Of a stretch of 64,000 nucleotides of DNA, positions 1-64,000 are shown piece by piece. Position 1 is the first letter of the stretch; the number at the start of each line of letters is the position of its first letter. The DNA comes from Streptomyces sp. ISL-94. Its GTDB lineage: Bacteria; Actinomycetota; Actinomycetes; Streptomycetales; Streptomycetaceae. Below the pieces are notes generated by a model. That model was not told where the DNA came from. It did no database searches and saw only the letters and a list, made by a program, of their open reading frames with translations. The stretch covers positions 62,001 to 126,000 of the forward strand of contig NZ_JAGGOZ010000023.1 in NCBI RefSeq assembly GCF_018614075.1, given 5' to 3'. The translations under genes and the position numbers were made by a program.

Positions 1-3000
1 TGTTGATCATTGACCAGTTCGAAGAGCTCCTGACCGAGCCCGGCCAGCATGACCGTCTGGCCGCCGCGGAGGAGATCGCCACTGCGGTCGACTCGTCGGC
101 TGAGCTCAGCGTGATCCTGGTCATGCGAGATGACTTCTACCCCCAGTTGGCCGCCCTGACTCCCCAGCTGCTGGAAACTGCCATGCCCGGCCTCCTCAAC
201 GTGCCGGCCACCCTGAGCCAGCAGGACCTGCACGACATCATCACCCTGCCCGCCCAGGACGTGGGACTGCACTTTCAACCAGGGCTGCCGGAGCAGATCG
301 TCACCGACGTCCTGGTCCCCAGCCCCGAGGCAGCCGCAGGGCGCCAGGCATCGGTCACCATGCTGCCCTTGCTGGAACTGACACTCAGCCAGTTATGGGC
401 TAGACGCCGCGACGGGTACCTCACCCATGACGCGTACCGCCGCATCGGTGCGGTCAGCGGGAGCCTTACAAACTGGTGCGACACCGCCCTCAATGAGCTG
501 GGCCTCGAGCAACGGCCCATCGCACGGGAAATCCTGACCTCCCTAGTGCATCCCGCTGACCCCGCCCGTAACGTACCCGCCGTACGGGCGCAGGTCCCTC
601 TCCACGAACTGCACGACATGGCCGCCGATCCCGATGACGCGAGCAGCGGCAAAACCGTCAACGACGTCCTCGCCGCCCTTACGCACCACCGCATCATCAC
701 CACCCAAACACTGCACGCCCCGGAACGCCCCGACGCCCCTATTGGCCAACCGGTGGCCGAGCTGATCCATGACGCCCTCATCCGTGACTGGGGCACACTG
801 CGCGAGTGGGTCAGCCAAGATCGCCGATTCCAAGGATGGCTGAACCGCACCCGCGATCGGTACGCCCGCTGGGCCGCAACATCCGACCCGGGAGACCTGC
901 TTGGTGGTACAGCACTTGCAGAAGGCCTCGAATGGTCACGCAAGCGCCGCCTGCCAGGCGACCTCGCAGCCTTCCTCACTGTCAGCAAGCAGCGCCAGCA
1001 GGCGGTCATCCGGCGCAGCAGGCGCATCAACGTCATCCTCGCTACCGTGCTGGCTCTTGCACTCGTCGCCGCAGCGGGAGCGTTGTGGCAATGGCGGACA
1101 GCTGAAGCCGAACGACAAGCAGGTTTGTCGCGGCAACTCGCTGCGGAATCAAACACGCTCATCGACAAAAGCCCTGATCTGGCGTCGTTGCTGGCCATCT
1201 ATGCGTACCGCGCGAGCCATACTCCCGAAGCCGCTGCGAGTCTGCAGGACGCCGCAGCCCTCCCGCTGCACCGGCGTCTGGTCGGCCACAAAGGTGAGGT
1301 GTACTCGGTGGCGTTCAGCCCCGACAGACACACCCTCGCCACCGCCAGCACCGACCACACAGTACGGCTGTGGGATGTGGCTGCAGGGAAGACCCGCACC
1401 GTCCTCACTGGACACAAGGGTGCTGTGTGGTCGGTGGCGTTCAGCCCTGACGGGCGCACCCTCGCCACCGGCAGCACCGACCACACGGTGCGGCTATGGG
1501 ACATGATGACGGGCAAGACCCGCAGCATCCTCACTGGTCACGCAAATTGGGTGAGCTGGGCCACCTTCAGCCCGGACGGGCGCACCCTCGCCACCGCCAG
1601 CAAGGACCGCACGGCCCGGTTGTGGGACGTGGCCACTGGCAAGATCCGCACCATCATCACCGGCCACGCCGACTGGGTGTACTCGGTGGCGTTCAGCCCT
1701 GACGGGCGCACCCTCGCCACCGCCAGCAAGGACCGCACGGCCCGGTTGTGGGACGTGACCAACGGCAAGATGCGTACCATACTCTCTGCCCACACGGATG
1801 CTGTTTGGGCCGTAAAGTTCAGCCCGGACGGACGCACCCTCGCCACCAGCAGCTCTGATGGGACAGCCCGATTGTGGGACGTGGCCACTGGAAAGGCCCG
1901 CAAAACGCTCGTAGGCCACACTGATCAGGCGTGGGCGGTCGCGTTCAGCCCGGACGGGCGCACCCTTGCCACAGGCAGTGCCGACCAAACCGCCCGGTTG
2001 TGGGATGTGGCCACCGGCAACGCCCGAGCCAGCTTTGCCGGCCACACGGGCGCGGTAGAGGCGGTGGCGTTCAGTCGGGACGGCCGTACCCTCGCCACCG
2101 CCAGCGATGACCGCACCGCCCGGTTGTGGGATGTGGCCACCGGCAACGCCCGAGCCAGCTTTGCCGGCCACACGGGCGCGGTAGAGGCGGTGGTATTCAG
2201 CCCGGACGGGCGCACCCTCGCCAGCGGCAGCGATGACCGCACCGCCCGATTGTGGGATCCGAAGACGGGCAAGACTCGATTCGTCCTCACCGGCCACACG
2301 GACGCGGTTTGGGCCGTGAGATTTACCCCGGACGGACACACTCTCGCCACCGCCAGCTCTGACAAGACGGTGCGGTTGTGGGACGTGGCCACAGGGAAGC
2401 CTCGATCCACGCTCACAGGCCACAAAGCTGCAGTGACCTCGGTGGCGTTCAGTCCCGACGGACGCACCCTCGCCACCTGCGGTAATGACGAGACGGTACG
2501 GCTGTGGGACCTCTCCACCGGTCACATCCGCACCACACTTGTCGTCAGCCATGGGGCGGGCTTCTCGGCGAGTTCCGTGGCGTTCAGCCCGGACGGGCGC
2601 ATCCTCGCCATCGGCAGCTCTGACAACACGGTGCAATTGAGGGACGTGGCCACCGAGAAGCCTCGATCCACGCTCGCAGGCCACGCGGACGCAGTGACCT
2701 CGTTGGCGTTTAGCCCCGACGGACACACGCTCGCCACTGGCAGCAATGACAAGACCGCACGGCTGTGGGACGTGGCCACAGGGAAGCCTCGATCCACGCT
2801 CACAGGCCACGCGGACGCAGTGACCTCGGTGGCGTTCGGTCCGGACGGACACACGCTCGCCACTGGCAGCAAGGACAAGACCGCACGGCTGTGGGACGTG
2901 GCCACCGGCAGGGCTCTCGCCACCTTCGCTGGCCATGCAGACTGGGTATGGTCTGTCGCCTTTAGCCCCGACAAGCGCACCCTTGCCACTGGCAGTTCCG

Positions 3001-3152
3001 ACCAGACCGCAAGGCTGTGGGACTCGGTCCTACCTGAGCCCGATGCCGCAATCCGCATCATCTGTCGAAACGTAAACCGAGATCTCAGCGCGGACGAACG
3101 AACGGCCTTCCTGCCGGGACAATCGGCTGGCCGAGCATGTCCGTCAGGCTGA
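1..3152 (+). CDS. nSTAND NTPase with 14 WD40 repeats (5' truncated by window edge)
   Basis: The frame is open at the left edge, so the N-terminus, including any Walker A motif and effector or HTH domain, is missing. The visible part opens with the Walker B motif IIDQFEEL (first residues) and a typical nSTAND1 NTPase/winged-helix region. One hydrophobic segment lies at about residues 341-362 of the visible part. From about residue 426 there are fourteen WD40 repeats of roughly 42 residues (GH...FSPDG.TLAT.S.D.TARLWD), enough for two seven-bladed propellers. Proteins of this class are large STAND switches: the propeller senses a ligand and NTP-driven oligomerisation activates an N-terminal effector. 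Many are regulatory or anti-invader proteins. The effector here cannot be seen, so the function is open. The gene sits in the accessory block left of a tRNA scar. Confidence 0.9.
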   Translation, partial: LIIDQFEELLTEPGQHDRLAAAEEIATAVDSSAELSVILVMRDDFYPQLAALTPQLLETAMPGLLNVPATLSQQDLHDIITLPAQDVGLHFQPGLPEQIVTDVLVPSPEAAAGRQASVTMLPLLELTLSQLWARRRDGYLTHDAYRRIGAVSGSLTNWCDTALNELGLEQRPIAREILTSLVHPADPARNVPAVRAQVPLHELHDMAADPDDASSGKTVNDVLAALTHHRIITTQTLHAPERPDAPIGQPVAELIHDALIRDWGTLREWVSQDRRFQGWLNRTRDRYARWAATSDPGDLLGGTALAEGLEWSRKRRLPGDLAAFLTVSKQRQQAVIRRSRRINVILATVLALALVAAAGALWQWRTAEAERQAGLSRQLAAESNTLIDKSPDLASLLAIYAYRASHTPEAAASLQDAAALPLHRRLVGHKGEVYSVAFSPDRHTLATASTDHTVRLWDVAAGKTRTVLTGHKGAVWSVAFSPDGRTLATGSTDHTVRLWDMMTGKTRSILTGHANWVSWATFSPDGRTLATASKDRTARLWDVATGKIRTIITGHADWVYSVAFSPDGRTLATASKDRTARLWDVTNGKMRTILSAHTDAVWAVKFSPDGRTLATSSSDGTARLWDVATGKARKTLVGHTDQAWAVAFSPDGRTLATGSADQTARLWDVATGNARASFAGHTGAVEAVAFSRDGRTLATASDDRTARLWDVATGNARASFAGHTGAVEAVVFSPDGRTLASGSDDRTARLWDPKTGKTRFVLTGHTDAVWAVRFTPDGHTLATASSDKTVRLWDVATGKPRSTLTGHKAAVTSVAFSPDGRTLATCGNDETVRLWDLSTGHIRTTLVVSHGAGFSASSVAFSPDGRILAIGSSDNTVQLRDVATEKPRSTLAGHADAVTSLAFSPDGHTLATGSNDKTARLWDVATGKPRSTLTGHADAVTSVAFGPDGHTLATGSKDKTARLWDVATGRALATFAGHADWVWSVAFSPDKRTLATGSSDQTARLWDSVLPEPDAAIRIICRNVNRDLSADERTAFLPGQSAGRACPSG
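1991..2193 (+). repeat. Recently duplicated WD40 blade (126-bp period)
   Basis: The stretches 1991-2067 and 2117-2193 read the same over their whole length, offset by 126 bp, which is exactly one 42-residue WD40 blade. The encoded segment around NARASFAGHTGAVEAV appears twice in succession. The other blades share motifs but differ far more in codons, so this pair points to a recent unequal crossover or gene-conversion event within the propeller array. Confidence 0.85.
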
Positions 3153-3433
3153 TCGCCGGCTATTTCCCGTCGGTCATCCTGGGCGGCTGTACGAGCCTCT
3201 GGAAGTACCCGCAGCTCGCAGCGCAGCACCGCACGGCTGCTATGCGCTACGCCATACGGTGCCAGGTTGACATCAAGCTGGCAGACGTGGGCCGCCTTAC
3301 CGACGGAACGTGAACGACAATATCCATGGTCTGGGAAGAGCACGAGAAGACCGCCCTAATCCTGTTCCGCCCTATCCGGCTCCGACCAGGCGGGAGACAG
3401 TCGACCGCTTAACCCGGCGGAAATGCACCGTCC

Positions 3434-3893
3434 TCAATGCGAAGGTGGAGCCAAATTCATTTCGAGATCCCATCGCCGTCCGCTCATACGTCGGCGGCGC
3501 GCGGTGACGGCCTGGATGTTCACGCCGTGCTTGCGGTGCTTGCCGGAGTAGTCGCCCTGACCGTCGCCCACGCGGTCGCACTCGGCGAGGGTGCCGTCCA
3601 CGAGCACGTACTCCGGGTGTGCTGTCGCAGTGCGCGGGTGAGTGAGGGAGCGCGGGCGGACAGATGCGTGATCACACTGTGCACATAGGCGTGGGCGGTG
3701 CTCTCGCTGATCTGGAAGCCGGCCGCGATTTGGGCAGGGTGTCGTGCTTGCGCAGGTACACGAGCGCGATGAGGGCCCGCTGGGACGCCGGCAGCTTGCA
3801 CCGGCGATCACCCTCCCGGGTGACGATCAGCATCGTCACCCACTCCACAAGGGCATGGGGAAGGTCCAATGCGGCAGGATAGGCAACCAACAA
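3434..3893 (-). pseudogene. IS5-family transposase remnant, frameshifted
   Basis: Three overlapping minus-strand frames together spell a Streptomyces IS5-type (HTH_Tnp_4/DDE_Tnp_4) transposase. The start is at 3893 ([21 protein letters not shown]...[16 protein letters not shown]). A second frame covers about 3735-3640 ([18 protein letters not shown]). A third covers about 3610-3510 (YVLVDGTLAECDR...DYSGKHRKHGVN, the usual first-Asp region). At least two frameshifts separate them, and the remaining DDE catalytic part is missing after about 3500. It is a dead 5' two-thirds of a transposase. A hairpin that may be the element's end lies just upstream (3891-3952). Family assignment rests on recalled family sequence. 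Confidence 0.75.
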
Positions 3894-3952
3894 GGCTCCC
3901 TGTCAATCGAGTTGAGACGTGAGATCTCTCGCTCAACTGTCCGGGAGCCTTG
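3891..3952. repeat. Nested inverted repeat beside the transposase remnant
   Basis: The 10-nt arms CAAGGCTCCC (3891-3900) and GGGAGCCTTG (3943-3952) are perfect inverted repeats. Inside them a second perfect pair, AGTTGAG (3910-3916) and CTCAACT (3932-3938), forms an inner hairpin. It overlaps the transposase start on one side and lies between the transposase and the trxB remnant. It may be the sub-terminal end of the insertion element or a structured leader; no T-tract marks it as a terminator. Confidence 0.6.
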
Positions 3953-3956
3953 CCCG

Positions 3957-4615
<659 letters not shown>

Positions 4616-4910
4616 AGGCCCACCGCGAGGCGCTGGGCGCCAACACGGAGGAGGAGCCACGACTGCGATCGGCCGCCTGAAAGCCAAGCCGCTCGGCGGC
4701 TCCGCCTGCGATCCGATCCAGCCCCTCCAGCCGGAGGGCGACTGCTGCGGCTGACCTCTGATCCACATTTCCGCACCCCCAGAGCAGGCCCGGTGCGCGA
4801 ACCCCTCATGCACCGGGCCTGCGGGCGATGCCAGGAAGGCAAGGCCGGGCAGAGCCTCCGTCCGGGCGAGCCTGGCATCGAGCGCCAAGCCCGTGCCGAC
4901 TACCCGCCAC

Positions 4911-5567
4911 TCATCCCTGCCTTTGGTGGAGAACAATCTGCCGCACATCTGCCAGCCATTGACGCAGCCGCACGCCCTGGGGCGGGAGAATGCTGAGCCC
5001 AAGCGTTGCCGCGGACTTCTTGAGCAGCTGATCCGATTCGTTGAGGATCAGGAATTCGTGAATCTCGTCCGCCACCTGTCGGAGGTCACTCTCCGAAGCG
5101 TCTGAAGCGTAGTCGTCCAGAGCCTCCCTGTGCGAGGAGTACTCCAGCGAGAAATCTTGATGGAAGTATGCTCCCAGCAGGTGCGAGAGTTCGGGAAAGC
5201 GTTCTTTCCATTCCCATGCGGTTTGAGGAGGTGACTGGGAGGGGGTTGCCGGCTCCGCGAGGAACTGTCGGAGATGCCCGCCGATCACGGCAAGACAACT
5301 CTCCACTGTCTTCCCGTGGGGAGGGTGGATGTGAGGCAAGAGGTCGACGTCATCCGCGATCTCATCGTTGAACAGGCCGATCTCGAGGAGGTCGTCGATT
5401 TCTGCTGCCGCCTCGGCTGCGCGCGTGGGGTCGATCGCGGCTTGCCTGAGGTAGGCGCTGAGCGCAATTCCGCTGCGGTCCTCTGTGTCATCGAAGGCAT
5501 AGCCGGTCACTTCATAAGAGCGCAGCAGCTGGCGCAGCTCACGAAAACGATCGTTCGACGGTGTCAC
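4911..5567 (-). CDS. CdiI-like immunity protein with two tandem immunity domains
   Basis: The 218-residue product (GTG start at 5567, 22 nt after the toxin stop) has two related halves. Residues 5-104 (RELRQLLRSYEVTGYAFDD...) and 125-212 (FPELSHLLGAYFHQDFSLEY...) each follow the CdiI_2-type pattern of an F/LxxLLxxYFHQD-like start, an acidic middle and a C-terminal helix. Such proteins bind and neutralise cognate polymorphic toxins. It lies directly downstream of the RNase A-like toxin and presumably protects the producer and its kin. An in-frame ATG at 5645 would overlap the toxin by 56 nt; GTG 5567 is preferred because homology starts just after it. No catalytic function is expected. Confidence 0.75.
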   Translation of the reverse strand: MTPSNDRFRELRQLLRSYEVTGYAFDDTEDRSGIALSAYLRQAAIDPTRAAEAAAEIDDLLEIGLFNDEIADDVDLLPHIHPPHGKTVESCLAVIGGHLRQFLAEPATPSQSPPQTAWEWKERFPELSHLLGAYFHQDFSLEYSSHREALDDYASDASESDLRQVADEIHEFLILNESDQLLKKSAATLGLSILPPQGVRLRQWLADVRQIVLHQRQG

Positions 5568-5589
5568 CTGTTCATGCCTTACTCTCGAA

Positions 5590-6852
5590 CTATGGAATGG
5601 GATATGAAGTGAGGACTCGGTAGCCGCTCGCAGCGGATGGATCACGCTTCAGGACCACTTGCACTCCGTTCACCCATTGTGCGGCGGTTCCGCGTTTGAA
5701 GTTCTCCCGGGTCAGACTCATGCCGGTTGCCTCGTCGAAGTGCTCAGAGAAGTCCATCTTCTTCCTCTTGGGGTTAGCGAGCCATTCGCCGATCTCCTTC
5801 TGGTGTTTCACCATTGCCGCATCAGTGAATCTCTGAGCAGAGGCCTCGTCTATGTATCTGGATGCCGCACCCATTCCGGGGTTGCTTCGGAGGCGCGCAC
5901 GCAGGTCGCGCGTCGTCATAGTCACGTGCCGCTCGATGGTATGCGAGCCGTTGTTTCCTTCGTCGCCCGCGATATCGGCACGGTACCTGGGACTGAGCGG
6001 CCCCTTTCGCTTACTGCGAGGCCAGGCGTTCGGCTCTCCGTCGCGAAGGAGCATGCCGAGATCGCCCGCCTCGACCGCGAGCCCGCTGGGCAGCGCGAAT
6101 TCCGGGGTGTAGCCCGGCAGGCGGACACCTCCCAGGAGGCTGGTCCAGCCACCGCCCTCCCTCGCGAGCTGGAACGCCTTCCCGGCTCCGCCGAAGACTC
6201 CGCCGGTAAGGCCTCCGTAGACTCCGGCATCCTGTGCCTCGTCAAGGTTGAAGCCGGTCTGGAGCCCTGCCGCTATCTTGAGCGGTTGCGCGACGGCGAG
6301 GTCGACGGTGACGGATTCGATGCCCGCGATGGCCGCGGTCGCGAAGACGGTGCCGGCGATGGTGGCGACCTCGGTAGTGAGGGCCACGCCCACGGTTGCC
6401 GCCAGCTCGACAATGGTGGCGGTGGCCGCCGCCGCGGCGACTTCGGTGGCGCCGAGGGTGAAGAACGCCAGGGCCGTGCCGGCGACGATGACGGCGCCGG
6501 CGATCTCCAGTTCGCGGTCGAGCTTCTTCTTCGCGTCAGCCACGGCATCGGCGTACTGGTCGATCCCGGCCGCCAGGGAGCGGGGGCCGTCGACGAGGTC
6601 CTGGAGCCACCCTTTCTTGTCGCGGTAATAGCGGGCCCAGAAGGGATCGGCGAAGGCGGAGATGGCCTCGCCAGTGTTGTTGTGAATCAGTGTCTGAGCG
6701 GCCTTGTTGGCGGCTGCTGCGACGTCTTCCATGTCGTCGGCGAACGTCCGCCAGGCGTTCGCGATGTCGCGCAGCTTTCCGACGTTGGCGGCGGGCCACT
6801 CGATTCCGGTGACGTCGGTGACGATCTCCCGGACCTTGTCACCGGTGCTCAC
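5590..6852 (-). CDS. Polymorphic toxin with C-terminal RNase A-like domain
   Basis: This 420-residue protein has the layout of an actinobacterial polymorphic toxin. The N-terminal helical region (1-110) contains a WxxFADDMEDVAAAANKA-type WXG/LXG helix pair. An Ala/Gly-rich hydrophobic stretch spans about 116-180, and a C-terminal toxin domain spans about 300-420. The toxin domain matches the bacterial RNase A-like family known from CdiA-CT: SHTIERHV (His304, His309), MTTRDLRARL, ASRYID (331-336) and the terminal GYRVLTSYP. Predicted action is tRNA or RNA cleavage in a competitor after type VII or contact-dependent delivery. The GTG start overlaps the upstream stop (GTGA), so the genes are translationally coupled. 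The immunity gene follows immediately. Confidence 0.85.
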   Translation of the reverse strand: MSTGDKVREIVTDVTGIEWPAANVGKLRDIANAWRTFADDMEDVAAAANKAAQTLIHNNTGEAISAFADPFWARYYRDKKGWLQDLVDGPRSLAAGIDQYADAVADAKKKLDRELEIAGAVIVAGTALAFFTLGATEVAAAAATATIVELAATVGVALTTEVATIAGTVFATAAIAGIESVTVDLAVAQPLKIAAGLQTGFNLDEAQDAGVYGGLTGGVFGGAGKAFQLAREGGGWTSLLGGVRLPGYTPEFALPSGLAVEAGDLGMLLRDGEPNAWPRSKRKGPLSPRYRADIAGDEGNNGSHTIERHVTMTTRDLRARLRSNPGMGAASRYIDEASAQRFTDAAMVKHQKEIGEWLANPKRKKMDFSEHFDEATGMSLTRENFKRGTAAQWVNGVQVVLKRDPSAASGYRVLTSYPIP

Positions 6853-7244
6853 TGCTGGTGGCCCGGGCCGTCGGGCCCCCCGGCGGGCGCCGGGGCGACC
6901 TTGCGGAACATGGCCCCGACCAGAGCGTCGTTTTCTATGTGGCCGTCTGCCATGTCGGTCATCGCCGTGTGGATGCTCGCCAAGCCGTCCTTGATGATGC
7001 CTGCGGACTCCACCATTTGAGCGACGATCGGCCCGTACTTGTCGTTGAACTCCTTGCCCGGGTCGTCGTCTCCCCAGGCGGCCCCCGCTTTCGCCAGCGA
7101 TGCGGCAAGCGTGCCCAGGGCCGTGCCGAGCGCCACGCTCTGATCGTGGAACACCGGCGCGGTTGCCTTCAGATCAGCCGTCTTGATGTCAAGAATCTTG
7201 CCCTCGTCGCCCACCGCGTCCCCTTCCGTTGCCCTCGCAGCCAT
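6849..7244 (-). CDS. WXG100/ESX-like small protein, toxin-operon partner
   Basis: This is a 131-residue helical protein with no signal peptide or TM segment. The central part (DLKATAPVFHDQSVALGTAL...AAWGDDDPGKEFNDKYGP) carries the W-G hinge and long helices typical of WXG100-like (EsxA/ESAT-6 superfamily) proteins. The C-terminus is Pro/Gly-rich (APAPAGGPDGPG). It is the first gene of the toxin operon and overlaps the toxin start by 4 nt. By analogy with type VII-linked polymorphic toxins it would be a secretion partner or targeting factor for the toxin. No ESX machinery genes are in the window, so any export apparatus must be encoded elsewhere. An internal GTG a few codons in is an alternative start. 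Confidence 0.7.
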   Translation of the reverse strand: MAARATEGDAVGDEGKILDIKTADLKATAPVFHDQSVALGTALGTLAASLAKAGAAWGDDDPGKEFNDKYGPIVAQMVESAGIIKDGLASIHTAMTDMADGHIENDALVGAMFRKVAPAPAGGPDGPGHQQ

Positions 7245-7543
7245 ACGACCCTAACTGCGACCGATCGTTCGCAACTGCGGAGAACTCAAAGAACGAGCAA
7301 AGATCAACTTGTCCCGCTCAGGCGTCTCGGTGCACACCTGAGACCCATCTGTCTGGGGGGCATCGTCTGATCACGCCGCCGCGGCTGTGGGTGTGCAGAG
7401 GCTGTCCCCGGGGGACCGCCAGGGGACGCAAGGGCAGGAACAGGCTGGCAAGGGGTGGCAGGTAGCAGCGCAGACCGTGCCGTTTGACCTGCGTAAACGC
7501 TACAGGTCCGCGTCAGAGCGCAAAGGCCGCCAAGATCCCGAGA

Positions 7544-7588
7544 GGACTCATAATCCGTCGGCCGTGGGTTCGAGTCCCACCCGCCCCA
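7544..7588 (+). other. 3' fragment of a CAU-anticodon tRNA (attachment-site scar)
   Basis: The sequence contains the anticodon loop CTCATAA (anticodon CAU, so Met- or Ile2-type), a perfect T-arm (GTGGG / TTCGAGT / CCCAC) and the 3' acceptor strand CCGCCCC plus A. The matching 5' strand (GGGGCGG) and D-arm are absent upstream; the sequence diverges from a tRNA just 5' of the anticodon stem. A tRNA 3' half of this kind is what remains at one end of an element that integrated into a tRNA gene. A genuine full-length tRNA is ruled out here. Confidence 0.75.
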
Positions 7589-7593
7589 CTGCG

Positions 7594-7627
7594 AGCCGCA
7601 GGTGAAGAAACGATCTCACCTGCGGCT
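7594..7627. terminator. Hairpin downstream of tRNA fragment
   Basis: Arms 7594-7605 and 7616-7627 (AGCCGCAGGTGA / TCACCTGCGGCT) are perfectly complementary with a 10-nt loop, followed by TTGG. It lies just 3' of the tRNA fragment, where the intact tRNA's terminator would be, and also downstream of the minus-strand ligase gene. Confidence 0.7.
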
Positions 7628-7665
7628 TTGGCGTATTCGGAGCGGGGTGCCAGGGCGCGCCGCGG

Positions 7666-8823
7666 TCAGAAGTTCTCCGTTTCGTCCGCGAGGTGGCGCA
7701 GTACGTCCGTCAGGTCCTGGCGGCGGGCGAACGCCGCGCGTTGGCGGTGGGCGCCCGAGCCGTCGCGGAGGAGGCCGGCCAGGGTCTTGGCCGCGTGGTC
7801 GAGGTCGCCGGCGGCGGCCAGTTCCGGAGCGACCAGGTCCAGCAGGGCCTCCGCGAGGTCGGCCGCCGGGAGTTCGACGCCCGTGTACGGGTCGAGCCCG
7901 AATCCCTCCAGGCCGTCGTGGGCCGCCCGCCAGCGCGCGAGGCGCAGGACGTCGTCCCGTAGGGCCGGCTCCGGGCGCTGCTCCGCGATCTCGCGCAGCG
8001 CCGTGGACACCAGGGCGCGGGCCAGTTCGGCCTGGAGGATGGCCGTGTCGATGTCCGGGGACATGTCCGGCGCCCGGATCTCGAGCGTGGGCCAGTTCCC
8101 GGACGGGCGGAGGTCCCAGTAGACCATCTTGGTGTCGAGGGCCGCCCCGGATCCGAGCAGGGTCTGCACCGAGCGCCGGTAGTGGGCCGTGGACGTGAAG
8201 TGCGGGGGCAGGCCCGCCGAGGGCCAGCCCGACCAGGCCATCGCCCGCCAGCTGGCGTGACCGGTGTCACGGCCGCCCCAGAACGGCGAGTTGGCGGCCA
8301 GCGCGATCAGCGTGGGCAGCCATGGTCTGAGCCGGTTGGAGACGGCCACCGCCGTGTCCACGTCGAGGGTGCCGACGTGGATGTGCCGGCCGCAGCTCAC
8401 CAGGGTGTCGGTGAGCGCGCCGAAGCGGCGGTGCTGCTCGCGCTGGCGCGGTTCGTCGTCGGTCAGGTGCAGCGGCCCCTCCACGGCCACGACCGGCGAG
8501 GGGGCGGCCAGCAGACGGCAGCCGTGGGCGCGGGCGGCCCGCCCGAGGGTGCGCCGCCGGGCGGCGAGCTCCTCGCGCAGCGAAGCCGCCGAGTGGGCGA
8601 TCGGGGTGGAGATCTCCACTTGGTAGCGGGTGCCTTCGGCATGCAGCTCGCCCGGCAGCCCGCCCGCCGTGGCGAGGACGAGCGGGGCGGCGGGGACCAC
8701 CCGGAAGGTGCGGGCGTCGACGAGCAGGAACTCCTCCTCGACACCGATGGTGAGGGGGACGGTGGAGCGCACCGTGTTCCGCGCGGTGTCGGTGCTCGTG
8801 GTGCTGTTGCCAGGTTCGATCAC
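7666..8823 (-). CDS. YbdK-family carboxylate-amine ligase (glutamate-cysteine ligase type 2 family)
   Basis: This 385-residue protein belongs to the GCS2 family. The diagnostic N-terminal TIGVEEEFLLVD (the EEE metal-binding strand) is followed by YQVEISTP, GRHIHVGTLDVD and the C-terminal LEIRAPDMSPDID. Members ligate glutamate to amines or cysteine using ATP. YbdK-type enzymes have weak gamma-glutamylcysteine activity, and some actinobacterial members act in natural-product or ergothioneine-type pathways. The length matches the family. The gene is monocistronic, starts with GTG, and is divergent from the MFS gene at 9036. The exact substrate cannot be read from sequence. Confidence 0.88.
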   Translation of the reverse strand: MIEPGNSTTSTDTARNTVRSTVPLTIGVEEEFLLVDARTFRVVPAAPLVLATAGGLPGELHAEGTRYQVEISTPIAHSAASLREELAARRRTLGRAARAHGCRLLAAPSPVVAVEGPLHLTDDEPRQREQHRRFGALTDTLVSCGRHIHVGTLDVDTAVAVSNRLRPWLPTLIALAANSPFWGGRDTGHASWRAMAWSGWPSAGLPPHFTSTAHYRRSVQTLLGSGAALDTKMVYWDLRPSGNWPTLEIRAPDMSPDIDTAILQAELARALVSTALREIAEQRPEPALRDDVLRLARWRAAHDGLEGFGLDPYTGVELPAADLAEALLDLVAPELAAAGDLDHAAKTLAGLLRDGSGAHRQRAAFARRQDLTDVLRHLADETENF

Positions 8824-9035
8824 TACGCCTCCCTGGACATACGAGTCTTTTCATCATGAGCTGAACCCGTGGCGGGCAGCGCACGCCGATTCGGTCAAAT
8901 GTCCGGTGATAGTGGCGGGTTACCGGCAAAATTCGCCCGGCTCGGGACCTCGGTGCCCGGTGGGGCGCATGGTGCGGGTGGGGGGAAGGGGCGGACAGGC
9001 CGGGGGCTCCTGGCGGCCGGCGGTTACCATCCCAT

Positions 9036-10298
9036 GTGACTCGTACGACCGCGCCCGCCCCGACCAGGCGGCGAATCTTCGCCGACATCACCCCTCTGCG
9101 CACGTCCCCTGACTACCGGCGACTGTGGATCGGCGGCACCATTTCCTGGCTCGGCCAGGCGATGACGGCCCTCGCGATCTCGCTCCAGGTCTACGACATC
9201 ACCCGGTCCAGCTTCTCCGTCGGACTCGTCGGGCTCTTCACGCTGGTCCCGCTCATCGCCTTCGGGCTCTACGGCGGCGCCATCGCCGACACCGTGGACC
9301 GGCGCAAGCTCGGCCTCCACAGCTCGCTGGCCGCCGCCGGGCTGTCGGCGGCGCTGGCCGCGGCCGCGCTGCTCGACTACCACCGGGTCTGGTTCCTGTA
9401 CGGCGTCGTCGCGCTCCAGGCGGTGTGCGGGGCGCTGACCGGACCGGCCCGCTCCGCCATGATCCCGCGGCTGCTGCCGGCCGATCAGCTGCCCGCCGCC
9501 AACGCCCTGAACTCCGTGACCATGACCTCCGGGATGATGGCCGGCCCGATGCTGGGCGGGCTGATCGTCGGCTGGTGGGGCTACCAGGCCGCGTACCTGA
9601 TCGACGCCGTGACCTTCGGCGCCGCCCTCTACGCGATGTGGCGGCTGCCGTCGATGAAGCCCGACCGTGAGAGCGGCGCGCGGGGGAGGGCCTCCGTCGT
9701 CGACGGCCTGCGCTTCCTCGGGACCCGTCCCAACATCCGGATGACCTTCTTCTCCGACCTGGCCGCCATGGTCCTGGCCCATCCCCGGGCGCTGTTCCCG
9801 GCCATCGCCGGGCTCTGGTTCGGCGGCGACGCCAAGACCGTCGGCCTGCTGGCGGCCGCGCCCGCCGTCGGGGCGCTGCTGGGCGGTCTGTTCTCCGGCT
9901 GGCAGGGCCGTATCCGGCGGCACGGGCTGGCGATCCTGCTCGCGGTCGCCGCCTGGGGACTGGCCATCGCCGTCTTCGGGCTGACCCGGAACCTGTGGCT
10001 GGGGCTGCTGTTCCTGGCGGTGGCCGGGTGCGCGGACACCATCTCCATGGTGTTCCGGACCACCATGCTCCAGGCCGCCACTCCCGACGAGATGCGAGGC
10101 CGCCTCCAGGGCGTCTTCATCGTGGTCGTCGCGGGCGGGCCCCGGCTCGGGGACTTCCTCGCCGGGACCGCCGCTGAGCTGACCTCCCCGGCCGTGGCGA
10201 TCACAGGCGGGGGGCTCGCGTGCGTCCTCGTACTGGGCCTGCTCGCGCTGCGGTGGCGCGGATTCGCCCGCTACGACGCATACGCGCCGCAGGCCTGA
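9036..10298 (+). CDS. MFS transporter (EntS/MFS_3-like exporter)
   Basis: This 420-residue membrane protein has about 12 hydrophobic segments. It starts with the MFS_3 pattern LRTSPDYRRLWIGGTISWLG. The loop-2 signature is GGAIADTVDRRKLG, and the middle loop (about residues 205-225) is basic. The family includes siderophore (enterobactin) and macrolide/drug exporters; the substrate here is unknown. It is a single gene with a GTG start, divergent from the YbdK-type ligase with a 212-bp promoter region between them, and convergent with the cupin gene 24 bp downstream. Confidence 0.85.
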   Translation: MTRTTAPAPTRRRIFADITPLRTSPDYRRLWIGGTISWLGQAMTALAISLQVYDITRSSFSVGLVGLFTLVPLIAFGLYGGAIADTVDRRKLGLHSSLAAAGLSAALAAAALLDYHRVWFLYGVVALQAVCGALTGPARSAMIPRLLPADQLPAANALNSVTMTSGMMAGPMLGGLIVGWWGYQAAYLIDAVTFGAALYAMWRLPSMKPDRESGARGRASVVDGLRFLGTRPNIRMTFFSDLAAMVLAHPRALFPAIAGLWFGGDAKTVGLLAAAPAVGALLGGLFSGWQGRIRRHGLAILLAVAAWGLAIAVFGLTRNLWLGLLFLAVAGCADTISMVFRTTMLQAATPDEMRGRLQGVFIVVVAGGPRLGDFLAGTAAELTSPAVAITGGGLACVLVLGLLALRWRGFARYDAYAPQA

Positions 10299-10322
10299 GC
10301 GGCAGGGGGGCCGGCGGAGGCG

Positions 10323-10688
10323 TCAGGCGTCCACCGGCTCCCGGGTGCGCTCGCCGCCCGCGGTTCCGGTGTTGACGGTGCCCGTCGGCTCGAACAGCAG
10401 GATCGCCGCCTCCTCGTCCGCCGCCGGGCAGTGCTCCACCCCGCGCGGGACGACGTACAGCTCGCCGGGCTCCAGGACGACGTCGCCGTCGCGGAGGCGG
10501 ATCGTCAGGGTGCCGCTGATCACGAGGAAGAGCTCGTCGGTGTCCTCGTGGGTGTGCCAGACGAACTCGCCCTGGAGTTTGGCGGCCTTGACCTCGTAGT
10601 CGTTGACGCGGGCGATGCGGCGCGGGGCCCACCGCTCGTCGAAGGCGGACAGCTTCTGCGCGATGTTCACGGGGGTGTTCGGTGTCAT
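10323..10688 (-). CDS. Single-domain cupin protein
   Basis: This 121-residue protein has one cupin_2 barrel. The metal-binding motif 1 WHTHEDTDELFLVISG contains the two His and one Glu, and motif 2 GELYVVPRGVEHCP contains the third His. It is probably a small metal-binding enzyme or sugar/ligand-binding protein of unknown substrate. It is divergent from an AraC-family regulator 83 bp away, a common arrangement in which the regulator controls the small cupin gene. Confidence 0.85.
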   Translation of the reverse strand: MTPNTPVNIAQKLSAFDERWAPRRIARVNDYEVKAAKLQGEFVWHTHEDTDELFLVISGTLTIRLRDGDVVLEPGELYVVPRGVEHCPAADEEAAILLFEPTGTVNTGTAGGERTREPVDA

Positions 10689-10771
10689 GGGTTCAGGCTG
10701 CCGGGCCGGGAGCGGGCGGTCTTGTACGTTCCTGACACGCCTGCCTTCCTGGGATGGCCTACGGTCCTGAC

Positions 10772-11605
10772 ATGGCCGCGATACGTCCGCGCAGCACCGT
10801 CTCCGCCTGGCAGCCGCCGGTCCCGGGGATCGCCGAGGTCTTCCACGCCCGGTTCACCGACCACGCCTACCCGGCGCACGTGCACGACACCTGGACGCTG
10901 ATGATCCTGGACGGCGGCCGCGTCGACTTCGCGCTGGACCGCGAGCGGCACGGCGTCGGGGTCCGGGATGCCGTGGTCCTGCTGCCGCCCGGGGTGGTCC
11001 ATGACGGGCGGACCGTCACCGAGGCCGGCTTCCGCAAGCGCGTCCTCTACCTCGACACCTCCGTCCTGCCCGAAAGCCTGACCGGGGCCGCCGTCGGCGC
11101 CCCGCTGCTGCTCGACCCGTCGCTACGGGAGCGCGTGCACGGGCTGCACCGGGCGCTCGGCACGCGGGAGCTGCCGGCCGGGGCGGTCGAGCGGCTGGAG
11201 GCCGAGTCGCGGCTGGCCTTCGTACGGGAACGGCTGCACCGGTGGCTCGCGGGGCGCGCGCCGACGCAGTACGGGGCGCCGGGCGCCGGGCTCGCCGTAC
11301 GGCTGCGGGAGCTGCTCGACGCGCGGGTGACCGAGGGGATCGCCCTGGAGGAGGCTTCGGCGGAGCTCGGACACGTCCACCCCACGCACCTGATCCGGAG
11401 CTTCCGGACGGCGTACGGGCTGCCGCCGCACGCGTATCTCACGGGGCGTCGGGTGGCGCTGGCGCGGCGGCTGCTGCTCGCCGGGATGCGGCCGGCCGAG
11501 GCGGCCGTGGCGGCCGGCTTCTACGACCAGGCGCATCTGACACGGCACTTCGGGCGGCACGTCGGGACCAGTCCGGCGCGGTTCACCCGATCCGCCCGGG
11601 CGTGA
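10772..11605 (+). CDS. AraC-family transcriptional regulator
   Basis: This 277-residue regulator has an N-terminal cupin-like AraC ligand domain (DHAYPAHVHDTWTLMILDGG, about residues 25-45; LLPPGVVHDG). The C-terminal double HTH of AraC/XylS type ends with the signature AAVAAGFYDQAHLTRHFGRHVGTSPARF. ATG 10772 is preferred over an in-frame ATG at 10754 because the conserved region begins soon after it. It probably regulates the divergent cupin gene. Its last 23 bp overlap the end of a truncated NTF2-like gene on the other strand. Confidence 0.88.
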   Translation: MAAIRPRSTVSAWQPPVPGIAEVFHARFTDHAYPAHVHDTWTLMILDGGRVDFALDRERHGVGVRDAVVLLPPGVVHDGRTVTEAGFRKRVLYLDTSVLPESLTGAAVGAPLLLDPSLRERVHGLHRALGTRELPAGAVERLEAESRLAFVRERLHRWLAGRAPTQYGAPGAGLAVRLRELLDARVTEGIALEEASAELGHVHPTHLIRSFRTAYGLPPHAYLTGRRVALARRLLLAGMRPAEAAVAAGFYDQAHLTRHFGRHVGTSPARFTRSARA

Positions 11606-11810
11606 AGGGCGCATCCAGCCCCGCGTGGCCGCGCCAGGTTCCGCCGTAGGGCAGGCCCTCGGCCTGGTGCAGTACGGCGTCCGGTGCGAAGAAGGGGGCG
11701 AGCAGGTCGAAGGTGGCCTTGCCGGGGCCGCCGGCCGCCAGGTAGGCGGACTCCGCGGCGTACAGGCCGCTGAGGACGGCCACCGGGTCTGTCGGGGAGG
11801 GAATCGTCAT
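11583..11810 (-). CDS. Truncated NTF2/SnoaL-like protein
   Basis: The 75-residue product starts like a SnoaL/NTF2-like protein (VLSGLYAAESAYLAAGG....FFAPDAVLHQAEGLPYGGTWRGHAGL). It then ends abruptly with an unrelated tail (DAPFTPGRIG) inside the convergent araC gene. Family members are about 130-140 residues, so roughly the C-terminal half is missing. The truncation point coincides with the araC 3' end, suggesting a deletion or rearrangement that fused the two genes tail to tail. It may be non-functional. Confidence 0.6.
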   Translation of the reverse strand: MTIPSPTDPVAVLSGLYAAESAYLAAGGPGKATFDLLAPFFAPDAVLHQAEGLPYGGTWRGHAGLDAPFTPGRIG

Positions 11811-11889
11811 GCTGCCGGCGTGAACGGCCGGGGCCGGTCGCGCCGGCAGGAATCGGACGCCGAGGTGCGGGGCCGTCGTCGGCCGGCCG

Positions 11890-13263
11890 TCACTCCCGCG
11901 GCAGGTCCTGGTCGCGGGCCCGGGCCGGTCCCACGATGCCGCGGGCGACGCCCAGGGCGACCAGGTCCTGGGGGCGGATGCGGAGTTGGTCGGCGGTGGC
12001 GGGGGCGGCCGTCGGGGGGCGCTTGAGGATGGCGGCCGCCAGTTCCGGGGCGATGACCGAGAAGTAGCTGTCCGGGGTGACCCAGGTGTTGCCCGGTGCG
12101 GCCAGGGCGAGGGCGCCGCCCGAACCGCCCTCGCCGATCAGCAGGGTGGTGACGGGGACGGCGGCTCCGGCCAGCGCCGCGAAGGTGTCCGCGATGGCGG
12201 CGCCGGCGCCGGCGTGTTCGGCGGCGGCGTCGTTGGCGGCGCCGGGGGTGTCCACCAGGGTGAGCACCGGGATGCCGAGCCGGTCGGCGAGGCGGATGAC
12301 GCGGGAGGCCGTACGGTATCCCGCCGGGCGGGTGGCGGTGCCGCACTGGGCGGCGTACGCCACGGCCCGGCCCTCGCGCAGCCCGAATCCGCACAGCATG
12401 CCGGGGTCGGTGCCGCCGGCGCGGTCCCCGGAGAGGGGGAGGCGGAGGGCGAAGTACGCGTCCAGGTACGCCTCGGCGTGCGGGCGGTCCGGGTGACGGG
12501 CCTGCCGGACGGCCTCCCAACCGGTCGCAGGCGCCGCTACGCCGGCCAGTGCGGCCGGGGGTTCGACGGGTCCGGTGGCGCGGGGCGCGGCCAGGACGCG
12601 CAGCCAGTCGGCGAGCGTGCCGGGCAGTTCGCCCGGAGGGACGACGGCGTCCACGTGCCCGGCGGCGTACTGCCCCTCGGCGCAGTACGCCGCCGGGTCC
12701 GCGTCCGCCGGGCGCACCCGGGAGCCGGCGAAGCCGATCTGGGCGCCGGGCAGCGCGAGGACCACATCGGCCCCGGCCCCGAGGGTGGCCCAGCCGCCGC
12801 CGGTGGTGGGGTCGCGCAGGACGGCGATCTGGGGGAGTCCGGCGGCCCGGTTCAGGACGCTTTGGCGCGCCACGCGCTGCAGCTGGGTCAGCGCGAGCAT
12901 GCCCTCCTGCATGCGGGAGCCGCCGGTGGCGATCAGGGAGACGAGGGGGAGCCGGTGCTCGCGGGCGTGCGTGTAGGCGGCTTCGAGCCGGTCTCCGGTG
13001 CGCTGGCCCAGCGAGCCGCCGAGGAAGCCGAACTCGAAGGAGATCAGGGTGGCTTCGCGGCCCCCGATGAGGGCGGTGCCGGTGACGACGGACTCCTGCT
13101 CGCCGGTCCGCTGCGCGGCGCGGGCGCGGGAGTCGTCGTAGCCGGTCCAGGCGAGGGGGCCGTCGGCGGGAGATTCCCGTCGGGGGGCGGGGAGTTCGGC
13201 GAAGCTGCCGGGGTCGGTCACGGAGGCGATGGCTGCGCGGGCCGAGAGGCGGGTCGTCGTCAC
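11890..13263 (-). CDS. Acyl-CoA carboxylase carboxyltransferase, beta-alpha fused
   Basis: This 457-residue protein combines an AccD-like N-half (TLISFEFGFLGGSLGQRTGDRLEAAYTHA, ATGGSRMQEG, GGGWATLGAGADVV) with an AccA-like C-half (VIRLADRLGIPVLTLVDTPGA, IGEGGSGGALALAA). It carries both oxyanion-hole regions of the crotonase-fold carboxyltransferase. There is no zinc ribbon at the N-terminus. It would transfer a carboxyl group from carboxybiotin to an acyl-CoA. No biotin carboxylase or BCCP gene is adjacent, so its partners are elsewhere. It is probably not the essential AccB/PccB-type subunit, which is about 530 residues. It is transcribed as a single gene. Confidence 0.82.
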   Translation of the reverse strand: MTTTRLSARAAIASVTDPGSFAELPAPRRESPADGPLAWTGYDDSRARAAQRTGEQESVVTGTALIGGREATLISFEFGFLGGSLGQRTGDRLEAAYTHAREHRLPLVSLIATGGSRMQEGMLALTQLQRVARQSVLNRAAGLPQIAVLRDPTTGGGWATLGAGADVVLALPGAQIGFAGSRVRPADADPAAYCAEGQYAAGHVDAVVPPGELPGTLADWLRVLAAPRATGPVEPPAALAGVAAPATGWEAVRQARHPDRPHAEAYLDAYFALRLPLSGDRAGGTDPGMLCGFGLREGRAVAYAAQCGTATRPAGYRTASRVIRLADRLGIPVLTLVDTPGAANDAAAEHAGAGAAIADTFAALAGAAVPVTTLLIGEGGSGGALALAAPGNTWVTPDSYFSVIAPELAAAILKRPPTAAPATADQLRIRPQDLVALGVARGIVGPARARDQDLPRE

Positions 13264-13309
13264 GCAGCCACCCTAGGCGGTGCCCTTTCCCCTCAGGGCG
13301 GCGGCGGTG

Positions 13310-14191
13310 TCACGGGAGCGGGAGGGCGATCTTGACGGCGTAGGCGGCGACGAGCCCGTAGCCGAGGCGGAAGGTCCACACGCGGGCGGTGGCGGGGATC
13401 CGGCTCCCCGCGAGTGCGGCGAGGGCGACGAGGGTCTGCTGCCAGAGGAGCGAGGCGGCGCCGACCCCGACGAGGAAGGCGGTTCCGGCTGCGCCTGTGT
13501 GGAGGGTTGTGCCCTGGGCCGTGGTGAGGGCGGCGAAGTAGAGGGCGGTGGTGGGGTTCAGCGCGGTGAGCCCGACGTACCGGCCGAACGCCCTGCCCGT
13601 TCCCGATCCGGGACTCCGTCCCGGTCCAGGCGCCTCAATCGCCGGCGGGGCTGGGTGATGGTCCCGTGCCTGGAGTGCTGGCGCGGCTGGGTGGGGGCTG
13701 GGTGCCTCGGACGAGGGTGGGGCCGGGTGGGCGGGGTGTGAGTCGGGGCGGTGAGCCGGGTGGGCCGGGGCCGCGGGGCTCCGCCCCGGTCCCCGCGCCT
13801 CAATCGCCGGCGGGGCTGAAACGTGGTCCCGCGCCTCAATCGCCGGCGGGGCCGAAACGTGGTCCCGTGCCTCAGTCGCCGGCGGGGCTGGAAGGGGGGA
13901 GGGGTGCGGCTTGGTGAGGCCGCGGGCGGCGATGGACAGGAGGATCAGGGCCGAGGCCAGGCGGACCCAGGCCTCGATCGGGGAGACGTGGGAGGCCACC
14001 CAGGGGCCGAGGGCGGTGGCGACGGCGGCGTAGCCGAGGTCGACCGCCGCGATGCCGGCGGCCGCGGCCGCGGCCACCCGGCGGCTGCGCATCGCCTCCT
14101 GGATCAGCAGCACGCTCATCGCGCCCATCGGCACGGCCACCCCCAGGCCCGCCGCGGCGCCGGCGAAGGCCGGTGTCATCAGTTCGCTCAT
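13310..14191 (-). CDS. LysE-family exporter with a repeat-derived insert
   Basis: The protein has 293 residues against about 200 for the family. Residues 1-92 are LysE-like: the N-terminal TM, PMGAMSVLLIQEAMR, and two further TM segments. Residues about 201-293 resume with FGRYVGLTALNPTTALYF, the LysE NP motif, and the last TM helices. Between them lies a Pro/Ala-rich segment of about 107 residues with four copies of A-P-P-A-I/T-E-A, which is a translated dispersed DNA repeat (see 13632-13890). The frame is intact through the insert, so the protein may still fold with an enlarged cytoplasmic loop. Predicted role is export of a basic or other amino acid. It is divergent from an Lrp regulator, the classical lysE/lysG-like layout. 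ATG start 14191. Confidence 0.8.
   Translation of the reverse strand: MSELMTPAFAGAAAGLGVAVPMGAMSVLLIQEAMRSRRVAAAAAAGIAAVDLGYAAVATALGPWVASHVSPIEAWVRLASALILLSIAARGLTKPHPSPLPAPPATEARDHVSAPPAIEARDHVSAPPAIEARGPGRSPAAPAHPAHRPDSHPAHPAPPSSEAPSPHPAAPALQARDHHPAPPAIEAPGPGRSPGSGTGRAFGRYVGLTALNPTTALYFAALTTAQGTTLHTGAAGTAFLVGVGAASLLWQQTLVALAALAGSRIPATARVWTFRLGYGLVAAYAVKIALPLP
13632..13890. repeat. Four copies of a dispersed Streptomyces repeat inside lysE
   Basis: Copies at 13632-13653, 13797-13818, 13833-13854 and 13869-13890 share the 22-nt core GCCTCAATCGCCGGCGGGGCTG, with one or two substitutions in the last two. The second is extended upstream by a GGGCTCCGCCCC hairpin (about 13775-13790). This element is, from memory, a very common intergenic repeat in streptomycetes. 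A related copy in opposite orientation occurs at 55148-55193. Here it is translated in frame as part of the exporter. Confidence 0.85.
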
Positions 14192-14261
14192 GGAAGAGAG
14201 CGTTCGTCCCGGCAGCCGCCGGAGGGGCGCGAATATCGGGCCCGGCTGCGACAATCGCGGA

Positions 14262-14705
14262 ATGGACCGCCTCGACAGGGAAATCCTCGGCATCCTCCAG
14301 CAGGATGCGCGGATCTCGTACCGGGATCTCGGCGTCCGGGTCGGCCTCAGCGCCAACGCAACCGCCGACCGGGTGCGCCGGATGCGTCGGGACGGCGTGA
14401 TCCGCGGCTTCACCGTCGTCGTGGATCCGGCTGCCGACACCCGGGGCGGGCTCGTCGTCTTCATCGACCTCACGCTCCGGCAGGACACCACGAACGAGGA
14501 GTTCGAGCAGCAGGTCGCGAAGCTCCCCGGGATCACCGAGGTGGTGCACGTGACGGGGGAGTACGACTACCTCGTACGGGCCCGGGCCGCAGACCCCGCC
14601 GCACTCGACGGGCTCCTGCGCCGGCTCAAGCGGGATGCCGGGGTGGCCCAGTCCAGCACCCGGATCGCCCTCCGGGCGGCCGGACACCGCCCGGCCCACC
14701 CTTAA
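14262..14705 (+). CDS. Lrp/AsnC-family transcriptional regulator
   Basis: This 147-residue regulator has an N-terminal winged HTH starting MDRLDREILGILQQDARISY and a C-terminal RAM/ligand domain (FIDLTLRQDTTNEEFEQQVAKLPGI..., VTGEYDYLVRARA). Members sense amino acids and control their transport or metabolism as octamers. The start ATG 14262 matches the family's usual N-terminus. It is divergent from the LysE-type exporter with 70 bp between starts, so it most likely activates that gene in response to an amino acid. Confidence 0.92.
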   Translation: MDRLDREILGILQQDARISYRDLGVRVGLSANATADRVRRMRRDGVIRGFTVVVDPAADTRGGLVVFIDLTLRQDTTNEEFEQQVAKLPGITEVVHVTGEYDYLVRARAADPAALDGLLRRLKRDAGVAQSSTRIALRAAGHRPAHP

Positions 14706-14766
14706 TGCCACCCGTAATCCCGCCCGCCGGGCACCCCGCGGGGCCCGGCGGCGCCGGCCACGACGG

Positions 14767-16320
14767 TTACAGCTCCGACTCCCACGTCACCGTCGTCCCC
14801 CGAGTCCCCGATTCCGTCCGCCCGTCGTCCCACACCGTCAGCCGGACCCGGGAAGGCGCCGCGTCGACCTCCACCTCGATGGAGGTGACCTCCGCGCGCC
14901 GGTGTGCCGCCGCCAAGGTGCCGCGCAGGGCGGAGAGCAGGTCGCGCGCCACCGGCTCCGTCAGCAGGGCGTCCACCGCCCCCGCGAAGTGCACCGACGG
15001 CTGGAAGCCGAGCAGGACCGCCGCCCCGCCCGTTTCGCGGAGCACCCGGCCCCGGAAGGTCGTCGGGGTGTCCGTCGGCGGCTGCTGGAGGGCGAAGATG
15101 GCCGTCCGGACCTCCTGGATGGTGGAGTCCAGCTCGTCGACGGCGCGGCTCAGCTCCTCGCCCACCGTGTCCCCGGCGGGTGCGGACGCCGAGCGCTTCC
15201 TGGTGCTCTCCAGCATCATCTCCGTCGCGAACAGCCGCTGGACCACCAGGTCGTGCAGGTCACGGGCGATCCGGTCGCGGTCCTCGTAGACGGCCAGCTG
15301 TTCGCGGTCGTGCTGCGCGTCCGCCAGGACGAGGGCCAGCGCCGCCTGCGAGGCGAACTGCGAGGCCAGCAGCCGGTCCACCGCGTCGTACGGGGGGCCG
15401 CCCCGGGCGCGCGGCAGGGCCAGGGTGCCGATCAGCTGTCCGCCGCTCCGGAGCGGGAGCATCATGCTCGGGCCGAAGCGCTCGCGGACGTGCGTGGTCA
15501 TCCGGGGGTCGGTGGCCGAGTCCTCTATGAAGACCGCTTCGCCTCCCAGGAGTTGTTCCAGGACCGGTGATCCAGGGGCGATCGCCGTTCCGACGAGGTC
15601 TCCGGGGTCCCCGTGCGTGGAGGCGGCGACGATCTCCATGCCGCCCTCGGGGGTCGGCTGGAGGACCACCCCGGCCGCCGCGTCCGCCAGCAGCCGGGCC
15701 CGGTCGGCGACACACATCAGCGCGTCCGACGCGGGCCGGCCGGCCAGCAGGGTCGTCGTCACGGCGGCGGCGCCCTCGATCCAGCGCTCCCGGCGGCGCG
15801 CGGTCTCGTACAGCCGGGCGTTGCCGATCGCCATCCCCGCCTGCGCGGCCAGGACGCGTACGAGGGCCAGGTCCTCCTCCGTGAAGGGGCCGCCGCCCGC
15901 CTTCTCGGTGAGGTAGAGGTTGCCGAAGACCTCCGTGTGCACCCGGATCGGGACGCCCAGGAAGCTGCGCATCGGCGGGTGCCCGGGCGGGAATCCGGCG
16001 GACCGGGGGTCCTTGGCGAGGTCGTCGAGCAGCAGCGGGCTCGGATCGCTGATCAGGGCCCCGAGCAGGCCCGTGCGCCCGTCCGGCAGGCGCGGGACGG
16101 CGGCGCGCTGCTCCTCGGTCATCCCGGCCGTGAAGAGCTCGGTCAGCCGGACGCGCTCGGGGTCGACGACCCCGAGCGCTCCGTAGCGTGCCGCGCAGAG
16201 CTCGGCCGCCGAGTCCACGATGTGCTGGAGGGTGGCGTGCAGCTCCAGCTCGGAGCCGACGCTGAGGACCGCTTCCAGCAGCACCGGGAGGCGCGCCGGC
16301 TCCTGCCCGGCCTCCGTCAT
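14767..16320 (-). CDS. Two-GAF sensor histidine kinase homologue with degenerate ATPase domain
   Basis: This 517-residue protein resembles DevS/DosS-type sensors. GAF 1 covers about 25-170 (MRSFLGVPIRV...GNLYLTEK), GAF 2 about 185-340, and then comes a HisKA_3 dimerisation segment with the phospho-acceptor His in RIARDLHDLVVQRLFATEM. The C-terminus is abnormal. The N-box position reads LRGTLAAAHRRAEV without the catalytic Asn, and the D-box reads VWDDGRTESGTRG and stops, with no G-box lid. ATP binding and autophosphorylation are therefore doubtful; it may sense through GAF and be phosphorylated by, or dimerise with, another kinase. It overlaps the MreB-like gene by 4 nt (ATGA) and no response regulator is adjacent. 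Confidence 0.82.
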   Translation of the reverse strand: MTEAGQEPARLPVLLEAVLSVGSELELHATLQHIVDSAAELCAARYGALGVVDPERVRLTELFTAGMTEEQRAAVPRLPDGRTGLLGALISDPSPLLLDDLAKDPRSAGFPPGHPPMRSFLGVPIRVHTEVFGNLYLTEKAGGGPFTEEDLALVRVLAAQAGMAIGNARLYETARRRERWIEGAAAVTTTLLAGRPASDALMCVADRARLLADAAAGVVLQPTPEGGMEIVAASTHGDPGDLVGTAIAPGSPVLEQLLGGEAVFIEDSATDPRMTTHVRERFGPSMMLPLRSGGQLIGTLALPRARGGPPYDAVDRLLASQFASQAALALVLADAQHDREQLAVYEDRDRIARDLHDLVVQRLFATEMMLESTRKRSASAPAGDTVGEELSRAVDELDSTIQEVRTAIFALQQPPTDTPTTFRGRVLRETGGAAVLLGFQPSVHFAGAVDALLTEPVARDLLSALRGTLAAAHRRAEVTSIEVEVDAAPSRVRLTVWDDGRTESGTRGTTVTWESEL

Positions 16321-17354
16321 TCGGCCAGCGGGTTCAGAACCATGGGGGCGATCTTCCCTTCCAGCATCGCGCCGAGGCCGAGTACGGCGCACACGTCCGG
16401 CCGTTCCGCGATGGCGACGGGCATCCCGGTGGCGCCCCGCAGCATCTCGTCCAGGCCCGGCAGCAGGGCGCTGCCGCCCACCATCATGATCCCCTTGTCC
16501 GTCAGGTCCGCGACCAGGTCCGGCGGGCAGTCCCGCAGCACCCTGCCGATGCCGTCGAGGACGGCGGTCAGCGGGGTGTGGATGGCGTCCCGTACGGCCG
16601 CGGTGTCCACGTGGACGGAGCGGGCCAGTCCGGTGGCCACGTCGCGGCCGTGGATCAGGGTGGAGGCCGGGCCGTCCGGCGTGATGCCGTTGCCGTGCAG
16701 GGCCAGCTGGAGCGGCCGGACGGCCTGGCTGGGCAGCATCAGCTCGTGCGCGTGGCGCAGGTGCTGGACGACCGCGTGGTCGATGGCCTCGCCGCCGACC
16801 GGGATCCGCTGGGCGGTGACGATCGAGCCGAGGGAGAGGACGGCCACCTGGGTGGCCGCGGCCCCGCACACCATGATCATCGTCGCGGTCGGCTGCTCCA
16901 CGGGCAGGCCGCAGCCGACGGCCGCCGCGATCAGGGTGTCGACCAGTTCGACGCGGCGGGCGCCGAGTCCGACGAGGGTTTCCACGGTCGCCCGCTGGGC
17001 CAGCGGGTCCGCGTCGTGCGGGGTGCAGGCGGCGGCCCGCAGCCGGGGCTTGCGGCGCAGGGCGCGCCGCAGCTTCTCGCCGAGCAGGTGGCGGAGCATC
17101 CGCTGGGCCATTTCGATGTCGACGACGGTGCCGCCGGAGACGGGGCGTACGACCCGGATGTAGTCGGGCGTGCGGCCGGTCATCCGCTCGGCGAAGGTTC
17201 CGACGGCGATGAGTGCGCCGGTCCGCGTGTTCACGGCGGCGACGCTGGGCTCGTCGACGACCAGGCCGGCGCCCTTGACGTACACACGGGTCCTGGCGGC
17301 TCCCAGGTCGACGGCGACGTGGCAGCGGCGCAACTGCTCAAGACTGACGGTCAC
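16317..17354 (-). CDS. MreB/Mbl-like actin-family protein
   Basis: This 345-residue protein has the actin/Hsp70 ATPase layout of MreB. The phosphate-1 loop region HVAVDLGAARTRVYVKG is at the N-terminus, with VDEPSVAAVNTRTG and the MreB-like RVVRPVSGGTVVDIEMAQRML. The C-terminal adenosine loop reads GIMMVGGSALLPGLDE. MreB-type proteins form membrane-associated filaments; streptomycetes carry paralogues active in spore-wall formation. GTG 17354 is chosen because GGAGGA lies 6-8 nt upstream and homology starts just after it. It is the first gene of a two-gene operon with the GAF sensor (ATGA overlap). The phosphate-1 loop lacks the usual N-T residues seen in canonical MreB, so it may be a divergent paralogue. 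Confidence 0.85.
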   Translation of the reverse strand: MTVSLEQLRRCHVAVDLGAARTRVYVKGAGLVVDEPSVAAVNTRTGALIAVGTFAERMTGRTPDYIRVVRPVSGGTVVDIEMAQRMLRHLLGEKLRRALRRKPRLRAAACTPHDADPLAQRATVETLVGLGARRVELVDTLIAAAVGCGLPVEQPTATMIMVCGAAATQVAVLSLGSIVTAQRIPVGGEAIDHAVVQHLRHAHELMLPSQAVRPLQLALHGNGITPDGPASTLIHGRDVATGLARSVHVDTAAVRDAIHTPLTAVLDGIGRVLRDCPPDLVADLTDKGIMMVGGSALLPGLDEMLRGATGMPVAIAERPDVCAVLGLGAMLEGKIAPMVLNPLAE

Positions 17355-17566
17355 GGCAGATCCTCCCGAGAGCGCTGACGCAAGATGACCGGCGGAATGC
17401 CGGTCGCTTTTTCCTATCATCTCGGGCATTTAGGGCTAACCGCCCGTTGGGTTGCTCCGGCTGGGGGGTCTGACGCGCCTGCATGGGGGTGGATTTCTGT
17501 ACCGACAGGCAGCACGATGCCCGCACCGCACGCGCTACTCGCGCGTAACAAGGTATGGGGGACTCG

Positions 17567-18277
17567 ATGCTGACGACCCGCCAGAGGCTGCCGGCGCTCC
17601 TGACGCTCTGCCTGGCGCTGCTCGCGCCCGTCTCGGCGCATGCCGCCGACCGGGTCATGGCCGGCGCCTCTGACCTGGCATCACCGCGCAATCCGGTGAT
17701 CTTCGTACACGGTTACAACGCCGACCCGGGCGTCTGGGGAGCCCTGCGCGAGGACCTGCGGGCGGCGGGGTACGCCGATTCGGAGCTCTTCTCCTGGGGT
17801 TACGACACGCACCAGTCGGTCAACGAGGTCCTCTCCGGGCGGCTCTCCTCCTACGTCGAGGACGTCCGCCGGCAGACCGGCGCCGCCAAGGTCGATGTCG
17901 TCGCCCACTCCTTCGGCTCGCTGGTGAGCCGCTGGTACGTGAAGTTCGGCGGCGGCGAGGCCACCGTGGGCCACTGGGTCTCGCTGGCCGGACCCAACCG
18001 CGGCACCTCCACCGCATGGGCCTGCGCCCTGTGGGACCAGGCCTGCCGGGACATGACCCCGGGCTCGTACGTGGTGAAGAACCTGAACGGCGGGGACGAG
18101 ACCCCGGGCGCGGTGAAGTACGCGACGTTCTGGTCGAACTGCGACGAGATCGTGAACCCGGACGACAGCGTGCCGCTGACCGGGGCCGCCAACACGCCGG
18201 TCGGCTGCCTCAAGCACAACGACCTGCTCGGCGACGACGGGACCTCGGCAGGCGTCCGCGCCTTCCTCGCGTCCTAG
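17567..18277 (+). CDS. Secreted triacylglycerol lipase/esterase (alpha/beta hydrolase)
   Basis: The 236-residue precursor has a signal peptide of about 27 residues ending APVSAHAA. The oxyanion-hole strand VIFVHGYNAD is followed by the nucleophile elbow AHSFGS (Ser115), an acid in NPDDSVPL and His in CLKHNDLL. This is the layout of secreted Streptomyces LipA/class I.7-type lipases. Four Cys in the mature part could form disulfides. ATG 17567 is preferred over ATG 17555 because it gives a standard signal peptide. It is a single gene, convergent with the hypothetical gene at 18325. Confidence 0.88.
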   Translation: MLTTRQRLPALLTLCLALLAPVSAHAADRVMAGASDLASPRNPVIFVHGYNADPGVWGALREDLRAAGYADSELFSWGYDTHQSVNEVLSGRLSSYVEDVRRQTGAAKVDVVAHSFGSLVSRWYVKFGGGEATVGHWVSLAGPNRGTSTAWACALWDQACRDMTPGSYVVKNLNGGDETPGAVKYATFWSNCDEIVNPDDSVPLTGAANTPVGCLKHNDLLGDDGTSAGVRAFLAS

Positions 18278-18324
18278 CCGAGCGGCCGGCCCCAGCACTG
18301 GAGCGCAGAGCGGCCGGCGTCTTC

Positions 18325-18897
18325 TCACGAGACCCGCTGGAGCAGGCCGTACGTGAACTCCGCCACGCAGGGCCGACCGCCCGCGGCGAACGCGAGCCGC
18401 CAACGGGTCGGCGCGGTGCCCTCCATCGGCCGCACCGGGGTGAAGGCCCGCGCCACCTCGTCCACCGTCGCCGACCAGGGCCGCAGGTCGTCCGGCGACT
18501 GGAGTACGGGCCCGCGCGCGCCCGGGGCCCGTACCAGCCACTCGTTCCACACCGCCCCGTCCGGCGCGGCCAGCACCTCGAAGCGCAGGTCCGGCCAGAG
18601 CGGCACCGGCCACAGCAGGGCCTCGCACTCCAGGTCCCCGATCCGGCGGTGCTCGGCGGACTCCGGCGGGCCCAGCACCGAGCGGTAGCGGGCCAAGGCC
18701 CCGCGGGACCGGGGGGAGCGGACCATGGCCTGCCAGCGCTTGTTCGCCTCCCGCTGGTCCGCGAGCGAGGCCCCCAGCGTGCGGCGGGCCTCCTCGGCCA
18801 GGTCCGGCTGGAAGTCGGCCATCCGCCGCAGCAGCACCAGCTGGAACGCGGCCGGCCCGAAGTGTCCCGAGGGCCTCGGAGTCGGGTTCGCTGTCAT
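18325..18897 (-). CDS. Conserved hypothetical protein
   Basis: This 190-residue soluble protein has no signal peptide or TM segment. Features are FGPAAFQLVLLRRMADFQPDLAEEARRTLG near the N-terminus, a basic linker, then ECEALLWPVPLWPDLRFEVLA and VWNEWLVRAPG. It looks like a small single-domain protein seen in streptomycetes, but I do not recognise a named family. It is divergent from the zinc-ribbon membrane protein (18976). Confidence 0.7.
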   Translation of the reverse strand: MTANPTPRPSGHFGPAAFQLVLLRRMADFQPDLAEEARRTLGASLADQREANKRWQAMVRSPRSRGALARYRSVLGPPESAEHRRIGDLECEALLWPVPLWPDLRFEVLAAPDGAVWNEWLVRAPGARGPVLQSPDDLRPWSATVDEVARAFTPVRPMEGTAPTRWRLAFAAGGRPCVAEFTYGLLQRVS

Positions 18898-18975
18898 GGA
18901 GGCCACGATTCCACACAGGATCCTTACGTTCCCGGGATACGGATGTTGCCGCCGACCACGTAGCCTGCGGGCGCC

Positions 18976-19713
18976 ATGAACTACTGCCCTGCATGCCGGA
19001 GACACCTCAACGGCGCACTGGCGTGCGCCGGGTGCGGCACCCCGGCCGAGTACCTCGTAGCCGTCGCGCCCGGCGGCCCGGCCGTGCCCGCCGCCCCCGC
19101 GGCCGAGGCCGGCCCGCCGGCAGCGCTGGCCGACGTGTTCGCGGACTCGCTCGTCGTGCTGTCCGCGCCGAACGAGCGCCGGGTGGGTGCGCGCCGCCGC
19201 GCCACGCACCGGCGGCGCCGCCGGACGGTGCTGACCATCGCGTTCGGGATGCTGATCGCGACGGGCGGCTCGTTGGCCGTCGCCCGCATGGCCGCCGACG
19301 GGGACCGCTCCGACCGGGCCGCCACGGTGGTGCTGACCGACGACGCGGGGCCCAAGGCGCCGGATCCGCTGCCGAGCCTGAAGGGGGACCCGGCCGCGCC
19401 CTCGGTCCTGCCGTCCGCGAAGGCCGGGGCCGCGAAGGCCGCCGCGAGCGGTGCCAAGACGGCCGGGCCGGTCGCCTCCGCCGGGGCTGTGACGCAGTCG
19501 GCTCCGGCGTCGACCGCCCCCGCGCCCGCGACATCGGGACCGGCCTCCCGGACCCCCGGCCCGGGGGGCAGCGTAAAGCCGACCAAGTCGGGGCAGCCCT
19601 CGCCGACCGCCACCGGTGGCACGCAGCCGACGACCCCGGCGTCGCCGACACCCACGCAGACGCCGAAGCCGAAGCCGACCGAGGGCTGCTGGTTCTTCTG
19701 CGGCTGGTTCTGA
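18976..19713 (+). CDS. Zinc-ribbon single-pass membrane protein (SCO2400-like)
   Basis: This 245-residue protein opens with a small zinc ribbon (CPACRRHLNGALACAGCG, four Cys). A basic cluster ARRRATHRRRRRT and one TM helix (about 83-102) follow. A long Ala/Pro/Thr-rich low-complexity tail ends in CWFFCGWF. I recall a family annotated SCO2400 in streptomycetes with the same N-terminus, and the surrounding gene order would fit that locus, but this was not checked. Predicted topology puts the zinc ribbon in the cytoplasm and the tail outside. Function is unknown. Confidence 0.75.
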   Translation: MNYCPACRRHLNGALACAGCGTPAEYLVAVAPGGPAVPAAPAAEAGPPAALADVFADSLVVLSAPNERRVGARRRATHRRRRRTVLTIAFGMLIATGGSLAVARMAADGDRSDRAATVVLTDDAGPKAPDPLPSLKGDPAAPSVLPSAKAGAAKAAASGAKTAGPVASAGAVTQSAPASTAPAPATSGPASRTPGPGGSVKPTKSGQPSPTATGGTQPTTPASPTPTQTPKPKPTEGCWFFCGWF

Positions 19714-19722
19714 ACCGCCTGG

Positions 19723-20145
19723 TCAGCCCAGCATCCGCTTGAGCAGGTCCCGCAGGACCGCCCGCTCGGCCGTCGACAGCCCGGCCAGCGGCTCGCGCGC
19801 GAAGTCCAGCGACTCGCGCAGCCGGTCCGCGGTCTGCACGCCCTCCTCGGTGGGGGCGGCCAGCTTGACCCGGCGGTCGGCCGGGTCCGGGCGGCGCTCG
19901 ACCAGGCCGCGGCTCTCCAGCCGGTCGATGATGCCGGTCACGTTCGACGGCTCGCAGCGCAGCTTCTGCGCGATCCGGCGCATCGGCAGCGGCTCCAGCG
20001 CCAGCAGGTTCAGCACCCGGGCCTGGGCGCCCGTGAGCTGGTGGCTGGCGGCCGCGTGCTCGTACTCCATGTGGTAGCGGGCCACGACATCGCCGATGAG
20101 CTCGACGACCTCAAGGGTCACTGGGTCTACGCGACGACTGGGCAT
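19723..20145 (-). CDS. MarR-family transcriptional regulator
   Basis: This 140-residue winged-HTH protein shows the MarR core LTGAQARVLNLLALEPLPMRRIAQKL, the recognition helix CEPSNVTGIIDRLESRGLVERR and the wing DPADRRVKLAAPTEEG. It is divergent from the NADP-dependent oxidoreductase (96 bp between starts), whose promoter has a palindrome (20161-20183). It lacks the N-terminal reactive Cys typical of OhrR although ohr lies just beyond, so it is more likely a ligand-sensing repressor of the oxidoreductase. Confidence 0.88.
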   Translation of the reverse strand: MPSRRVDPVTLEVVELIGDVVARYHMEYEHAAASHQLTGAQARVLNLLALEPLPMRRIAQKLRCEPSNVTGIIDRLESRGLVERRPDPADRRVKLAAPTEEGVQTADRLRESLDFAREPLAGLSTAERAVLRDLLKRMLG

Positions 20146-20160
20146 GGATCCAGAGTACCC

Positions 20161-20183
20161 ATTTACTTGACAACATGAAATAT
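20161..20183. promoter_or_regulatory. Candidate MarR operator
   Basis: The AT-rich imperfect palindrome ATTTACTTG-ACAA-CATGAAAT lies between the divergent marR and oxidoreductase starts. It contains a TTGACA hexamer that could be a -35 box. Its position and symmetry suit a MarR operator that also represses its own gene. Confidence 0.4.
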
Positions 20184-20241
20184 CCAGGCGCATGGTTGTT
20201 TCACCTACTGAAGCAATTTCCGTTCTTACCAGGAGCGCCGC

Positions 20242-21264
20242 ATGTCCGAGATTCCCGCCATCAGCCGCGAGTGGCACCTCGTCCGTCGCCCGCAGGGCTG
20301 GCCCGTCGCCGAGGACTTCGCCCTGCGCGAGGTGCCCGTGTCCGCCGAGCCCGCCCCCGGCCGGATCCTCGTGCGCAACCTCCACATGTCCGTGGACCCG
20401 TACATGCGCGGCCGGATGAACGATGTGAAGTCGTACATACCGCCCTTCCAGCTGGACCAGCCGATGGACGGCGGAGCGGTCGGCGAGGTCGTCGCCTCCG
20501 CCGCCGAGGGCTTCGAGGTCGGCGACCACGTCCTGCACGGCCTGGGCTGGCGCGAGTACGCGGAGTTCGACGCGAAGCACGGCACCAAGGTGGACGCCTC
20601 GCTCGCCCCGCTCTCCGCCTACCTCGGCGTCCTCGGCATGCCGGGCCTGACCGCCTACGCCGGGCTCTTCGAGGTCGCCTCCTTCAAGGAGGGCGACTCC
20701 GTCTTCGTCTCCGGCGCGGCCGGTGCGGTCGGCAGCCTCGTCGGCCAGTTCGCGAAGATCAAGGGCGCCTCCCGGGTGATCGGCTCCGCCGGCTCGGACG
20801 AAAAGGTGACGCTCCTCACGGAGAAGTACGGCTTCGACGCCGCCTTCAACTACAAGAACGGCCCGGTCGGCGAGCAGCTGCGCGCCTCCGCCCCCGAGGG
20901 CGTCGACGTCTACTTCGACAACGTCGGCGGCGACCACCTGGAGGCCGCGATCTCCTCCATGAACGTGAACGGCCGGGCCACCCTCTGCGGCGCGATCGCC
21001 CAGTACAACGACACCGAGGCCGCCCCCGGCCCGCGCAACCTCGTGCAGGTCATCGGCAAGCGCCTGCGCCTCCAGGGCATCCTCGTCAACGACCACGCCG
21101 GACTCCAGCAGCAGTTCGTCCAGGACGTGGCCGGCTGGCTGCGCTCCGGGGAGCTGCGCTACGACGAGACGGTCGTCGAGGGCGTCGAGAACGCGGCCTC
21201 CGCCTTCCTCGGCCTGATGCGCGGCGAGAACACCGGAAAGATGATCGTTTCTTTCACCGGTTAG
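20242..21264 (+). CDS. NADP-dependent medium-chain oxidoreductase (CurA/PTGR-like)
   Basis: This 340-residue zinc-independent MDR reductase has an N-terminal catalytic GroES-like domain (SVDPYMRGRMND, the alkenal-reductase hallmark). The NADP-binding Rossmann motif is VFVSGAAGAVGSLVGQFAKIKGASRVIGSAGS, with CGAIAQYND downstream. Such enzymes reduce the C=C bond of alpha,beta-unsaturated aldehydes and ketones, a detoxification role. AGGAG precedes the ATG by 7 nt. Located downstream of a MarR operator and upstream of ohr, it probably belongs to a small electrophile or peroxide defence set. Confidence 0.9.
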   Translation: MSEIPAISREWHLVRRPQGWPVAEDFALREVPVSAEPAPGRILVRNLHMSVDPYMRGRMNDVKSYIPPFQLDQPMDGGAVGEVVASAAEGFEVGDHVLHGLGWREYAEFDAKHGTKVDASLAPLSAYLGVLGMPGLTAYAGLFEVASFKEGDSVFVSGAAGAVGSLVGQFAKIKGASRVIGSAGSDEKVTLLTEKYGFDAAFNYKNGPVGEQLRASAPEGVDVYFDNVGGDHLEAAISSMNVNGRATLCGAIAQYNDTEAAPGPRNLVQVIGKRLRLQGILVNDHAGLQQQFVQDVAGWLRSGELRYDETVVEGVENAASAFLGLMRGENTGKMIVSFTG

Positions 21265-21329
21265 GCTCATCCCCACGCCGTCGCGACCGTGGGCGCGAGT
21301 CGCGGCGATTACGAGGAGGATCTCTCTAC

Positions 21330-21752
21330 ATGTCCATCCAGCAGTCCGACGTCGCGTACACCGCTGTTGCCACCGCACAGAACGGCCGTGACGGCCGCGT
21401 CGCCACCAACGACGGCCAGCTCGACGTCGTCGTGAACCCGCCGAAGGAGCTCGGCGGCAGCGGCGCCGGCACCAACCCGGAGCAGCTGTTCGCCGCCGGC
21501 TACAGCGCCTGCTTCCAGGGCGCCCTGGGTGTCGTCGCGAAGAACGAGAACGCCGACATCTCCGGCTCCAGCGTCACCGCCGAGGTCGGCATCGGCAAGA
21601 ACGACGACGGCTTCGGCCTGATCGTCAAGATCTCCGCCGTGATCCCGAACGTGGACCCCGCCACCGCCAAGGACCTCATCGAGAAGGCCCACCAGGTCTG
21701 CCCGTACTCCAAGGCGACCCGCGGCAACATCACCGTCGAGCTCGCCGTCTGA
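21330..21752 (+). CDS. ohr: Organic hydroperoxide resistance protein Ohr
   Basis: This 140-residue OsmC/Ohr-family thiol peroxidase has both catalytic cysteines: Cys61 in AAGYSACFQGAL and Cys124 in HQVCPYSKAT. The N-terminal AYTAVATAQNGRDGRV is typical of Ohr rather than OsmC. It reduces organic and fatty-acid hydroperoxides using lipoylated proteins. GAGGAGGA precedes the ATG by about 8 nt. It lies 65 bp downstream of the oxidoreductase with a strong terminator behind it, so it ends that transcription unit. Confidence 0.93.
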   Translation: MSIQQSDVAYTAVATAQNGRDGRVATNDGQLDVVVNPPKELGGSGAGTNPEQLFAAGYSACFQGALGVVAKNENADISGSSVTAEVGIGKNDDGFGLIVKISAVIPNVDPATAKDLIEKAHQVCPYSKATRGNITVELAV

Positions 21753-21768
21753 TCCGGCACTGCTCAGC

Positions 21769-21802
21769 GAAGGCCGCACCCCGGTTCCGGGGTGCGGCCT
21801 TC
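21769..21802. terminator. Rho-independent-type terminator after ohr
   Basis: A perfect 16-bp stem, GAAGGCCGCACCCCGG / CCGGGGTGCGGCCTTC, with a 2-nt spacer (realistically a tetraloop) sits 17 bp after the ohr stop and 17 bp before the next start. Confidence 0.85.
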
Positions 21803-21818
21803 GCCGTAGACTGGCGCC

Positions 21819-22619
21819 ATGCGTGATCTTGCGGGGGGTTTCCGGTACCTGCTGGCCGGACAGCGATGGGTGTTCGGCCACGGCCGCCGGCTGGGCTTCG
21901 GCCTGCTGCCCGGGCTGGTGTCCCTCGTCCTCTACGCGGGGGCGCTGATCGGGCTCGGCTACGGCGCCGACGACCTGACCGCCTGGGCCACTCCCTTCGC
22001 CGACGACTGGTCCTCGCCGTGGCTCGGGCTCTTCCGCGGCTTCCTGACCGCGCTGGTCTTCTGCCTCGGGCTCTTCCTCGCCGTCATCACCTTCACCGCC
22101 GTGACCCTGCTCATCGGCCAGCCGTTCTACGAGTCCCTCTCGGAGCAGGTCGACCGCAGCGAGGGCGGCGAGGTCCCCGAGTCGGGGCTCCCCCTCTGGC
22201 GGGAGCTGTGGATCTCGGCCCGCGACAGCCTGAAGGTGCTCGGCCGGGTGCTGCTGTACGGGATCCTGCTCTTCGCCCTCGGGTTCCTCCCCGTGGTCGG
22301 GCAGACGGTGGTCCCGGTGCTCGGGTTCTGCGTCACCGGGTACTTCCTGACCCAGGAGCTCACCTCCGTCGCGCTCCAGCGGCGCAAGGTGGAGCTGCAC
22401 GAGCGGCTGGCGCTGATGCGGTCGCGGCGGCTGCTGGTGCTGGGCTTCGGGGTGCCGCTGGCGCTGGCGTTCCTGGTCCCGCTGGTCGCGGTGTTCCTGA
22501 TGCCGGGCGCGGTGGCGGGGGCCACGCTGATGGTGCGGGACCTGCTGCGGCCGGAGGAGGCCCCGGCCGCCGAAACGGCCGCCGGCGGCTTCGGGCCGCC
22601 GCCTCCCGCGTACTCCTGA
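21819..22619 (+). CDS. EI24 domain-containing membrane protein
   Basis: This 266-residue protein has about five to six TM segments in the EI24/CysZ-like arrangement: GFRYLLAGQRWVFGHGRRLGFG, VITFTAVTLLIGQPFYESLSEQVD (family hallmark), GFLPVVGQTVVPVLGF and the C-terminal LLVLGFGVPLALAFLVPL. The short cytoplasmic tail is Pro-rich. CysZ proteins mediate sulfate uptake in proteobacteria; the actinobacterial role is unproven. It abuts the convergent imine reductase gene without a gap. Confidence 0.85.
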   Translation: MRDLAGGFRYLLAGQRWVFGHGRRLGFGLLPGLVSLVLYAGALIGLGYGADDLTAWATPFADDWSSPWLGLFRGFLTALVFCLGLFLAVITFTAVTLLIGQPFYESLSEQVDRSEGGEVPESGLPLWRELWISARDSLKVLGRVLLYGILLFALGFLPVVGQTVVPVLGFCVTGYFLTQELTSVALQRRKVELHERLALMRSRRLLVLGFGVPLALAFLVPLVAVFLMPGAVAGATLMVRDLLRPEEAPAAETAAGGFGPPPPAYS

Positions 22620-23507
22620 CTACCGCTTCAGCAGGGTGAGGGCGCCGACCGTGTCCTCGGCGCCGTGGGCCGCCGGGTCGGCGTCCAGCCGCCGCCGCAT
22701 CAGCTCCAGGTACGGGGCGATCAGCTCGGGGCTGACGCCCTGGTCCTCGGCGGTCCGCAGCAGGGTGCGGCTGCCCGCGACCTGCATGGCCAGGTTGGAC
22801 ACCACCCCGGTGGTGAAGTCCCGCGAGGTCAGCCGCTCGGCGGCGTTGCCGACGAAGAAGCCCATGGCGCCGAGCCACTCGGTCAGCAGGGCGGACAGTT
22901 CCTTCGGGGCGATGTCCTCGCCCTCGATCAGCGCGTAGGCGTGCGAGATCCCTGCGAACAGCCCGTACATCGCGCTCAGCAACGCCACGTCGTGCAGGGC
23001 GGCGTGACCGGGGTCCTCGCCGACGAAGCGGGCCCCGGCCGGGACCTCCAGCGCCGCCCTGTGGGTGTCGAAGAGGGCGCGCGAGCCGCTGTAGAAGACA
23101 TAGCCTCCGGCCTGCGGCACCCCGATCATCGGCGGCGTGGCCATGATCCCGGCGTCCACGAACCGGGCTCCGCGGGCCGCGGCCCAGGCGGCCCGCGCGC
23201 GGCCCTCGGCGGGCGTGCCGGTGGTGAGGTTGACCAGGTCCTTGCCGGTCAGGTCGATTCCGTCCAGGGCGGACTCCACGGAGGCGTCGTCCAGCAGGCA
23301 GAGCACGACCAGCTGGTTCGCGGCGACGGCCTCGGCGGGGCTCGCGGCGGCGAGGGCCCCTTCGGAGGCGAGCGCCCCGGCCTTGGCGGGGGTGCGGTTC
23401 CACACGGTGAGGGGATGCCCGGCGGCGAGCCAGGTGCGGGCCAGGGCGGTGCCCATGGCGCCGAGTCCGAGCAGGGTGAGCGGGTGCTGCGGTGCGTTGT
23501 CGGTCAT
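22620..23507 (-). CDS. NAD(P)-binding imine reductase-like beta-hydroxyacid dehydrogenase family protein
   Basis: This 295-residue protein has an N-terminal Rossmann motif LTLLGLGAMGTALARTWLAAGH followed by VWNRTPAKA, which prefers NADPH. NLTTGTPAEG and a helical C-terminal domain follow. The NRT motif and the lack of the hydroxyacid dehydrogenase catalytic Lys suit imine-reductase-like proteins that reduce cyclic imines. It is divergent from an HxlR regulator (97 bp between starts), a common pairing for redox-responsive control. ATG at 23507 gives the standard N-terminus. Confidence 0.87.
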   Translation of the reverse strand: MTDNAPQHPLTLLGLGAMGTALARTWLAAGHPLTVWNRTPAKAGALASEGALAAASPAEAVAANQLVVLCLLDDASVESALDGIDLTGKDLVNLTTGTPAEGRARAAWAAARGARFVDAGIMATPPMIGVPQAGGYVFYSGSRALFDTHRAALEVPAGARFVGEDPGHAALHDVALLSAMYGLFAGISHAYALIEGEDIAPKELSALLTEWLGAMGFFVGNAAERLTSRDFTTGVVSNLAMQVAGSRTLLRTAEDQGVSPELIAPYLELMRRRLDADPAAHGAEDTVGALTLLKR

Positions 23508-23603
23508 GGCGTTTAGCCTGGTGGCAGGTAGGTGAGGGCTCAAGTACGCACTTTGGAGTGGGTGGTTACCCCAAGGTGAGCGAGCAGGTGGGAGGGGTGC
23601 GCG

Positions 23604-23942
23604 ATGGCGCTGGCAGCACGGAGGCCCGGTGCGGATCACTGCGGGATCGCCGCGGCGATGTCCGTGATCGACGGCAAGTGGAAGGTCTCGCTCCTGTGGG
23701 AGCTGGAGCAGCGGCCGCGCCGCTTCGGTGAACTGCGTCGGCTGGTACCGGGGATTTCGGAGAAGGTGCTCGCCGCCCAGCTTCGCGAGCTGGAGACCGA
23801 CGGCATAGTCCACCGCGAGGTGTACGAGGAGGTCCCCCCGCGCGTTCAGTACTCCTTGACCCCGCTGGGCGAGGAGCTGAACACGGCCCTGAAGGCGCTC
23901 GGGGCCTGGGGCGCCGAGCACCTCCTGCCCGCGACGGCCTAA
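23604..23942 (+). CDS. HxlR-family transcriptional regulator
   Basis: This 112-residue winged-HTH protein shows CGIAAAMSVIDGKWKVSLLWEL, the HxlR signature with the conserved Cys at the start and GKW. It continues RRFGELRRLVPGISEKVLAAQLRELE and VPPRVQYSLTPLGEEL. The conserved Cys often senses electrophiles or aldehydes. A small palindrome CACT-N4-AGTG at 23549-23560 in the shared promoter is a plausible operator for control of the divergent imine reductase. Its stop overlaps the convergent gene at 23939 by 4 nt. Confidence 0.92.
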   Translation: MALAARRPGADHCGIAAAMSVIDGKWKVSLLWELEQRPRRFGELRRLVPGISEKVLAAQLRELETDGIVHREVYEEVPPRVQYSLTPLGEELNTALKALGAWGAEHLLPATA

Positions 23943-24661
23943 CCGCGCGGTACCACCCACAGGGCTTCGGCGGCCGCGCAGAAGTCGCCGGTGGCGGTGG
24001 CCAGGGCCGTGCCCACGCGGTACTTGCGGCCCTCGGCGGTCAGCATCCAGGAGTACGAGACGAGCCCCTCGCCCACGGGGACCGGCCGCATCAGCCGGGC
24101 GGTGAGCGCGGCCGTGACCGCACCGGCCGGGCGGTCGTCGAGCAGGCGCCCGGCCGCGTTCCCGGGGCAGTCCAGCGCGCCCCACACCAGTTCGGGCGGC
24201 AGCAGCCCGTCCGGGCCCGCGAGTTCCGCTCCGGGGGTCCAGGCGGTGGCGACCAGCTCGCGGCCCGGTACCCGGCCGCAGTGCAGGCGCAGCCCGGTGG
24301 CGGGGGTGCGGTCCAGGCCACAGCCGAAGCAGTCGGTCTGCCCGTCCGGCGGGGCCGCCCGGTAGGCCTCGGCGGCCGCCCGCGCCTGCTCCCAGGACGG
24401 GGCCTCGGGCACCTCCCCGGCGAATGCGGCAGGGACCGCGGCGGCCAGCAGCAGCTCGCCGTCCGTCAGTGCGCAGCCGCCGTCGGGGGTCCCGGCGAGC
24501 CGGACCGGCGCCCCGGTCGGCACGGGCCGCCGGAAGTCCACCCGTACGTCCTTCGCGGCGGCCCGCCCGGCCAGCACGCCCGCCACGTAGCCGCCGAAGG
24601 CCACCCCCGGATATCCGTGGAGGTGTTCGGGAATCGTGATCGTCTCGAAGTCGTTCGCCAT
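23939..24661 (-). CDS. Hot-dog-fold thioesterase-like protein
   Basis: This 240-residue protein shows HGYPGVAFGGYVAGVLAGRA near the N-terminus, DCFGCGLDRTPATGLRL in the middle (two Cys) and ELVWGALDCPGNAAGRLL. This pattern resembles two-domain hot-dog-fold acyl-CoA thioesterase-like proteins of actinobacteria. The assignment is by overall pattern only and no catalytic residue can be named. It lies 12 bp downstream of the nitrilase-family gene, so the two probably form an operon. ATG 24661 is preferred over 24670. Confidence 0.6.
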   Translation of the reverse strand: MANDFETITIPEHLHGYPGVAFGGYVAGVLAGRAAAKDVRVDFRRPVPTGAPVRLAGTPDGGCALTDGELLLAAAVPAAFAGEVPEAPSWEQARAAAEAYRAAPPDGQTDCFGCGLDRTPATGLRLHCGRVPGRELVATAWTPGAELAGPDGLLPPELVWGALDCPGNAAGRLLDDRPAGAVTAALTARLMRPVPVGEGLVSYSWMLTAEGRKYRVGTALATATGDFCAAAEALWVVPRG

Positions 24662-24673
24662 GCCGGCCACCCA

Positions 24674-25378
24674 TCACACCGAGGCCGTCACCACGCCGGG
24701 TGTACGGTCGTCCGCCTCGGCCGTCAGAGCGCCGCCCGGGGCCCACACGGCCGCGCCACCGCAGCCGGTCCACGGGCCTGCCGGGCCGACGTGGTTGGCG
24801 AGGACCACGTACAGGCCGTGCTCCTTCGCGATCCCCGGATACACGGTGGCGCGCTCGCCGATCCCGTCGCCCGTCCCGTACAGCGAGCTCGCGAGGTGGA
24901 CCCGGCAGCCGTCGGCCGCGGCCCGGCTGGCGAGCTCGGGGAAGTGGTTGTCGTAGCAGATGCCCAACGAGAAGCGGATCCCGCCGAGTTCGAACCGGCC
25001 GTCGCCCGCGCCGGGCTCGAAGAGGTCCTGCTCGTGCCGGAAGAGGTGCTGCTTCGCGTACGTGGTGACGTGTGCGCCGTCCGCGTCGTACACCAGCGTG
25101 GCGATGAGGGGCCGGGGGCCGGCGCCGGGCAGCGCGACATTGACCGCGGTGGCGATGCCCGCGGAGCGCAGCGCGTCCAGGCGGGGGTCGTCGGCGCCGG
25201 TCCACAGCCCGGGGTCGGCGGCCAAGGCCGCCAACTCGTAGCCGGTGAGCGTGAACTCGGGGAACACCACCAGCTCGGCGCCCTCCGCCCGGGCCCGCAC
25301 GGCAAGTGCGGCGGCCCGGGCGGCGTTGGCGGGCACGTCGGCGGGCAGGCAGGTCAGCTGGGCTGCGGCGATTCTCAC
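24674..25378 (-). CDS. Carbon-nitrogen hydrolase (nitrilase superfamily)
   Basis: This 234-residue protein has the full nitrilase-superfamily triad: Glu41 in VVFPEFTLTGYE, Lys109 in YAKQHLF and Cys141 in LGICYDNHFPE. It therefore hydrolyses a non-peptide C-N bond, as amidase, carbamylase or omega-amidase types do. It is slightly short for the family but all three motifs are intact. GTG start at 25378. It is followed by the hot-dog protein gene; a hairpin at 25394-25425 separates it from the secreted EEP gene upstream. Confidence 0.9.
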   Translation of the reverse strand: MRIAAAQLTCLPADVPANAARAAALAVRARAEGAELVVFPEFTLTGYELAALAADPGLWTGADDPRLDALRSAGIATAVNVALPGAGPRPLIATLVYDADGAHVTTYAKQHLFRHEQDLFEPGAGDGRFELGGIRFSLGICYDNHFPELASRAAADGCRVHLASSLYGTGDGIGERATVYPGIAKEHGLYVVLANHVGPAGPWTGCGGAAVWAPGGALTAEADDRTPGVVTASV

Positions 25379-25393
25379 CCGTGCAGCATGCCA

Positions 25394-25425
25394 GGCCGGC
25401 CGGCGACCGCCGTGACCGGCCGGCC
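25394..25425. terminator. Hairpin terminator between EEP and nitrilase-family genes
   Basis: The perfect 10-bp arms GGCCGGCCGG and CCGGCCGGCC (25394-25403 and 25416-25425) have a 12-nt loop and lie 20 nt after the EEP-family stop on the minus strand. Confidence 0.65.
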
Positions 25426-25444
25426 AGGGCCCGCCGTGCCCGCG

Positions 25445-26344
25445 TCAGGCGGTGACGGCCACCGACTCGATCATGACGTGGTGATCGGAGAACGCCGAGT
25501 CGGCCACCATGCACCAGCGCCGGGTCTCGCTGCTGAACACGTAGTCGATCTTCCCGCCGAAGGAGTGCGTGGCCCGGCCGGTGCGCGAGGCGCCCGTCTG
25601 GTCGCACTCCACGTAGCCCTCGGTGCCGGGGCCGGTGGAGTAGAGGCCGGCGGGCCACACCCAGGCGTCCTTGGTGTTCGGGTCGTCGGGGGACAGCGAG
25701 TTGAAGTCCCCGCCGAAGACCGTCTTCGGGAAGGTGTTCACGATGGCCTTGATCTCCGCGAACTGGTCGTCGCGGTAGTCCCAGTCCGGGTGGTCCGGGT
25801 TGCTGCCCAGGCGCGAGGCGTGGACGTTGCACAGCCGGACGTTCCAGTACACCGCCGTCGCGCACTGGAAGGGGCTCTGCTGGCCGACGTACGGCTGCGT
25901 CACCGGGTATTCCCGGGCGTCCGCCATCTGGCCCTTGAGCACGATCGCGGTGCCGATGGCGTCGGCGCGCCCGGTGTCCTCACCGCAGCGGCTGTTCCAC
26001 TTGCCGTCCGCCCCCTGCGACCACTGGTACGGGGCGAAGCTCTTGGTCCAGCCCGGGCCCAACTGGGCCATCAGCTCGGTGAGATCGCCCTCGCACACCT
26101 CCTGGAGCAGCGCGGCGTGGACGTAATTGTTCTGGACGTGGTACTTGACCACGTCGATCTTCTGCTGCGGCGTGCCCGTGCCCTCGCAGTGCCAGGTGGA
26201 GCGCTGCGAGCCGCACATGTTCCAGGACATGACCTGGAGGTTCTTCGTCTCGGCGGCCACGGCCGAGGGCGTGCCGACCGCCGCGGCCAGGAGCAGCGCG
26301 GTCACCACCCCGGCGGTTCTCTTCATCAGTCCGGACATCCCCAT
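25445..26344 (-). CDS. Secreted endonuclease/exonuclease/phosphatase (EEP) family protein
   Basis: This 299-residue precursor has a signal peptide of about 30 residues (MKRTAGVVTALLLAAAVG.., cleavage near AVAAET). The mature part shows the DNase I-like fold motifs LQVMSWNMCGSQ, LLQEVCEGDLTEL, NVHASRLGSNPDHPD and FGGDFNSLSPDD, with terminal SDHHVMIESV. These supply the metal ligands and catalytic His of the family. Six or more Cys suggest disulfides outside the cell. The substrate could be nucleic acid, sphingomyelin or phosphoinositide; the sequence does not decide. Start ATGs at 26344, 26338 and 26326 are all possible. Confidence 0.87.
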   Translation of the reverse strand: MGMSGLMKRTAGVVTALLLAAAVGTPSAVAAETKNLQVMSWNMCGSQRSTWHCEGTGTPQQKIDVVKYHVQNNYVHAALLQEVCEGDLTELMAQLGPGWTKSFAPYQWSQGADGKWNSRCGEDTGRADAIGTAIVLKGQMADAREYPVTQPYVGQQSPFQCATAVYWNVRLCNVHASRLGSNPDHPDWDYRDDQFAEIKAIVNTFPKTVFGGDFNSLSPDDPNTKDAWVWPAGLYSTGPGTEGYVECDQTGASRTGRATHSFGGKIDYVFSSETRRWCMVADSAFSDHHVMIESVAVTA

Positions 26345-26429
26345 GGACCTGCCACCCCTCGTCTTCGGTTGGTTCGACGATCAAGGTATCCGCAGGTCCG
26401 ACGCCGGTAGCGAGCGGGTCGGGGACCGG

Positions 26430-27011
26430 TCAGGGGCGGGTGTCCGGCCCCCGCAGCAGCGTCAGGAAGGAGCGGAACGCCGCGGGCATGTCCACCGACT
26501 CCGGGGCGAGCAGCCACTGGTACTGGAGGCCGTCCATGACCGCCGTCAGCAGCGGGGCGGCCTGCTCCGGGGTGAGCCCCGAGGGGAGGCGCTCGCCGAA
26601 CTCGGCGCGCAGCACCGCCGCCATCTCCCCGCGGACCTGGGCGTAGCGCTCGGTGAAGAACTCCCGGGCCGGATGCCCGTCGGTGACGCTCTCGCCGAGC
26701 AGTGCCGAGAAGGTCTGCACGATGCCCGGGCGCATGGCGTTGTACTCCACCAGCGAGGCCAGCAGGTCCAGGCGCCAGGCGTCCGCCGAGGCGCGCGAGC
26801 CGCCGCCCGTGTCCCAGCGGTCGCGCTCCTCCAGCACCGCGACCAGCAGCGCCTCCTTGGTCGGGAAGTAGTGCAGCAGCCCCTGCTGGGTCAGGCCCAC
26901 GCGCTCGGCGACCGTGCCCAGGGACGCGCCCCGGTAGCCGCGCTCCGCGATCACCTCGAGGGCCGCGCGGACGATCTCCCCGCGCCGCTCCTCGCTCCTC
27001 GCCCTGGCCAT
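26430..27011 (-). CDS. TetR-family transcriptional regulator
   Basis: This 193-residue regulator has the N-terminal TetR HTH: EERRGEIVRAALEVIAERGYRGASLGTVAERVGLTQQGLLHYFPTKEALLVAVL. The C-terminal ligand domain is TetR_C-like with a conserved GLQYQWLL. It is divergent from the GH3 glycosidase gene with 197 bp between starts, so it probably represses that gene and itself in response to a sugar-derived or secondary ligand. ATG 27011 is chosen because the HTH starts directly after it. Confidence 0.9.
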   Translation of the reverse strand: MARARSEERRGEIVRAALEVIAERGYRGASLGTVAERVGLTQQGLLHYFPTKEALLVAVLEERDRWDTGGGSRASADAWRLDLLASLVEYNAMRPGIVQTFSALLGESVTDGHPAREFFTERYAQVRGEMAAVLRAEFGERLPSGLTPEQAAPLLTAVMDGLQYQWLLAPESVDMPAAFRSFLTLLRGPDTRP

Positions 27012-27077
27012 CGCCCCCGGCACCCCTTTCGCTCGCACCCGTCAGCAGGACCGTACGACATCTGAATATCACGAACA

Positions 27078-27108
27078 GGTTACGAACCCTACCGCTCTAC
27101 AGGTAACC
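27078..27108. promoter_or_regulatory. Candidate operator between tetR and GH3 genes
   Basis: Half-sites GGTTAC (27078-27083) and GTAACC (27103-27108) form an inverted repeat with a 19-nt spacer in the shared promoter region. It is a weak candidate for TetR binding, supported by position and symmetry only. Confidence 0.25.
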
Positions 27109-27123
27109 GGTCCACGATGGGGG

Positions 27124-27189
27124 CACCGCACCGCACCGCACCGTTCCACCGCACCGCACCGCACCGCACCGCACCGCACCGCACCGCAC
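27124..27189. repeat. Pentanucleotide tandem repeat (CACCG)n upstream of the GH3 gene
   Basis: About twelve units of a 5-nt repeat (CACCG/CCGCA register), broken once by TTC near 27144, run to within 20 nt of the GTG start. The array lies in the 5' leader or promoter of the glycosidase gene. Slippage here would change leader length or promoter spacing without affecting the reading frame. Confidence 0.85.
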
Positions 27190-27208
27190 TCAACGAGGAG
27201 GCACGGCC

Positions 27209-29671
27209 GTGACCGATGCCGATCAGGTCCGCACCAGCGCAGTCGAAGTGGCGCTCGGCAAGCTCGATCTCGACACCAAGACCCGGCTGCTGGCAGGCCA
27301 GGACATGTGGTCGCTGCCCGCCATCCCCGAGATCGGGCTGAAGTCCCTGGTCATGTCCGACGGCCCCATCGGGGTGCGCGGCGTGCGCTGGACCGCCGAC
27401 GACCCCTCCATCGCCCTGCCCTCCCCGACCGCGCTCGCCGCGGCCTGGGACCCGGCCCTCGCGCGCCGCGCCGGCCGGCTCCTCGCCCAGGAGGCCCGCC
27501 GCAAGGGCGTCCACGTCCTCCTCGCGCCCACCGTGAACCTGCACCGCTCCCCGCTCGGCGGCCGGCACTTCGAGTGCTACTCCGAGGACCCGTACCTCAC
27601 CGGCGCCATCGGCACCGGCTACGTCAACGGCGTCCAGGACGGCGGGGTCGGCACCACGGTCAAGCACTTCGTGGGCAACGACGCCGAGACCGAGCGGTTC
27701 ACCGTCGACAGCGTCATCGCCCCGCGCCCGCTGCGCGAGCTGTACCTGGCGCCCTTCGAGGCCATCGTCGCGGGCGCCCACCCCTGGGGCATCATGACCG
27801 CCTACAACCAGGTCAACGGCACGACGATGACCGAGCACCGCCACCTGGTCAACGAAGTCCTGCGCGGCGAATGGGGCTTCGACGGGTACAACGTCTCCGA
27901 CTGGATGGCCGCCCGCTCCACCGCCGGCGACATCCTGGGCGGCCTCGACGTGGCCATGCCCGGCCCGCAGACCGTCTACGGGGCCGCCCTCGCCGAGGCG
28001 GTCCGCGCCGGCGAGGTCCCCGAGTCCGCCGTCGACGAGGCGGTGCGCAACGTCCTGCGCCTCGCCGCCCGCGTCGGCATCCTGGAGGGCGCGCCCGCCG
28101 TCGTCGAGGAGGTCCCGGCCCCGATCGACGGGCAGGCGCTGGCCCGCGAGCTCGCCGCGCGCGGCTTCGTCCTCGTGCGCAACGAGAACGGCACCCTGCC
28201 CCTCGACGCCGCCGGCGGCACCGTGGCCCTCATCGGCGCCGCCGCCCGCGACGCCCGCGTCCTCGGCGGCGGTTCCGCCACCGTCTTCCCCGAGCGGATC
28301 GTCTCCCCGCTCGACGGCCTCACCGCCGCGCTCCCGGAGGGGTCCTTGACCTGCGCCGTCGGCGCCGACCCCTCCGACGAACTCGCCCCCGCAGACAAGG
28401 GCTTCGAGCTGCGCGCCATCTGCCGCGACGCCTCCGGTGCGGTCATCGGCGAAGGCAGCCTGCCGACCGGCCAGGTCCAGTGGATCGGTGACGACCTGCC
28501 CGCGGGCGCCACGTACGAGACCATGGCGAGCATCGAGGTCACCGGCACGTTCGTGCCGCGCGAGAGCGGCGAGCACGCCTTCGGCACCCGGGGGCTGGGC
28601 GCCTTCGCCCTCGCCGTCGGCGGCGAGACCCTCTGGGCCGGCGTCCAGGAGATGGGCAACGAGGCCGACCCCTTCGAGGCCTTCTTCGGCGCCCCCAGCG
28701 AGCGCGCCCGGACCATCCTCACGGAGGGGGAGCCCGTCGAGGTCTCACTGACCTTCCAGGTCCCGGACATGAGCGCGCTGCCGCTCAAGGCGATCATGTT
28801 CTCGCTGCTCCACCTCGGCCCGCGGCGCGATGCCGACGAGCTGATCGCCGAGGCCGTGGAGGCCGCCCGCGCCGCGGACACGGCCGTCGTGGTCGTCGCC
28901 ACCACCGAGCGCGTGGAGTCCGAGGGCTTCGACCGCCGCGACCTCACCCTCCCGGGCCGCCAGGACGACCTGGTCCGTGCCGTCGCCGCCGCCAACCCGA
29001 ACACCGTGGTCGTGGTCAACGCCGGTTCCCCGGTGGAGCTCCCGTGGCGCGAGGAGGTCGCCGCGGTGCTGCTGACCTGGTTCCCCGGGCAGGAGGGCGG
29101 GGCCGCGCTGGCCGACGTACTCCTCGGCGAGGCGGAGCCCGGCGGGCGGCTGCCCACCACCTGGCCCGCGCGGTTCGCCGACGCGCCCGTCACCGAGGTC
29201 GTCCCCACCGAGGGGCGCCTGGAGTACCGCGACGGGCTGTTCATCGGCTACCGGGCGTACGAGGCCCAGGGCATCACCCCCGCCTTCCCCTTCGGGCACG
29301 GCCTCGGCTACACCGACTGGGCCTACGACTGCCTGGAGGTCACCGGCACCACGGCCCGGGTCCGCGTCACCAACACCGGCGCCCGGCCCGGCCGCGAGGT
29401 CGTCCAGATCTACCTGGCCCCCGTGGCGGGTGCCTCCGCGAGCGCGCAGAGCACGACCGTCGAGCGCCCGGCGAGCTGGCTGGCCGCCTTCGCGGGCGTC
29501 GAGGCGGGCCCCGGCGAGAGCGTCGAAGCCGAGATCGCCCTGCCCGCCCGGGCCTTCGAGATCTGGGACGAGGAGACCCGCGGCTGGCAGCGGATCGGCG
29601 GCTCCTACGAGGTCCGCGCGAGCCGTGCGCACGGGGACACGCGGCTGACGGCGGCACTCGACATCCCGTAA
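27209..29671 (+). CDS. Glycoside hydrolase family 3 beta-glycosidase with PA14 insert
   Basis: This 820-residue protein has the GH3 N-terminal barrel (LVMSDGPIGVRG; KHFVGNDAETERF; catalytic nucleophile Asp231 in GFDGYNVSDWMA). The GH3 C-terminal domain (NENGTLPLDA...VALIGAAA) has a PA14-like insertion at about residues 400-530 (TYETMASIEVTGTFVPRESG). A fibronectin III-like domain closes the protein (GREVVQIYLAP). This is the layout of bacterial beta-glucosidases and related glycosidases. There is no signal peptide, so it is cytoplasmic and acts on imported oligosaccharides or glycosides. GAGGAGG lies about 9 nt before the GTG. It is probably controlled by the divergent TetR. Confidence 0.93.
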   Translation: MTDADQVRTSAVEVALGKLDLDTKTRLLAGQDMWSLPAIPEIGLKSLVMSDGPIGVRGVRWTADDPSIALPSPTALAAAWDPALARRAGRLLAQEARRKGVHVLLAPTVNLHRSPLGGRHFECYSEDPYLTGAIGTGYVNGVQDGGVGTTVKHFVGNDAETERFTVDSVIAPRPLRELYLAPFEAIVAGAHPWGIMTAYNQVNGTTMTEHRHLVNEVLRGEWGFDGYNVSDWMAARSTAGDILGGLDVAMPGPQTVYGAALAEAVRAGEVPESAVDEAVRNVLRLAARVGILEGAPAVVEEVPAPIDGQALARELAARGFVLVRNENGTLPLDAAGGTVALIGAAARDARVLGGGSATVFPERIVSPLDGLTAALPEGSLTCAVGADPSDELAPADKGFELRAICRDASGAVIGEGSLPTGQVQWIGDDLPAGATYETMASIEVTGTFVPRESGEHAFGTRGLGAFALAVGGETLWAGVQEMGNEADPFEAFFGAPSERARTILTEGEPVEVSLTFQVPDMSALPLKAIMFSLLHLGPRRDADELIAEAVEAARAADTAVVVVATTERVESEGFDRRDLTLPGRQDDLVRAVAAANPNTVVVVNAGSPVELPWREEVAAVLLTWFPGQEGGAALADVLLGEAEPGGRLPTTWPARFADAPVTEVVPTEGRLEYRDGLFIGYRAYEAQGITPAFPFGHGLGYTDWAYDCLEVTGTTARVRVTNTGARPGREVVQIYLAPVAGASASAQSTTVERPASWLAAFAGVEAGPGESVEAEIALPARAFEIWDEETRGWQRIGGSYEVRASRAHGDTRLTAALDIP

Positions 29672-29715
29672 CACACCGTAACAACAGGAATGGCCGGAAA
29701 TCACCCCCAAAAACC

Positions 29716-29751
29716 GGGCAGGGGGCGGGTCCTGACACCCGCCCCCTGCCC
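29716..29751. terminator. Bidirectional terminator between GH3 and SGNH genes
   Basis: A perfect 15-bp stem (GGGCAGGGGGCGGGT / ACCCGCCCCCTGCCC) with a 6-nt loop lies between two convergent genes, 45 bp after one stop and 7 bp from the other. Confidence 0.85.
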
Positions 29752-29758
29752 ACCGGCG

Positions 29759-30655
29759 TCAACGCGGCGGCTGCGCCGCCGTCACCTGGCGGTGCGCCAG
29801 TTCCGCCAGCCGTGCCTGCCCCTCCTTGCCCGGATGGAACCAGTCCCAGCGGCTCAACTGATCCGCCGCGAAGGGGTACTGGAAGACCGCGCCGCCGTCG
29901 TAGCGGCACAGCGGGTCCTTCGCGCACACCTCGCGGAGCACCTCGTTGTACTCGACCACCCGCGCCCGCACCTGCTCGCGCCGGCCCGTCGCCCCCATGG
30001 CCGCAGACAGCGGATCGGAGAGCATCGACTGGCAGATGCCCAGCTTCCAGACCTGCCGGACCATCGGGCTGTCCTTGCCCTGCTCCCACAGCCGCTGGAG
30101 GTCCGGGATGCTGGAGACGTACACCTGGGAAGTGGGAGACGCGGCCCGCAGACCCGCGAGGGCCTGCTCGAAACCGGCCCGGAACTCCGCCACCGGCGTC
30201 ATCGACGAAGCCGTGGGCCGGCAGGCGTCGTTCGAGCCCACCATCACCGTGACCAGGTCGGGCTTGTGTGCGGCCGCCTCGGCCAGCTGCCCCGGCAGGT
30301 CCGCCATCCGCGAGCCGGTCGCCGCGTAGTTCCAGCTGCGCGCCGGGGCCTCGGCGTCCCCGAGCAGCCGCGTGGCGAGGGAGCGGACCTCCGGGTCGCT
30401 GCCGGTGGCCCAGGAGACCTCCGGGCAGTCGGCCAGGACCGAACAGGCGTCGAAACCCCGCGTGATGGAATCGCCCACGGCCGCGATCGAGGTGGGCGCG
30501 GTGTTCCAGCGCGGAGCGGCCTGCGCCCCGCGCTCGCCCTCGTCACCCGACCCGCCCGGCCCGCATCCGGCCGCAGTCCCGGCCAGCAGCGCGGCCGCTG
30601 CCGCCGCTCCCCTGAGGGTCCGGCGCGCGCGGCGGCGCGCAGCGGTGGTGCGCAT
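29759..30655 (-). CDS. SGNH/GDSL-hydrolase lipoprotein
   Basis: This 298-residue protein has a lipoprotein signal: a twin-Arg-like basic start, a hydrophobic core, and lipobox TAAGC with Cys31. The SGNH blocks follow: GDSI (Ser63, nucleophile), YAATGSRMADLPGQ (Gly), VTVMVGSNDAC (Asn) and the terminal WDWFHPGKEGQ (Asp-x-x-His). It is an extracytoplasmic esterase, lipase or carbohydrate esterase of the phospholipase A2-like SGNH group. The four-plus Cys in the mature domain suit disulfides. It is convergent with the GH3 gene and divergent from DUF3145. Confidence 0.9.
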   Translation of the reverse strand: MRTTAARRRARRTLRGAAAAAALLAGTAAGCGPGGSGDEGERGAQAAPRWNTAPTSIAAVGDSITRGFDACSVLADCPEVSWATGSDPEVRSLATRLLGDAEAPARSWNYAATGSRMADLPGQLAEAAAHKPDLVTVMVGSNDACRPTASSMTPVAEFRAGFEQALAGLRAASPTSQVYVSSIPDLQRLWEQGKDSPMVRQVWKLGICQSMLSDPLSAAMGATGRREQVRARVVEYNEVLREVCAKDPLCRYDGGAVFQYPFAADQLSRWDWFHPGKEGQARLAELAHRQVTAAQPPR

Positions 30656-30905
30656 CGGGATGGTCCCCTCCTTGACGTCCCCACTTCCTTCGGGGGGTCC
30701 TGCTGAGTGAAAGCTCTGTGTTTACCGGCCTTGGAGCGACCGTACGTCACACCATGACCCCTGACGCACGGTAGCTTTTTCCCGTGGCGTTTCGGCCGCA
30801 GGTCCCGTTGCGCAATGTCAAATAATTTCCGTTACATTACATCACGTCACATACTGTCCGTTTTCTGGAGTTTATTCCCGACCTCGTCCCACACTGGAGG
30901 TCCCG

Positions 30906-31400
30906 GTGACGACACGTGGAGTTCTGTACGTGCACTCCGCACCGCGCGCGCTCTGCCCGCACGTGGAATGGGCGGTTGCGGGCGTGCTCGGGGTGCGGGT
31001 GAACCTCGACTGGATCAGGCAGCCCGCCTCCCCGGGCACCTGGAGAGCCGAGTTCTCCTGGCAGGCCGAACCGGGCACCGCCTCGAAGCTCGCCTCCGCC
31101 CTCCGCGGCTGGCACCTGCTGCGCTTCGAAGTGACCGCCGAACCCTGCCCGACTGCCGAGGGCGAGCGCTACAGCTCCACTCCGGAGCTGGGCATCTTCC
31201 ACGCGGTCACCGGCATGCACGGCGACATCCTGATCCCGGAGGACCGGCTGCGGGCCGCCCTCGCCCGGTCCGCGCGCGGTGAGACCGACCTGGAGGCGGA
31301 GATCGCCAAGCTGCTCGGCAAGCCGTGGGACGACGAACTGGAACCCTTCCGCTACGCGGGCGAGGGCGCCCCGGTGCGCTGGCTCCACCAAGTCGTCTGA
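30906..31400 (+). CDS. DUF3145 family protein
   Basis: This 164-residue protein matches the actinobacterial DUF3145 family throughout: GVLYVHSAPRALCPHVEWAV, WRAEFSWQAEPGTASKLASAL, LGIFHAVTGMHGDILIPEDRLR and LLGKPWDDELEPFRYAG. It is soluble, with no known catalytic motif; function is unknown. It often lies near the fatty-acid synthesis cluster in streptomycetes. GTG start with TGGAGG 7 nt upstream. The leader (about 30770-30880) is markedly AT-richer than its surroundings. Confidence 0.92.
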   Translation: MTTRGVLYVHSAPRALCPHVEWAVAGVLGVRVNLDWIRQPASPGTWRAEFSWQAEPGTASKLASALRGWHLLRFEVTAEPCPTAEGERYSSTPELGIFHAVTGMHGDILIPEDRLRAALARSARGETDLEAEIAKLLGKPWDDELEPFRYAGEGAPVRWLHQVV

Positions 31401-31516
31401 GACCCCTCTTTGCGCCTGAGCCGGCGCCGCTCTCGCGGACCTGGTTGCTCGCCGTTGGGGTTCCTCAATTGATGGTTGCGGTGTTCGTCGCTTCGCTCGC
31501 GCAACCGGTACGCGGA

Positions 31517-31544
31517 AGGCCCACCCGGAATGCCGGGTGGGCCT
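31517..31544. terminator. Bidirectional terminator between DUF3145 and fabF
   Basis: Perfect 12-bp stem AGGCCCACCCGG / CCGGGTGGGCCT with AATG loop, 16 bp downstream of the fabF stop on the minus strand. Confidence 0.85.
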
Positions 31545-31559
31545 CGCGTGCAGGGAGGC

Positions 31560-32825
31560 TCAGACAGAGCGGAACGCGAGGGTCACGTTGTGGCCGCCGA
31601 AGCCGAAGGAGTTGTTGATCGCGGAGATCGGGCCGTCGGCCGGCAGCTTGCGCGGCTCGCCCCGCACGATGTCCGCGTCGATGTCCTCGTCGATGTCGTC
31701 GAGGTTGATCGTCGGCGGCGCCAGCCGGTTGTACAGCGCCAGCACGGTCGCGACGGTCTCGATGCCGCCCGCGCCACCGAGCAGGTGACCGGTCATCGAC
31801 TTGGTCGCGGAGATCGCGATGTGGTCGAGGTCGTCGCCCAGCACCTTGCGCAGGGCCTTCAGCTCGGCCGTGTCACCCTGCGGGGTGGACGTGGCGTGCG
31901 CGTTCAGGTGGACCAGCTCGGCCGGGTCGAGGCCCGTGTTGTCGAGCAGGTTCTGCACGGCGGCCGCGACACCGCGGCCGGTCGGCTCGGGCTGCGCGAT
32001 GTGGTGGCTGTCCGCGGACAGACCCTGGCCCAGCACCTCGCAGTAGACCCGGGCGCCGCGCGCGGCGGCGTGCTCGGCGGACTCCAGGACGACGACGCCC
32101 GCGCCCTCGCCCAGGACGAAGCCGTCACGCGCCTTGTCGTACGGGCGCGAGGCCTGCTCGGGGTTCTCGTTGTTCTTGGACATCGCCATCATGTTGGCGA
32201 ACGCGGCGATCGGCAGCGGGTGGATCGCCGCCTCGGTGCCGCCCGCGACGACCACGTCGGCACGGCCGTTGCGGATCATCTCGACGGCGTAGCCGATGGC
32301 CTCGGCGCCGGACGCGCAGGCGCTGACCGGGGTGTGCACGCCCGCCTGGGCGTTGATCTCCAGGCCCACGTTGGCGGACGGGCCGTTCGGCATGAGCATG
32401 GGAACGGTGTGCGGGGAAACCCGGCGCACACCCTTTTCCTTCAGTACGTCGTACTGGTCGAGCAGGGTGGTCACACCGCCGATGCCGGAGGCGATCACGG
32501 TGCCCAGACGCTCGGGGGCGATGGCGCCGTCCTCACCGGCCGCGGCGGTGTAGCCGGCGTCGGCCCACGCCTCGCGGGCGGCGATGATGGCGAACTGCGC
32601 CGAGCGGTCGAGCTTGCGGGCCAGCGGCCGCGGCAGGACCTCGTTCGGGTCCACGGCGGCCAGGGCGGCGATACGAACCGGGAGTTCGGCGAAGCGTTCG
32701 CCCTCCAGGGGCTTCACGCCGGAGCGACCGGCGAGCAGACCTTCCCAGGTCGAAGCGCTGTCGCCACCCAGCGGAGTGGTTGCGCCGATACCGGTGACGA
32801 CCACGGTGCGATTGGTCGGGCTCAC
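31560..32825 (-). CDS. fabF: 3-oxoacyl-ACP synthase II FabF
   Basis: This 421-residue KASII elongates acyl-ACP by decarboxylative condensation with malonyl-ACP. The catalytic triad is complete: Cys170 in VSACASGAE, His310 in HLNAHATSTPQGD and His347 in SMTGHLLGGAGG. The N-terminal VVVTGIGATTPLGGD is standard. The GTG start at 32825 matches the family start, with GGAG upstream. It is the last gene of the fabD-fabH-acpP-fabF operon and is followed by a strong terminator. Confidence 0.97.
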   Translation of the reverse strand: MSPTNRTVVVTGIGATTPLGGDSASTWEGLLAGRSGVKPLEGERFAELPVRIAALAAVDPNEVLPRPLARKLDRSAQFAIIAAREAWADAGYTAAAGEDGAIAPERLGTVIASGIGGVTTLLDQYDVLKEKGVRRVSPHTVPMLMPNGPSANVGLEINAQAGVHTPVSACASGAEAIGYAVEMIRNGRADVVVAGGTEAAIHPLPIAAFANMMAMSKNNENPEQASRPYDKARDGFVLGEGAGVVVLESAEHAAARGARVYCEVLGQGLSADSHHIAQPEPTGRGVAAAVQNLLDNTGLDPAELVHLNAHATSTPQGDTAELKALRKVLGDDLDHIAISATKSMTGHLLGGAGGIETVATVLALYNRLAPPTINLDDIDEDIDADIVRGEPRKLPADGPISAINNSFGFGGHNVTLAFRSV

Positions 32826-32904
32826 AGGAATTCTTTCTCCACGTCTCAGAGGGTGCTGAATTGTCACGGCGCCACCGCCGGGTGGCGACAAACGCTCGTC
32901 AGGC

Positions 32905-33153
32905 TCAGGCCTGGTGCTTCAGGATGTAGCTCGCGGCGTCGCCGACCGTCTTGAGGTTCTTGACGTCCTCGTCCGGGATCTTGACGTCGAAGCGCTCTTC
33001 GGCGGCGACGACGACCTCGACCATGGACAGCGAGTCGACGTCCAGGTCGTCGGTGAAGGACTTGTCGATCTCGACGTCCTCGACGGGGATGCCGGCGATC
33101 TCGTTGACGATCTCGGCGAGACCCTCGACGATCTCTTCCTGGGTGGCGGCCAT
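32905..33153 (-). CDS. acpP: Acyl carrier protein AcpP
   Basis: This 82-residue acidic ACP carries the phosphopantetheine attachment motif DVDSLSMVE (Ser41). It shuttles acyl chains between FAS enzymes in the cytoplasm. Length and sequence (EIAGIPVEDVEIDKSFTDDL) are those of the primary type II FAS carrier rather than a polyketide ACP. AAGGAGCG precedes the ATG. It lies 55 bp after fabH and 79 bp before fabF. Confidence 0.97.
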   Translation of the reverse strand: MAATQEEIVEGLAEIVNEIAGIPVEDVEIDKSFTDDLDVDSLSMVEVVVAAEERFDVKIPDEDVKNLKTVGDAASYILKHQA

Positions 33154-33208
33154 GTGGCGCTCCTTCTCTTGGTAACTGGTATGCGGGCCGGGAAAGCGGA
33201 ATCCGGCC

Positions 33209-34213
<1,005 letters not shown>

Positions 34214-34232
34214 GCTCTGTGGGCTCCTTCTC

Positions 34233-35150
34233 TCAGGCCGTCTGCTCGGCGACGAGCGCCGCGGCCTTGTCGAGATCGTCCGGGGTCTTCAGAGCCACGC
34301 TCGGTACGCCCTTCAGCGCGCGCTTGGCCAGACCCGTCAGGGTGCCGCCGGGGGAGAGTTCGATGATCCCCGTGACGCCCCGCTCGGCGAACGTCTCCAT
34401 GCACAGGTCCCAGCGGACCGGGTTCGCGACCTGGCCCACCAGGCGGGCGACGACGTCGGCGCCCGTGGTGACAACGTGGCCGTCCTTGTTCGACACGTAC
34501 GCCAGCGCCGGGTCCGCAGGGGACAGGTCCCCGGCGGCCTTCTCCAGCGTGGCGACCGCCGGGGCCATGTGGTGCGTGTGGAAGGCGCCCGCGACCTTGA
34601 GGGCGACGACCTTCATCGAGCCTTCGGGCTTGTCCGCCACCAGCGCCTCGATCTGCGCCATGGTGCCGGCGGCCACGACCTGACCCGCGCCGTTGATGTT
34701 GGCAGGCGTCAGACCCAGCTTTTCCAGGTGGGCGACGACGACGTCGGTTTCGCCGCCGAGGACGGCGGCCATGCCGGTCTCCGTGACGGCGGAGGCCTCG
34801 GCCATGGCCAGACCGCGCGTACGGACGAACTTCAGGGCGTCGGCCTCGGAGAGCACGCCCGCGTAGGCGGCCGCGGTGATCTCACCGACGCTGTGGCCGG
34901 CGACGGCGCCGAAGGCCGTACGGGAGCCGAGCGCGTCGGCGGACAGGAGACCTGCGGCGACCAGCAGCGGCTGGGCCACGGCCGTGTCGCGGATCTCGTC
35001 CGCGTCGGCCTTCGTGCCGTAGTGGGCAAGGTCGAGCCCGATGGCGTCGGACCAGCCCTGGACGCGGTCACGGGCGCCGGGGAGGTCGAGCCAGGGAGTC
35101 AGGAAGCCAGGCGTCTGAGCGCCTTGGCCGGGAGCGACGAGTACGAGCAC
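34233..35150 (-). CDS. fabD: Malonyl-CoA:ACP transacylase FabD
   Basis: This 305-residue acyltransferase loads malonate onto ACP. It has GQGAQ near the N-terminus, the nucleophile elbow AGHSVGE (Ser87), and the C-terminal AFHTHHMAPAV (His) and ELSPGGTLTGL. GTG 35150 gives the family start (VLVLVAPGQG); a GTG two codons upstream (35156) is also possible. It is the first gene of the FAS operon, downstream of the regulator gene with an inverted repeat in the leader (35173-35201). Confidence 0.96.
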   Translation of the reverse strand: MLVLVAPGQGAQTPGFLTPWLDLPGARDRVQGWSDAIGLDLAHYGTKADADEIRDTAVAQPLLVAAGLLSADALGSRTAFGAVAGHSVGEITAAAYAGVLSEADALKFVRTRGLAMAEASAVTETGMAAVLGGETDVVVAHLEKLGLTPANINGAGQVVAAGTMAQIEALVADKPEGSMKVVALKVAGAFHTHHMAPAVATLEKAAGDLSPADPALAYVSNKDGHVVTTGADVVARLVGQVANPVRWDLCMETFAERGVTGIIELSPGGTLTGLAKRALKGVPSVALKTPDDLDKAAALVAEQTA

Positions 35151-35172
35151 CCTCACACTCTCTCTTGTGGAT

Positions 35173-35201
35173 GGTCCCTGCCGCCCGTGGGGACAGGGAC
35201 C
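35173..35201. promoter_or_regulatory. Inverted repeat in the fabD leader, candidate FasR site
   Basis: The perfect arms GGTCCCTG and CAGGGACC (35173-35180, 35194-35201) have a 13-nt spacer in the 89-bp gap between fasR and fabD. FasR of S. coelicolor is known to activate the fab operon from this gap. Whether this repeat is its site, an RNA hairpin, or the fasR terminator is not decided by the sequence. Confidence 0.4.
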
Positions 35202-35239
35202 AAGAACGGTCGGGGTAATTGTTGATGTCCGACAAAAGT

Positions 35240-36457
35240 CTAGGACTGCGGATCGCCGTCGGCCAGACGCCCGAGGATCAGGGCGATCCGCAGCGTGAAC
35301 GCGGAACGGACATCGGAGGGTGACCAGCCGGTGACGTCGGTCACACGTCGCAGCCGGTAGCGCACCGTGTTCGGGTGCACGAACAGCATCCGGGCCGCCC
35401 CTTCGAGGCTGCTCGCCTGCTCCAGATAGACGCTCAGCGTCTCCAGGAGCGCGGACCCCGCCTCCTCCAGCGGTCTGTAGATCTCCTCCACCAGCTGTTC
35501 CCTGGCAGCGGGATCCGAGGCGATCGCCCGCTCCGGCAGGAGATCGTCCGCCAGCACCGGCCGCGGGGCGTCCTGCCAGGCGGTGCAGGCCTTCAGGCCG
35601 GCCGCCGCGGCCTGCGCGGACTTCGTCGCGTTCAGCAGGTCCGGCACCACCGGGCCGGCCACCACCGGACCGGCCGCGAACGGCCCGATCAGGGACTTCG
35701 CCACCTGCATCGGATTGTCGCTGCCGCCCGCGATGACGACCAGGCGGTCCCCGAGGACCCCCGTCAGGACCTGGAGCTTGTGGTGGCGGGCCGCGCGCCG
35801 GATCGCCTCGACCGTCAGCTCGCTGTCCCCTTCCGGCGCGGTGCCCAGCACCACGCACACGTGCTCCGGGGAGTTCCAGCCCAGCGCCGCCGCCCGGGAC
35901 AGGGCGCCCTCGTCGGCCTCGCCGGACAGCACCGCGTTGACGACGAGGGACTCCAGCCGGGCGTCCCACGCGCCGCGCGCCTCGGCGGCCTGCGCGTACA
36001 CCTGGGCCGTCGCGAAGGCGATCTCCCGGGCGTACACCAGCAGGGCCTCGCGCAGGATGGACTCGTCGCCCGGGGCCGCCACCTCGTCGATCGCGGCCTC
36101 CATGACCTCGATCGTGGTGCGGACCATCTCGACGGTCTGGCGCAGGGTGATCGCCCGGGTCAGCTCGCGCGGAGCCGTCCCGAAGACATCGGTGGAGATC
36201 GCCTGCGGGGTCTCCGGGTGCCGGAACCACTCCGTGAACGCGGCGATGCCGGCCTGCGCGACCAGGCCGATCCAGGACCGGTTCTCCGGGGGCATCGCCC
36301 GGTACCACGGCAGGGTCTCGTCCATCCGCGCGATCGCGTTGGCCGCGAGCCGGCCGGAGGACTTCTCCAGTCGGCGCAGCGTCGCGGTGTGCGGATGGGC
36401 GGGCGCGGGATGCGCGGCGTGTGTCGCGGGGGAATGCTCACGTTCGGGTTGGGGCAC
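35240..36457 (-). CDS. fasR: PucR/CdaR-type activator of fatty acid synthesis (FasR-like)
   Basis: This 405-residue regulator has a GGDEF-like/CdaR middle region (LGWNSPEHVCVVLGTAPEGDSE). The C-terminal PucR-type HTH_30 is SLEGAARMLFVHPNTVRYRLRRVTDVTGW. The N-terminal RsbT co-antagonist-like segment (TLRRLEKSSGRLAANAIARMDETLPWYRAM) matches the regulator encoded directly upstream of fabD in streptomycetes, FasR, which activates fabDHPF. GTG start at 36457. It reads in the same direction as fabD with an 89-bp gap. Confidence 0.92.
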   Translation of the reverse strand: MPQPEREHSPATHAAHPAPAHPHTATLRRLEKSSGRLAANAIARMDETLPWYRAMPPENRSWIGLVAQAGIAAFTEWFRHPETPQAISTDVFGTAPRELTRAITLRQTVEMVRTTIEVMEAAIDEVAAPGDESILREALLVYAREIAFATAQVYAQAAEARGAWDARLESLVVNAVLSGEADEGALSRAAALGWNSPEHVCVVLGTAPEGDSELTVEAIRRAARHHKLQVLTGVLGDRLVVIAGGSDNPMQVAKSLIGPFAAGPVVAGPVVPDLLNATKSAQAAAAGLKACTAWQDAPRPVLADDLLPERAIASDPAAREQLVEEIYRPLEEAGSALLETLSVYLEQASSLEGAARMLFVHPNTVRYRLRRVTDVTGWSPSDVRSAFTLRIALILGRLADGDPQS

Positions 36458-36630
36458 GGGACAAGACTGCCTTATCGGGAAGCCCGCGCGGAGTCCGGTC
36501 CCGGGTCGGGCCCGAGTCAGGCCCCGTGTCCGGCGCGTGTCAGGTCCCGCGTCTGGCCCGCCTCCGGCCCGCGCCGGGTCCCGTGTCCGGTCCCGCGTCC
36601 GCCGCCTGCCCGGCGGCTACGGTGGCACCC

Positions 36631-37293
36631 ATGATTGAAGTACGCCGCGGCGCCGACCGGTACGAGGGCGGGGACCCGGCCGCCGGGATCACCACCCGGC
36701 ACGCCTTCTCCTTCGGATCCTTCTACGACCCGGACAACCTGCGCTTCGGCCCGGTCCTGGCCTGCAACGAGGAGCTCCTGAGGCCGGGCGCCGGGTTCGA
36801 CGAGCACCCGCACAGCCACACCGAGATCGTGACCTGGGTGACCGAGGGCGAGCTCACCCACCAGGACAGCACCGGCGAGAAGGGCCTGGTCCGGCCCGGC
36901 GACATACAGCGGCTCAGCGCCGGATCCGGGGCGCGGCACGTGGAGCGCAACGACGGCGAGGTGCCGCTGCGCTTCGTGCAGACGTGGCTCGCGCCGCTCA
37001 CCGCCGGCGGCGAGCCCTCGTACGAGGTGGTCCGGGGCATCGCCGACGGCACGCCCTACGAGGTCCCCGCGGCCGGCGCCGTGCTGCACGTGCGGCGGCC
37101 GGGCGCGGGCGAGCGGGTCCCCGTACCGGCGGCGGAGCGCGTGTACCTGCACGTGGTGCGCGGGGACCTGCGCCTGGACGGGCAGGAGCTCGGACCGGGG
37201 GACTCGGTGCGGATCACCGCCGAGCGGGACCTGCAGATCACCGCCGGATCCCCGGGGGAGCTGCTGATCTGGGAGTTCCCTAGCGGGACCTGA
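36631..37293 (+). CDS. Pirin-family cupin protein
   Basis: This 220-residue pirin (YhhW-like) has the N-terminal signature FSFGSFYDPDNLRFGPV and the metal-binding cupin motif GFDEHPHSHTEIVTWVTEGELTHQD (three His plus Glu). The second, metal-free barrel follows (RFVQTWLAP). Bacterial pirins include quercetin dioxygenases and redox regulators. ATG 36631 is the family start; the 170 bp upstream are a low-complexity CCG/GTC-rich tract. It overlaps the convergent serine hydrolase by 14 bp. Confidence 0.9.
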   Translation: MIEVRRGADRYEGGDPAAGITTRHAFSFGSFYDPDNLRFGPVLACNEELLRPGAGFDEHPHSHTEIVTWVTEGELTHQDSTGEKGLVRPGDIQRLSAGSGARHVERNDGEVPLRFVQTWLAPLTAGGEPSYEVVRGIADGTPYEVPAAGAVLHVRRPGAGERVPVPAAERVYLHVVRGDLRLDGQELGPGDSVRITAERDLQITAGSPGELLIWEFPSGT

Positions 37294-38098
37294 GCTCGGC
37301 CAGGACCGCGTCGGTGAACGGGGTCCAGGCCTCCACGGCCCACGGGCCGAAGGCGCGGTCCGTCAGCGCCACGCACGCGGCGCGCGCGTCCGGATCCACC
37401 CACAGGAAGGTGCCGGACTGCCCGAAGTGCCCGAAGGTGCGGGGCGAGGACGAGCTGCCCGTCCAGTGCGGGGACTTGCCGTCGCGGATCTCCAGCCCGA
37501 GCCCCCAGTCGTTGGGGGACTGGTGCCCGTAGCCGGGCAGGACGCCCTTGAGCCCCGGGTGGACGACGGAGGTGGCCTCGGCGACCGTGCGGACGTCGAG
37601 CAGCCGGGGCGCCTGGAGCTCGGCCGCGAACCGTACGAGGTCGGCGACGGTGGAGACGCCGTCCTTGGCGGGCGAGCCCTCCAGGGTGGTGGCGGTCATG
37701 CCGAGCGGCTCGCACACCGCCTGGTGCAGGTACTCCGCGAAGGGGATGCCGGTGGCCTTGGAAATGTGGTCGCCGAGCACCTCGAAACCGGCGTTCGAGT
37801 ACAGCCGGCGCTGCCCGGGCGGGGCGCTCACCCGGTGCTCGTCGAAGGCCAGGCCGCTGGTGTGCGCGAGGAGGTGACGGACCGTCGACCCTTCGGGACC
37901 GGCCGGCTCGTCGAGCTCGATCGCCCCCTCCTCGTACGCGACGAGGGCCGCGTACGCGGCGAGCGGCTTGGTGACCGAGGCGAGGGCGAAGCGGTGGGCG
38001 ACGGGCCCGTGGGAGCCCGCCAGGCTCCCGTCGGCGCGCACGACGGCCGCCGCGGCGGTCGGCACCGGCCAGTTCTCGATGATCCGCAGGCTTTCCAT
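37280..38098 (-). CDS. Serine hydrolase of the beta-lactamase/class C PBP family
   Basis: This 272-residue protein has the SxxK motif ALASVTKPLAAYA (Ser and Lys catalytic), the YxN motif RRLYSNAGFEVLGDH and a C-terminal HFGQSGTFLWVDP corresponding to the KTG-equivalent HxG. It is an esterase or D-aminopeptidase-like enzyme rather than a resistance beta-lactamase. It has no signal peptide. In-frame ATGs at 38125 and 38116 are alternative starts. It is divergent from merR. Confidence 0.88.
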   Translation of the reverse strand: MESLRIIENWPVPTAAAAVVRADGSLAGSHGPVAHRFALASVTKPLAAYAALVAYEEGAIELDEPAGPEGSTVRHLLAHTSGLAFDEHRVSAPPGQRRLYSNAGFEVLGDHISKATGIPFAEYLHQAVCEPLGMTATTLEGSPAKDGVSTVADLVRFAAELQAPRLLDVRTVAEATSVVHPGLKGVLPGYGHQSPNDWGLGLEIRDGKSPHWTGSSSSPRTFGHFGQSGTFLWVDPDARAACVALTDRAFGPWAVEAWTPFTDAVLAELRSR

Positions 38099-38144
38099 GC
38101 TGGTGGCGGCCTCCATGCTCTCCATGGGCCCGAGCCTACTTGCC

Positions 38145-38158
38145 TGGAGTGCACTCCA
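38145..38158. promoter_or_regulatory. MerR operator
   Basis: The perfect 14-nt palindrome TGGAGTGCACTCCA, flanked by TTGCC upstream and TTTTAGCGT downstream, gives a long (about 19 bp) spacer between likely -35 and -10 elements. This is the usual arrangement for MerR-family activation. It lies 20 bp before merR and in the shared promoter with the serine hydrolase. Confidence 0.7.
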
Positions 38159-38177
38159 AGGTTTTAGCGTGGGGCCC

Positions 38178-38603
38178 ATGAGCCAGAGCCAGAGCCTGAG
38201 CCTGACGCAGACGCGGTACACGATCAGCGAGGTCGAGGCCCGGACCGGTCTGACCCAGCACACGTTGCGCTGGTACGAGCGGATCGGCCTGATGCCGCAC
38301 GTGGACCGCTCCCACTCGGGGCAGCGGCGGTTCAGCGACCGGGACCTCCACTGGCTGGAGTTCGTGGGCAAGCTGCGCGCGACCGGGATGTCGGTGGCGG
38401 ACATGGTCCGCTACGCCGAACTGGTCCGCGAGGGCGAGCACACCGTCGGCGAGCGGCGCGAGCTGCTGGAGCGGACACGGCGGGAGGTGCGGGCGCGGAT
38501 CACGGAGCTGACGGACGCGCTCGCCGTACTGGACTACAAGATCGGCATGTATTCGGGCAACGCGGCTGCGATGAACACGGTCGCTGGGAAGGCACAGCAA
38601 TGA
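38178..38603 (+). CDS. MerR-family transcriptional regulator
   Basis: This 141-residue protein has the MerR winged HTH: RYTISEVEARTGLTQHTLRWYERIGLMPHVDRSHSGQRRFSDRDL. A dimerising coiled coil follows and the tail lacks metal-binding cysteines, so it probably senses an organic signal or acts in oxidative or electrophile stress. It overlaps the aldo/keto reductase start (ATGA) and controls it from the palindromic promoter at 38145-38158. Confidence 0.92.
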   Translation: MSQSQSLSLTQTRYTISEVEARTGLTQHTLRWYERIGLMPHVDRSHSGQRRFSDRDLHWLEFVGKLRATGMSVADMVRYAELVREGEHTVGERRELLERTRREVRARITELTDALAVLDYKIGMYSGNAAAMNTVAGKAQQ

Positions 38604-39679
38604 CGGAGCACGGCACGCACGGCACGCACGGCACGCACGGCACGCACGGCACGCACGGCACCACGCACGGCACGGTGATCGAGCAGGTCGAACTCGGCAA
38701 GGGCGGCCCGCTGGTCGGGGTCCAGGGCCTCGGCTGCATGGGCATGAGCGAGTTCTACGGGGACACCGACGAGGCGGCTGCCCGGGAGACTCTGGAGGCG
38801 GCCCTCGCGGCCGGCGTCACCCTCTTCGACACGGCGGACACCTACGGGCGGGGCCGGAACGAGGAATTCCTCGCCCCCTTCCTGGCCGCCCACCGGGACG
38901 AGGTCACGCTGGCGACGAAGTTCGCCATAGAGCGGAACGACGATCCGCACTACCGGGGCATCCGCAACGACCGCCCCTACATCCGCCAGGCCGCGGAGGA
39001 CAGCCTGCGGCGGCTCGGCGTGGACGTCATCGACCTCTACTACATGCACCGGCGTGACCCGGCCGTGCCGTTCGCCGAGTCGGTGGGCGCGATGGCGGAG
39101 CTGGTGCGGGAGGGGAAGGTGCGCCGGCTGGGGCTCAGCGAGGTCACCGGGGCCGAGCTGCGCGAGGCACACGCGATCCACCCGATCGCGGCGCTCCAGT
39201 CGGAGTGGTCGCTGTTCAGCCGGGACGTGGAGCGCAGTGCGGTGGGGGCGGCGGCGGAGCTGGGAGTGGCCTTCGTGGCGTACTCCCCGTTGGGGCGGGG
39301 CTTCCTGACGGGCTCCTTCGCCGACGCGTCGGCGGACCTCTCGGAGGGGGACTACCGGCGCCACCAGCCGCGGTTCACCGGCGACAACGCGAAGGCGAAC
39401 GCGGCGCTGCTGGCTCCCGTCCGGGAGGTCGCGCAGGCGCACGGGGCGAGCGCGGCGCAGATTGCGCTGGCCTGGGTGCAGCAGCGGGCGGCCGTGCACG
39501 GGCTGACCGTGATCCCGATCCCGGGCACCCGCAAGGCTTCGCGCCTGGCGGAGAACGCCGCGGCGACGCGGATCACCCTGACAGAGCCGGAACTGGCCCT
39601 GCTGGAACCGATCGCCGGCCGGGTCGCGGGCGACCGCTACCCGGACATGGCGTTCACCTCGGCAGCCCGCGAGTCCTGA
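38600..39679 (+). CDS. Aldo/keto reductase with His-Gly-Thr repeat leader
   Basis: This 359-residue AKR has LGCMGMSEFYGDTDE, the catalytic Asp/Tyr motif FDTADTYGRGRNEE, the catalytic Lys in LATKF, the His in YYMHRRDP, and the NADPH-binding C-terminus IPIPGTRKASRLAEN. The AKR13-like family reduces aldehydes and ketones. Residues 4-25 are an unusual run of HGT tripeptides not found in typical AKRs; the true domain starts at about residue 27. It is translationally coupled to merR and probably induced by it. Confidence 0.92.
   Translation: MTEHGTHGTHGTHGTHGTHGTTHGTVIEQVELGKGGPLVGVQGLGCMGMSEFYGDTDEAAARETLEAALAAGVTLFDTADTYGRGRNEEFLAPFLAAHRDEVTLATKFAIERNDDPHYRGIRNDRPYIRQAAEDSLRRLGVDVIDLYYMHRRDPAVPFAESVGAMAELVREGKVRRLGLSEVTGAELREAHAIHPIAALQSEWSLFSRDVERSAVGAAAELGVAFVAYSPLGRGFLTGSFADASADLSEGDYRRHQPRFTGDNAKANAALLAPVREVAQAHGASAAQIALAWVQQRAAVHGLTVIPIPGTRKASRLAENAAATRITLTEPELALLEPIAGRVAGDRYPDMAFTSAARES
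38609..38674 (+). repeat. 9-nt tandem repeat encoding (HGT)n
   Basis: About six copies of CACGGCACG follow directly after the start codon and encode a His-Gly-Thr array. One unit is altered (extra ACC). Because the period is a multiple of three, slippage changes repeat number without breaking the frame. Confidence 0.9.
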
Positions 39680-39695
39680 CCCCTCCGCCGGGCCG

Positions 39696-40550
39696 CTACA
39701 GCAATTCCGCGGTGCAGCGGTCGCGCAGGGCCGCGTACTCGGCGTCCGTCAGGAGACCCGCGCTGTGGAGCTCGCTCAGGTGCCGCAGGCGTTCCTCCCC
39801 CGAGCGGGCCCGTGGGACGGAGGCCACCGGGGTGCGCGCGCGCAGGGCGGCGAGGACCGTCGCCGCGAACGGGAGCGATTCGTGCACCGCGCCGTAGCCC
39901 ACGCCGAAGACGGCCGCCGCCAGGTCGTGGTCGGGACGCGGGTCGGCGGCGCCGAGTCGGGGTTCCCGCACGAGGAGCCGCAGGTGGCCGTTCGGGCCGT
40001 CCGGGGAGTGCCACTCGACCCCGGTCAGCTCGGACAGCGCGTACCGCTGGTCGCCCGCCTTCCACTTGGTGCTGGTGGCGCCCGTACGGGACCAGTGGAA
40101 GGTGACGGCGGAGCCGTCGAAGCCGACCCGGGCGTCGTACGCCTTCAGGTGCGCCGCCGGCTGCGGGGCGGGGACCAGGAAGCGCCCCGCCGGCTCGGCG
40201 GCATCCGGCCCGAGCCGGGACCGCAGCGCATCGGCGAAGGCGGCGGCGCGCGGCGCCCGCTCGCCCGGCAGCACCAGCCGGTACGGGTCGCAGGCTTCCT
40301 TCAGCTGGCCCGCGGCGGCCTCCATCAGCGGATCCGCGCCCGGCCGCGGCACGGCGCGCAGCACCACCGTGTCCCGCCTGCCGGCGGTCACGGTCACCTC
40401 GGACACCGCTTCCAGGGGGATCCGGCGCGAGCCCAGGGCGTGAAAGAGCCTCGGCGCCCTCGGCGTTCTCATCCCCCGTGCGAAGCGGATGAGCACCGAG
40501 TCCGAGTCGAACTCCCAGACGGCATGGTTTCCGGCCAGTACGTCACCCAT
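39696..40550 (-). CDS. DUF4429 protein with C-terminal SHOCT domain
   Basis: This 284-residue protein has two DUF4429 units. The first is at about 1-100 (GNHAVWEFDSDSVLIRFARG, RRIPLEAVSEV). The second is at about 120-225 (DARVGFDGSAVTFHWSRTG, YALSELTGVEWHSPDG, HLRLLVRE). A short C-terminal SHOCT motif follows (EERLRHLSELHSAGLLTDAEYAALR). DUF4429 folds resemble PH-like domains, and SHOCT is an oligomerisation motif. Function is unknown. ATG 40550 is preferred over 40559. Confidence 0.88.
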   Translation of the reverse strand: MGDVLAGNHAVWEFDSDSVLIRFARGMRTPRAPRLFHALGSRRIPLEAVSEVTVTAGRRDTVVLRAVPRPGADPLMEAAAGQLKEACDPYRLVLPGERAPRAAAFADALRSRLGPDAAEPAGRFLVPAPQPAAHLKAYDARVGFDGSAVTFHWSRTGATSTKWKAGDQRYALSELTGVEWHSPDGPNGHLRLLVREPRLGAADPRPDHDLAAAVFGVGYGAVHESLPFAATVLAALRARTPVASVPRARSGEERLRHLSELHSAGLLTDAEYAALRDRCTAELL

Positions 40551-40625
40551 GCGGCACATGGTAAAGGGCGGCGGCCCCGCGCGTCCCCCTCGTTGCGGAG
40601 CCCGTTTTCCGGGCCTCTACGCGCG

Positions 40626-41861
40626 TCAGCCCTCCTCTGCCCCGTAAGTTCCGCGTCGGCATGCGTCGTCCCCGGTCGAACAGACAACGGAACCGAATGC
40701 GCCGGTTCCGATTTTGGCGAAGTTGTCCACCGAGTCGGTACCTGGCGCGAAATAGCCGGTGTGACTCTTGGCCGTCGCGGAGGACAGCAGCCGCGCACCG
40801 AACTCCGGAGACACCGGATCGGCTCCGTGGCCCAGGCCGCCGACCTCCAGGTGCGGTACGTCCGCGATCCAGTCGCCCTCGTCCCGCGTGGCCCACACCC
40901 GGGCCGCGGTGTGCAGTGCGGCGACGTTCTCCGCGCGCATCCCGGGGCTGCCCGCGACCACCACGTCCGTCACCCGGTCCGGCAGTTCGTGCGCGGCGAC
41001 CCCGCACACCACCGATCCGTAGCTGTGGCAGAACAGCGCCACGGTCGCACTCCCGGGCAGGGCGGTGGCCAGCGCCTTCAGCCGGACGGCTCCGTCGACG
41101 GCCATGTGGCCCGTGGCGGCGTCCACGCCGACCCCGGTGGGCGCGATGTAGCCGGCCCAGGCGATGACCGCGGTCCCGGTGTCCGGCGCGGCCGCGCGCT
41201 GGGCCTCGTACAGGGACTCGGCCATGCCGACGGGGGCGGTGAAGCGGCGCTGGGTGCGCTCGAAGGTGAGCAGGTCGGTGTCGACTCCGGGGACGATCAC
41301 CGAAACCCGGCGGGCCCGGTCCAGGTCGCCGAAGACCTCGGCCACCAGGCCGCCGCCGGTCGGGTCGAAGGCGAGGATCTGCCGGCCGGGCACGGCGAGC
41401 GAGGCGAAGCGGTGCGCGCGGCGGGTCGCGTTGCCCCGGTCGGCGGGGGTCAGCGCGACATCGCGGCTGCGTGCCTCCTCGACCTTGCCTGCCTCCTCCA
41501 GGCCCCGCAGGTTGGCCCGGTAGCGGGTCGTGGCGGGGGCCCCCCCGAGGTTGCCCACGACGAGGGGGTAGCCGTCGGCGAGCCGGGCCCGCTGGGCGCC
41601 GTCGAGGCCGGCGAAGAAGCGGGCCACCGTCCGTACGGGCGCGTCCGCGGGCGGCACGGGGCGGCCGTCGATCCGGGCCTGCGCCCAGGCAGAGAGCGCG
41701 GCGGCCCGCAGCGGGGTGCCGCCCTCGGGCCGGTGCACGGCCGTCCAGCCGGTGATGGCCAGCATGAGGAACACCACCGCGAGCGCGAGCAGGGTGCGCA
41801 GGGCGGCAGGGCGCGGTTCGGCGCCGGGGGCGGTGGAGGGGGCAAGGCCGGGCAGGTTCAC
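40626..41861 (-). CDS. Membrane-anchored alpha/beta hydrolase (DUF1023-type)
   Basis: This 411-residue protein has one N-terminal TM helix (LRTLLALAVVFLMLAITGW). The alpha/beta hydrolase domain shows FDPTGGGLVAEVFGDL, VSVIVPGVDTDLLTF, AWAGYIAP, the nucleophile elbow FCHSYGSVVCG (Ser) and the C-terminal KSHTGYF (His). This is the DUF1023 family of actinobacterial secreted or membrane-anchored hydrolases, probably lipid or peptide esterases. GTG start at 41861. The tail contains two Cys. Confidence 0.87.
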   Translation of the reverse strand: MNLPGLAPSTAPGAEPRPAALRTLLALAVVFLMLAITGWTAVHRPEGGTPLRAAALSAWAQARIDGRPVPPADAPVRTVARFFAGLDGAQRARLADGYPLVVGNLGGAPATTRYRANLRGLEEAGKVEEARSRDVALTPADRGNATRRAHRFASLAVPGRQILAFDPTGGGLVAEVFGDLDRARRVSVIVPGVDTDLLTFERTQRRFTAPVGMAESLYEAQRAAAPDTGTAVIAWAGYIAPTGVGVDAATGHMAVDGAVRLKALATALPGSATVALFCHSYGSVVCGVAAHELPDRVTDVVVAGSPGMRAENVAALHTAARVWATRDEGDWIADVPHLEVGGLGHGADPVSPEFGARLLSSATAKSHTGYFAPGTDSVDNFAKIGTGAFGSVVCSTGDDACRRGTYGAEEG

Positions 41862-42001
41862 TGGGACCAGCGTAGGAGACCCTTTGCGGCCCTGGGACGT
41901 CGGGTGACAGGGCTCACGGCCGAGCGTGGGACGGGGCGTCCCGCGTGTCGGCGCACGGCCGTGAGGTCTGGTACGGGAACCCGGTGCGGCGACCGGCACG
42001 G

Positions 42002-42670
42002 TCAGATCCGGCCCGCGGCGGGCGCGCTGCGCCAGTCGGCGGCCAACGCCGGGCCGATCTGGTCGAGGTAGGCCGCCGTCATCCGCCGGATCGCGGCCAC
42101 GCTGGTGTCATGGCCCTGCCCCCACAGCCGCCCGGTGACTCTCATCACCCCCGAGAACGCGGCGACGGCCACCCGCGGCCGCGGATCGGCGTCCACGTCC
42201 AGGCCCTCGCGGCCGGCGACCAGCCGCGCGATGCGCTCCTCCAGGTCGGTGGAGCGCCGCAGGTGCACGGCGAGCAGCGCCGGGGTGGACTCGATCAGCT
42301 GGTAGCTGCGCATGTAGAGGTCGACGGAGACCACCTCGGAGATGGCCTCCTCGACGGTGTCCCAGGCGGCGAGCACCGCGCCCCGCATGGCCGCGAAGGG
42401 GCCCTCCGAGGCCGGCCGGGCCTGCAGCGCGGCGAAGAAGTGCGACTCGACCAGGTCCTGGACGGCGAAGGCGGCCTCTTCCTTGCTGGCGAAGTAGCGG
42501 AAGAAGGTCCGCTGGGACACGTCCACGGCGTCGGTGATCTCGTCGACGGTGGTCTGCTCGTACCCCTGGGAGATGAAGAGCAGCAGTGCGGCGCGCAGCA
42601 GCGCGTCCCGGGTGCGCCGTTTCTTGCGCTCGCGCAGCCCGCCCGCCGGCGCGGGCCGCTCGTCGGTCAT
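42002..42670 (-). CDS. TetR-family transcriptional regulator
   Basis: This 222-residue regulator has the HTH LRERKKRRTRDALLRAALLLFISQGYEQTTVDEITDAVDVSQRTFFRYFASKEE, typical of the AcrR/TetR group controlling efflux or catabolic genes. The C-terminus is helical with no recognised ligand motif. A GTG one codon upstream (42673) is an alternative to ATG 42670. Neighbouring genes give no clear target; the upstream 401-bp gap could contain a regulated promoter. Confidence 0.9.
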   Translation of the reverse strand: MTDERPAPAGGLRERKKRRTRDALLRAALLLFISQGYEQTTVDEITDAVDVSQRTFFRYFASKEEAAFAVQDLVESHFFAALQARPASEGPFAAMRGAVLAAWDTVEEAISEVVSVDLYMRSYQLIESTPALLAVHLRRSTDLEERIARLVAGREGLDVDADPRPRVAVAAFSGVMRVTGRLWGQGHDTSVAAIRRMTAAYLDQIGPALAADWRSAPAAGRI

Positions 42671-43071
42671 CACTGCGGGTCCTCTCCGAGGCCGATCTGA
42701 CGCTGAGTGAGCGGTCAGGGTACCTGTGACCGGCGTGACGGGGACCGCAGCGCCGAGCCGTTTTGCGCACTGTCACCCACGGTCACTTGCCGCCGCGGCC
42801 CTACGGTCGGCACCTCTTTCGGGGACAACGCGCGCGCGGCGCAGCCGCCCCCGGTCGGCAACGCCGCCGCGGGCACGGGCGCGGACCACGTCGGAGGCGT
42901 CAACTCCGGTCCTGGGACGCCCTCGCCGGATGGTTCCGCCGGGGCTGTCGCCTATCAGGGTGGACCAGCCCGCCGCCTCTTCCGCCCGCCCGTCGGCCCA
43001 GGTCAGCGTGGTGTCGGCGGAGCCTTCGGAAACGGTCCGGGGCACGTTCGTCCACAAGGAGTTGACCCGTC
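42671..43071. other. Intergenic region upstream of the I36 inhibitor gene
   Basis: The 401 bp between tetR and the secreted inhibitor gene contain overlapping open frames on both strands with arbitrary composition and no recognisable domain. A GTCACCCACGGTCAC stretch (about 42771-42785) gives a short inverted repeat suitable for a regulator. AAGGAGTTGACC lies directly before the ATG of the next gene. I see nothing else. Confidence 0.5.
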
Positions 43072-43455
43072 ATGCGTACGTGGAGCACCCCTCTCGCCGT
43101 AGTCGGCCTGGCCCTCACCGCCCTCATCCCGAGCACGTCCGGCGCGGCGCACGCCGCCGGCCCGGCCGCCACGCTCGGGGCCTGCGCGACCGGGCAGCTG
43201 TGCCTGTGGGCGAAGCCGGAGTTCAAGGGCGCCCGGCAGACCCACGAGCTGAGCACCCTCGACATCAACAGCTGCACCGCCCTGCCCGCCGGGACCAGCG
43301 CCCAGTCCCTCGCCAACCGGACCGGCCGCCCGGTGACCACGTACCAGTCGGCGGAGTGCGCGGAGACCGGCGAGTTCCAGACCTATCCGGGTGACGGGGT
43401 CTGGCTGCCGCAGTCGCCCTACCAGGTGAGGGCGTTCAAGGTGTGGGAGACGTAA
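43072..43455 (+). CDS. Secreted peptidase inhibitor I36-family protein
   Basis: The 127-residue precursor has a signal peptide of about 28 residues (TPLAVVGLALTALIPSTSGAAHA-A). The mature part is a small beta/gamma-crystallin-like I36 domain: CATGQLCLWAKPEFKGARQTHELS, INSCTALPAGTSAQSLANRTGRPVTTYQ and CAETGEFQTYPG. Four Cys probably make two disulfides. The family's type member is the Streptomyces metalloproteinase inhibitor SMPI; target specificity here is not known. AAGGAG precedes the ATG. It overlaps the convergent channel gene by 20 bp. Confidence 0.9.
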   Translation: MRTWSTPLAVVGLALTALIPSTSGAAHAAGPAATLGACATGQLCLWAKPEFKGARQTHELSTLDINSCTALPAGTSAQSLANRTGRPVTTYQSAECAETGEFQTYPGDGVWLPQSPYQVRAFKVWET

Positions 43456-44260
43456 CCTCGCGCGGCGCCGGGTCGGCCGGCTGCTCGGCCGGCCCGGTGG
43501 CCATCGCCGGCCCGGTGGCCATCGCCGGTCCGCCGCCCAGGGCCGCGACCTCGGCGCGCAGCGCCCGTACCTCGCCCTGCAGTTCCCGGATGGCCGCCAG
43601 CTGAAGCCGTTCCACCTGGTCGTCGCGCTCGAAGCGGGCGATGAACCAGGCGGCGATGTTGGCGGTCACCACACCGAGCAGGGCGATGCCCGACAGCATC
43701 AGGCCGACGGCCAGGACCCGGCCCAGGCCGGTGGTGGGGGAGTGGTCGCCGTATCCGACCGTCGTCATGGTGGTGAAGGACCACCACACGGCGTCGCCCA
43801 GGTTCTTGATGTTCCCGTGGGGCGCGTCGCGCTCCACGCTCAGCACGGCGAGGGAGCCGAACATCAGCAGGCCCACGACGGCCCCGGCCACGTAGGTCGT
43901 GAGCCGGACCTGCGGAGCCATCCGGGCCCGCCGGCCCACCAGCAGCAGGGTGGCGACCAGCCGGAGCAGCCGCAGCGGCTGGACGAGCGGCAGTACCACG
44001 GCCGCCAGGTCCAGCCAGTGGGTCCGTACGAAGACCTTGCGGTCCGCGGCGAGCCCCAGCCGGACCAGGTAGTCGGCGGCGAAGGCACCCCACACCACCC
44101 ACTCCGCGTGCGTGCACGCCCGGTGCACGTCCGCGTGCGCTTCGGGGGCGACGATCGGCACGGCGTACGCGGCGGTGAAGCACAGGGCGAGGACGAGCAG
44201 CGGCGTCTGGCTCCGTCGCTCCCACCGCGCCTGACGTGAGGGTTCCTTCATGCGGAGCAT
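43436..44260 (-). CDS. Voltage-gated potassium channel-like protein
   Basis: This 274-residue membrane protein has a Kv-like voltage-sensor region. The S4-like segment LPLVQPLRLLRLVATLLLVGRRARMAP is basic at regular spacing. The pore helix carries the K+ selectivity filter TTMTTVGYGDHSPTT, and a last TM leads to a C-terminal coiled coil (IRELQGEVRALRAEVAALGGG). Six TM segments in total. A GPAMATGPAMATG duplication (18-bp tandem repeat at about 43490-43525) lies near the C-terminus. ATG 44260 is chosen; 44251 is possible. Confidence 0.9.
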   Translation of the reverse strand: MLRMKEPSRQARWERRSQTPLLVLALCFTAAYAVPIVAPEAHADVHRACTHAEWVVWGAFAADYLVRLGLAADRKVFVRTHWLDLAAVVLPLVQPLRLLRLVATLLLVGRRARMAPQVRLTTYVAGAVVGLLMFGSLAVLSVERDAPHGNIKNLGDAVWWSFTTMTTVGYGDHSPTTGLGRVLAVGLMLSGIALLGVVTANIAAWFIARFERDDQVERLQLAAIRELQGEVRALRAEVAALGGGPAMATGPAMATGPAEQPADPAPREVTSPTP

Positions 44261-44279
44261 CGTATGGAAGGCGTAAAGA

Positions 44280-44312
44280 GGAGGTGCCCCCGGCAAGGCC
44301 GGGGGCACCTCC
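44280..44312. terminator. Terminator downstream of aceE
   Basis: Perfect 15-bp stem GGAGGTGCCCCCGGC / GCCGGGGGCACCTCC with AAG loop, 101 bp beyond the aceE stop on the minus strand and just upstream of the channel gene. Confidence 0.8.
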
Positions 44313-44413
44313 CCCTACTCGGTCCGCACCCCATATGACGGGCGGAGCCCGCGGGCGGGCCGGCGGGCCGGGCTCACCGGCCCGCCCTCACCCCGGTCGG
44401 CCCGCGGCAGGCG

Positions 44414-47146
44414 TCAGGCGTCGCCGCCCGCCGGGCCCGGGTCCGCCGCCGTCACGTCCAGCAGCTGGTAGCGGTCGACCGCCTGCTTCAGGACCGAGCG
44501 GTCGATCCTGCCCTCCTTGGCGAGCTCGGTGAGCGTCGCCAGGACCACCGACTGGGCGTCGATGTGGAAGAAGCGCCGGGCCGCTCCCCGCGTGTCCGCG
44601 AAGCCGAAGCCGTCCGCGCCCAGCGAGGTGTACGGGCCGGGCACCCACCGCGAGATCTGGTCCGGGACCGACCGCATCCAGTCCGAGACCGCCACGAACG
44701 GCCCCTCCGCACCCGACAGCTTCCGGGTCACGTACGGGACGCGCTGCTCCTCCTCCGGGTGGAGCAGGTTGTGCTCCTCGACCTCGACCGCCTCGCGGCG
44801 CAGCTCGTTCCAGGAGGTCGCCGACCAGACGTCCGCCCGCACGTTCCACTCGGCCGCCAGGATCCGCTGAGCCTCCAGCGCCCACGGCACCGCCACGCCC
44901 GAGGCCATGATCTGCGCCCCGATGGTGCCCTCAGTGCCCTGCGACACCCGGTGGATGCCCTTGAGGATGCCGTCCACGTCGACGTCCGCCGGTTCGGCCG
45001 GGTGCTGGATCGGCTCGTTGTAGACCGTCAGGTAGTAGAAGACGTCCTCCGCCTGCGGCCCGTACATGCGCCGCAGACCGTCCTGGACGATGTGCGCGAT
45101 CTCGTAGCCGTAGGCCGGGTCGTACGCGACACAGCCCGGGTTCGTCGACGCCAGCAGCTGGGAGTGACCGTCGGCGTGCTGGAGGCCCTCACCCGTCAGG
45201 GTGGTCCGGCCGGCGGTCGCGCCCAGGACGAAACCGCGCGCCAGCTGGTCGGCCATCTGCCAGAACTGGTCACCGGTGCGCTGGAAACCGAACATCGAGT
45301 AGAAGACGTAGACCGGGATCAGCGGCTCGCCGTGCGTCGCGTACGCCGAGCCGGCGGCGATCAGCGAGGCCGTGCAGCCCGCCTCCGAGATGCCGTCGTG
45401 GAGCATCTGGCCGGTCGGGGACTCCTTGTACGCGAGCAGCAGGTCGCGGTCGACCGCCTCGTACTGCTGGCCCAGCGGGTTGTAGATCTTGGCGCTCGGG
45501 AAGAAGGCGTCCATACCGAAGGTGCGGTACTCGTCGGGCGCGATCAGCACGAAGCGCTTGCCGATCTCCTTGTCCCGCATCAGGTCCTTCAGGATGCGGA
45601 CGAAGGCCATCGTGGTGGCGATCGACTGCTGCCCCGAGCCCTTCTTCGCCGACGCGTAGGCCTTCTCGTCCGGCAGCTGGAGCGGCTTCGCGCGCACCAC
45701 GCGGGTCGGCACGTAGCCGCCGTGCGCGTTGCGCTGGTCGTGCATGTACTGGATCTCGGGCGAGTTGCGGCCCGGGTGGTAGTACGGCGGCGCGCCGTTC
45801 TCCAGCTGCGCGTCGGTGATCGGGATGTGCAGGCGGTCGCGGAAGCGCTTGAGGTCGTCGACCGTCAGCTTCTTCATCTGGTGCGTCGCGTTGCGGCCCT
45901 CGAAGTTCGGGCCGAGGGTCCAGCCCTTGACCGTCTGGGCCAGGATCACCGTCGGCTGGCCCTTGTGGGCCTTGGCCGCCGCGTAGGCCGCGTAGACCTT
46001 CTTGTGGTCGTGGCCGCCGCGGCCCAGGTGCTGGATCTGGTAGTCGGTCATGTTCTCGACCATCGCCCGCAGCCGGTGGTCCCCGCCGAAGAAGTGCTCG
46101 CGGATGTACGCGCCCGACTCGGTGGCGTACGTCTGGAACTGCCCGTCGGGCGTGGTGTTCATCTTGTTGACCAGGATGCCGTCGCGGTCCTGGGCCAGCA
46201 GCGGGTCCCAGGAGCGGTCCCAGATCAGCTTGATGACGTTCCAGCCGGCGCCCCGGAAGATCGACTCCAGCTCCTGGATGATCTTGCCGTTGCCGCGCAC
46301 CGGGCCGTCGAGGCGCTGGAGGTTGCAGTTGACGACGAAGGTCAGGTTGTCGAGGCCCTCGCGGGCGGCGATGGACAGCTGGCCGAGCGACTCCGGCTCG
46401 TCCATCTCGCCGTCGCCGAGATACGCCCATACGTGGGACTTGGAGGTGTCCGCGATCCCGCGCGCCTCCATGTACCGGTTCATCCGGGCCTGGTAGATCG
46501 CACCGAGCGGGCCGAGGCCCATCGAGACGGTCGGGAACTCCCAGAAATCCGGCATCAGCCGCGGGTGCGGGTAGCTGGACAGGCCGTACGGGGCCTTGGA
46601 CTTCTCCTGGCGGAACGCGTCGAGCTGCTGCTCGGAGAGCCGGTCCAGGAGGTAGGCGCGGGCGTAGATACCCGGGGAGGCGTGCCCCTGGAAGAAGATC
46701 TGGTCGCCGCCGTCGCCCTCGTCCTTGCCCCGGAAGAAGTGGTTGAAGCCCACGTCGTAGAGGGAGGCGGAGGAGGCGAACGTCGCGATGTGGCCGCCGA
46801 CCCCGATGCCCGGGCGCTGGGCGCGCGAGACCATCACGGCCGCGTTCCACCGGGTGGCGTTGAGGACCTTGCGCTCGATCTCCTCGTTGCCGGGGAAGAA
46901 CGGCTCGTCCTTGGTGGCGATCGTGTTGACGTAGTCCGTGCTGCGCATCTCCGGCACGGCCACGCGCTTCTCGCGGGCCCGCTCGATCAGGCGCAGCATC
47001 AGGTAGCGGGCGCGTTCACGGCCGCGCTCGTCGACGGCGGCGTCCAGGGAGTCGAGCCACTCCTGCGTCTCCTCCGGATCGAAGTCCGGGACCTGACTCG
47101 GCAGGCCGCCAATGATGATCGGATTGCGATCGGATGCGGAAGCCAC
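44414..47146 (-). CDS. aceE: Pyruvate dehydrogenase E1, homodimeric type (AceE)
   Basis: This 910-residue protein catalyses thiamin-diphosphate-dependent decarboxylation of pyruvate, passing the acetyl unit to the E2 lipoyl domain. The ThDP motif [10 protein letters not shown]...[15 protein letters not shown] is intact, with [24 protein letters not shown] upstream and the transketolase pyrimidine-binding region ([21 protein letters not shown]). GTG 47146 is preferred ([20 protein letters not shown]) because GAAGGAAC lies just upstream; an ATG at 47224 would add 26 non-conserved residues. It is a single gene with a terminator; E2 and E3 are not in the window. Confidence 0.96.
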
Positions 47147-47590
47147 GCTGTTCCTTCGCTGTCGGGGGAGTCGTGCCTTGGGTTCGCCGCCTCCCATGGT
47201 CTTACGCTCGGCCGGAATCGTCATCTCTACCGCTGGGTATTCCCTCGAGCCGGCAGGGGAGCGAGCCCGGGGCCGAGGGATCGGAGGCGGTCCGGCCGAA
47301 CCGCAACCCTACGCCCAGACCGGTCAACGACTTCGTAAGGCCGTTCGTCCCTCAAACAGGTAGGAAAGTCCTCAAGCAATGCCGAATGAGCTGGAATGGT
47401 GTGGGATGCATCACCAGAGGCGTACACGGGGAGGTTGAAAGTTGCGGCGAGACGGCCGCAATCGTCACCGTTTCGACGGTCTCGGCGGCCGGGTACTTGC
47501 GCGATCCGCCGCGCCCGTGTGGACTACGTCCAATGCTGCGCGTACGCGCGCCGCCCAAGACATTCACCGAACATGAGCAGGAGGCACCCC
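47147..47590. other. Divergent promoter region between aceE and DUF3052 genes
   Basis: This 444-bp gap holds the promoters of aceE (minus) and the DUF3052 gene (plus). A short palindrome, ACCGTTTCGACGGT (about 47468-47481), is the clearest structural element. AGGAGG stands before the GTG of the DUF3052 gene (47579-47584). No coding sequence is supported. A small RNA is possible but there is no direct evidence. Confidence 0.5.
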
Positions 47591-48016
47591 GTGAGCGCGA
47601 CCGCGGACCACGCGGAGAACCTGGCCGCCCGGCTGGGTTTCCAGTCCGAACAGGTGGTCCAGGAGATCGGCTACGACGACGACGTCGATCAGGAATTCCG
47701 TGACGTCGTTGAGGAGCTCGTCGGCGACCTCGTCGACGAGGACTACGACGACGTCGCCGACGCCGTGCTGCTGTGGTTCCGAGAGGACGACGGCGATCTG
47801 GCGGACGCACTGGTCGATGCCACCGAGCTGATCGAGGACGGCGCACTGATCCTGCTGCTGACCCCCAAGACGGGCCGTCCCGGCTACGTCGAGGCCAGCG
47901 ACATCAAGGAAGCCGCAGAGACCGCCGGCCTCTCGCTGGCCAAGGGCTCGCCCGTCGGCAAGGAGTGGGCCGCCACCAAGCTGGTGACGCCCAAGACGGC
48001 CGCCAAGAAGCGCTGA
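47591..48016 (+). CDS. DUF3052 family protein
   Basis: This 141-residue acidic protein is the actinobacterial DUF3052 family: [54 protein letters not shown] and [27 protein letters not shown]. The family is widespread in streptomycetes beside aceE and has no known catalytic function. GTG 47591 with AGGAGG seven bases upstream. The next gene, a peroxiredoxin, starts 104 bp later in the same direction. Confidence 0.93.
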
Positions 48017-48120
48017 TCCCAGCCCCGCAACCCAGCGGACACACGCCGGACCCTGTGGCCATAGGGTGGCACCACCCGAACAGCCCAACGCGGACGAGCA
48101 GGAACGAAGGGATGCGACAC

Positions 48121-48579
48121 ATGGCGATCGAGGTCGGCGACAAGGCCCCGGACTTCGAACTCAAGGACAACCACGGCGCCACCGTGCGCCTCTCCGACTT
48201 CCGGGGGGAGAAGGCCGTCGTGCTGCTCTTCTATCCGTTCGCCTTCACCGGCGTCTGCACCGGCGAGCTGTGCGAGCTGCGCGACCAGCTGCCGCGCTTC
48301 CAGAACGACGACGTGCAGCTCCTCGCCGTCTCCAACGACTCCGTGCCGACCCTGCGGGTCTTCGGGGAGCAGGAGGGCCTGGAGTACCCGCTGCTGTCGG
48401 ACTTCTGGCCGCACGGGGAGACCTCCCGCGCGTACGGGGTCTTCGACGAGGACAAGGGCTGCGCGGTCCGCGGCACCTTCATCATCGACAAGGACGGCGT
48501 CGTGCGCTGGACTGTCGTCAACGGACTGCCCGACGCCCGTGACCTGAACGAGTACATCAAGGCCCTCGACAGTCTCTGA
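48121..48579 (+). CDS. Peroxiredoxin (AhpE-like)
   Basis: This 152-residue thioredoxin-fold peroxidase has the peroxidatic Cys in [19 protein letters not shown], within the Pxxx(T/S)xxC motif. A further Cys follows at +5, and the core [14 protein letters not shown]-like region is present. The one-domain length suits the AhpE or BCP/PrxQ group that reduces hydrogen and organic peroxides in the cytoplasm. ATG 48121 is taken; an in-frame ATG at 48112 is possible. GGAACGAAGGG lies upstream. Confidence 0.9.
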
Positions 48580-48719
48580 GGGCAGCCGCTGGGAGCCGTC
48601 CTCGCGGTTCCCCGCGAAAACCCGCCTACAAGCGGGAACCCGTCACTAGGATCGAAACGTTGATCCGGTAGCAATTGCACGACGGGGCCCCGCCCCACAC
48701 AGAACCCAATGGAGGACCC

Positions 48720-49295
48720 GTGGGAGTCAGCCTCAGCAAGGGCGGCAACGTCTCGCTGACCAAGGCCGCGCCTAACCTGACGGCGGTCATCGTCGGTCTG
48801 GGCTGGGATGCTCGCACCACCACCGGTGTCGACTTCGACCTCGACGCCAGCGCGATCCTGACCAACGACCAGGGCAAGGTCGCCAACGACTCGAACTTCG
48901 TCTTCTTCAACAACCTGAAGAGCCCCGACGGCTCGGTCGAGCACACCGGTGACAACACCACCGGTGAGGGCGAGGGCGACGACGAGGCGATCAAGGTGAA
49001 CCTCGCCGGTGTCCCGGCCGATGTCGCCAAGATCGTCTTCCCGGTGTCGATCTACGAGGCCGAGAGCCGCCAGCAGAGCTTCGGCCAGGTCCGCAACGCG
49101 TACATCCGCGTCGTGAACCAGGCCGACAACAGCGAGCTCGCCCGCTACGACCTCTCCGAGGACGCCTCGACCGAGACCGCCATGGTCTTCGGCGAGCTGT
49201 ACCGCAACGGCGCGGAGTGGAAGTTCCGCGCCATCGGCCAGGGTTACGCCTCGGGCCTGCGCGGCATCGCGCAGGACTTCGGCGTCAACGTCTGA
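48720..49295 (+). CDS. terD: TerD-family protein (copy 1)
   Basis: This 191-residue protein has the complete TerD fold: [30 protein letters not shown], the calcium-binding acidic motifs [10 protein letters not shown] and [13 protein letters not shown], and the C-terminal [24 protein letters not shown]. TerD proteins bind calcium and act in tellurite and general stress tolerance at the membrane. GTG 48720 with GGAGG upstream. A terminator separates it from a close paralogue. Confidence 0.95.
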
Positions 49296-49311
49296 GCCTG
49301 AGAGCAGTTCA

Positions 49312-49352
49312 CCCGTCCGGCGCCGTGCACTGTGTGTACGGCGCCGGACGGG
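49312..49352. terminator. Terminator between the two terD genes
   Basis: Perfect 15-bp stem CCCGTCCGGCGCCGT / ACGGCGCCGGACGGG, 11-nt loop, followed by CTTT. Confidence 0.85.
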
Positions 49353-49465
49353 CTTTACGGCGGGACCGCTTCACGGCTGGACCGCCGCACCGCCGGACCG
49401 GCTTCGCGGCCGTTCCGGCTTGCCGGGCCTTACCACCGCCACCGTCGTCCGGGGAGGACCACAAC

Positions 49466-50041
49466 ATGGGCGTCACACTCGCCAAGGGGGGCAATGTCTC
49501 CCTCTCCAAGGCCGCACCGAACCTCACCCGGGTTCTGATCGGCCTCGGATGGGACGCGCGCTCGACCACGGGAGCAGACTTCGACCTCGACGCCAGCGCG
49601 CTGCTGTGCAGCGACGGCCGGGTCCTCGGGGACGAGTACTTCGTCTTCTACAACAATCTGAAGAGCCCCGAGGGATCCGTCGAACACACAGGGGACAACC
49701 TCACCGGCGAGGGCGAGGGCGACGACGAGTCGATCATCATCGACCTCACCAAGGTCCCGGAGCGCGTGGACAAGATCGTCTTTCCGGTCTCGATCCACGA
49801 GGCGGACGTCCGCCGGCAGAGCTTCGGCCAGGTCAGCAATGCTTTCATCCGCGTGGTGAATCAGGCGGACGGCCAGGAACTGGCCCGCTACGACCTCTCC
49901 GAGGACGCCTCCAGCGAGACCGCGATGATCTTCGGCGAGGTCTACCGGTACGGGGGTGAATGGAAGTTCCGCGCGGTAGGGCAGGGGTACGCGTCGGGGC
50001 TGAGGGGCATCGCTCTAGACTTCGGGGTCAACGTTTCGTAA
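49466..50041 (+). CDS. terD: TerD-family protein (copy 2)
   Basis: This is a 191-residue paralogue of the preceding gene with the same motifs ([47 protein letters not shown]). Both have intact calcium ligands, so they are probably partners or differently expressed copies rather than one being decayed. GGGGAGGA precedes the ATG. It is separated from copy 1 by 170 bp with a terminator, and reads into the DUF475 gene after 19 bp, so it is probably co-transcribed with it. Confidence 0.95.
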
Positions 50042-50060
50042 AGCCGTACAAGACGATGGG

Positions 50061-51206
50061 GTGCCAGTGGTTCTCAAAACCTTCGGCTGGTCGTTCGCAA
50101 TCACTGCGCTCGGTCTGGTCGCAGCGGTGTTCTACGGGGGGTGGACCGCTTTCGGAATCGTGGCGATCCTGTCCATCCTCGAGATCTCGCTGTCGTTCGA
50201 CAATGCGGTGGTCAACGCCGGAATCCTGAAGAAGATGAATGCCTTCTGGCAGAAGATCTTCCTCACGGTCGGCGTGCTCATCGCGGTCTTCGGTATGCGA
50301 CTGGTCTTCCCCGTCGTCATCGTTGCGATCAGCGCCAAGATCGGGCCCATCGAGGCCGTCGATCTGGCGATGACCAACAAGGACCTCTACAAGCAGCTGG
50401 TCACGGACGCTCACCCGTCCATCGCCGCCTTCGGCGGCATGTTCCTGCTGATGATCTTCCTCGACTTCATCTTCGAGGACCGCGACATCAAGTGGCTCGC
50501 CTGGCTGGAGCGTCCGCTCGCCAAGCTCGGCAAGATCGACATGCTGTCCGCGTGCATCGCGCTGATCGTCCTGGTCATCACCTCGATGACCTTCGCCGCC
50601 CACGCCCACCAGCACGGCGGCGCCCACGTGGACAAGGCGCAGACCGTCCTGATCGCCGGCATCCTCGGCCTGATCACCTACATGATCGTCGGCGGCCTCT
50701 CCGGCTACTTCGAGAACAAGCTGGAGGAAGAGGAGGAGGCCGAGCACGAGGCCGAGGAAGAGGCGAAGAAGAGCGGCAAGTCCGTCTCGGCCGTCGCCAT
50801 GGCCGGCAAGGCCGCCTTCTTCATGTTCCTCTACCTCGAAGTCCTCGACGCCTCCTTCTCCTTCGACGGGGTCATCGGCGCCTTCGCCATCACCAACGAC
50901 ATCGTGCTCATGGCCCTCGGCCTCGGCATCGGTGCCATGTACGTCCGGTCGCTGACGGTCTACCTGGTCCGCCAGGGCACCCTCGACGACTACGTCTACC
51001 TGGAGCACGGCGCGCACTACGCCATCGGCGCGCTCGCCGTGCTCCTGCTCGTCACCATCCAGCACGAGATCAACGAGGTCATCACCGGCCTCGTCGGCGT
51101 CGTCCTGATCGCCTGGTCCTTCTGGTCCTCGGTGCGCCGCAACAAGCGCCTCGAAGCCGAGGGCGGCGAGGGCGACGAGCCCGCGGAGGTCAAGGCCGGG
51201 GTGTGA
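50061..51206 (+). CDS. DUF475/TerC-family membrane protein
   Basis: This 381-residue protein has about eight TM helices. The first pair carries ILEISLSFDNAVVNAGI and a later pair VLDASFSFDGVIGAFAITND; these paired SFDNA/SFDGV motifs with acidic residues in the membrane are the TerC-type metal-ion transport signature. A charged cytoplasmic loop (KLEEEEEAEHEAEEEAKKSGK) and a His-rich loop (HAHQHGGAHV) could bind metal. Predicted role is manganese or calcium export linked to TerD proteins. GTG start 19 bp after terD copy 2. Confidence 0.9.
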   Translation: MPVVLKTFGWSFAITALGLVAAVFYGGWTAFGIVAILSILEISLSFDNAVVNAGILKKMNAFWQKIFLTVGVLIAVFGMRLVFPVVIVAISAKIGPIEAVDLAMTNKDLYKQLVTDAHPSIAAFGGMFLLMIFLDFIFEDRDIKWLAWLERPLAKLGKIDMLSACIALIVLVITSMTFAAHAHQHGGAHVDKAQTVLIAGILGLITYMIVGGLSGYFENKLEEEEEAEHEAEEEAKKSGKSVSAVAMAGKAAFFMFLYLEVLDASFSFDGVIGAFAITNDIVLMALGLGIGAMYVRSLTVYLVRQGTLDDYVYLEHGAHYAIGALAVLLLVTIQHEINEVITGLVGVVLIAWSFWSSVRRNKRLEAEGGEGDEPAEVKAGV

Positions 51207-51239
51207 CCCGGCCCTGACTGCGGAACCATTCAGTACGAA

Positions 51240-51279
51240 GGGGCGGCCGCGCGGATCCACAGGACCGCGCGGCCGCCCC
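51240..51279. terminator. Terminator after the DUF475 gene
   Basis: Perfect 15-bp stem GGGGCGGCCGCGCGG / CCGCGCGGCCGCCCC with a 10-nt loop, 33 bp after the stop. Confidence 0.85.
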
Positions 51280-51318
51280 CGTGTTTCCGTAGGAGTGCAG
51301 GGGATCAGGGGGGTAGGG

Positions 51319-52059
51319 ATGGGCTTCTTCGACGGCATCAGGGGCAGCCGTGCCAGGCAGTTCGAGTCGGGCAGCGCCTCGTCGAACGCGATCGAGCTGA
51401 CCAAGCGACATCCGACGGTGTCGCTCACCAAACAGGGGGCGGTGCACGGCAATCTGCGTGTCAACCTGTCCTGGCGCATGCGGACCTCGGACATCGGGGG
51501 AAACCAGGGGCAGAGCGGCCGGCTGTTCCGGCATCCGTTCAAGCTGTTCAAGCCGGACATGGTGCAGGCGCACACCCAGGGCATGGTCAACGTCGACCTC
51601 GACATCGGCTGTCTCTACGAGCTGACGGACGGCACCCGGGGCGTCGTCCAGCCGCTGGGGAACCTGCTCGGCGACCTCAACGATCCGCCGTACATCAAGC
51701 TCAGCGGCGACGACCGGTTCGGATCGCCGTCGGGGGAGACCGTCTACGTCAACCTCGACCACGCCGACGAGATCAAGCGGCTGCTCGTCTTCGTCTACAT
51801 CTACGACCAGACCCCCGCCTTCGACCGGACACACGCCAAGGTCACCCTCTACCCGGTCACCGGACCGCGGATCGAGATCCCCCTGGACGAGCGGGCCCCG
51901 CAGGCCCGCTCCTGCGCCGTCTTCTCCCTGGAGAAGGCCAAGGGGGAGCTGATCGTGCGGCGCGAGGTGAAGTTCGTGTACGGGTTCCAGGCCGAGCTGG
52001 ACCGGCTGTACGGCTGGGGGCTCCAGTGGGGGCGGGGCTACAAGAACACCAAGGCCTGA
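51319..52059 (+). CDS. TerA/TerD-superfamily protein
   Basis: This 246-residue protein has the TerD-like beta-sandwich features (TVSLTKQGAVHGNLRVNLSW, NVDLDIGCLYELTDGTRGVVQPLG, GDDRFGSPSGETVYVNLDHADEIKRLLVFVYIYD) and the C-terminal FVYGFQAELDRLYGWGLQWGRGYKNTK. The acidic metal-binding spacing differs from TerD, placing it with TerA/YceC-like proteins. ATG 51319 begins the conserved MGFFDGIRG. It presumably works with the TerD and TerC-like proteins upstream. Confidence 0.85.
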   Translation: MGFFDGIRGSRARQFESGSASSNAIELTKRHPTVSLTKQGAVHGNLRVNLSWRMRTSDIGGNQGQSGRLFRHPFKLFKPDMVQAHTQGMVNVDLDIGCLYELTDGTRGVVQPLGNLLGDLNDPPYIKLSGDDRFGSPSGETVYVNLDHADEIKRLLVFVYIYDQTPAFDRTHAKVTLYPVTGPRIEIPLDERAPQARSCAVFSLEKAKGELIVRREVKFVYGFQAELDRLYGWGLQWGRGYKNTKA

Positions 52060-52133
52060 CCGCAGCCCGGTGCGGGGCTCCGGCCGGGCTGCCGGGCGAG
52101 GACGAGGGCGCGGGCGCGGTTGCGGGACGCGAC

Positions 52134-52886
52134 TCAGCGGCGGATGAACTGCGGGCCCTGCACCGGGAGACGGAAGGACGGGTCGCCGCCCGGGGCGGGC
52201 ACCGGGGCCGGGGAGACCGGCTGCGGGTACCCGTAGGCGGGCTGGTCGGGCGGCGGCGCCTGCGTGGACGGCCCCGGCGGGGCCATGGCGGCCGTCCGGT
52301 CGTCGCCGGGTGGGTGCGGGTCCGCCTGCGGCTCGGGGGCGCTCTCGTCGACCGAGATCCCGTGGTCGGTCGCGAGCCCCACCAGCCCGTTGGAGTACCC
52401 CTCGCCGAGGGCGCGGAACTTCCACCCCTCGCCCCGGCGGTACAGCTCCCCGCAGATCAGCGCCGTCTCAGCGCCGGTCTCGGGCCGCACGTCGAAGTAG
52501 GCCAGCGGTTCGGAGCCGCCGGCCGCGGCGGCGTCGTAGAGGAGGATCCGCAGGTCGCGGACCCGCTGGAAGGGGACGTCCTCGGCGGAGGCGACCACCA
52601 GGATCCGGTCCACGGCCGAGGTCACCGTGCGCAGGTCCGCCTGGACCGCGTCGGTGATCGAGTCACCCAGCTGCTTCTTGCCGAGCCGCCAGACGGCCCC
52701 CGAGGGGTGCCGGGGCTGGTTGTAGAAGACGAAGTCCTCGTCCGAACGCACCCGGCCGTCCGGGCCCACGAGCAGCGCGGAGGCGTCCACGTCCGGTACC
52801 TCGGGGCCCTCGGTCCAGCGCAGCACCGCCCGGACCGCCACGGCGGCCACCGGGATGTTGGAGCCCTTCTGCATCGCGTGCGTCAT
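52134..52886 (-). CDS. TerD-domain protein with proline-rich tail
   Basis: This 250-residue protein has a divergent TerD domain at residues 1-180 ([70 protein letters not shown]). A Pro/Gln/Gly-rich tail of about 65 residues follows ([17 protein letters not shown]). The tail resembles linkers to VWA or kinase modules in other TerD proteins, but no second domain follows here. It is on the opposite strand to the rest of the ter locus. ATG 52886 preferred over 52895. Confidence 0.85.
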
Positions 52887-53080
52887 GCCCGTCATCCTGC
52901 CCTCCCGGGGTGGACCGGGACAATGCGGCCCCCCGTAGAGCCGTGTCCTGAACGCGAGAGCTGGGCATCGTGCAAGAGGGTTACCTGAACTTCATGTGCT
53001 TGAGGAACTCTTGACCGACGTTCGTACGTACTATTACCGGCCACGCCAGTTGGGCCGCCGAGGCAGTACGGGGGAAGCAC

Positions 53081-54256
53081 ATGCGTCACTTCGGGCACAT
53101 ATCGCCCACCGTCCGTAAGGACCTCTTCCACCAGGAACCGGCGGAATTCACCGGTGCCTCGCCGGCCCGCACCCTCGCCGCGGCGCTGGGTGCCACGCTC
53201 TACAGCCCGGCCACCCGCCCCCAGCTCGCCGGGGACATCCGCAAGCAGGCCGGCCGCGGGGTCGTCTCCATGGTCCTCTGCCTGGAGGACTCGATCAGCG
53301 ACGGCGACGTCGCCGGAGCCGAGGAGAACCTCGTCCGGCAGTTCGCCGAGCTCGACGCCGGGGGACCGGACGCCGCGGAACTCCCGCTGCTGTTCATCCG
53401 CGTGCGCACGCCCGAGCAGATACCGGACCTGGTGCGCCGCCTCGGCGGCTCGGTGCGGCGGTTGGCCGGATTCGTACTACCCAAGTTCAACGAGAGCAGC
53501 GGCAGCGCCTTCCTCGACGCCGTGGCCCAGGCCGAGACCGCCGCCGGGCTGGCCCGGCTGTATGCCATGCCCGTGCTGGAGACCCCCGACCTCCTCCACC
53601 TCGAAACGCGCGCCGGGACCCTCGCCGGAATCTCCCGGACGGTCAACAGCCACCGCGAGCGGGTGCTGGCCCTGCGGCTCGGCGTGACCGATTTCTGCTC
53701 CGCCTACGGACTGCGCCGCACCCCCGACATGACCGCCTACGACGTCAAGATCGTGGCCGGCGTGATCGCGGACGTAGTCAACGTCCTGAGCCGCGCCGAC
53801 GGCACCGGCTTCACGGTCACCGGTCCGGTGTGGGAGTACTTCCGCAGCCAGCAGCGCCTCTTCAAGCCCCAGCTGCGCCGGAGCCCCTTCCTCGCGGAGG
53901 GTGTGGAGGAACTGCGCACGGCGCTCATCGAGCACGACCTGGACGGGCTGCTGCGCGAGATCGAACTCGACCGGGCCAACGGGCTCCTGGGCAAGACCTG
54001 CATCCACCCCGCGCACGTGACGCCCGTGCACGCGCTGTCGGTGGTCTCCCACGAGGAGTTCTGCGACGCCCAGGACATCCTGCGCCCGGAGCGCGGCGGC
54101 GGCGGAGTGATGCGTTCCGCCTACACGAACAAGATGAACGAGGTGAAGCCCCACCGGGCCTGGGCGGAGCGCACCATGCTGCGCGCCGAGGTCTTCGGTG
54201 TGGCGAGGGAGGAGGTCGGCTTCGTCGACCTGCTCACGGCCGGGCTCCAGGTGTGA
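53081..54256 (+). CDS. HpcH/HpaI aldolase/citrate lyase-family enzyme of the Ter biosynthetic module
   Basis: This 391-residue TIM-barrel protein has VVSMVLCLEDSISDGDV (metal-binding acidic strand), LPLLFIRVRTPEQI, FVLPKFNES and LRLGVTDFCSAYGLRR, with C-terminal KTCIHPAHVTPVHAL, a typical citrate lyase-type end. In Ter-linked operons this family is thought to make a C-C bond-derived precursor of a nucleoside-like metabolite. Its stop overlaps the next start (GTGA), so the downstream polyprotein is translationally coupled. GGGGAAG lies before the ATG. Confidence 0.85.
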   Translation: MRHFGHISPTVRKDLFHQEPAEFTGASPARTLAAALGATLYSPATRPQLAGDIRKQAGRGVVSMVLCLEDSISDGDVAGAEENLVRQFAELDAGGPDAAELPLLFIRVRTPEQIPDLVRRLGGSVRRLAGFVLPKFNESSGSAFLDAVAQAETAAGLARLYAMPVLETPDLLHLETRAGTLAGISRTVNSHRERVLALRLGVTDFCSAYGLRRTPDMTAYDVKIVAGVIADVVNVLSRADGTGFTVTGPVWEYFRSQQRLFKPQLRRSPFLAEGVEELRTALIEHDLDGLLREIELDRANGLLGKTCIHPAHVTPVHALSVVSHEEFCDAQDILRPERGGGGVMRSAYTNKMNEVKPHRAWAERTMLRAEVFGVAREEVGFVDLLTAGLQV

Positions 54257-56943
54257 GCGGGCCGTTGACGAACCCGAGGACGACGACGAGGACGAGGGAA
54301 GGCAAGACGATCGACACGGTGTGGTCGGGAACATGGGTCGCGGACCGGCTGGGGGTCCGGCTGCAGGACGCCGAGGAGGCAGCGGGGGGTCCGCGGCTGA
54401 CGGAACTCCTCGGACTGGCGCTGCGCCGCAACCCCAAGCGGGCGCACCTGCTGGTCTCGCAGGTGCTGGGCAAGCACGTCCCGCAGTCCCCGGCGGCCGT
54501 GTACGCGGCGGGCTACGGGCTCGGCGAGCGGGTCCGCGAGCTGCTCGGCCCGGAGGGGGCCGCTTCGGCGGTCGTCCTCGGCTACGCCGAGACCGCCACC
54601 GGGCTGGGCCACTGCGTGGCCGACGGCCTGGGCCCGGCCCCCTACCTGCACTCCACCCGCCGCCCGGTCGCCGGGCTCGCCCCGGCGGGCGGCTTCGAGG
54701 AGGCCCACTCGCACGCCACCTCGCACCTGCTGCTGCCAGAGGACCCCGAACTCCTGGCGGGCACCGGCCCGCTGGTCCTGGTCGACGACGAGTTCTCCAC
54801 CGGCAACACGGTCCTGAACACCATCCGCGACCTGCACGCCCGCCACCCCCGCGCGCACTACGTGGTCGTCGCCCTCGTCGACATGCGCTCCCCGTCCGAC
54901 CGCGCCCGCCTCACGGCCTTCGCCGCCGAACTGGGAGCCCGCGTCGACCTGATCGCCCTGGCCTCGGGCACGGTGTCCCTCCCGGAGGGAGTCCTGGCGA
55001 AGGGCCAGGCGCTGGTGGAGGAGTACGAAGCGCTCGCCCACACGCCTCAGCCCGAGTCCGAGTCCGAGTCCGAGCCCCAGCCCCAGCCCCAGCCCGCGGC
55101 TGACGGTGCCGGGTCTGCCCTGGAGGTCCCGGCCGGCGCCATCCAGCACCGCCGGCCGTTGAGGCGCGGGGTCTCGGGCGGAGCCCCGGCGGGCGGCCCG
55201 CAGCCGCATGGCGAGCGCGTCCCCCTCGACTGGCCCGCGGGCCTCCCGGACGGCGGCCGCCACGGCTTCACCCCCGCGCACCGGGAAGCGCTGAACGCGG
55301 CGCTCCCCGCCCTGACCGGCCGGCTCGCCGACGCGCTGGGCGAACGGCCAGGACGGGTCCTCGTACTCGGTAACGAAGAGCTGATGTACACCCCGCTGCG
55401 CCTCGCGAAGGCGCTGGAGGAGTCGGGCGCCGCCCGGGAGGTCCGCTTCTCCACCACCACCCGCTCACCCGTCCTCGCCGTGGACGACCCCGGCTACGCC
55501 ATCCGCACCCGCCTCGTCTTCCCCGCCCACGACGCCCCGGCGGACGGCCCCGGAGACCGCTACGCGTACAACGTCGCGGGCGCCGGCTTCGACGCCGTCG
55601 TCGCCGTCGTCGACTCGGCCGGGGACACCCCCGAACTCCGCACCGGGCTGCTCGCGGCCCTCGCCCCGCACACCGGCCGCGTCCTGCTGGTCTCCGTACC
55701 GTCCTACGTACCGGCCCCCGCACCGACCCCCGTACCGACCTCCGTACCGATGCCCGTACCGATGCCCGTACCGACGCCCGTACCCGACCGGCAGGAGCCG
55801 ATCATGCCCGAGCCCCTGCGCGGCCCCGCGTTCTCCTCCTACGCCCCGGGGGACGTCGGCTGGCTGCTCCAGGACTTCTCCGACGTCGAGCTGGAGGCCC
55901 CGACCGAGGAGCGCGAGGAGGCCATCCAGGCCGGCGGCGCGCACTACGCCGAGTCCCTGCCCGTCGAGTACCAGCCGTCGCCCCAGTACCAGGAGCTCTA
56001 CCAGAGCGCCCTGGCCGCCTCGGCCGCCCGCATGGCCCGCGCGGTCGGCACCGTCACCGAGACCGTCCTCGCCGAGCGCTCCCCCTCCCCGGTCCTGGTC
56101 TCCCTCGCCCGCGCCGGCACTCCCGTCGGCGTGCTGATGCGCCGCTGGGCGCACGCCCGGCACGGCCTGGACCTGCCGCACTACGCCGTCTCCATCGTGC
56201 GCGGCCGCGGCATCGACGCCAACGCCCTGCGCTGGCTGGCCGCCCACCACGACCCGGCCGACGTCGTCTTCGTCGACGGCTGGACCGGCAAGGGCGCCAT
56301 CACGCGCGAGCTGAAGGCCGCCCTCGCGCAGTTCGAGGGCTTCAACCCGGAGATCGTCGTCCTCGCCGACCCCGGCTCGTGCGTGGAGACGTACGGCACC
56401 CGCGAGGACTTCCTCATCCCCTCCGCCTGCCTCAACTCCACCGTCTCCGGTCTCGTCTCCCGTACGGTGCTGAGGTCCGACCTGGTCGGACCCGCAGACT
56501 TCCACGGCGCGAAGTTCTACCGCGAGCTCGCCGGGGCCGATGTCTCCGTGGCCTTCGTCGACACCGTCGCCGCCCACTTCGACGAGGTGGCCGACGCCGT
56601 CGGCGAGGAGGTCAAGGAGCTGCTCGCGGCCGACCGCACGCCGACCTGGGAGGGCTGGGCGGCGGTCGAGCGGATCAGTGAGGAGTACGGCATCCACGAC
56701 GTGAACCTCGTCAAGCCCGGGGTCGGCGAGACCACCCGGGTGCTGCTGCGCCGGGTCCCGTGGAAGATCCTCGCGCAGCGCGGCGCGGGGGCCGATCTGG
56801 ACCACGTACGGCTGCTCGCCGAGCAGCGCGGGGTCCCGGTGGAGGAGGTCGACGGACTGCCGTACACGTGCGTGGGACTCATCCACCCCCGATTCACACG
56901 CGGCGCCACCGGCGCCGACGGAAAGGCTGTGGCCTCGAAGTGA
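54253..56943 (+). CDS. Fused PRTase-TRSP and StiP/PELOTA-type protein of the Ter module
   Basis: This 896-residue single frame contains two proteins that I recall as usually separate. Residues about 20-260 are an orotate-PRTase-like domain with the PRPP motif LVLVDDEFSTGNT (about 177). A Glu/Ser/Pro-Gln linker and a repeat-derived segment (about 265-315) follow. The TRSP domain spans about 325-485, and a VP-rich linker runs to about 517. Residues 518-896 are a full-length StiP-type PRTase/PELOTA protein (SSYAPGDVGWLLQDFSDVELEAPTEEREEA, LVSLARAGTPVGVLMRRW, FVDGWTGKGAI, EDFLIPSACLNSTVSGLVSR). An in-frame ATG at 55804 has AGGAG seven bases upstream, so StiP may also be made alone. Predicted role is ribosylation steps of a Ter-linked nucleoside-like product. 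GTG start overlaps the lyase stop. Confidence 0.82.
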   Translation: MSGPLTNPRTTTRTREGKTIDTVWSGTWVADRLGVRLQDAEEAAGGPRLTELLGLALRRNPKRAHLLVSQVLGKHVPQSPAAVYAAGYGLGERVRELLGPEGAASAVVLGYAETATGLGHCVADGLGPAPYLHSTRRPVAGLAPAGGFEEAHSHATSHLLLPEDPELLAGTGPLVLVDDEFSTGNTVLNTIRDLHARHPRAHYVVVALVDMRSPSDRARLTAFAAELGARVDLIALASGTVSLPEGVLAKGQALVEEYEALAHTPQPESESESEPQPQPQPAADGAGSALEVPAGAIQHRRPLRRGVSGGAPAGGPQPHGERVPLDWPAGLPDGGRHGFTPAHREALNAALPALTGRLADALGERPGRVLVLGNEELMYTPLRLAKALEESGAAREVRFSTTTRSPVLAVDDPGYAIRTRLVFPAHDAPADGPGDRYAYNVAGAGFDAVVAVVDSAGDTPELRTGLLAALAPHTGRVLLVSVPSYVPAPAPTPVPTSVPMPVPMPVPTPVPDRQEPIMPEPLRGPAFSSYAPGDVGWLLQDFSDVELEAPTEEREEAIQAGGAHYAESLPVEYQPSPQYQELYQSALAASAARMARAVGTVTETVLAERSPSPVLVSLARAGTPVGVLMRRWAHARHGLDLPHYAVSIVRGRGIDANALRWLAAHHDPADVVFVDGWTGKGAITRELKAALAQFEGFNPEIVVLADPGSCVETYGTREDFLIPSACLNSTVSGLVSRTVLRSDLVGPADFHGAKFYRELAGADVSVAFVDTVAAHFDEVADAVGEEVKELLAADRTPTWEGWAAVERISEEYGIHDVNLVKPGVGETTRVLLRRVPWKILAQRGAGADLDHVRLLAEQRGVPVEEVDGLPYTCVGLIHPRFTRGATGADGKAVASK
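55148..55193. repeat. Dispersed Streptomyces repeat inside the PRTase-StiP gene
   Basis: Contains GCCGGCCGTTGAGGCGCGGG and a GCGGAGCCCCGGCGGGC end: the reverse-orientation form of the element seen four times in lysE (13632-13890). Here it encodes the linker around HRRPLRRGVSGGAPAGG between the PRTase and TRSP domains. Confidence 0.75.
55713..55790 (+). repeat. 12-nt tandem repeat encoding a VP-rich linker
   Basis: About six imperfect units of a CCCGTACCGACC/GATG motif encode the Pro-Val-Pro-Thr/Met linker between TRSP and StiP. The array ends 14 bp before the internal ribosome binding site and ATG 55804. Confidence 0.85.
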
Positions 56944-57770
56944 CTGTCCTGGTAGCCAGTGATCTCGACCGTACGCTCATCTACTCGACGGCGGCCCTCG
57001 GCCTGACGATGCCCGACCCGGTGGCCCCGCGGCTGCTGTGCGTCGAGGTCCACGAGAGCAAGCCGCTGTCCTACATGACGGAGACGGCGGCGGCACTGCT
57101 GGCGGAGCTGACGGCGGACCCGTCGGTCGTCTTCGTCCCGACGACGACGCGGACCCGCAAGCAGTACCAGCGGATCCGCTTCCCCGGCCGCCCGGCTCCC
57201 TACGCGATCTGCGCCAACGGCGGCCAGCTGCTGGTCGGCGGGGTGCCCGACCGGGACTGGCGGCGGCAGGTGGCGGCGCGCCTGGCGCAGGAGTGCGCCC
57301 CCCTGGAGGAGGTGCACGCCCACCTCCTGGCGACGGCGGACCCGGCGTGGCTGCGCAAGGCGCGGGTGGCCGAGGACTTTTTCGCGTACCTCGTCGTCGA
57401 GCGGGCCCTGGTCCCCGACGAATGGCTCAAGTCCCTGACGGAATGGGCGGAGAGCCGCGGCTGGACCGTCTCCCTCCAGGGCCGGAAGATCTACGCCGTC
57501 CCGCGCCCGCTCACCAAGAGCGCGGCGATGCGCGAGGTGGCCCGACGCACGGGAGCGACCACGACCCTCGCGGCCGGCGACTCCCTCCTCGACGCGGACC
57601 TGCTGCTGGCGGCGGACGCGGGATGGCGCCCGGGCCACGGCGAACTGGCCGAGGCGGGCTGGACGGCGCCGTCGGTCACGGCCCTGGCCACGGCGGGCGT
57701 CCTCGCCGGCGAGGAAATGGTCCGCGCGTTCACCCGCGAGGCGGGGCGACTCGGCAGACTGGGCGCATGA
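56940..57770 (+). CDS. HAD-family hydrolase of the Ter module
   Basis: This 276-residue HAD phosphatase has motif I LVASDLDRTLIYS (nucleophile Asp and general acid Asp), motif II VPTTTRTRKQYQRI, Lys in KSAAMREVARR (motif III) and motif IV LAAGDSLLDADLLLAADAG. The Cof-like cap contains CAPLEEVHAHLL. In Ter clusters a HAD phosphatase is expected to dephosphorylate the nucleoside-type intermediate. It is coupled to both neighbours by 4-nt overlaps (GTGA, ATGA). Confidence 0.9.
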   Translation: MTVLVASDLDRTLIYSTAALGLTMPDPVAPRLLCVEVHESKPLSYMTETAAALLAELTADPSVVFVPTTTRTRKQYQRIRFPGRPAPYAICANGGQLLVGGVPDRDWRRQVAARLAQECAPLEEVHAHLLATADPAWLRKARVAEDFFAYLVVERALVPDEWLKSLTEWAESRGWTVSLQGRKIYAVPRPLTKSAAMREVARRTGATTTLAAGDSLLDADLLLAADAGWRPGHGELAEAGWTAPSVTALATAGVLAGEEMVRAFTREAGRLGRLGA

Positions 57771-58432
57771 CCAAGGGCAACAGCACCAAGATCACGGATG
57801 AGCTCTACCGGTACGTGCTCGACCACAACCCCCCGCTGGACGCGATCCAGCGGGGGCTGGTGGAGACGACGTACGCCACGTTCCCGGACGTCGCCGGGAT
57901 GCAGTCGGCGGAGGAGCAGGGGCCGCTGCTGGCCTTCCTGGTCCGGCTCACGGGCGCGCGCCTCATCGTGGAGATCGGCACCTTCACCGGCTTCTCGACC
58001 CTCTCCATGGCCCAGGCGCTTCCGGACGGCGGCCGCCTGATCGCGTGCGACGTCTCGGAGGAGTGGACGGCGTACGGCCGGGAGGCCTGGGAGGCGGCGG
58101 GCGTCGCGGACCGCATCGAGCTGCGCATCGCGCCGGCCCTGCAGACCCTGCGGGAGATGCCGGCCGAACCGCACATCGACATGGCCTACATCGACGCGGA
58201 CAAGGAGAGCCAGATCGCGTACTGGGAGGAGCTCGTGCCGAGGCTGCGTCCGGGCGGCCTGATCGTCACGGACAACACGCTGTACCACGGCACGGTCCTC
58301 GACGAGTCGGCCACCGGCTCGGCGGCGGGCGTCCGCGCCTTCAACGACCACGTTTCGGCGGACTCCCGCATGGACTCGGTCCTGCTGGCGATCTCGGACG
58401 GCCTCACGCTCTCGCGCAAGCGCAAGCGCTAG
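57767..58432 (+). CDS. SAM-dependent O-methyltransferase coupled to the Ter enzymes
   Basis: This 221-residue class I methyltransferase of the catechol/caffeoyl-CoA OMT type has the SAM motif IVEIGTFTGFSTLSMAQALP, DVSEEW, MAYIDADKE (metal and catalytic Asp) and LIVTDNTLYHGTV. It methylates a hydroxyl, probably with a divalent metal. Its ATG overlaps the HAD stop, making it the fourth member of a tightly coupled operon. This suggests it tailors the Ter-linked product, although family members also occur alone. A short GC-rich stretch separates it from the convergent FmdB gene. Confidence 0.9.
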   Translation: MTKGNSTKITDELYRYVLDHNPPLDAIQRGLVETTYATFPDVAGMQSAEEQGPLLAFLVRLTGARLIVEIGTFTGFSTLSMAQALPDGGRLIACDVSEEWTAYGREAWEAAGVADRIELRIAPALQTLREMPAEPHIDMAYIDADKESQIAYWEELVPRLRPGGLIVTDNTLYHGTVLDESATGSAAGVRAFNDHVSADSRMDSVLLAISDGLTLSRKRKR

Positions 58433-58459
58433 CGGCGTCCGGGGCCGGCCCCTTCCGGT

Positions 58460-58675
58460 TCAGCCGCAGCCGCCACCGCCGCAGCAGCCCCCGCCGCCCA
58501 TGGCCCGAGCGGGCGCGGGGGCACTGCTGGTCCCGCCGACGGCGACGGCGGAGAGCAGCTTGACGGTGTCGGCGTGCCCGGCGGGGCAGTCGGCGGGCGC
58601 GGACGACTCGGCCATGGGCCGGCTGAGCTCAAAGGTGTCGTCGCAGGTCCGGCAGCGGTATTCGTATCGAGGCAT
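58460..58675 (-). CDS. FmdB-type zinc ribbon protein
   Basis: This 71-residue protein has the FmdB zinc ribbon MPRYEYRCRTCDDTFELSRPM, with the second Cys pair position read as ADCPAGHADTVKLLSAVAVGGTSS, and a Gly/Cys-rich tail (GGGGCCGGGGCG). It is a putative regulator or metal-binding protein. It is convergent with the O-methyltransferase (27 bp apart). Confidence 0.9.
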   Translation of the reverse strand: MPRYEYRCRTCDDTFELSRPMAESSAPADCPAGHADTVKLLSAVAVGGTSSAPAPARAMGGGGCCGGGGCG

Positions 58676-58724
58676 GCGGCCAAGGCTAAGCGGCCGGGGC
58701 GCTTACGGGTATCCCCCGCCCCGG

Positions 58725-59510
58725 CTAACGGGGTCCGTACCCGTTTCCCTGCCCGTGTCCGTACCCGGCGCGCGCCACCCGGTGCTCCCGAGCCGCCTGC
58801 TCGGGGTGGCGGGCACGCCAGTACGGATTGTCGTGCGGCAGGGCGCTGCCCACTCGGCCGTACATCCCGAACCACATCAGCATCACGCCGACGATGAAGC
58901 TGAACAGCACGTTCTGGATGTGGAAGGCCAAGAAGTTGAAACTGCTGTCCAGCAGGGCGAGGTTGACGAACCCGCTCAGGATGAACGCCAGCCCGAGCGC
59001 GATGTTCAGGGTGGAGGCGAAGGTTCCGCCGATCACCATCCCGACGAAGAGCAGCCCCCCGATACAGATCGACAGGACGCTCAGCGCGCCGTTGGTGTTG
59101 AGGGCGAGCACCGTGTCTCCACCGGTGTCGAAGAAACCGATCCGGTCGATGAGCCCCAGGATGCCGAAGGCGACCAGCAGCAGCCCGGTCAGGCCCGCGC
59201 CGACCCGGTAGACCTTGCTGAGCCTGTGATCGGCGGGCAGGTGCTCGTTCAGCCGGGCGTTGACGGGATGCAGGACCCGTTGCAGCAGCTGGTGGGGGGT
59301 CGGGGGCTCGTTCCGTACGCGAGGCTCATGGGGCGTGTACGGCGCGTAGGACTCATGGGGCTCGTGGCACCCGTACAGCGCATGGGGCGCGTAGGACTCA
59401 TGCGGTACTTCGGGGGCCAGGGCGCGGGGGCGTGCCTGGGCGCGGGGGCGTGCCTGGGCGCGCGGGCGGGCGCGGCTCGCGCGAGGCCGGTGGAAAGCGT
59501 GGGCAGCCAT
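58725..59510 (-). CDS. DUF4383 membrane protein
   Basis: This 261-residue protein has a basic Ala/Arg/Pro-rich N-terminal part (about 1-75) containing imperfect repeats (RPRAQA; PHESYAPH). Four TM helices of the DUF4383 family follow: VGAGLTGLLLVAFGILGLID, LSICIGGLLFVGMVIGG, LNIALGLAFILSGFVNLAL and HIQNVLFSFIVGVMLMWFGM. Function unknown. The N-terminal low-complexity part is uncertain; a later start is possible. Confidence 0.85.
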   Translation of the reverse strand: MAAHAFHRPRASRARPRAQARPRAQARPRALAPEVPHESYAPHALYGCHEPHESYAPYTPHEPRVRNEPPTPHQLLQRVLHPVNARLNEHLPADHRLSKVYRVGAGLTGLLLVAFGILGLIDRIGFFDTGGDTVLALNTNGALSVLSICIGGLLFVGMVIGGTFASTLNIALGLAFILSGFVNLALLDSSFNFLAFHIQNVLFSFIVGVMLMWFGMYGRVGSALPHDNPYWRARHPEQAAREHRVARAGYGHGQGNGYGPR

Positions 59511-59583
59511 ACCGCCCTCCTCTGCTCCGTTCCCGGAACCTCCAGCATCCGCCGCCGCACGCCACGGGACAACTCCGTGCGGG

Positions 59584-60828
59584 TCAGCCGTGGCCGCGCT
59601 CGGCCCGGATCCCGTTCACCACCCGGTTGACGGCTGCCCGTACGTCCTGCATCTCCAGCAGGAACGCCCAGTAGTCCGGATGCCGGCCCTCCAGCCCCGC
59701 CAGCGCCCGGTCGACCCGGGCCACCGACTCGTCCAGCGGCCGCGCGTGCCGCGGGTCGGGCACGCTGCGGCCCGCCATCGCCAGCCGCTGGGCGTCCCGG
59801 ATCGCGAAACGGGTCCGGTCCACCTCGGCCTGCGGGTTCCGCGCCACCGCCTCCAGCCGCGTCAGCCGGTCCTGCGCCGCGGACACCGCCTCGTCGGTCG
59901 CCTCCAGGGAGGCCCGTACGGCATCGATCAGGCTCCCCACGTCGGCCCAGCGCTGCTCTTCCCGCGCCTGGGCGGCCTCGTGGAGACGGTCCTCCGCGTG
60001 CGCGATGTCCCGTACCGCCTGGTCGGGGACGTGCTGGAGGTCCTGCCAGCATGCCGCGCTGAACCGCCGGCGCAGCTCGCTGAGCACCGGATCCACCCGG
60101 TCCGCCCGGTTGCGCAACGCCTGCGCCCGGGTCCGCAGGCTCACCAGCCGCCGGTCGACCTCCGCGGCCCGCTCCGGCAGCCGCGCCACCTCGGCCAGTA
60201 CGGCCTCGGCGTCCCGCAGGATCCGGTCGGCCCGCTGCACCGTCTCCTGCACCCCGTGCCGGCCCGCGCCCTCGTTGAGCTTGGTCAGCTCCGGCCCCAG
60301 CGCGGCCAGCCGCGCGGCCAGGTCATCGGCCCGTATCCCCTTGGCCCGTACGGCGTCCAGCGCGTCACTGGCCGCCAGCAGCGCCGCCTTCGCCCGCTCC
60401 CGGGCCGGCGCGACCCGCGCGAGCTGGGTCTCGGCCTTGTCCAGCAGCGGCTGGATCCCCTGCGCGAACCGGTCCAGCTCCCCCTTGACCCGCACCAGCT
60501 CGTCGCGCGCCCGCGTCAGCTCGTCCCGGGCCCGCGCCGCCACGGAACCCTCCAGCTCGGGCCGGTCCAGGTCATGCGCGTCGACGGCCTCGATGTACAC
60601 ATGGCTGACCTGGTCGATCCGCTGCCCCAGCGCGGCGAACCCCTCGCCCGCCTGCCGGGCGGCGGGCGACCCGTCGGCGGCCGCGATGGTCTCGATCGAG
60701 ATCCGCAGATCCCGCTGCGCACTGTCCAGCTCGTAGAACGCCGCGGCGGCGGCATCCTTCGCCGCCTGCGCATCCGCCCGCCGACTCTCGTCCCGCCCAC
60801 CGAACCAACGCCGGGATGCCGTCGTCAC
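59584..60828 (-). CDS. Long coiled-coil protein of unknown function
   Basis: This 414-residue soluble protein is almost wholly predicted helical, Ala/Arg/Glu-rich with heptad patterns. Stretches such as ARARDELTRARDELVRVKGELDRF, ADRILRDAEAVLAEVARLPERAAEVDRRL and AVSAAQDRLTRLEAVARNP suggest dimeric or spectrin-like coiled coils. There is no TM segment or enzymatic motif. The GTG start at 60828 follows GGGAGAGGG within 3 nt, supporting it over upstream starts that would run into the tRNA gene. I do not recognise the family; a scaffold or septal role is possible but unproven. It is divergent from tRNA-Val. Confidence 0.78.
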   Translation of the reverse strand: MTTASRRWFGGRDESRRADAQAAKDAAAAAFYELDSAQRDLRISIETIAAADGSPAARQAGEGFAALGQRIDQVSHVYIEAVDAHDLDRPELEGSVAARARDELTRARDELVRVKGELDRFAQGIQPLLDKAETQLARVAPARERAKAALLAASDALDAVRAKGIRADDLAARLAALGPELTKLNEGAGRHGVQETVQRADRILRDAEAVLAEVARLPERAAEVDRRLVSLRTRAQALRNRADRVDPVLSELRRRFSAACWQDLQHVPDQAVRDIAHAEDRLHEAAQAREEQRWADVGSLIDAVRASLEATDEAVSAAQDRLTRLEAVARNPQAEVDRTRFAIRDAQRLAMAGRSVPDPRHARPLDESVARVDRALAGLEGRHPDYWAFLLEMQDVRAAVNRVVNGIRAERGHG

Positions 60829-60933
60829 AATCCCTCTCCCGTACCGCGTCCGCCTTGCCCCGGACCATTCTCTCCCACTGGAACGGGTTTGCGTGGGGGG
60901 TGTGCCCCCCATGTAGGCTGTCCACTCATCCAC

Positions 60934-61008
60934 GGGTGCGTAGCTCAGGGGTAGAGCGCTGCTCTTACAAAGCAGATGTCGGCGGTTCGAAACCGTCCGC
61001 GCCCACCA
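60934..61008 (+). tRNA. tRNA-Val (anticodon UAC), CCA encoded
   Basis: Complete cloverleaf: acceptor GGGTGCG (60934-60940) pairs with CGCGCCC (60998-61004), D-arm TAGCTCAGGGGTAGAGC, anticodon stem CTGCT/AGCAG with loop CTTACAA (anticodon UAC, Val), T-arm GGCGG/TTCGAAA/CCGTC, discriminator A and encoded CCA (61006-61008). Confidence 0.95.
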
Positions 61009-61405
61009 GTACAAAGGCCCCCCAACCGGTACCGGTTGGGGGCCTTTGGCCGTAGTTCTTGAGGCAACCAGCCTGCGGGCCCGGGTGCCGCAACATCCGG
61101 GTTCATGTGCCCGATGGCTTCACGGTGCGTCTCCTGGTGACGTACGTGTACGTTTCCTCTACTTTCATTCGAGACACCCGCCGGGCGCGGCCCCTCGCCC
61201 AGGCCCACTCTGCCCTGACGTGGCCGGGCTCCAGCCTGGCCGCCGACCGCACGGCTACGGCTCGGGTGGATGAGGAGAAGGCAGCGGCTCGGGCCCACCT
61301 CGTAGCGGCACGACAGCCCCCGATCCGCCATGCTTCGTCTGCTGACTCAGCTGTACGCCAGTGCGGTTGGTGGTCGGCTGTGGCTGGTCTGAGCACCGCA
61401 CCCAG
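61009..61405. other. Intergenic region after tRNA-Val
   Basis: This 397-bp gap begins with the tRNA terminator (61013-61047). The rest has no convincing open frame; a lone ACGTACGTGTACGT stretch (about 61141-61154) is notable. Because the next genes look accessory, it may contain an old insertion boundary, but no repeat of the tRNA 3' end is visible. Confidence 0.45.
61013..61047. terminator. tRNA-Val terminator hairpin
   Basis: Long near-perfect palindrome: AAAGGCCCCCCAACCGGT opposite ACCGGTTGGGGGCCTTT, with one extra C. It lies 5 bp after the tRNA. Confidence 0.85.
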
Positions 61406-62011
61406 CTAGGCGGCGCGCGGGTTGGCCGGGGGGAGGAGCGGCTCGTGGTGGTGCCAGATGAGGTGGCGGTCTCCGTGAAGCAGTTCTGCTGAGCCCCACT
61501 CGACCCTCATGACGCCCTGCTCCATCGAGCAGGCGTACGCCACGATGATCAGCCGCAGCTCCGGCGGGAGGAGAGCCACGTCCGGATGTACGTGCTCCTC
61601 GGCGAGCTCGGCCAGGTCGAGATCGAGTGCCGGCTGCATCGGCTTCGGGCCGTGGCGTCGGATCAGGTCGGCCCGGAGGCCGTAGGCCTTGCGGAGCCGC
61701 GCTTCGGTGACCGGGGTGTCCCTCTTCGCGTAGCGGATCGGGAGGATGGCATTGCTGCCGAGGATCGTTACCGTCCGCCCCTGGAGTCGTCGGGAAGTCG
61801 CCCCCTCGATCGGTGTCAGACCGGCGGCGAGTGTCTCGTACTGCGCTGCGTGGAGCCCGTGGCCGTACGCCTCCTGCGTACGCGTGCGGACCTGTTCATG
61901 GGCGTGACGCGCCCTGGCGTGGGCTTCCGCGAGGCAGGCCGGGATGGTCTCGGCCAGCGGGCCGGCCACAGCGCCGAACGTCTCCTTGGCCCAGGGTGAA
62001 ATCGAAGCCAC
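61406..62011 (-). CDS. Conserved streptomycete protein of unknown function
   Basis: This 201-residue soluble protein begins ISPWAKETFGAVAGPLAETI with a helical first half (EAHARARHAHEQVRTRTQEAYGHGLHAAQYE). A mixed second half shows LQGRTVTILGSNAILPIRYAKRDTP and LLPPELRLIIVAYACSMEQGVMRVEWG. GTG 62011 is taken because GGGAGGG lies about 9 nt upstream. The same pattern occurs, as I recall, in accessory regions of many streptomycetes, sometimes beside regulators. No named family; function unknown. Confidence 0.65.
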   Translation of the reverse strand: MASISPWAKETFGAVAGPLAETIPACLAEAHARARHAHEQVRTRTQEAYGHGLHAAQYETLAAGLTPIEGATSRRLQGRTVTILGSNAILPIRYAKRDTPVTEARLRKAYGLRADLIRRHGPKPMQPALDLDLAELAEEHVHPDVALLPPELRLIIVAYACSMEQGVMRVEWGSAELLHGDRHLIWHHHEPLLPPANPRAA

Positions 62012-62366
62012 CGTGCGTCGCCCTCCCCCTGCGTTGTCGAAAACGCCGAGCTGCCACCCGACCACGGTGTGTGCCCTGGGCGAGGCGTGCAAGAGGGCAC
62101 GGGAGCACAGGCCGCGCATAGGCGCGGTGCTGGCGTCCGCGGCTGTCTCTCAACGAGGGTGGATGCCCTTGGTCGGGGCCTCGCGGGGTGCGGTTGAACC
62201 CTCCGAGTTCAGCGGCGATCGGGGTGGAGGCGACTGCGCGATTCGCCAAGCGGGTGCGCCGCCCGTGGGTCCGGGCGCGTAGTGATCCGGTTTTGGTGAA
62301 ACCCGGCAGGGTCGAACTGTCGTTCATATGATGTGCCTCTTTCAGCTACTTCGCATGGGGGTACCG
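62012..62366. other. Intergenic region upstream of the lipoprotein gene
   Basis: This 355-bp gap contains the divergent promoters of the unknown protein and the lipoprotein. Open frames on both strands have no recognisable content. I see no repeat, RNA gene or terminator in it. Confidence 0.45.
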
Positions 62367-62840
62367 ATGGGCAGACGAAGTGCGGGGCGCTTGAGACAGG
62401 CGCTGGTGGGGCTGGTCGTGGCGGGCGTCGCCGTCGCCTGTGGGCCCGCTGAAGGGGATCGGCCGGGCGTGTCCGCGCCGCCGGCCTTGGTTTCGGCGGC
62501 GCCTACTACGGCCTCCACTTCAGCTGTGCCTTCAGCTGTGCCTTCAGCTGTGCCTTCGGCTTCCGCTTCACCTACGCCTTCTGCCTCGCCGGATCCGCAC
62601 CCCACCGTCGATCAGGAGGCGCCCTCGCCGTAGGCCGCGCCGAGGCCTACGAGCCAGGCTCCGACGAAGGAGCCGAGTGAGTCTGCGGGGGATGAGTGCG
62701 AGATCGTTTCCAATGCCGGGAACTGCTACAACGCGGGGCAGTTCTGCCGGAAGGCCGATGTCGGACGGTCCACTCACGCCGGGAACGGGCGGATGATCTA
62801 CTGCCGGCAGGACGGCGGGCAGCCGCGCTGGGGCTATTAG
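62367..62840 (+). pseudogene. Lipoprotein gene interrupted by an in-frame TAG
   Basis: From ATG 62367 the product has a lipoprotein-type N-terminus (GLVVAGVAVACGPAEG, lipidated Cys25). A Ser/Ala/Pro-rich spacer includes a 12-nt tandem repeat (TSAVPSAVPSAVPS, about 62517-62555). TAG at 62631-62633 ends translation after 88 residues. The same frame continues for 68 codons to TAG 62838 and encodes a plausible cysteine-rich domain (CEIVSNAGNCYNAGQFCRK, MIYCRQDGGQPRWGY), with no start codon of its own. One CAG-to-TAG change would explain it. Either a recent pseudogene, a readthrough gene, or a sequencing error. Confidence 0.7.
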
Positions 62841-62843
62841 TGG

Positions 62844-63120
62844 TCAGCGGCGTTTGAATTCCGCCGGGCCGGCGTTCGTTTGGATGGTGCCGCCGGCGTG
62901 GAGGGCCGGGCGGCGTTCGGTCATGAGGGTGCTGTAGGCCTCGATGTGGTGGATGGCCGCGCCGTCCGGGGCGGCGAAGTCGACCAGGGCGAACTGGTCG
63001 CCCGGGAGCGGGCCTTCGCGTCCTCAAAGCGCGGCACGGTCGGGGTGGAGCCGTCGTTTGTGATGACTGCCCTCGCCGAAGCTGCGGAACCAGCCGCTGC
63101 CGTTGACCGGTTCCGGCCAC
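62844..63120 (-). pseudogene. Frameshifted remnant of an unidentified gene
   Basis: Minus-strand frames read in succession WFRSFGEG (about 63095-63075), then ITNDGSTPTVPRFEDAK, then PGDQFALVDFAAPDGAAIHHIEAYSTLMTE up to PAEFKRR and a stop at 62844. Each passage is protein-like in composition but two frameshifts separate them. I do not recognise the family and the 5' end is not defined. It may be the 3' part of a small accessory gene that has decayed. Confidence 0.35.
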
Positions 63121-63155
63121 TATGCCGGACGGTCGGGGCATGGGATCGTCGGGGG

Positions 63156-63818
63156 ATGGGCGGGTGGCTCGCGTGGGGTGGGGTGGTCGTGGCGGTGGCC
63201 GCGGCCTCGACGGCACTGGTGGTGTTCCCCCGCGCGGTGGGCTTCGGCTTCGAGAGGAAGCGGGCCGAGGAGCGGGCCCGGCTGCTCGCGCACCTCGCGC
63301 AGCCCGCCGCCACCGCCGAGTCTCCTCCCGAGCTGAGGGCACCGAAGTTCGACGACGTCGGCGGGATCCGGCACCCATCGGAGTCCCCGCCCCGGCTCGG
63401 CGACCGGCGCGACGACTTCACGCCCCTGCTCGTCGAGTACTACGCCTACGGGCTCACGCAGGCGCGCAGCAGTTTCGTGACCAGCCAGTGCTTCGCGGGG
63501 GTCGGGACGGCGATCCTGCTCCTCGGGATCGGACTGGCCGTGTGGAAGGCCGAGGCCGGCGGCGAGCTGTACCTCGGCATCGTGACGAGCTCGGTGGGGC
63601 TGGTCACCGCCCTGGTCGGGCAGCTCTTCCACCGGCGGGCCGACATCGCGCTCAAGCACATGGCCGACCAGACCGCCTCGCTGCGCGAGGACCGGCTGGC
63701 CGCCGAATCCACGCAGCAGGCCATCGGGCTGCTGGAGGAGGTCGCGGACCCGGAACTGCGCGGGCGGCTGCAGGCTGCCCTGATCCTCAGACTTTCCGGG
63801 GCCGAGCTGCCGCGCTAG
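63156..63818 (+). CDS. Two-TM protein resembling the TRADD-N-associated membrane domain
   Basis: This 220-residue protein has an N-terminal TM helix (LAWGGVVVAVAAASTALVVF) and a cytoplasmic charged segment (FERKRAEERARLLAHLAQ). A domain at about 88-215 begins FTPLLVEYYAYGLTQARSSFVTSQCF, with two TM helices (GVGTAILLLGIGLAVW; LYLGIVTSSVGLVTALVGQLF) and a C-terminal helix (DQTASLREDRLAAESTQQAIGLLEEVAD). This resembles the TRADD-N-associated two-TM domain, which accompanies conflict-related signalling proteins. The match is by pattern, not search. It starts at ATG 63156 and its partner, if any, is unseen. Confidence 0.6.
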   Translation: MGGWLAWGGVVVAVAAASTALVVFPRAVGFGFERKRAEERARLLAHLAQPAATAESPPELRAPKFDDVGGIRHPSESPPRLGDRRDDFTPLLVEYYAYGLTQARSSFVTSQCFAGVGTAILLLGIGLAVWKAEAGGELYLGIVTSSVGLVTALVGQLFHRRADIALKHMADQTASLREDRLAAESTQQAIGLLEEVADPELRGRLQAALILRLSGAELPR

Positions 63819-63833
63819 CGCGATAGTGGAGGT

Positions 63834-64000
63834 ATGTGCCGCTCCATTAAGACCTTGCGCCCGCCCGCCATCCCCGAGAAGGCCACCGAGGAGGAGATCC
63901 GCGCCGCCGCCCTGCAATACGTACGCAAGGTGTCCGGGTTCCGGGTGCCCGCCGCGCACAACCGCGAGGTGTTCGAGGAGGCCGTGGACGCCGTCGCCGA
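63834..64000 (+). CDS. DUF2277 protein (3' truncated by window edge)
   Basis: The first 55 residues match DUF2277: MCRSIKTLRPP (family hallmark CR-IKTL), ATEEEIRAAALQYVRKVSGFR and HNREVFEEAVDAVA. Family members are about 85-90 residues, so about a third lies beyond the window. GGAGG stands directly before the ATG. Function unknown. It follows the two-TM protein by 15 bp in the same direction. Confidence 0.85.
   Translation, partial: MCRSIKTLRPPAIPEKATEEEIRAAALQYVRKVSGFRVPAAHNREVFEEAVDAVA

Follow-up and report, generated by a model that had tools for sequence, protein, structure and literature searches.

The window, meaning the whole stretch of DNA analysed, covers 64,000 nucleotides of Streptomyces sp. 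ISL-94 (contig NZ_JAGGOZ010000023.1). A single open frame in it encodes, in this order, the domains PRTase_2, TRSP, StiP and PELOTA_1 (Table 1). The Pfam profile scores are 230 bits for PRTase_2 (PF15609; cut-off 28.8), 133.6 bits for TRSP (PF12500; cut-off 25), 358.7 bits for StiP (PF11202; cut-off 28.7) and 117.8 bits for PELOTA_1 (PF15608; cut-off 25). An earlier reading made from the sequence alone (the sequence-only reading) had placed PRTase–TRSP and StiP in one 896-residue frame, and the open frame and these matches bear this out. The PELOTA_1 domain had not been mentioned in that reading. The lyase gene directly upstream overlaps, with its stop codon, the GTG at 54253. The start of the long protein at this GTG is uncertain, because the N-terminus differs among the relatives compared and residues 1–20 of the predicted model have a pLDDT below 50. 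A PDB fold search with the model returned phosphoribosyltransferases, in result rows that do not state the matched part of the model.

Table 1. Features of the fused locus (positions in the window)
Feature	Position	Strand	Remarks
C-C_Bond_Lyase (PF15617) gene, directly upstream	53081–54256	+	Pfam E 1.1e-120
Fused frame PRTase_2–TRSP–StiP–PELOTA_1	54253–56943	+	896 codons; exact N-terminus uncertain
PRTase_2 domain	54406–54969	+	Pfam, residues 52–239
Linker 1, predicted disordered	55066–55194	+	residues 272–314; pLDDT < 50
Dispersed genomic repeat copy, within linker 1	55159–55187	+	exact copy
TRSP domain	55249–55662	+	Pfam, residues 333–470
12-nt tandem array, linker 2, VP-rich	55694–55789	+	7.9 copies; absent from L002 and L012
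Internal Shine–Dalgarno AGGAG	55793–55797	+	duplex with the 3′ end of this genome's 16S, −7.3 kcal/mol
Candidate free StiP–PELOTA frame, internal ATG 55804–55806	55804–56943	+	379 codons; start conserved, homologous to that of the stand-alone StiP gene in sister genera
StiP domain	55834–56568	+	Pfam, residues 528–772
PELOTA_1 domain	56647–56886	+	Pfam, residues 799–878

All five relatives read for it have a linker between PRTase_2 and TRSP. The earlier reading had seen a dispersed Streptomyces repeat in this linker, the second of the two it described. This holds: TTGAGGCGCGGGGTCNNGGGCGGAGCCCC has 81 + 95 copies in the ISL-94 genome at up to two mismatches, against none for the reversed control. 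A core of this repeat was found upstream of StiP only in the ISL-94 locus, L003 and L085. Linker 2 joins TRSP to StiP. Its tandem array encodes VP and ends 14 bases before ATG 55804, and the AGGAG and ATG that follow would begin a complete StiP (here with PELOTA); both had been read correctly from the sequence.

The comparison covered 118 Streptomyces loci, including ISL-94. Three of these (L023, L044, and L062) are cut by contig ends before TRSP; they were omitted from the fusion count and kept in the start count. The frame from TRSP to StiP is open and in frame in all 115 Streptomyces loci with a readable TRSP. Eight loci that tblastn missed (five from Streptomyces, three from elsewhere) were read directly and called fused, and doubtful fused rows from outside Streptomyces were relabelled by hand according to whether the linker holds an ATG. 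For the Streptomyces genomes G269 and G285, only the open frames (869 and 871) were seen. Among the StiP-bearing genomes of the class sample, 37 of the 39 other Streptomyces genomes were fetched, along with 52 of 53 from outside the genus, and one locus set consists of the best 80 among the matches listed. An assembly or frameshift artefact was rejected, as the fusion recurs in many separate assemblies.

Of the fetched loci, 18 of 40 from the family's other genera are labelled split, as are 36 of 52 from outside the family. Sister genera have PRTase_2–TRSP and StiP as separate genes, with the same Shine–Dalgarno region and ATG. A stop codon at the junction in relatives had been proposed as a check. 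Such a stop is found in L211, where a TAA stands between the same Shine–Dalgarno stretch and the same ATG in the same frame, whereas it is absent from every readable Streptomyces junction. A quick tree built from StiP only (FastTree, with support values as printed on the pruned and rerooted tree, identical proteins entered once) has 198 rows and 11 state changes; related sequences in this and the other counts are not independent. The tree omits L112 (split, too short) and L130, L138, L139, L143, and L209 (TRSP unreadable). Judged from these comparisons, the fusion is old and not peculiar to the ISL-94 lineage. The split state of the sister genera supports the loss of a stop codon between the two genes.

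An in-frame start lies in the linker before StiP in 112 of the 118 Streptomyces loci. A genus mostly fused without an internal start, which had been named as a finding that would count against the sequence-only reading, is therefore not what is seen. At 105 of these 112 starts the 16S tail is predicted to bind at −5 kcal/mol or better, a moderate score that alone means little since it is shared by 105 of 317 control ATGs. A value of −7 kcal/mol or lower is reached by 61 of 96 distinct upstream sequences (24-mers among the 112 starts, from two Streptomyces samples that partly overlap) versus 4 of 317 other in-frame ATGs. Against a synonymous null, just 38 of the 96 sequences individually have p < 0.05 for the Shine–Dalgarno. 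In the subgroup of ISL-94 the most frequent Gln and Glu codons already spell the element, CAGGAG, and codon choice there is no proof of selection; for this reason the synonymous-codon test was rejected as sole decisive evidence in this subgroup.

The predicted folding of the mRNA was compared with that of synonymous recodings. Across Streptomyces, the stretch from −30 to +30 around the inner start is less folded than the recodings (mean z 0.9 to 1.3), and from 60 nt outwards z is about 0 or lower. Unfolding is also present at the fused loci of other genera that have the start (z 1.27; 12 distinct sequence windows). The homologous place in 25 start-less fusions shows none (z −0.60). In the ISL-94 subgroup (19 loci, 18 distinct) the effect runs the opposite way exactly at the start (z −0.91) and is only weakly present just downstream (z 0.56 and 0.78). 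The ISL-94 locus alone gives z −1.13 at the inner start, and positions 55775–55825 have a predicted fold of −18.2 kcal/mol. Synonymous codon choice thus appears to keep the mRNA open around the inner start genus-wide, but not in the ISL-94 subgroup.

The long protein might be the only product, with the internal Shine–Dalgarno and ATG as mere remnants of the former gene's start. In the ISL-94 subgroup the start is predicted to be folded, as just described, and fusions without an internal start do exist, both in six Streptomyces loci, whose linkers have 3–21 residues, and elsewhere, in some cases with long linkers (e.g., L120 and L189). However, a remnant would be expected to degrade in such a linker. 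The TRSP–StiP linker takes 40 lengths among 104 Streptomyces loci, and its length has changed at least 74 times along the tree, yet the start is kept in nearly all loci. Where the start codon has changed, it has mostly become GTG (102 ATG, 7 GTG, and 1 lost among 110 loci counted). Upstream of the inner start, AGG, a rare Arg codon, is overrepresented (42 of 102 Arg codons versus 196 of 7264 elsewhere), GAA makes up 89 of 122 Glu codons there versus 882 of 6110 elsewhere, and the unfolding of the mRNA tracks the presence of the start. We consider a plain fusion unlikely.

A still smaller chance is left for a translational pause, in which the internal Shine–Dalgarno slows the ribosome so that the first half folds first and the ATG is incidental. 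Its position within a predicted disordered linker joining two folded halves would suit this role, but a pause needs neither a start codon at the right spacing, nor the exchange of ATG for GTG, nor open mRNA before and after the ATG. Marginally less probable again is a role of the encoded peptide, for example as a cleavage site that frees StiP post-translationally. Residues around the site are partly conserved (ER..M, RQE..M), but there are 85 different 7-residue stretches among 96 sequences, and the Shine–Dalgarno element, spelled with the rare AGG, is found in differing codon phases and encodes differing peptides.

The suggestion that the tandem repeat may have erased the stop codon in the ISL-94 lineage, in favor of which speaks the array stopping so near the inner start, was rejected, because L002 and L012 (StiP identity to ISL-94 95.5% and 96.8%) are fused without this array, as are the other readable Streptomyces loci with different linker sequences. 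Both repeats, the tandem and the dispersed one, are late and probably neutral fillings of linkers. None of 100 distinct linkers contains an in-frame stop; the other two frames have 13 and 11. The linker is hypervariable in length, and its reading frame is always kept.

We regard as probable that the stop codon was lost in an ancestor and that selection has preserved the inner start of the fused gene, which would yield a free StiP–PELOTA as well as a fusion. The stop of PRTase_2–TRSP, in frame with the next gene StiP–PELOTA, would have been lost in the ancestor of the sampled Streptomyces, while the Shine–Dalgarno and start codon of StiP would have stayed put. Ribosomes coming from the gene start would meet no stop before StiP and make the fusion of four domains, joined by a linker that is disordered and free to vary; for this route, the absence of the stop and the kept frame were observed directly. 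Ribosomes landing on the internal Shine–Dalgarno would start at ATG 55804 and make free StiP–PELOTA. Initiation at this ATG is suggested by conservation, codon choice and the openness of the mRNA in the genus. The earlier proposal of a fusion and a free StiP from one gene is thus probably right, given the conserved start, its Shine–Dalgarno and the open mRNA at genus level. Both products probably serve a Ter-associated biosynthetic pathway, in which free StiP–PELOTA might tune its dose relative to PRTase_2–TRSP.

We also lean towards the broader view that nearly the whole genus holds a half-finished fusion as a stable design, with each transcript yielding free StiP–PELOTA alongside a tethered enzyme of four domains, and that some lineages later lost the inner start, leaving plain fusions. 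Domain fusions are usually taken to mean that the parts always work together, and annotation gives one protein per frame. The comparison indicates that this fusion spread through the genus while the free second protein was retained, and it suggests that records of this family miss a second product. The natural series of split genes, fusions with the inner start and fusions without it offers a test of how and why genes fuse. It may also give a handle on the little-understood Ter-associated pathway, where the dose of StiP–PELOTA relative to PRTase_2–TRSP may matter.

In-frame internal initiation is known for the genes of IF2 and CheA. ClpB95 and ClpB80 of E. coli are also products of it, and a potential internal AGGGAA–ATG site is given for Leptospira clpB (PMC6941012). 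As described there, the ClpB case resembles the present one in having one frame, an internal Shine–Dalgarno with ATG, and long and short products with a common C-terminus. It differs in that the short product here would be a formerly separate gene whose boundary stop was lost, and here both products are putative. Frame transitions, in which one locus gives fused and unfused products with internal initiation among the mechanisms, are treated in PMC3711429; in the present case the two halves share a frame and no frameshift is required. No paper among the matches listed in our literature search mentions the fusion by name or an inner start within it. PMC8115787 cites the work of Anantharaman et al. 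on Ter.

Two plasmid loci, from Tsukamurella (L213) and Pseudomonas (L214), were compared by their annotated lyase, phosphoribosyltransferase, StiP and TerD genes. Both have the first three, as here, and these lie beside TerD genes. Unlike in ISL-94, the phosphoribosyltransferase and StiP are separate genes in both: the Tsukamurella pair shares a 4-nt overlap, and in Pseudomonas another gene intervenes.

Four Pfam profile matches (PRTase_2, TRSP, StiP and PELOTA_1) fall within a single frame of 896 codons (see table). A C-C_Bond_Lyase gene directly precedes the frame and two TerD-domain ORFs lie near it. Plasmids of Tsukamurella and Pseudomonas carry lyase, phosphoribosyltransferase, StiP and TerD genes annotated together. 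A nucleoside-like metabolite is predicted as the product of Ter biosynthetic genes, as cited in an excerpt of PMC8115787. The N-terminus of the long protein varies among the relatives compared, and its exact start in the window is uncertain. We obtained an AlphaFold2 model of the fused protein (54 rows, mean pLDDT 84.3, pTM 0.58). The domains are confident, and pLDDT drops under 50 in both linkers: residues 272-314 in linker 1 (PRTase_2 to TRSP) and 497-515 in linker 2 (TRSP to StiP). Most of the PDB fold matches listed for the model are adenine phosphoribosyltransferases or their relatives.

Coordinates of the features in the window
Feature	Position	Strand	Remark
Fused gene	54253-56943	+	
Candidate start region of the long protein	54253-54330		
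Dispersed-repeat copy	55159-55187		in frame within linker 1
12-nt tandem array encoding VP	55694-55789		in linker 2
Shine-Dalgarno with flanks	55789-55803		CGGC-AGGA-GCCG
Inner Shine-Dalgarno	55793-55797		AGGAG
Inner start codon	55804		ATG
36-nt tandem unit	13792-13890		2.8 copies
Period-126-nt tandem array	1284-3023		13.7 copies

We compared 118 Streptomyces loci, some of which share a species: the best 80 of a longer list by StiP similarity, 37 from a class-wide sample, and the window. The TRSP frame is open into StiP in 115 of 115 readable loci; in the other 3 of the 118 the contig begins after TRSP. The linker before StiP is hypervariable, with 40 lengths in 104 loci and at least 74 length changes on the tree. 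Nevertheless it never breaks the frame and never contains an in-frame stop, unlike the other two frames, which hold stops in 13 and 11 of 100 distinct linkers. This difference strongly indicates that Streptomyces makes and retains the fused protein. Judged from these loci, the fusion is old.

The sequence-only reading had proposed that the tandem repeat erased the stop codon. This does not hold. The close relatives L002 and L012 (StiP identity to the window 95.5% and 96.8%) lack the VP array and are fused, as are all readable loci of the genus. The linker before StiP has 12 residues in L002 versus 36 in the window; in L012 another repetitive stretch follows the inner ATG. By this comparison the VP array is recent and not the cause of the fusion. 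The dispersed Streptomyces repeat said to supply another linker was indeed found. The genome of the window holds 81 + 95 copies (reversed control, 0). Among the loci then compared, its core lies upstream of StiP elsewhere only in L003 and, in opposite orientation, L085; a longer pattern was seen in the window only, among six loci checked. The 36-nt unit in the table, CCCGCGCCTCAATCGCCGGCGGGGCTGAAACGTGGT, resembles this repeat on the other strand.

An in-frame start codon lies just before StiP in 112 of the 118 loci, so that fusion without an internal start is not the rule in Streptomyces. The duplex with the 16S tail reaches -5 kcal/mol or better at 105 of these starts and is weaker at 7 (for locus L007 the scoring took a GTG further upstream; later analyses used its ATG). 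The 8-base complement GAAAGGAG of the 16S 3' end in the genome of the window, GGATCACCTCCTTTCT, is present in 16 loci. The mean duplex energy of 96 distinct sequences is -7.12; synonymous recodings average -5.31, and the lowest of their 1000 means is -5.90. Duplexes of -7 or lower occur at 61/96 inner starts versus 4/317 of the remaining in-frame ATGs in these genes; a cut-off of -5 separates the two less well (90/96 versus 105/317). In the eight codons before the inner start, AGG makes up 42/102 Arg codons (196/7264 elsewhere), and GAA accounts for 89/122 Glu codons before the start (882/6110 elsewhere). Selection here seems to act on the nucleic acid, because Shine-Dalgarno-like cores are found in every one of the three codon phases and the last seven codons before the start encode 85 different peptides among the 96 sequences. 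Of 110 loci counted, 102 have ATG as the start codon, 7 have GTG and 1 has lost it; on the tree the start codon changed 6 times.

In most of the genus the mRNA is also more open at this site. Mean folding energy of 45-nt windows is -9.2 kcal/mol at the inner start versus -16.6 at other in-frame ATGs. Between -30 and +30 the native mRNA folds more weakly than its synonymous recodings (mean z 0.9 to 1.3); at 60 nt or more from the start no unfolding is seen (z -0.31 to 0.19). The 25 fusions without an inner start, a natural control, give z -0.60 at the homologous place. Fused loci with a start in other genera (12 distinct windows) give z 1.27; in these the signal covers about -30 to +15 and has disappeared at +30. 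At the inner start, four of the five Shine-Dalgarno subgroups are unfolded (z 1.08 to 1.78). The subgroup of the window shows no unfolding there (z -0.91, n=18) and weak unfolding at +15 and +30; the window alone has z -1.13. Of all the results, this one speaks most against a strong inner start in this particular species. The flanks of the subgroup's Shine-Dalgarno could pair as a small hairpin with the Shine-Dalgarno in its loop. Minimum-energy folding predicts a different structure.

The StiP tree (198 rows) holds 119 loci fused with the start, 54 split into separate genes and 25 fused without the start, with 11 changes among the three states. The family's other genera contribute 40 loci: 18 split, 12 fused with the start, 9 fused without it and 1 unreadable. 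Outside the family (52 loci) the counts are 36 split, 10 fused without the start, 1 fused with it (L146) and 4 unreadable, plus L112, which is split by reading and too short for the tree. The split loci closest to the fused clade are L206, L211, L203 and L204. Their group has a printed support of 90, the fused group one of 91, and the two combined one of 85. Split L211 reads GAACGGCAGG TCCGATAACCC ATGCTG, and fused L029 reads GAACGGCAGG AACCTCCC ATGCTG. As L211 shares its Shine-Dalgarno region and ATG with fused species such as L029 and has a TAA between them in the same frame, the Streptomyces inner start appears to be the former start of StiP. To judge from the tree, the remaining fusions outside Streptomyces seem to have arisen independently, and most have no inner start. 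It is absent in five early-branching Streptomyces loci and in L159; those five may have lost it or may never have carried it once fused. L146 (f18 g35 genome) is an in-frame fusion with GAGAGGACAGGCCGCACCC-ATG still before StiP, the rest of its group being read as split; the fusion apparently arose independently and recently, with the start kept.

For the genus we have one frame without a stop, conserved start signals, and codon choice and mRNA openness consistent with initiation. One gene probably yields both a fusion and a free StiP, a proposal that the comparison supports. Free StiP-PELOTA would be made from the inner start, its amount relative to the fusion may be useful, and both products would act in a Ter-associated pathway. 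The inner start could instead be a relic of the old gene start, its Shine-Dalgarno a translational pause site, or the conserved stretch a cleavage site. These readings are weaker, because they do not predict a start codon at the site, the exchange of ATG for GTG, and mRNA that is unfolded in loci with the start and not in those lacking it. No report of such a fusion or its internal start is among the literature matches listed, subscription papers being mostly outside their scope. For ClpB, internal initiation is already known to give two products from a single frame (excerpt of PMC6941012). What this locus would add is a genus-wide case, arisen by stop loss between two operon genes with the start of the second gene kept. 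Elsewhere in the window, the period-126-nt array (72% matches) is probably a repeat-protein gene.
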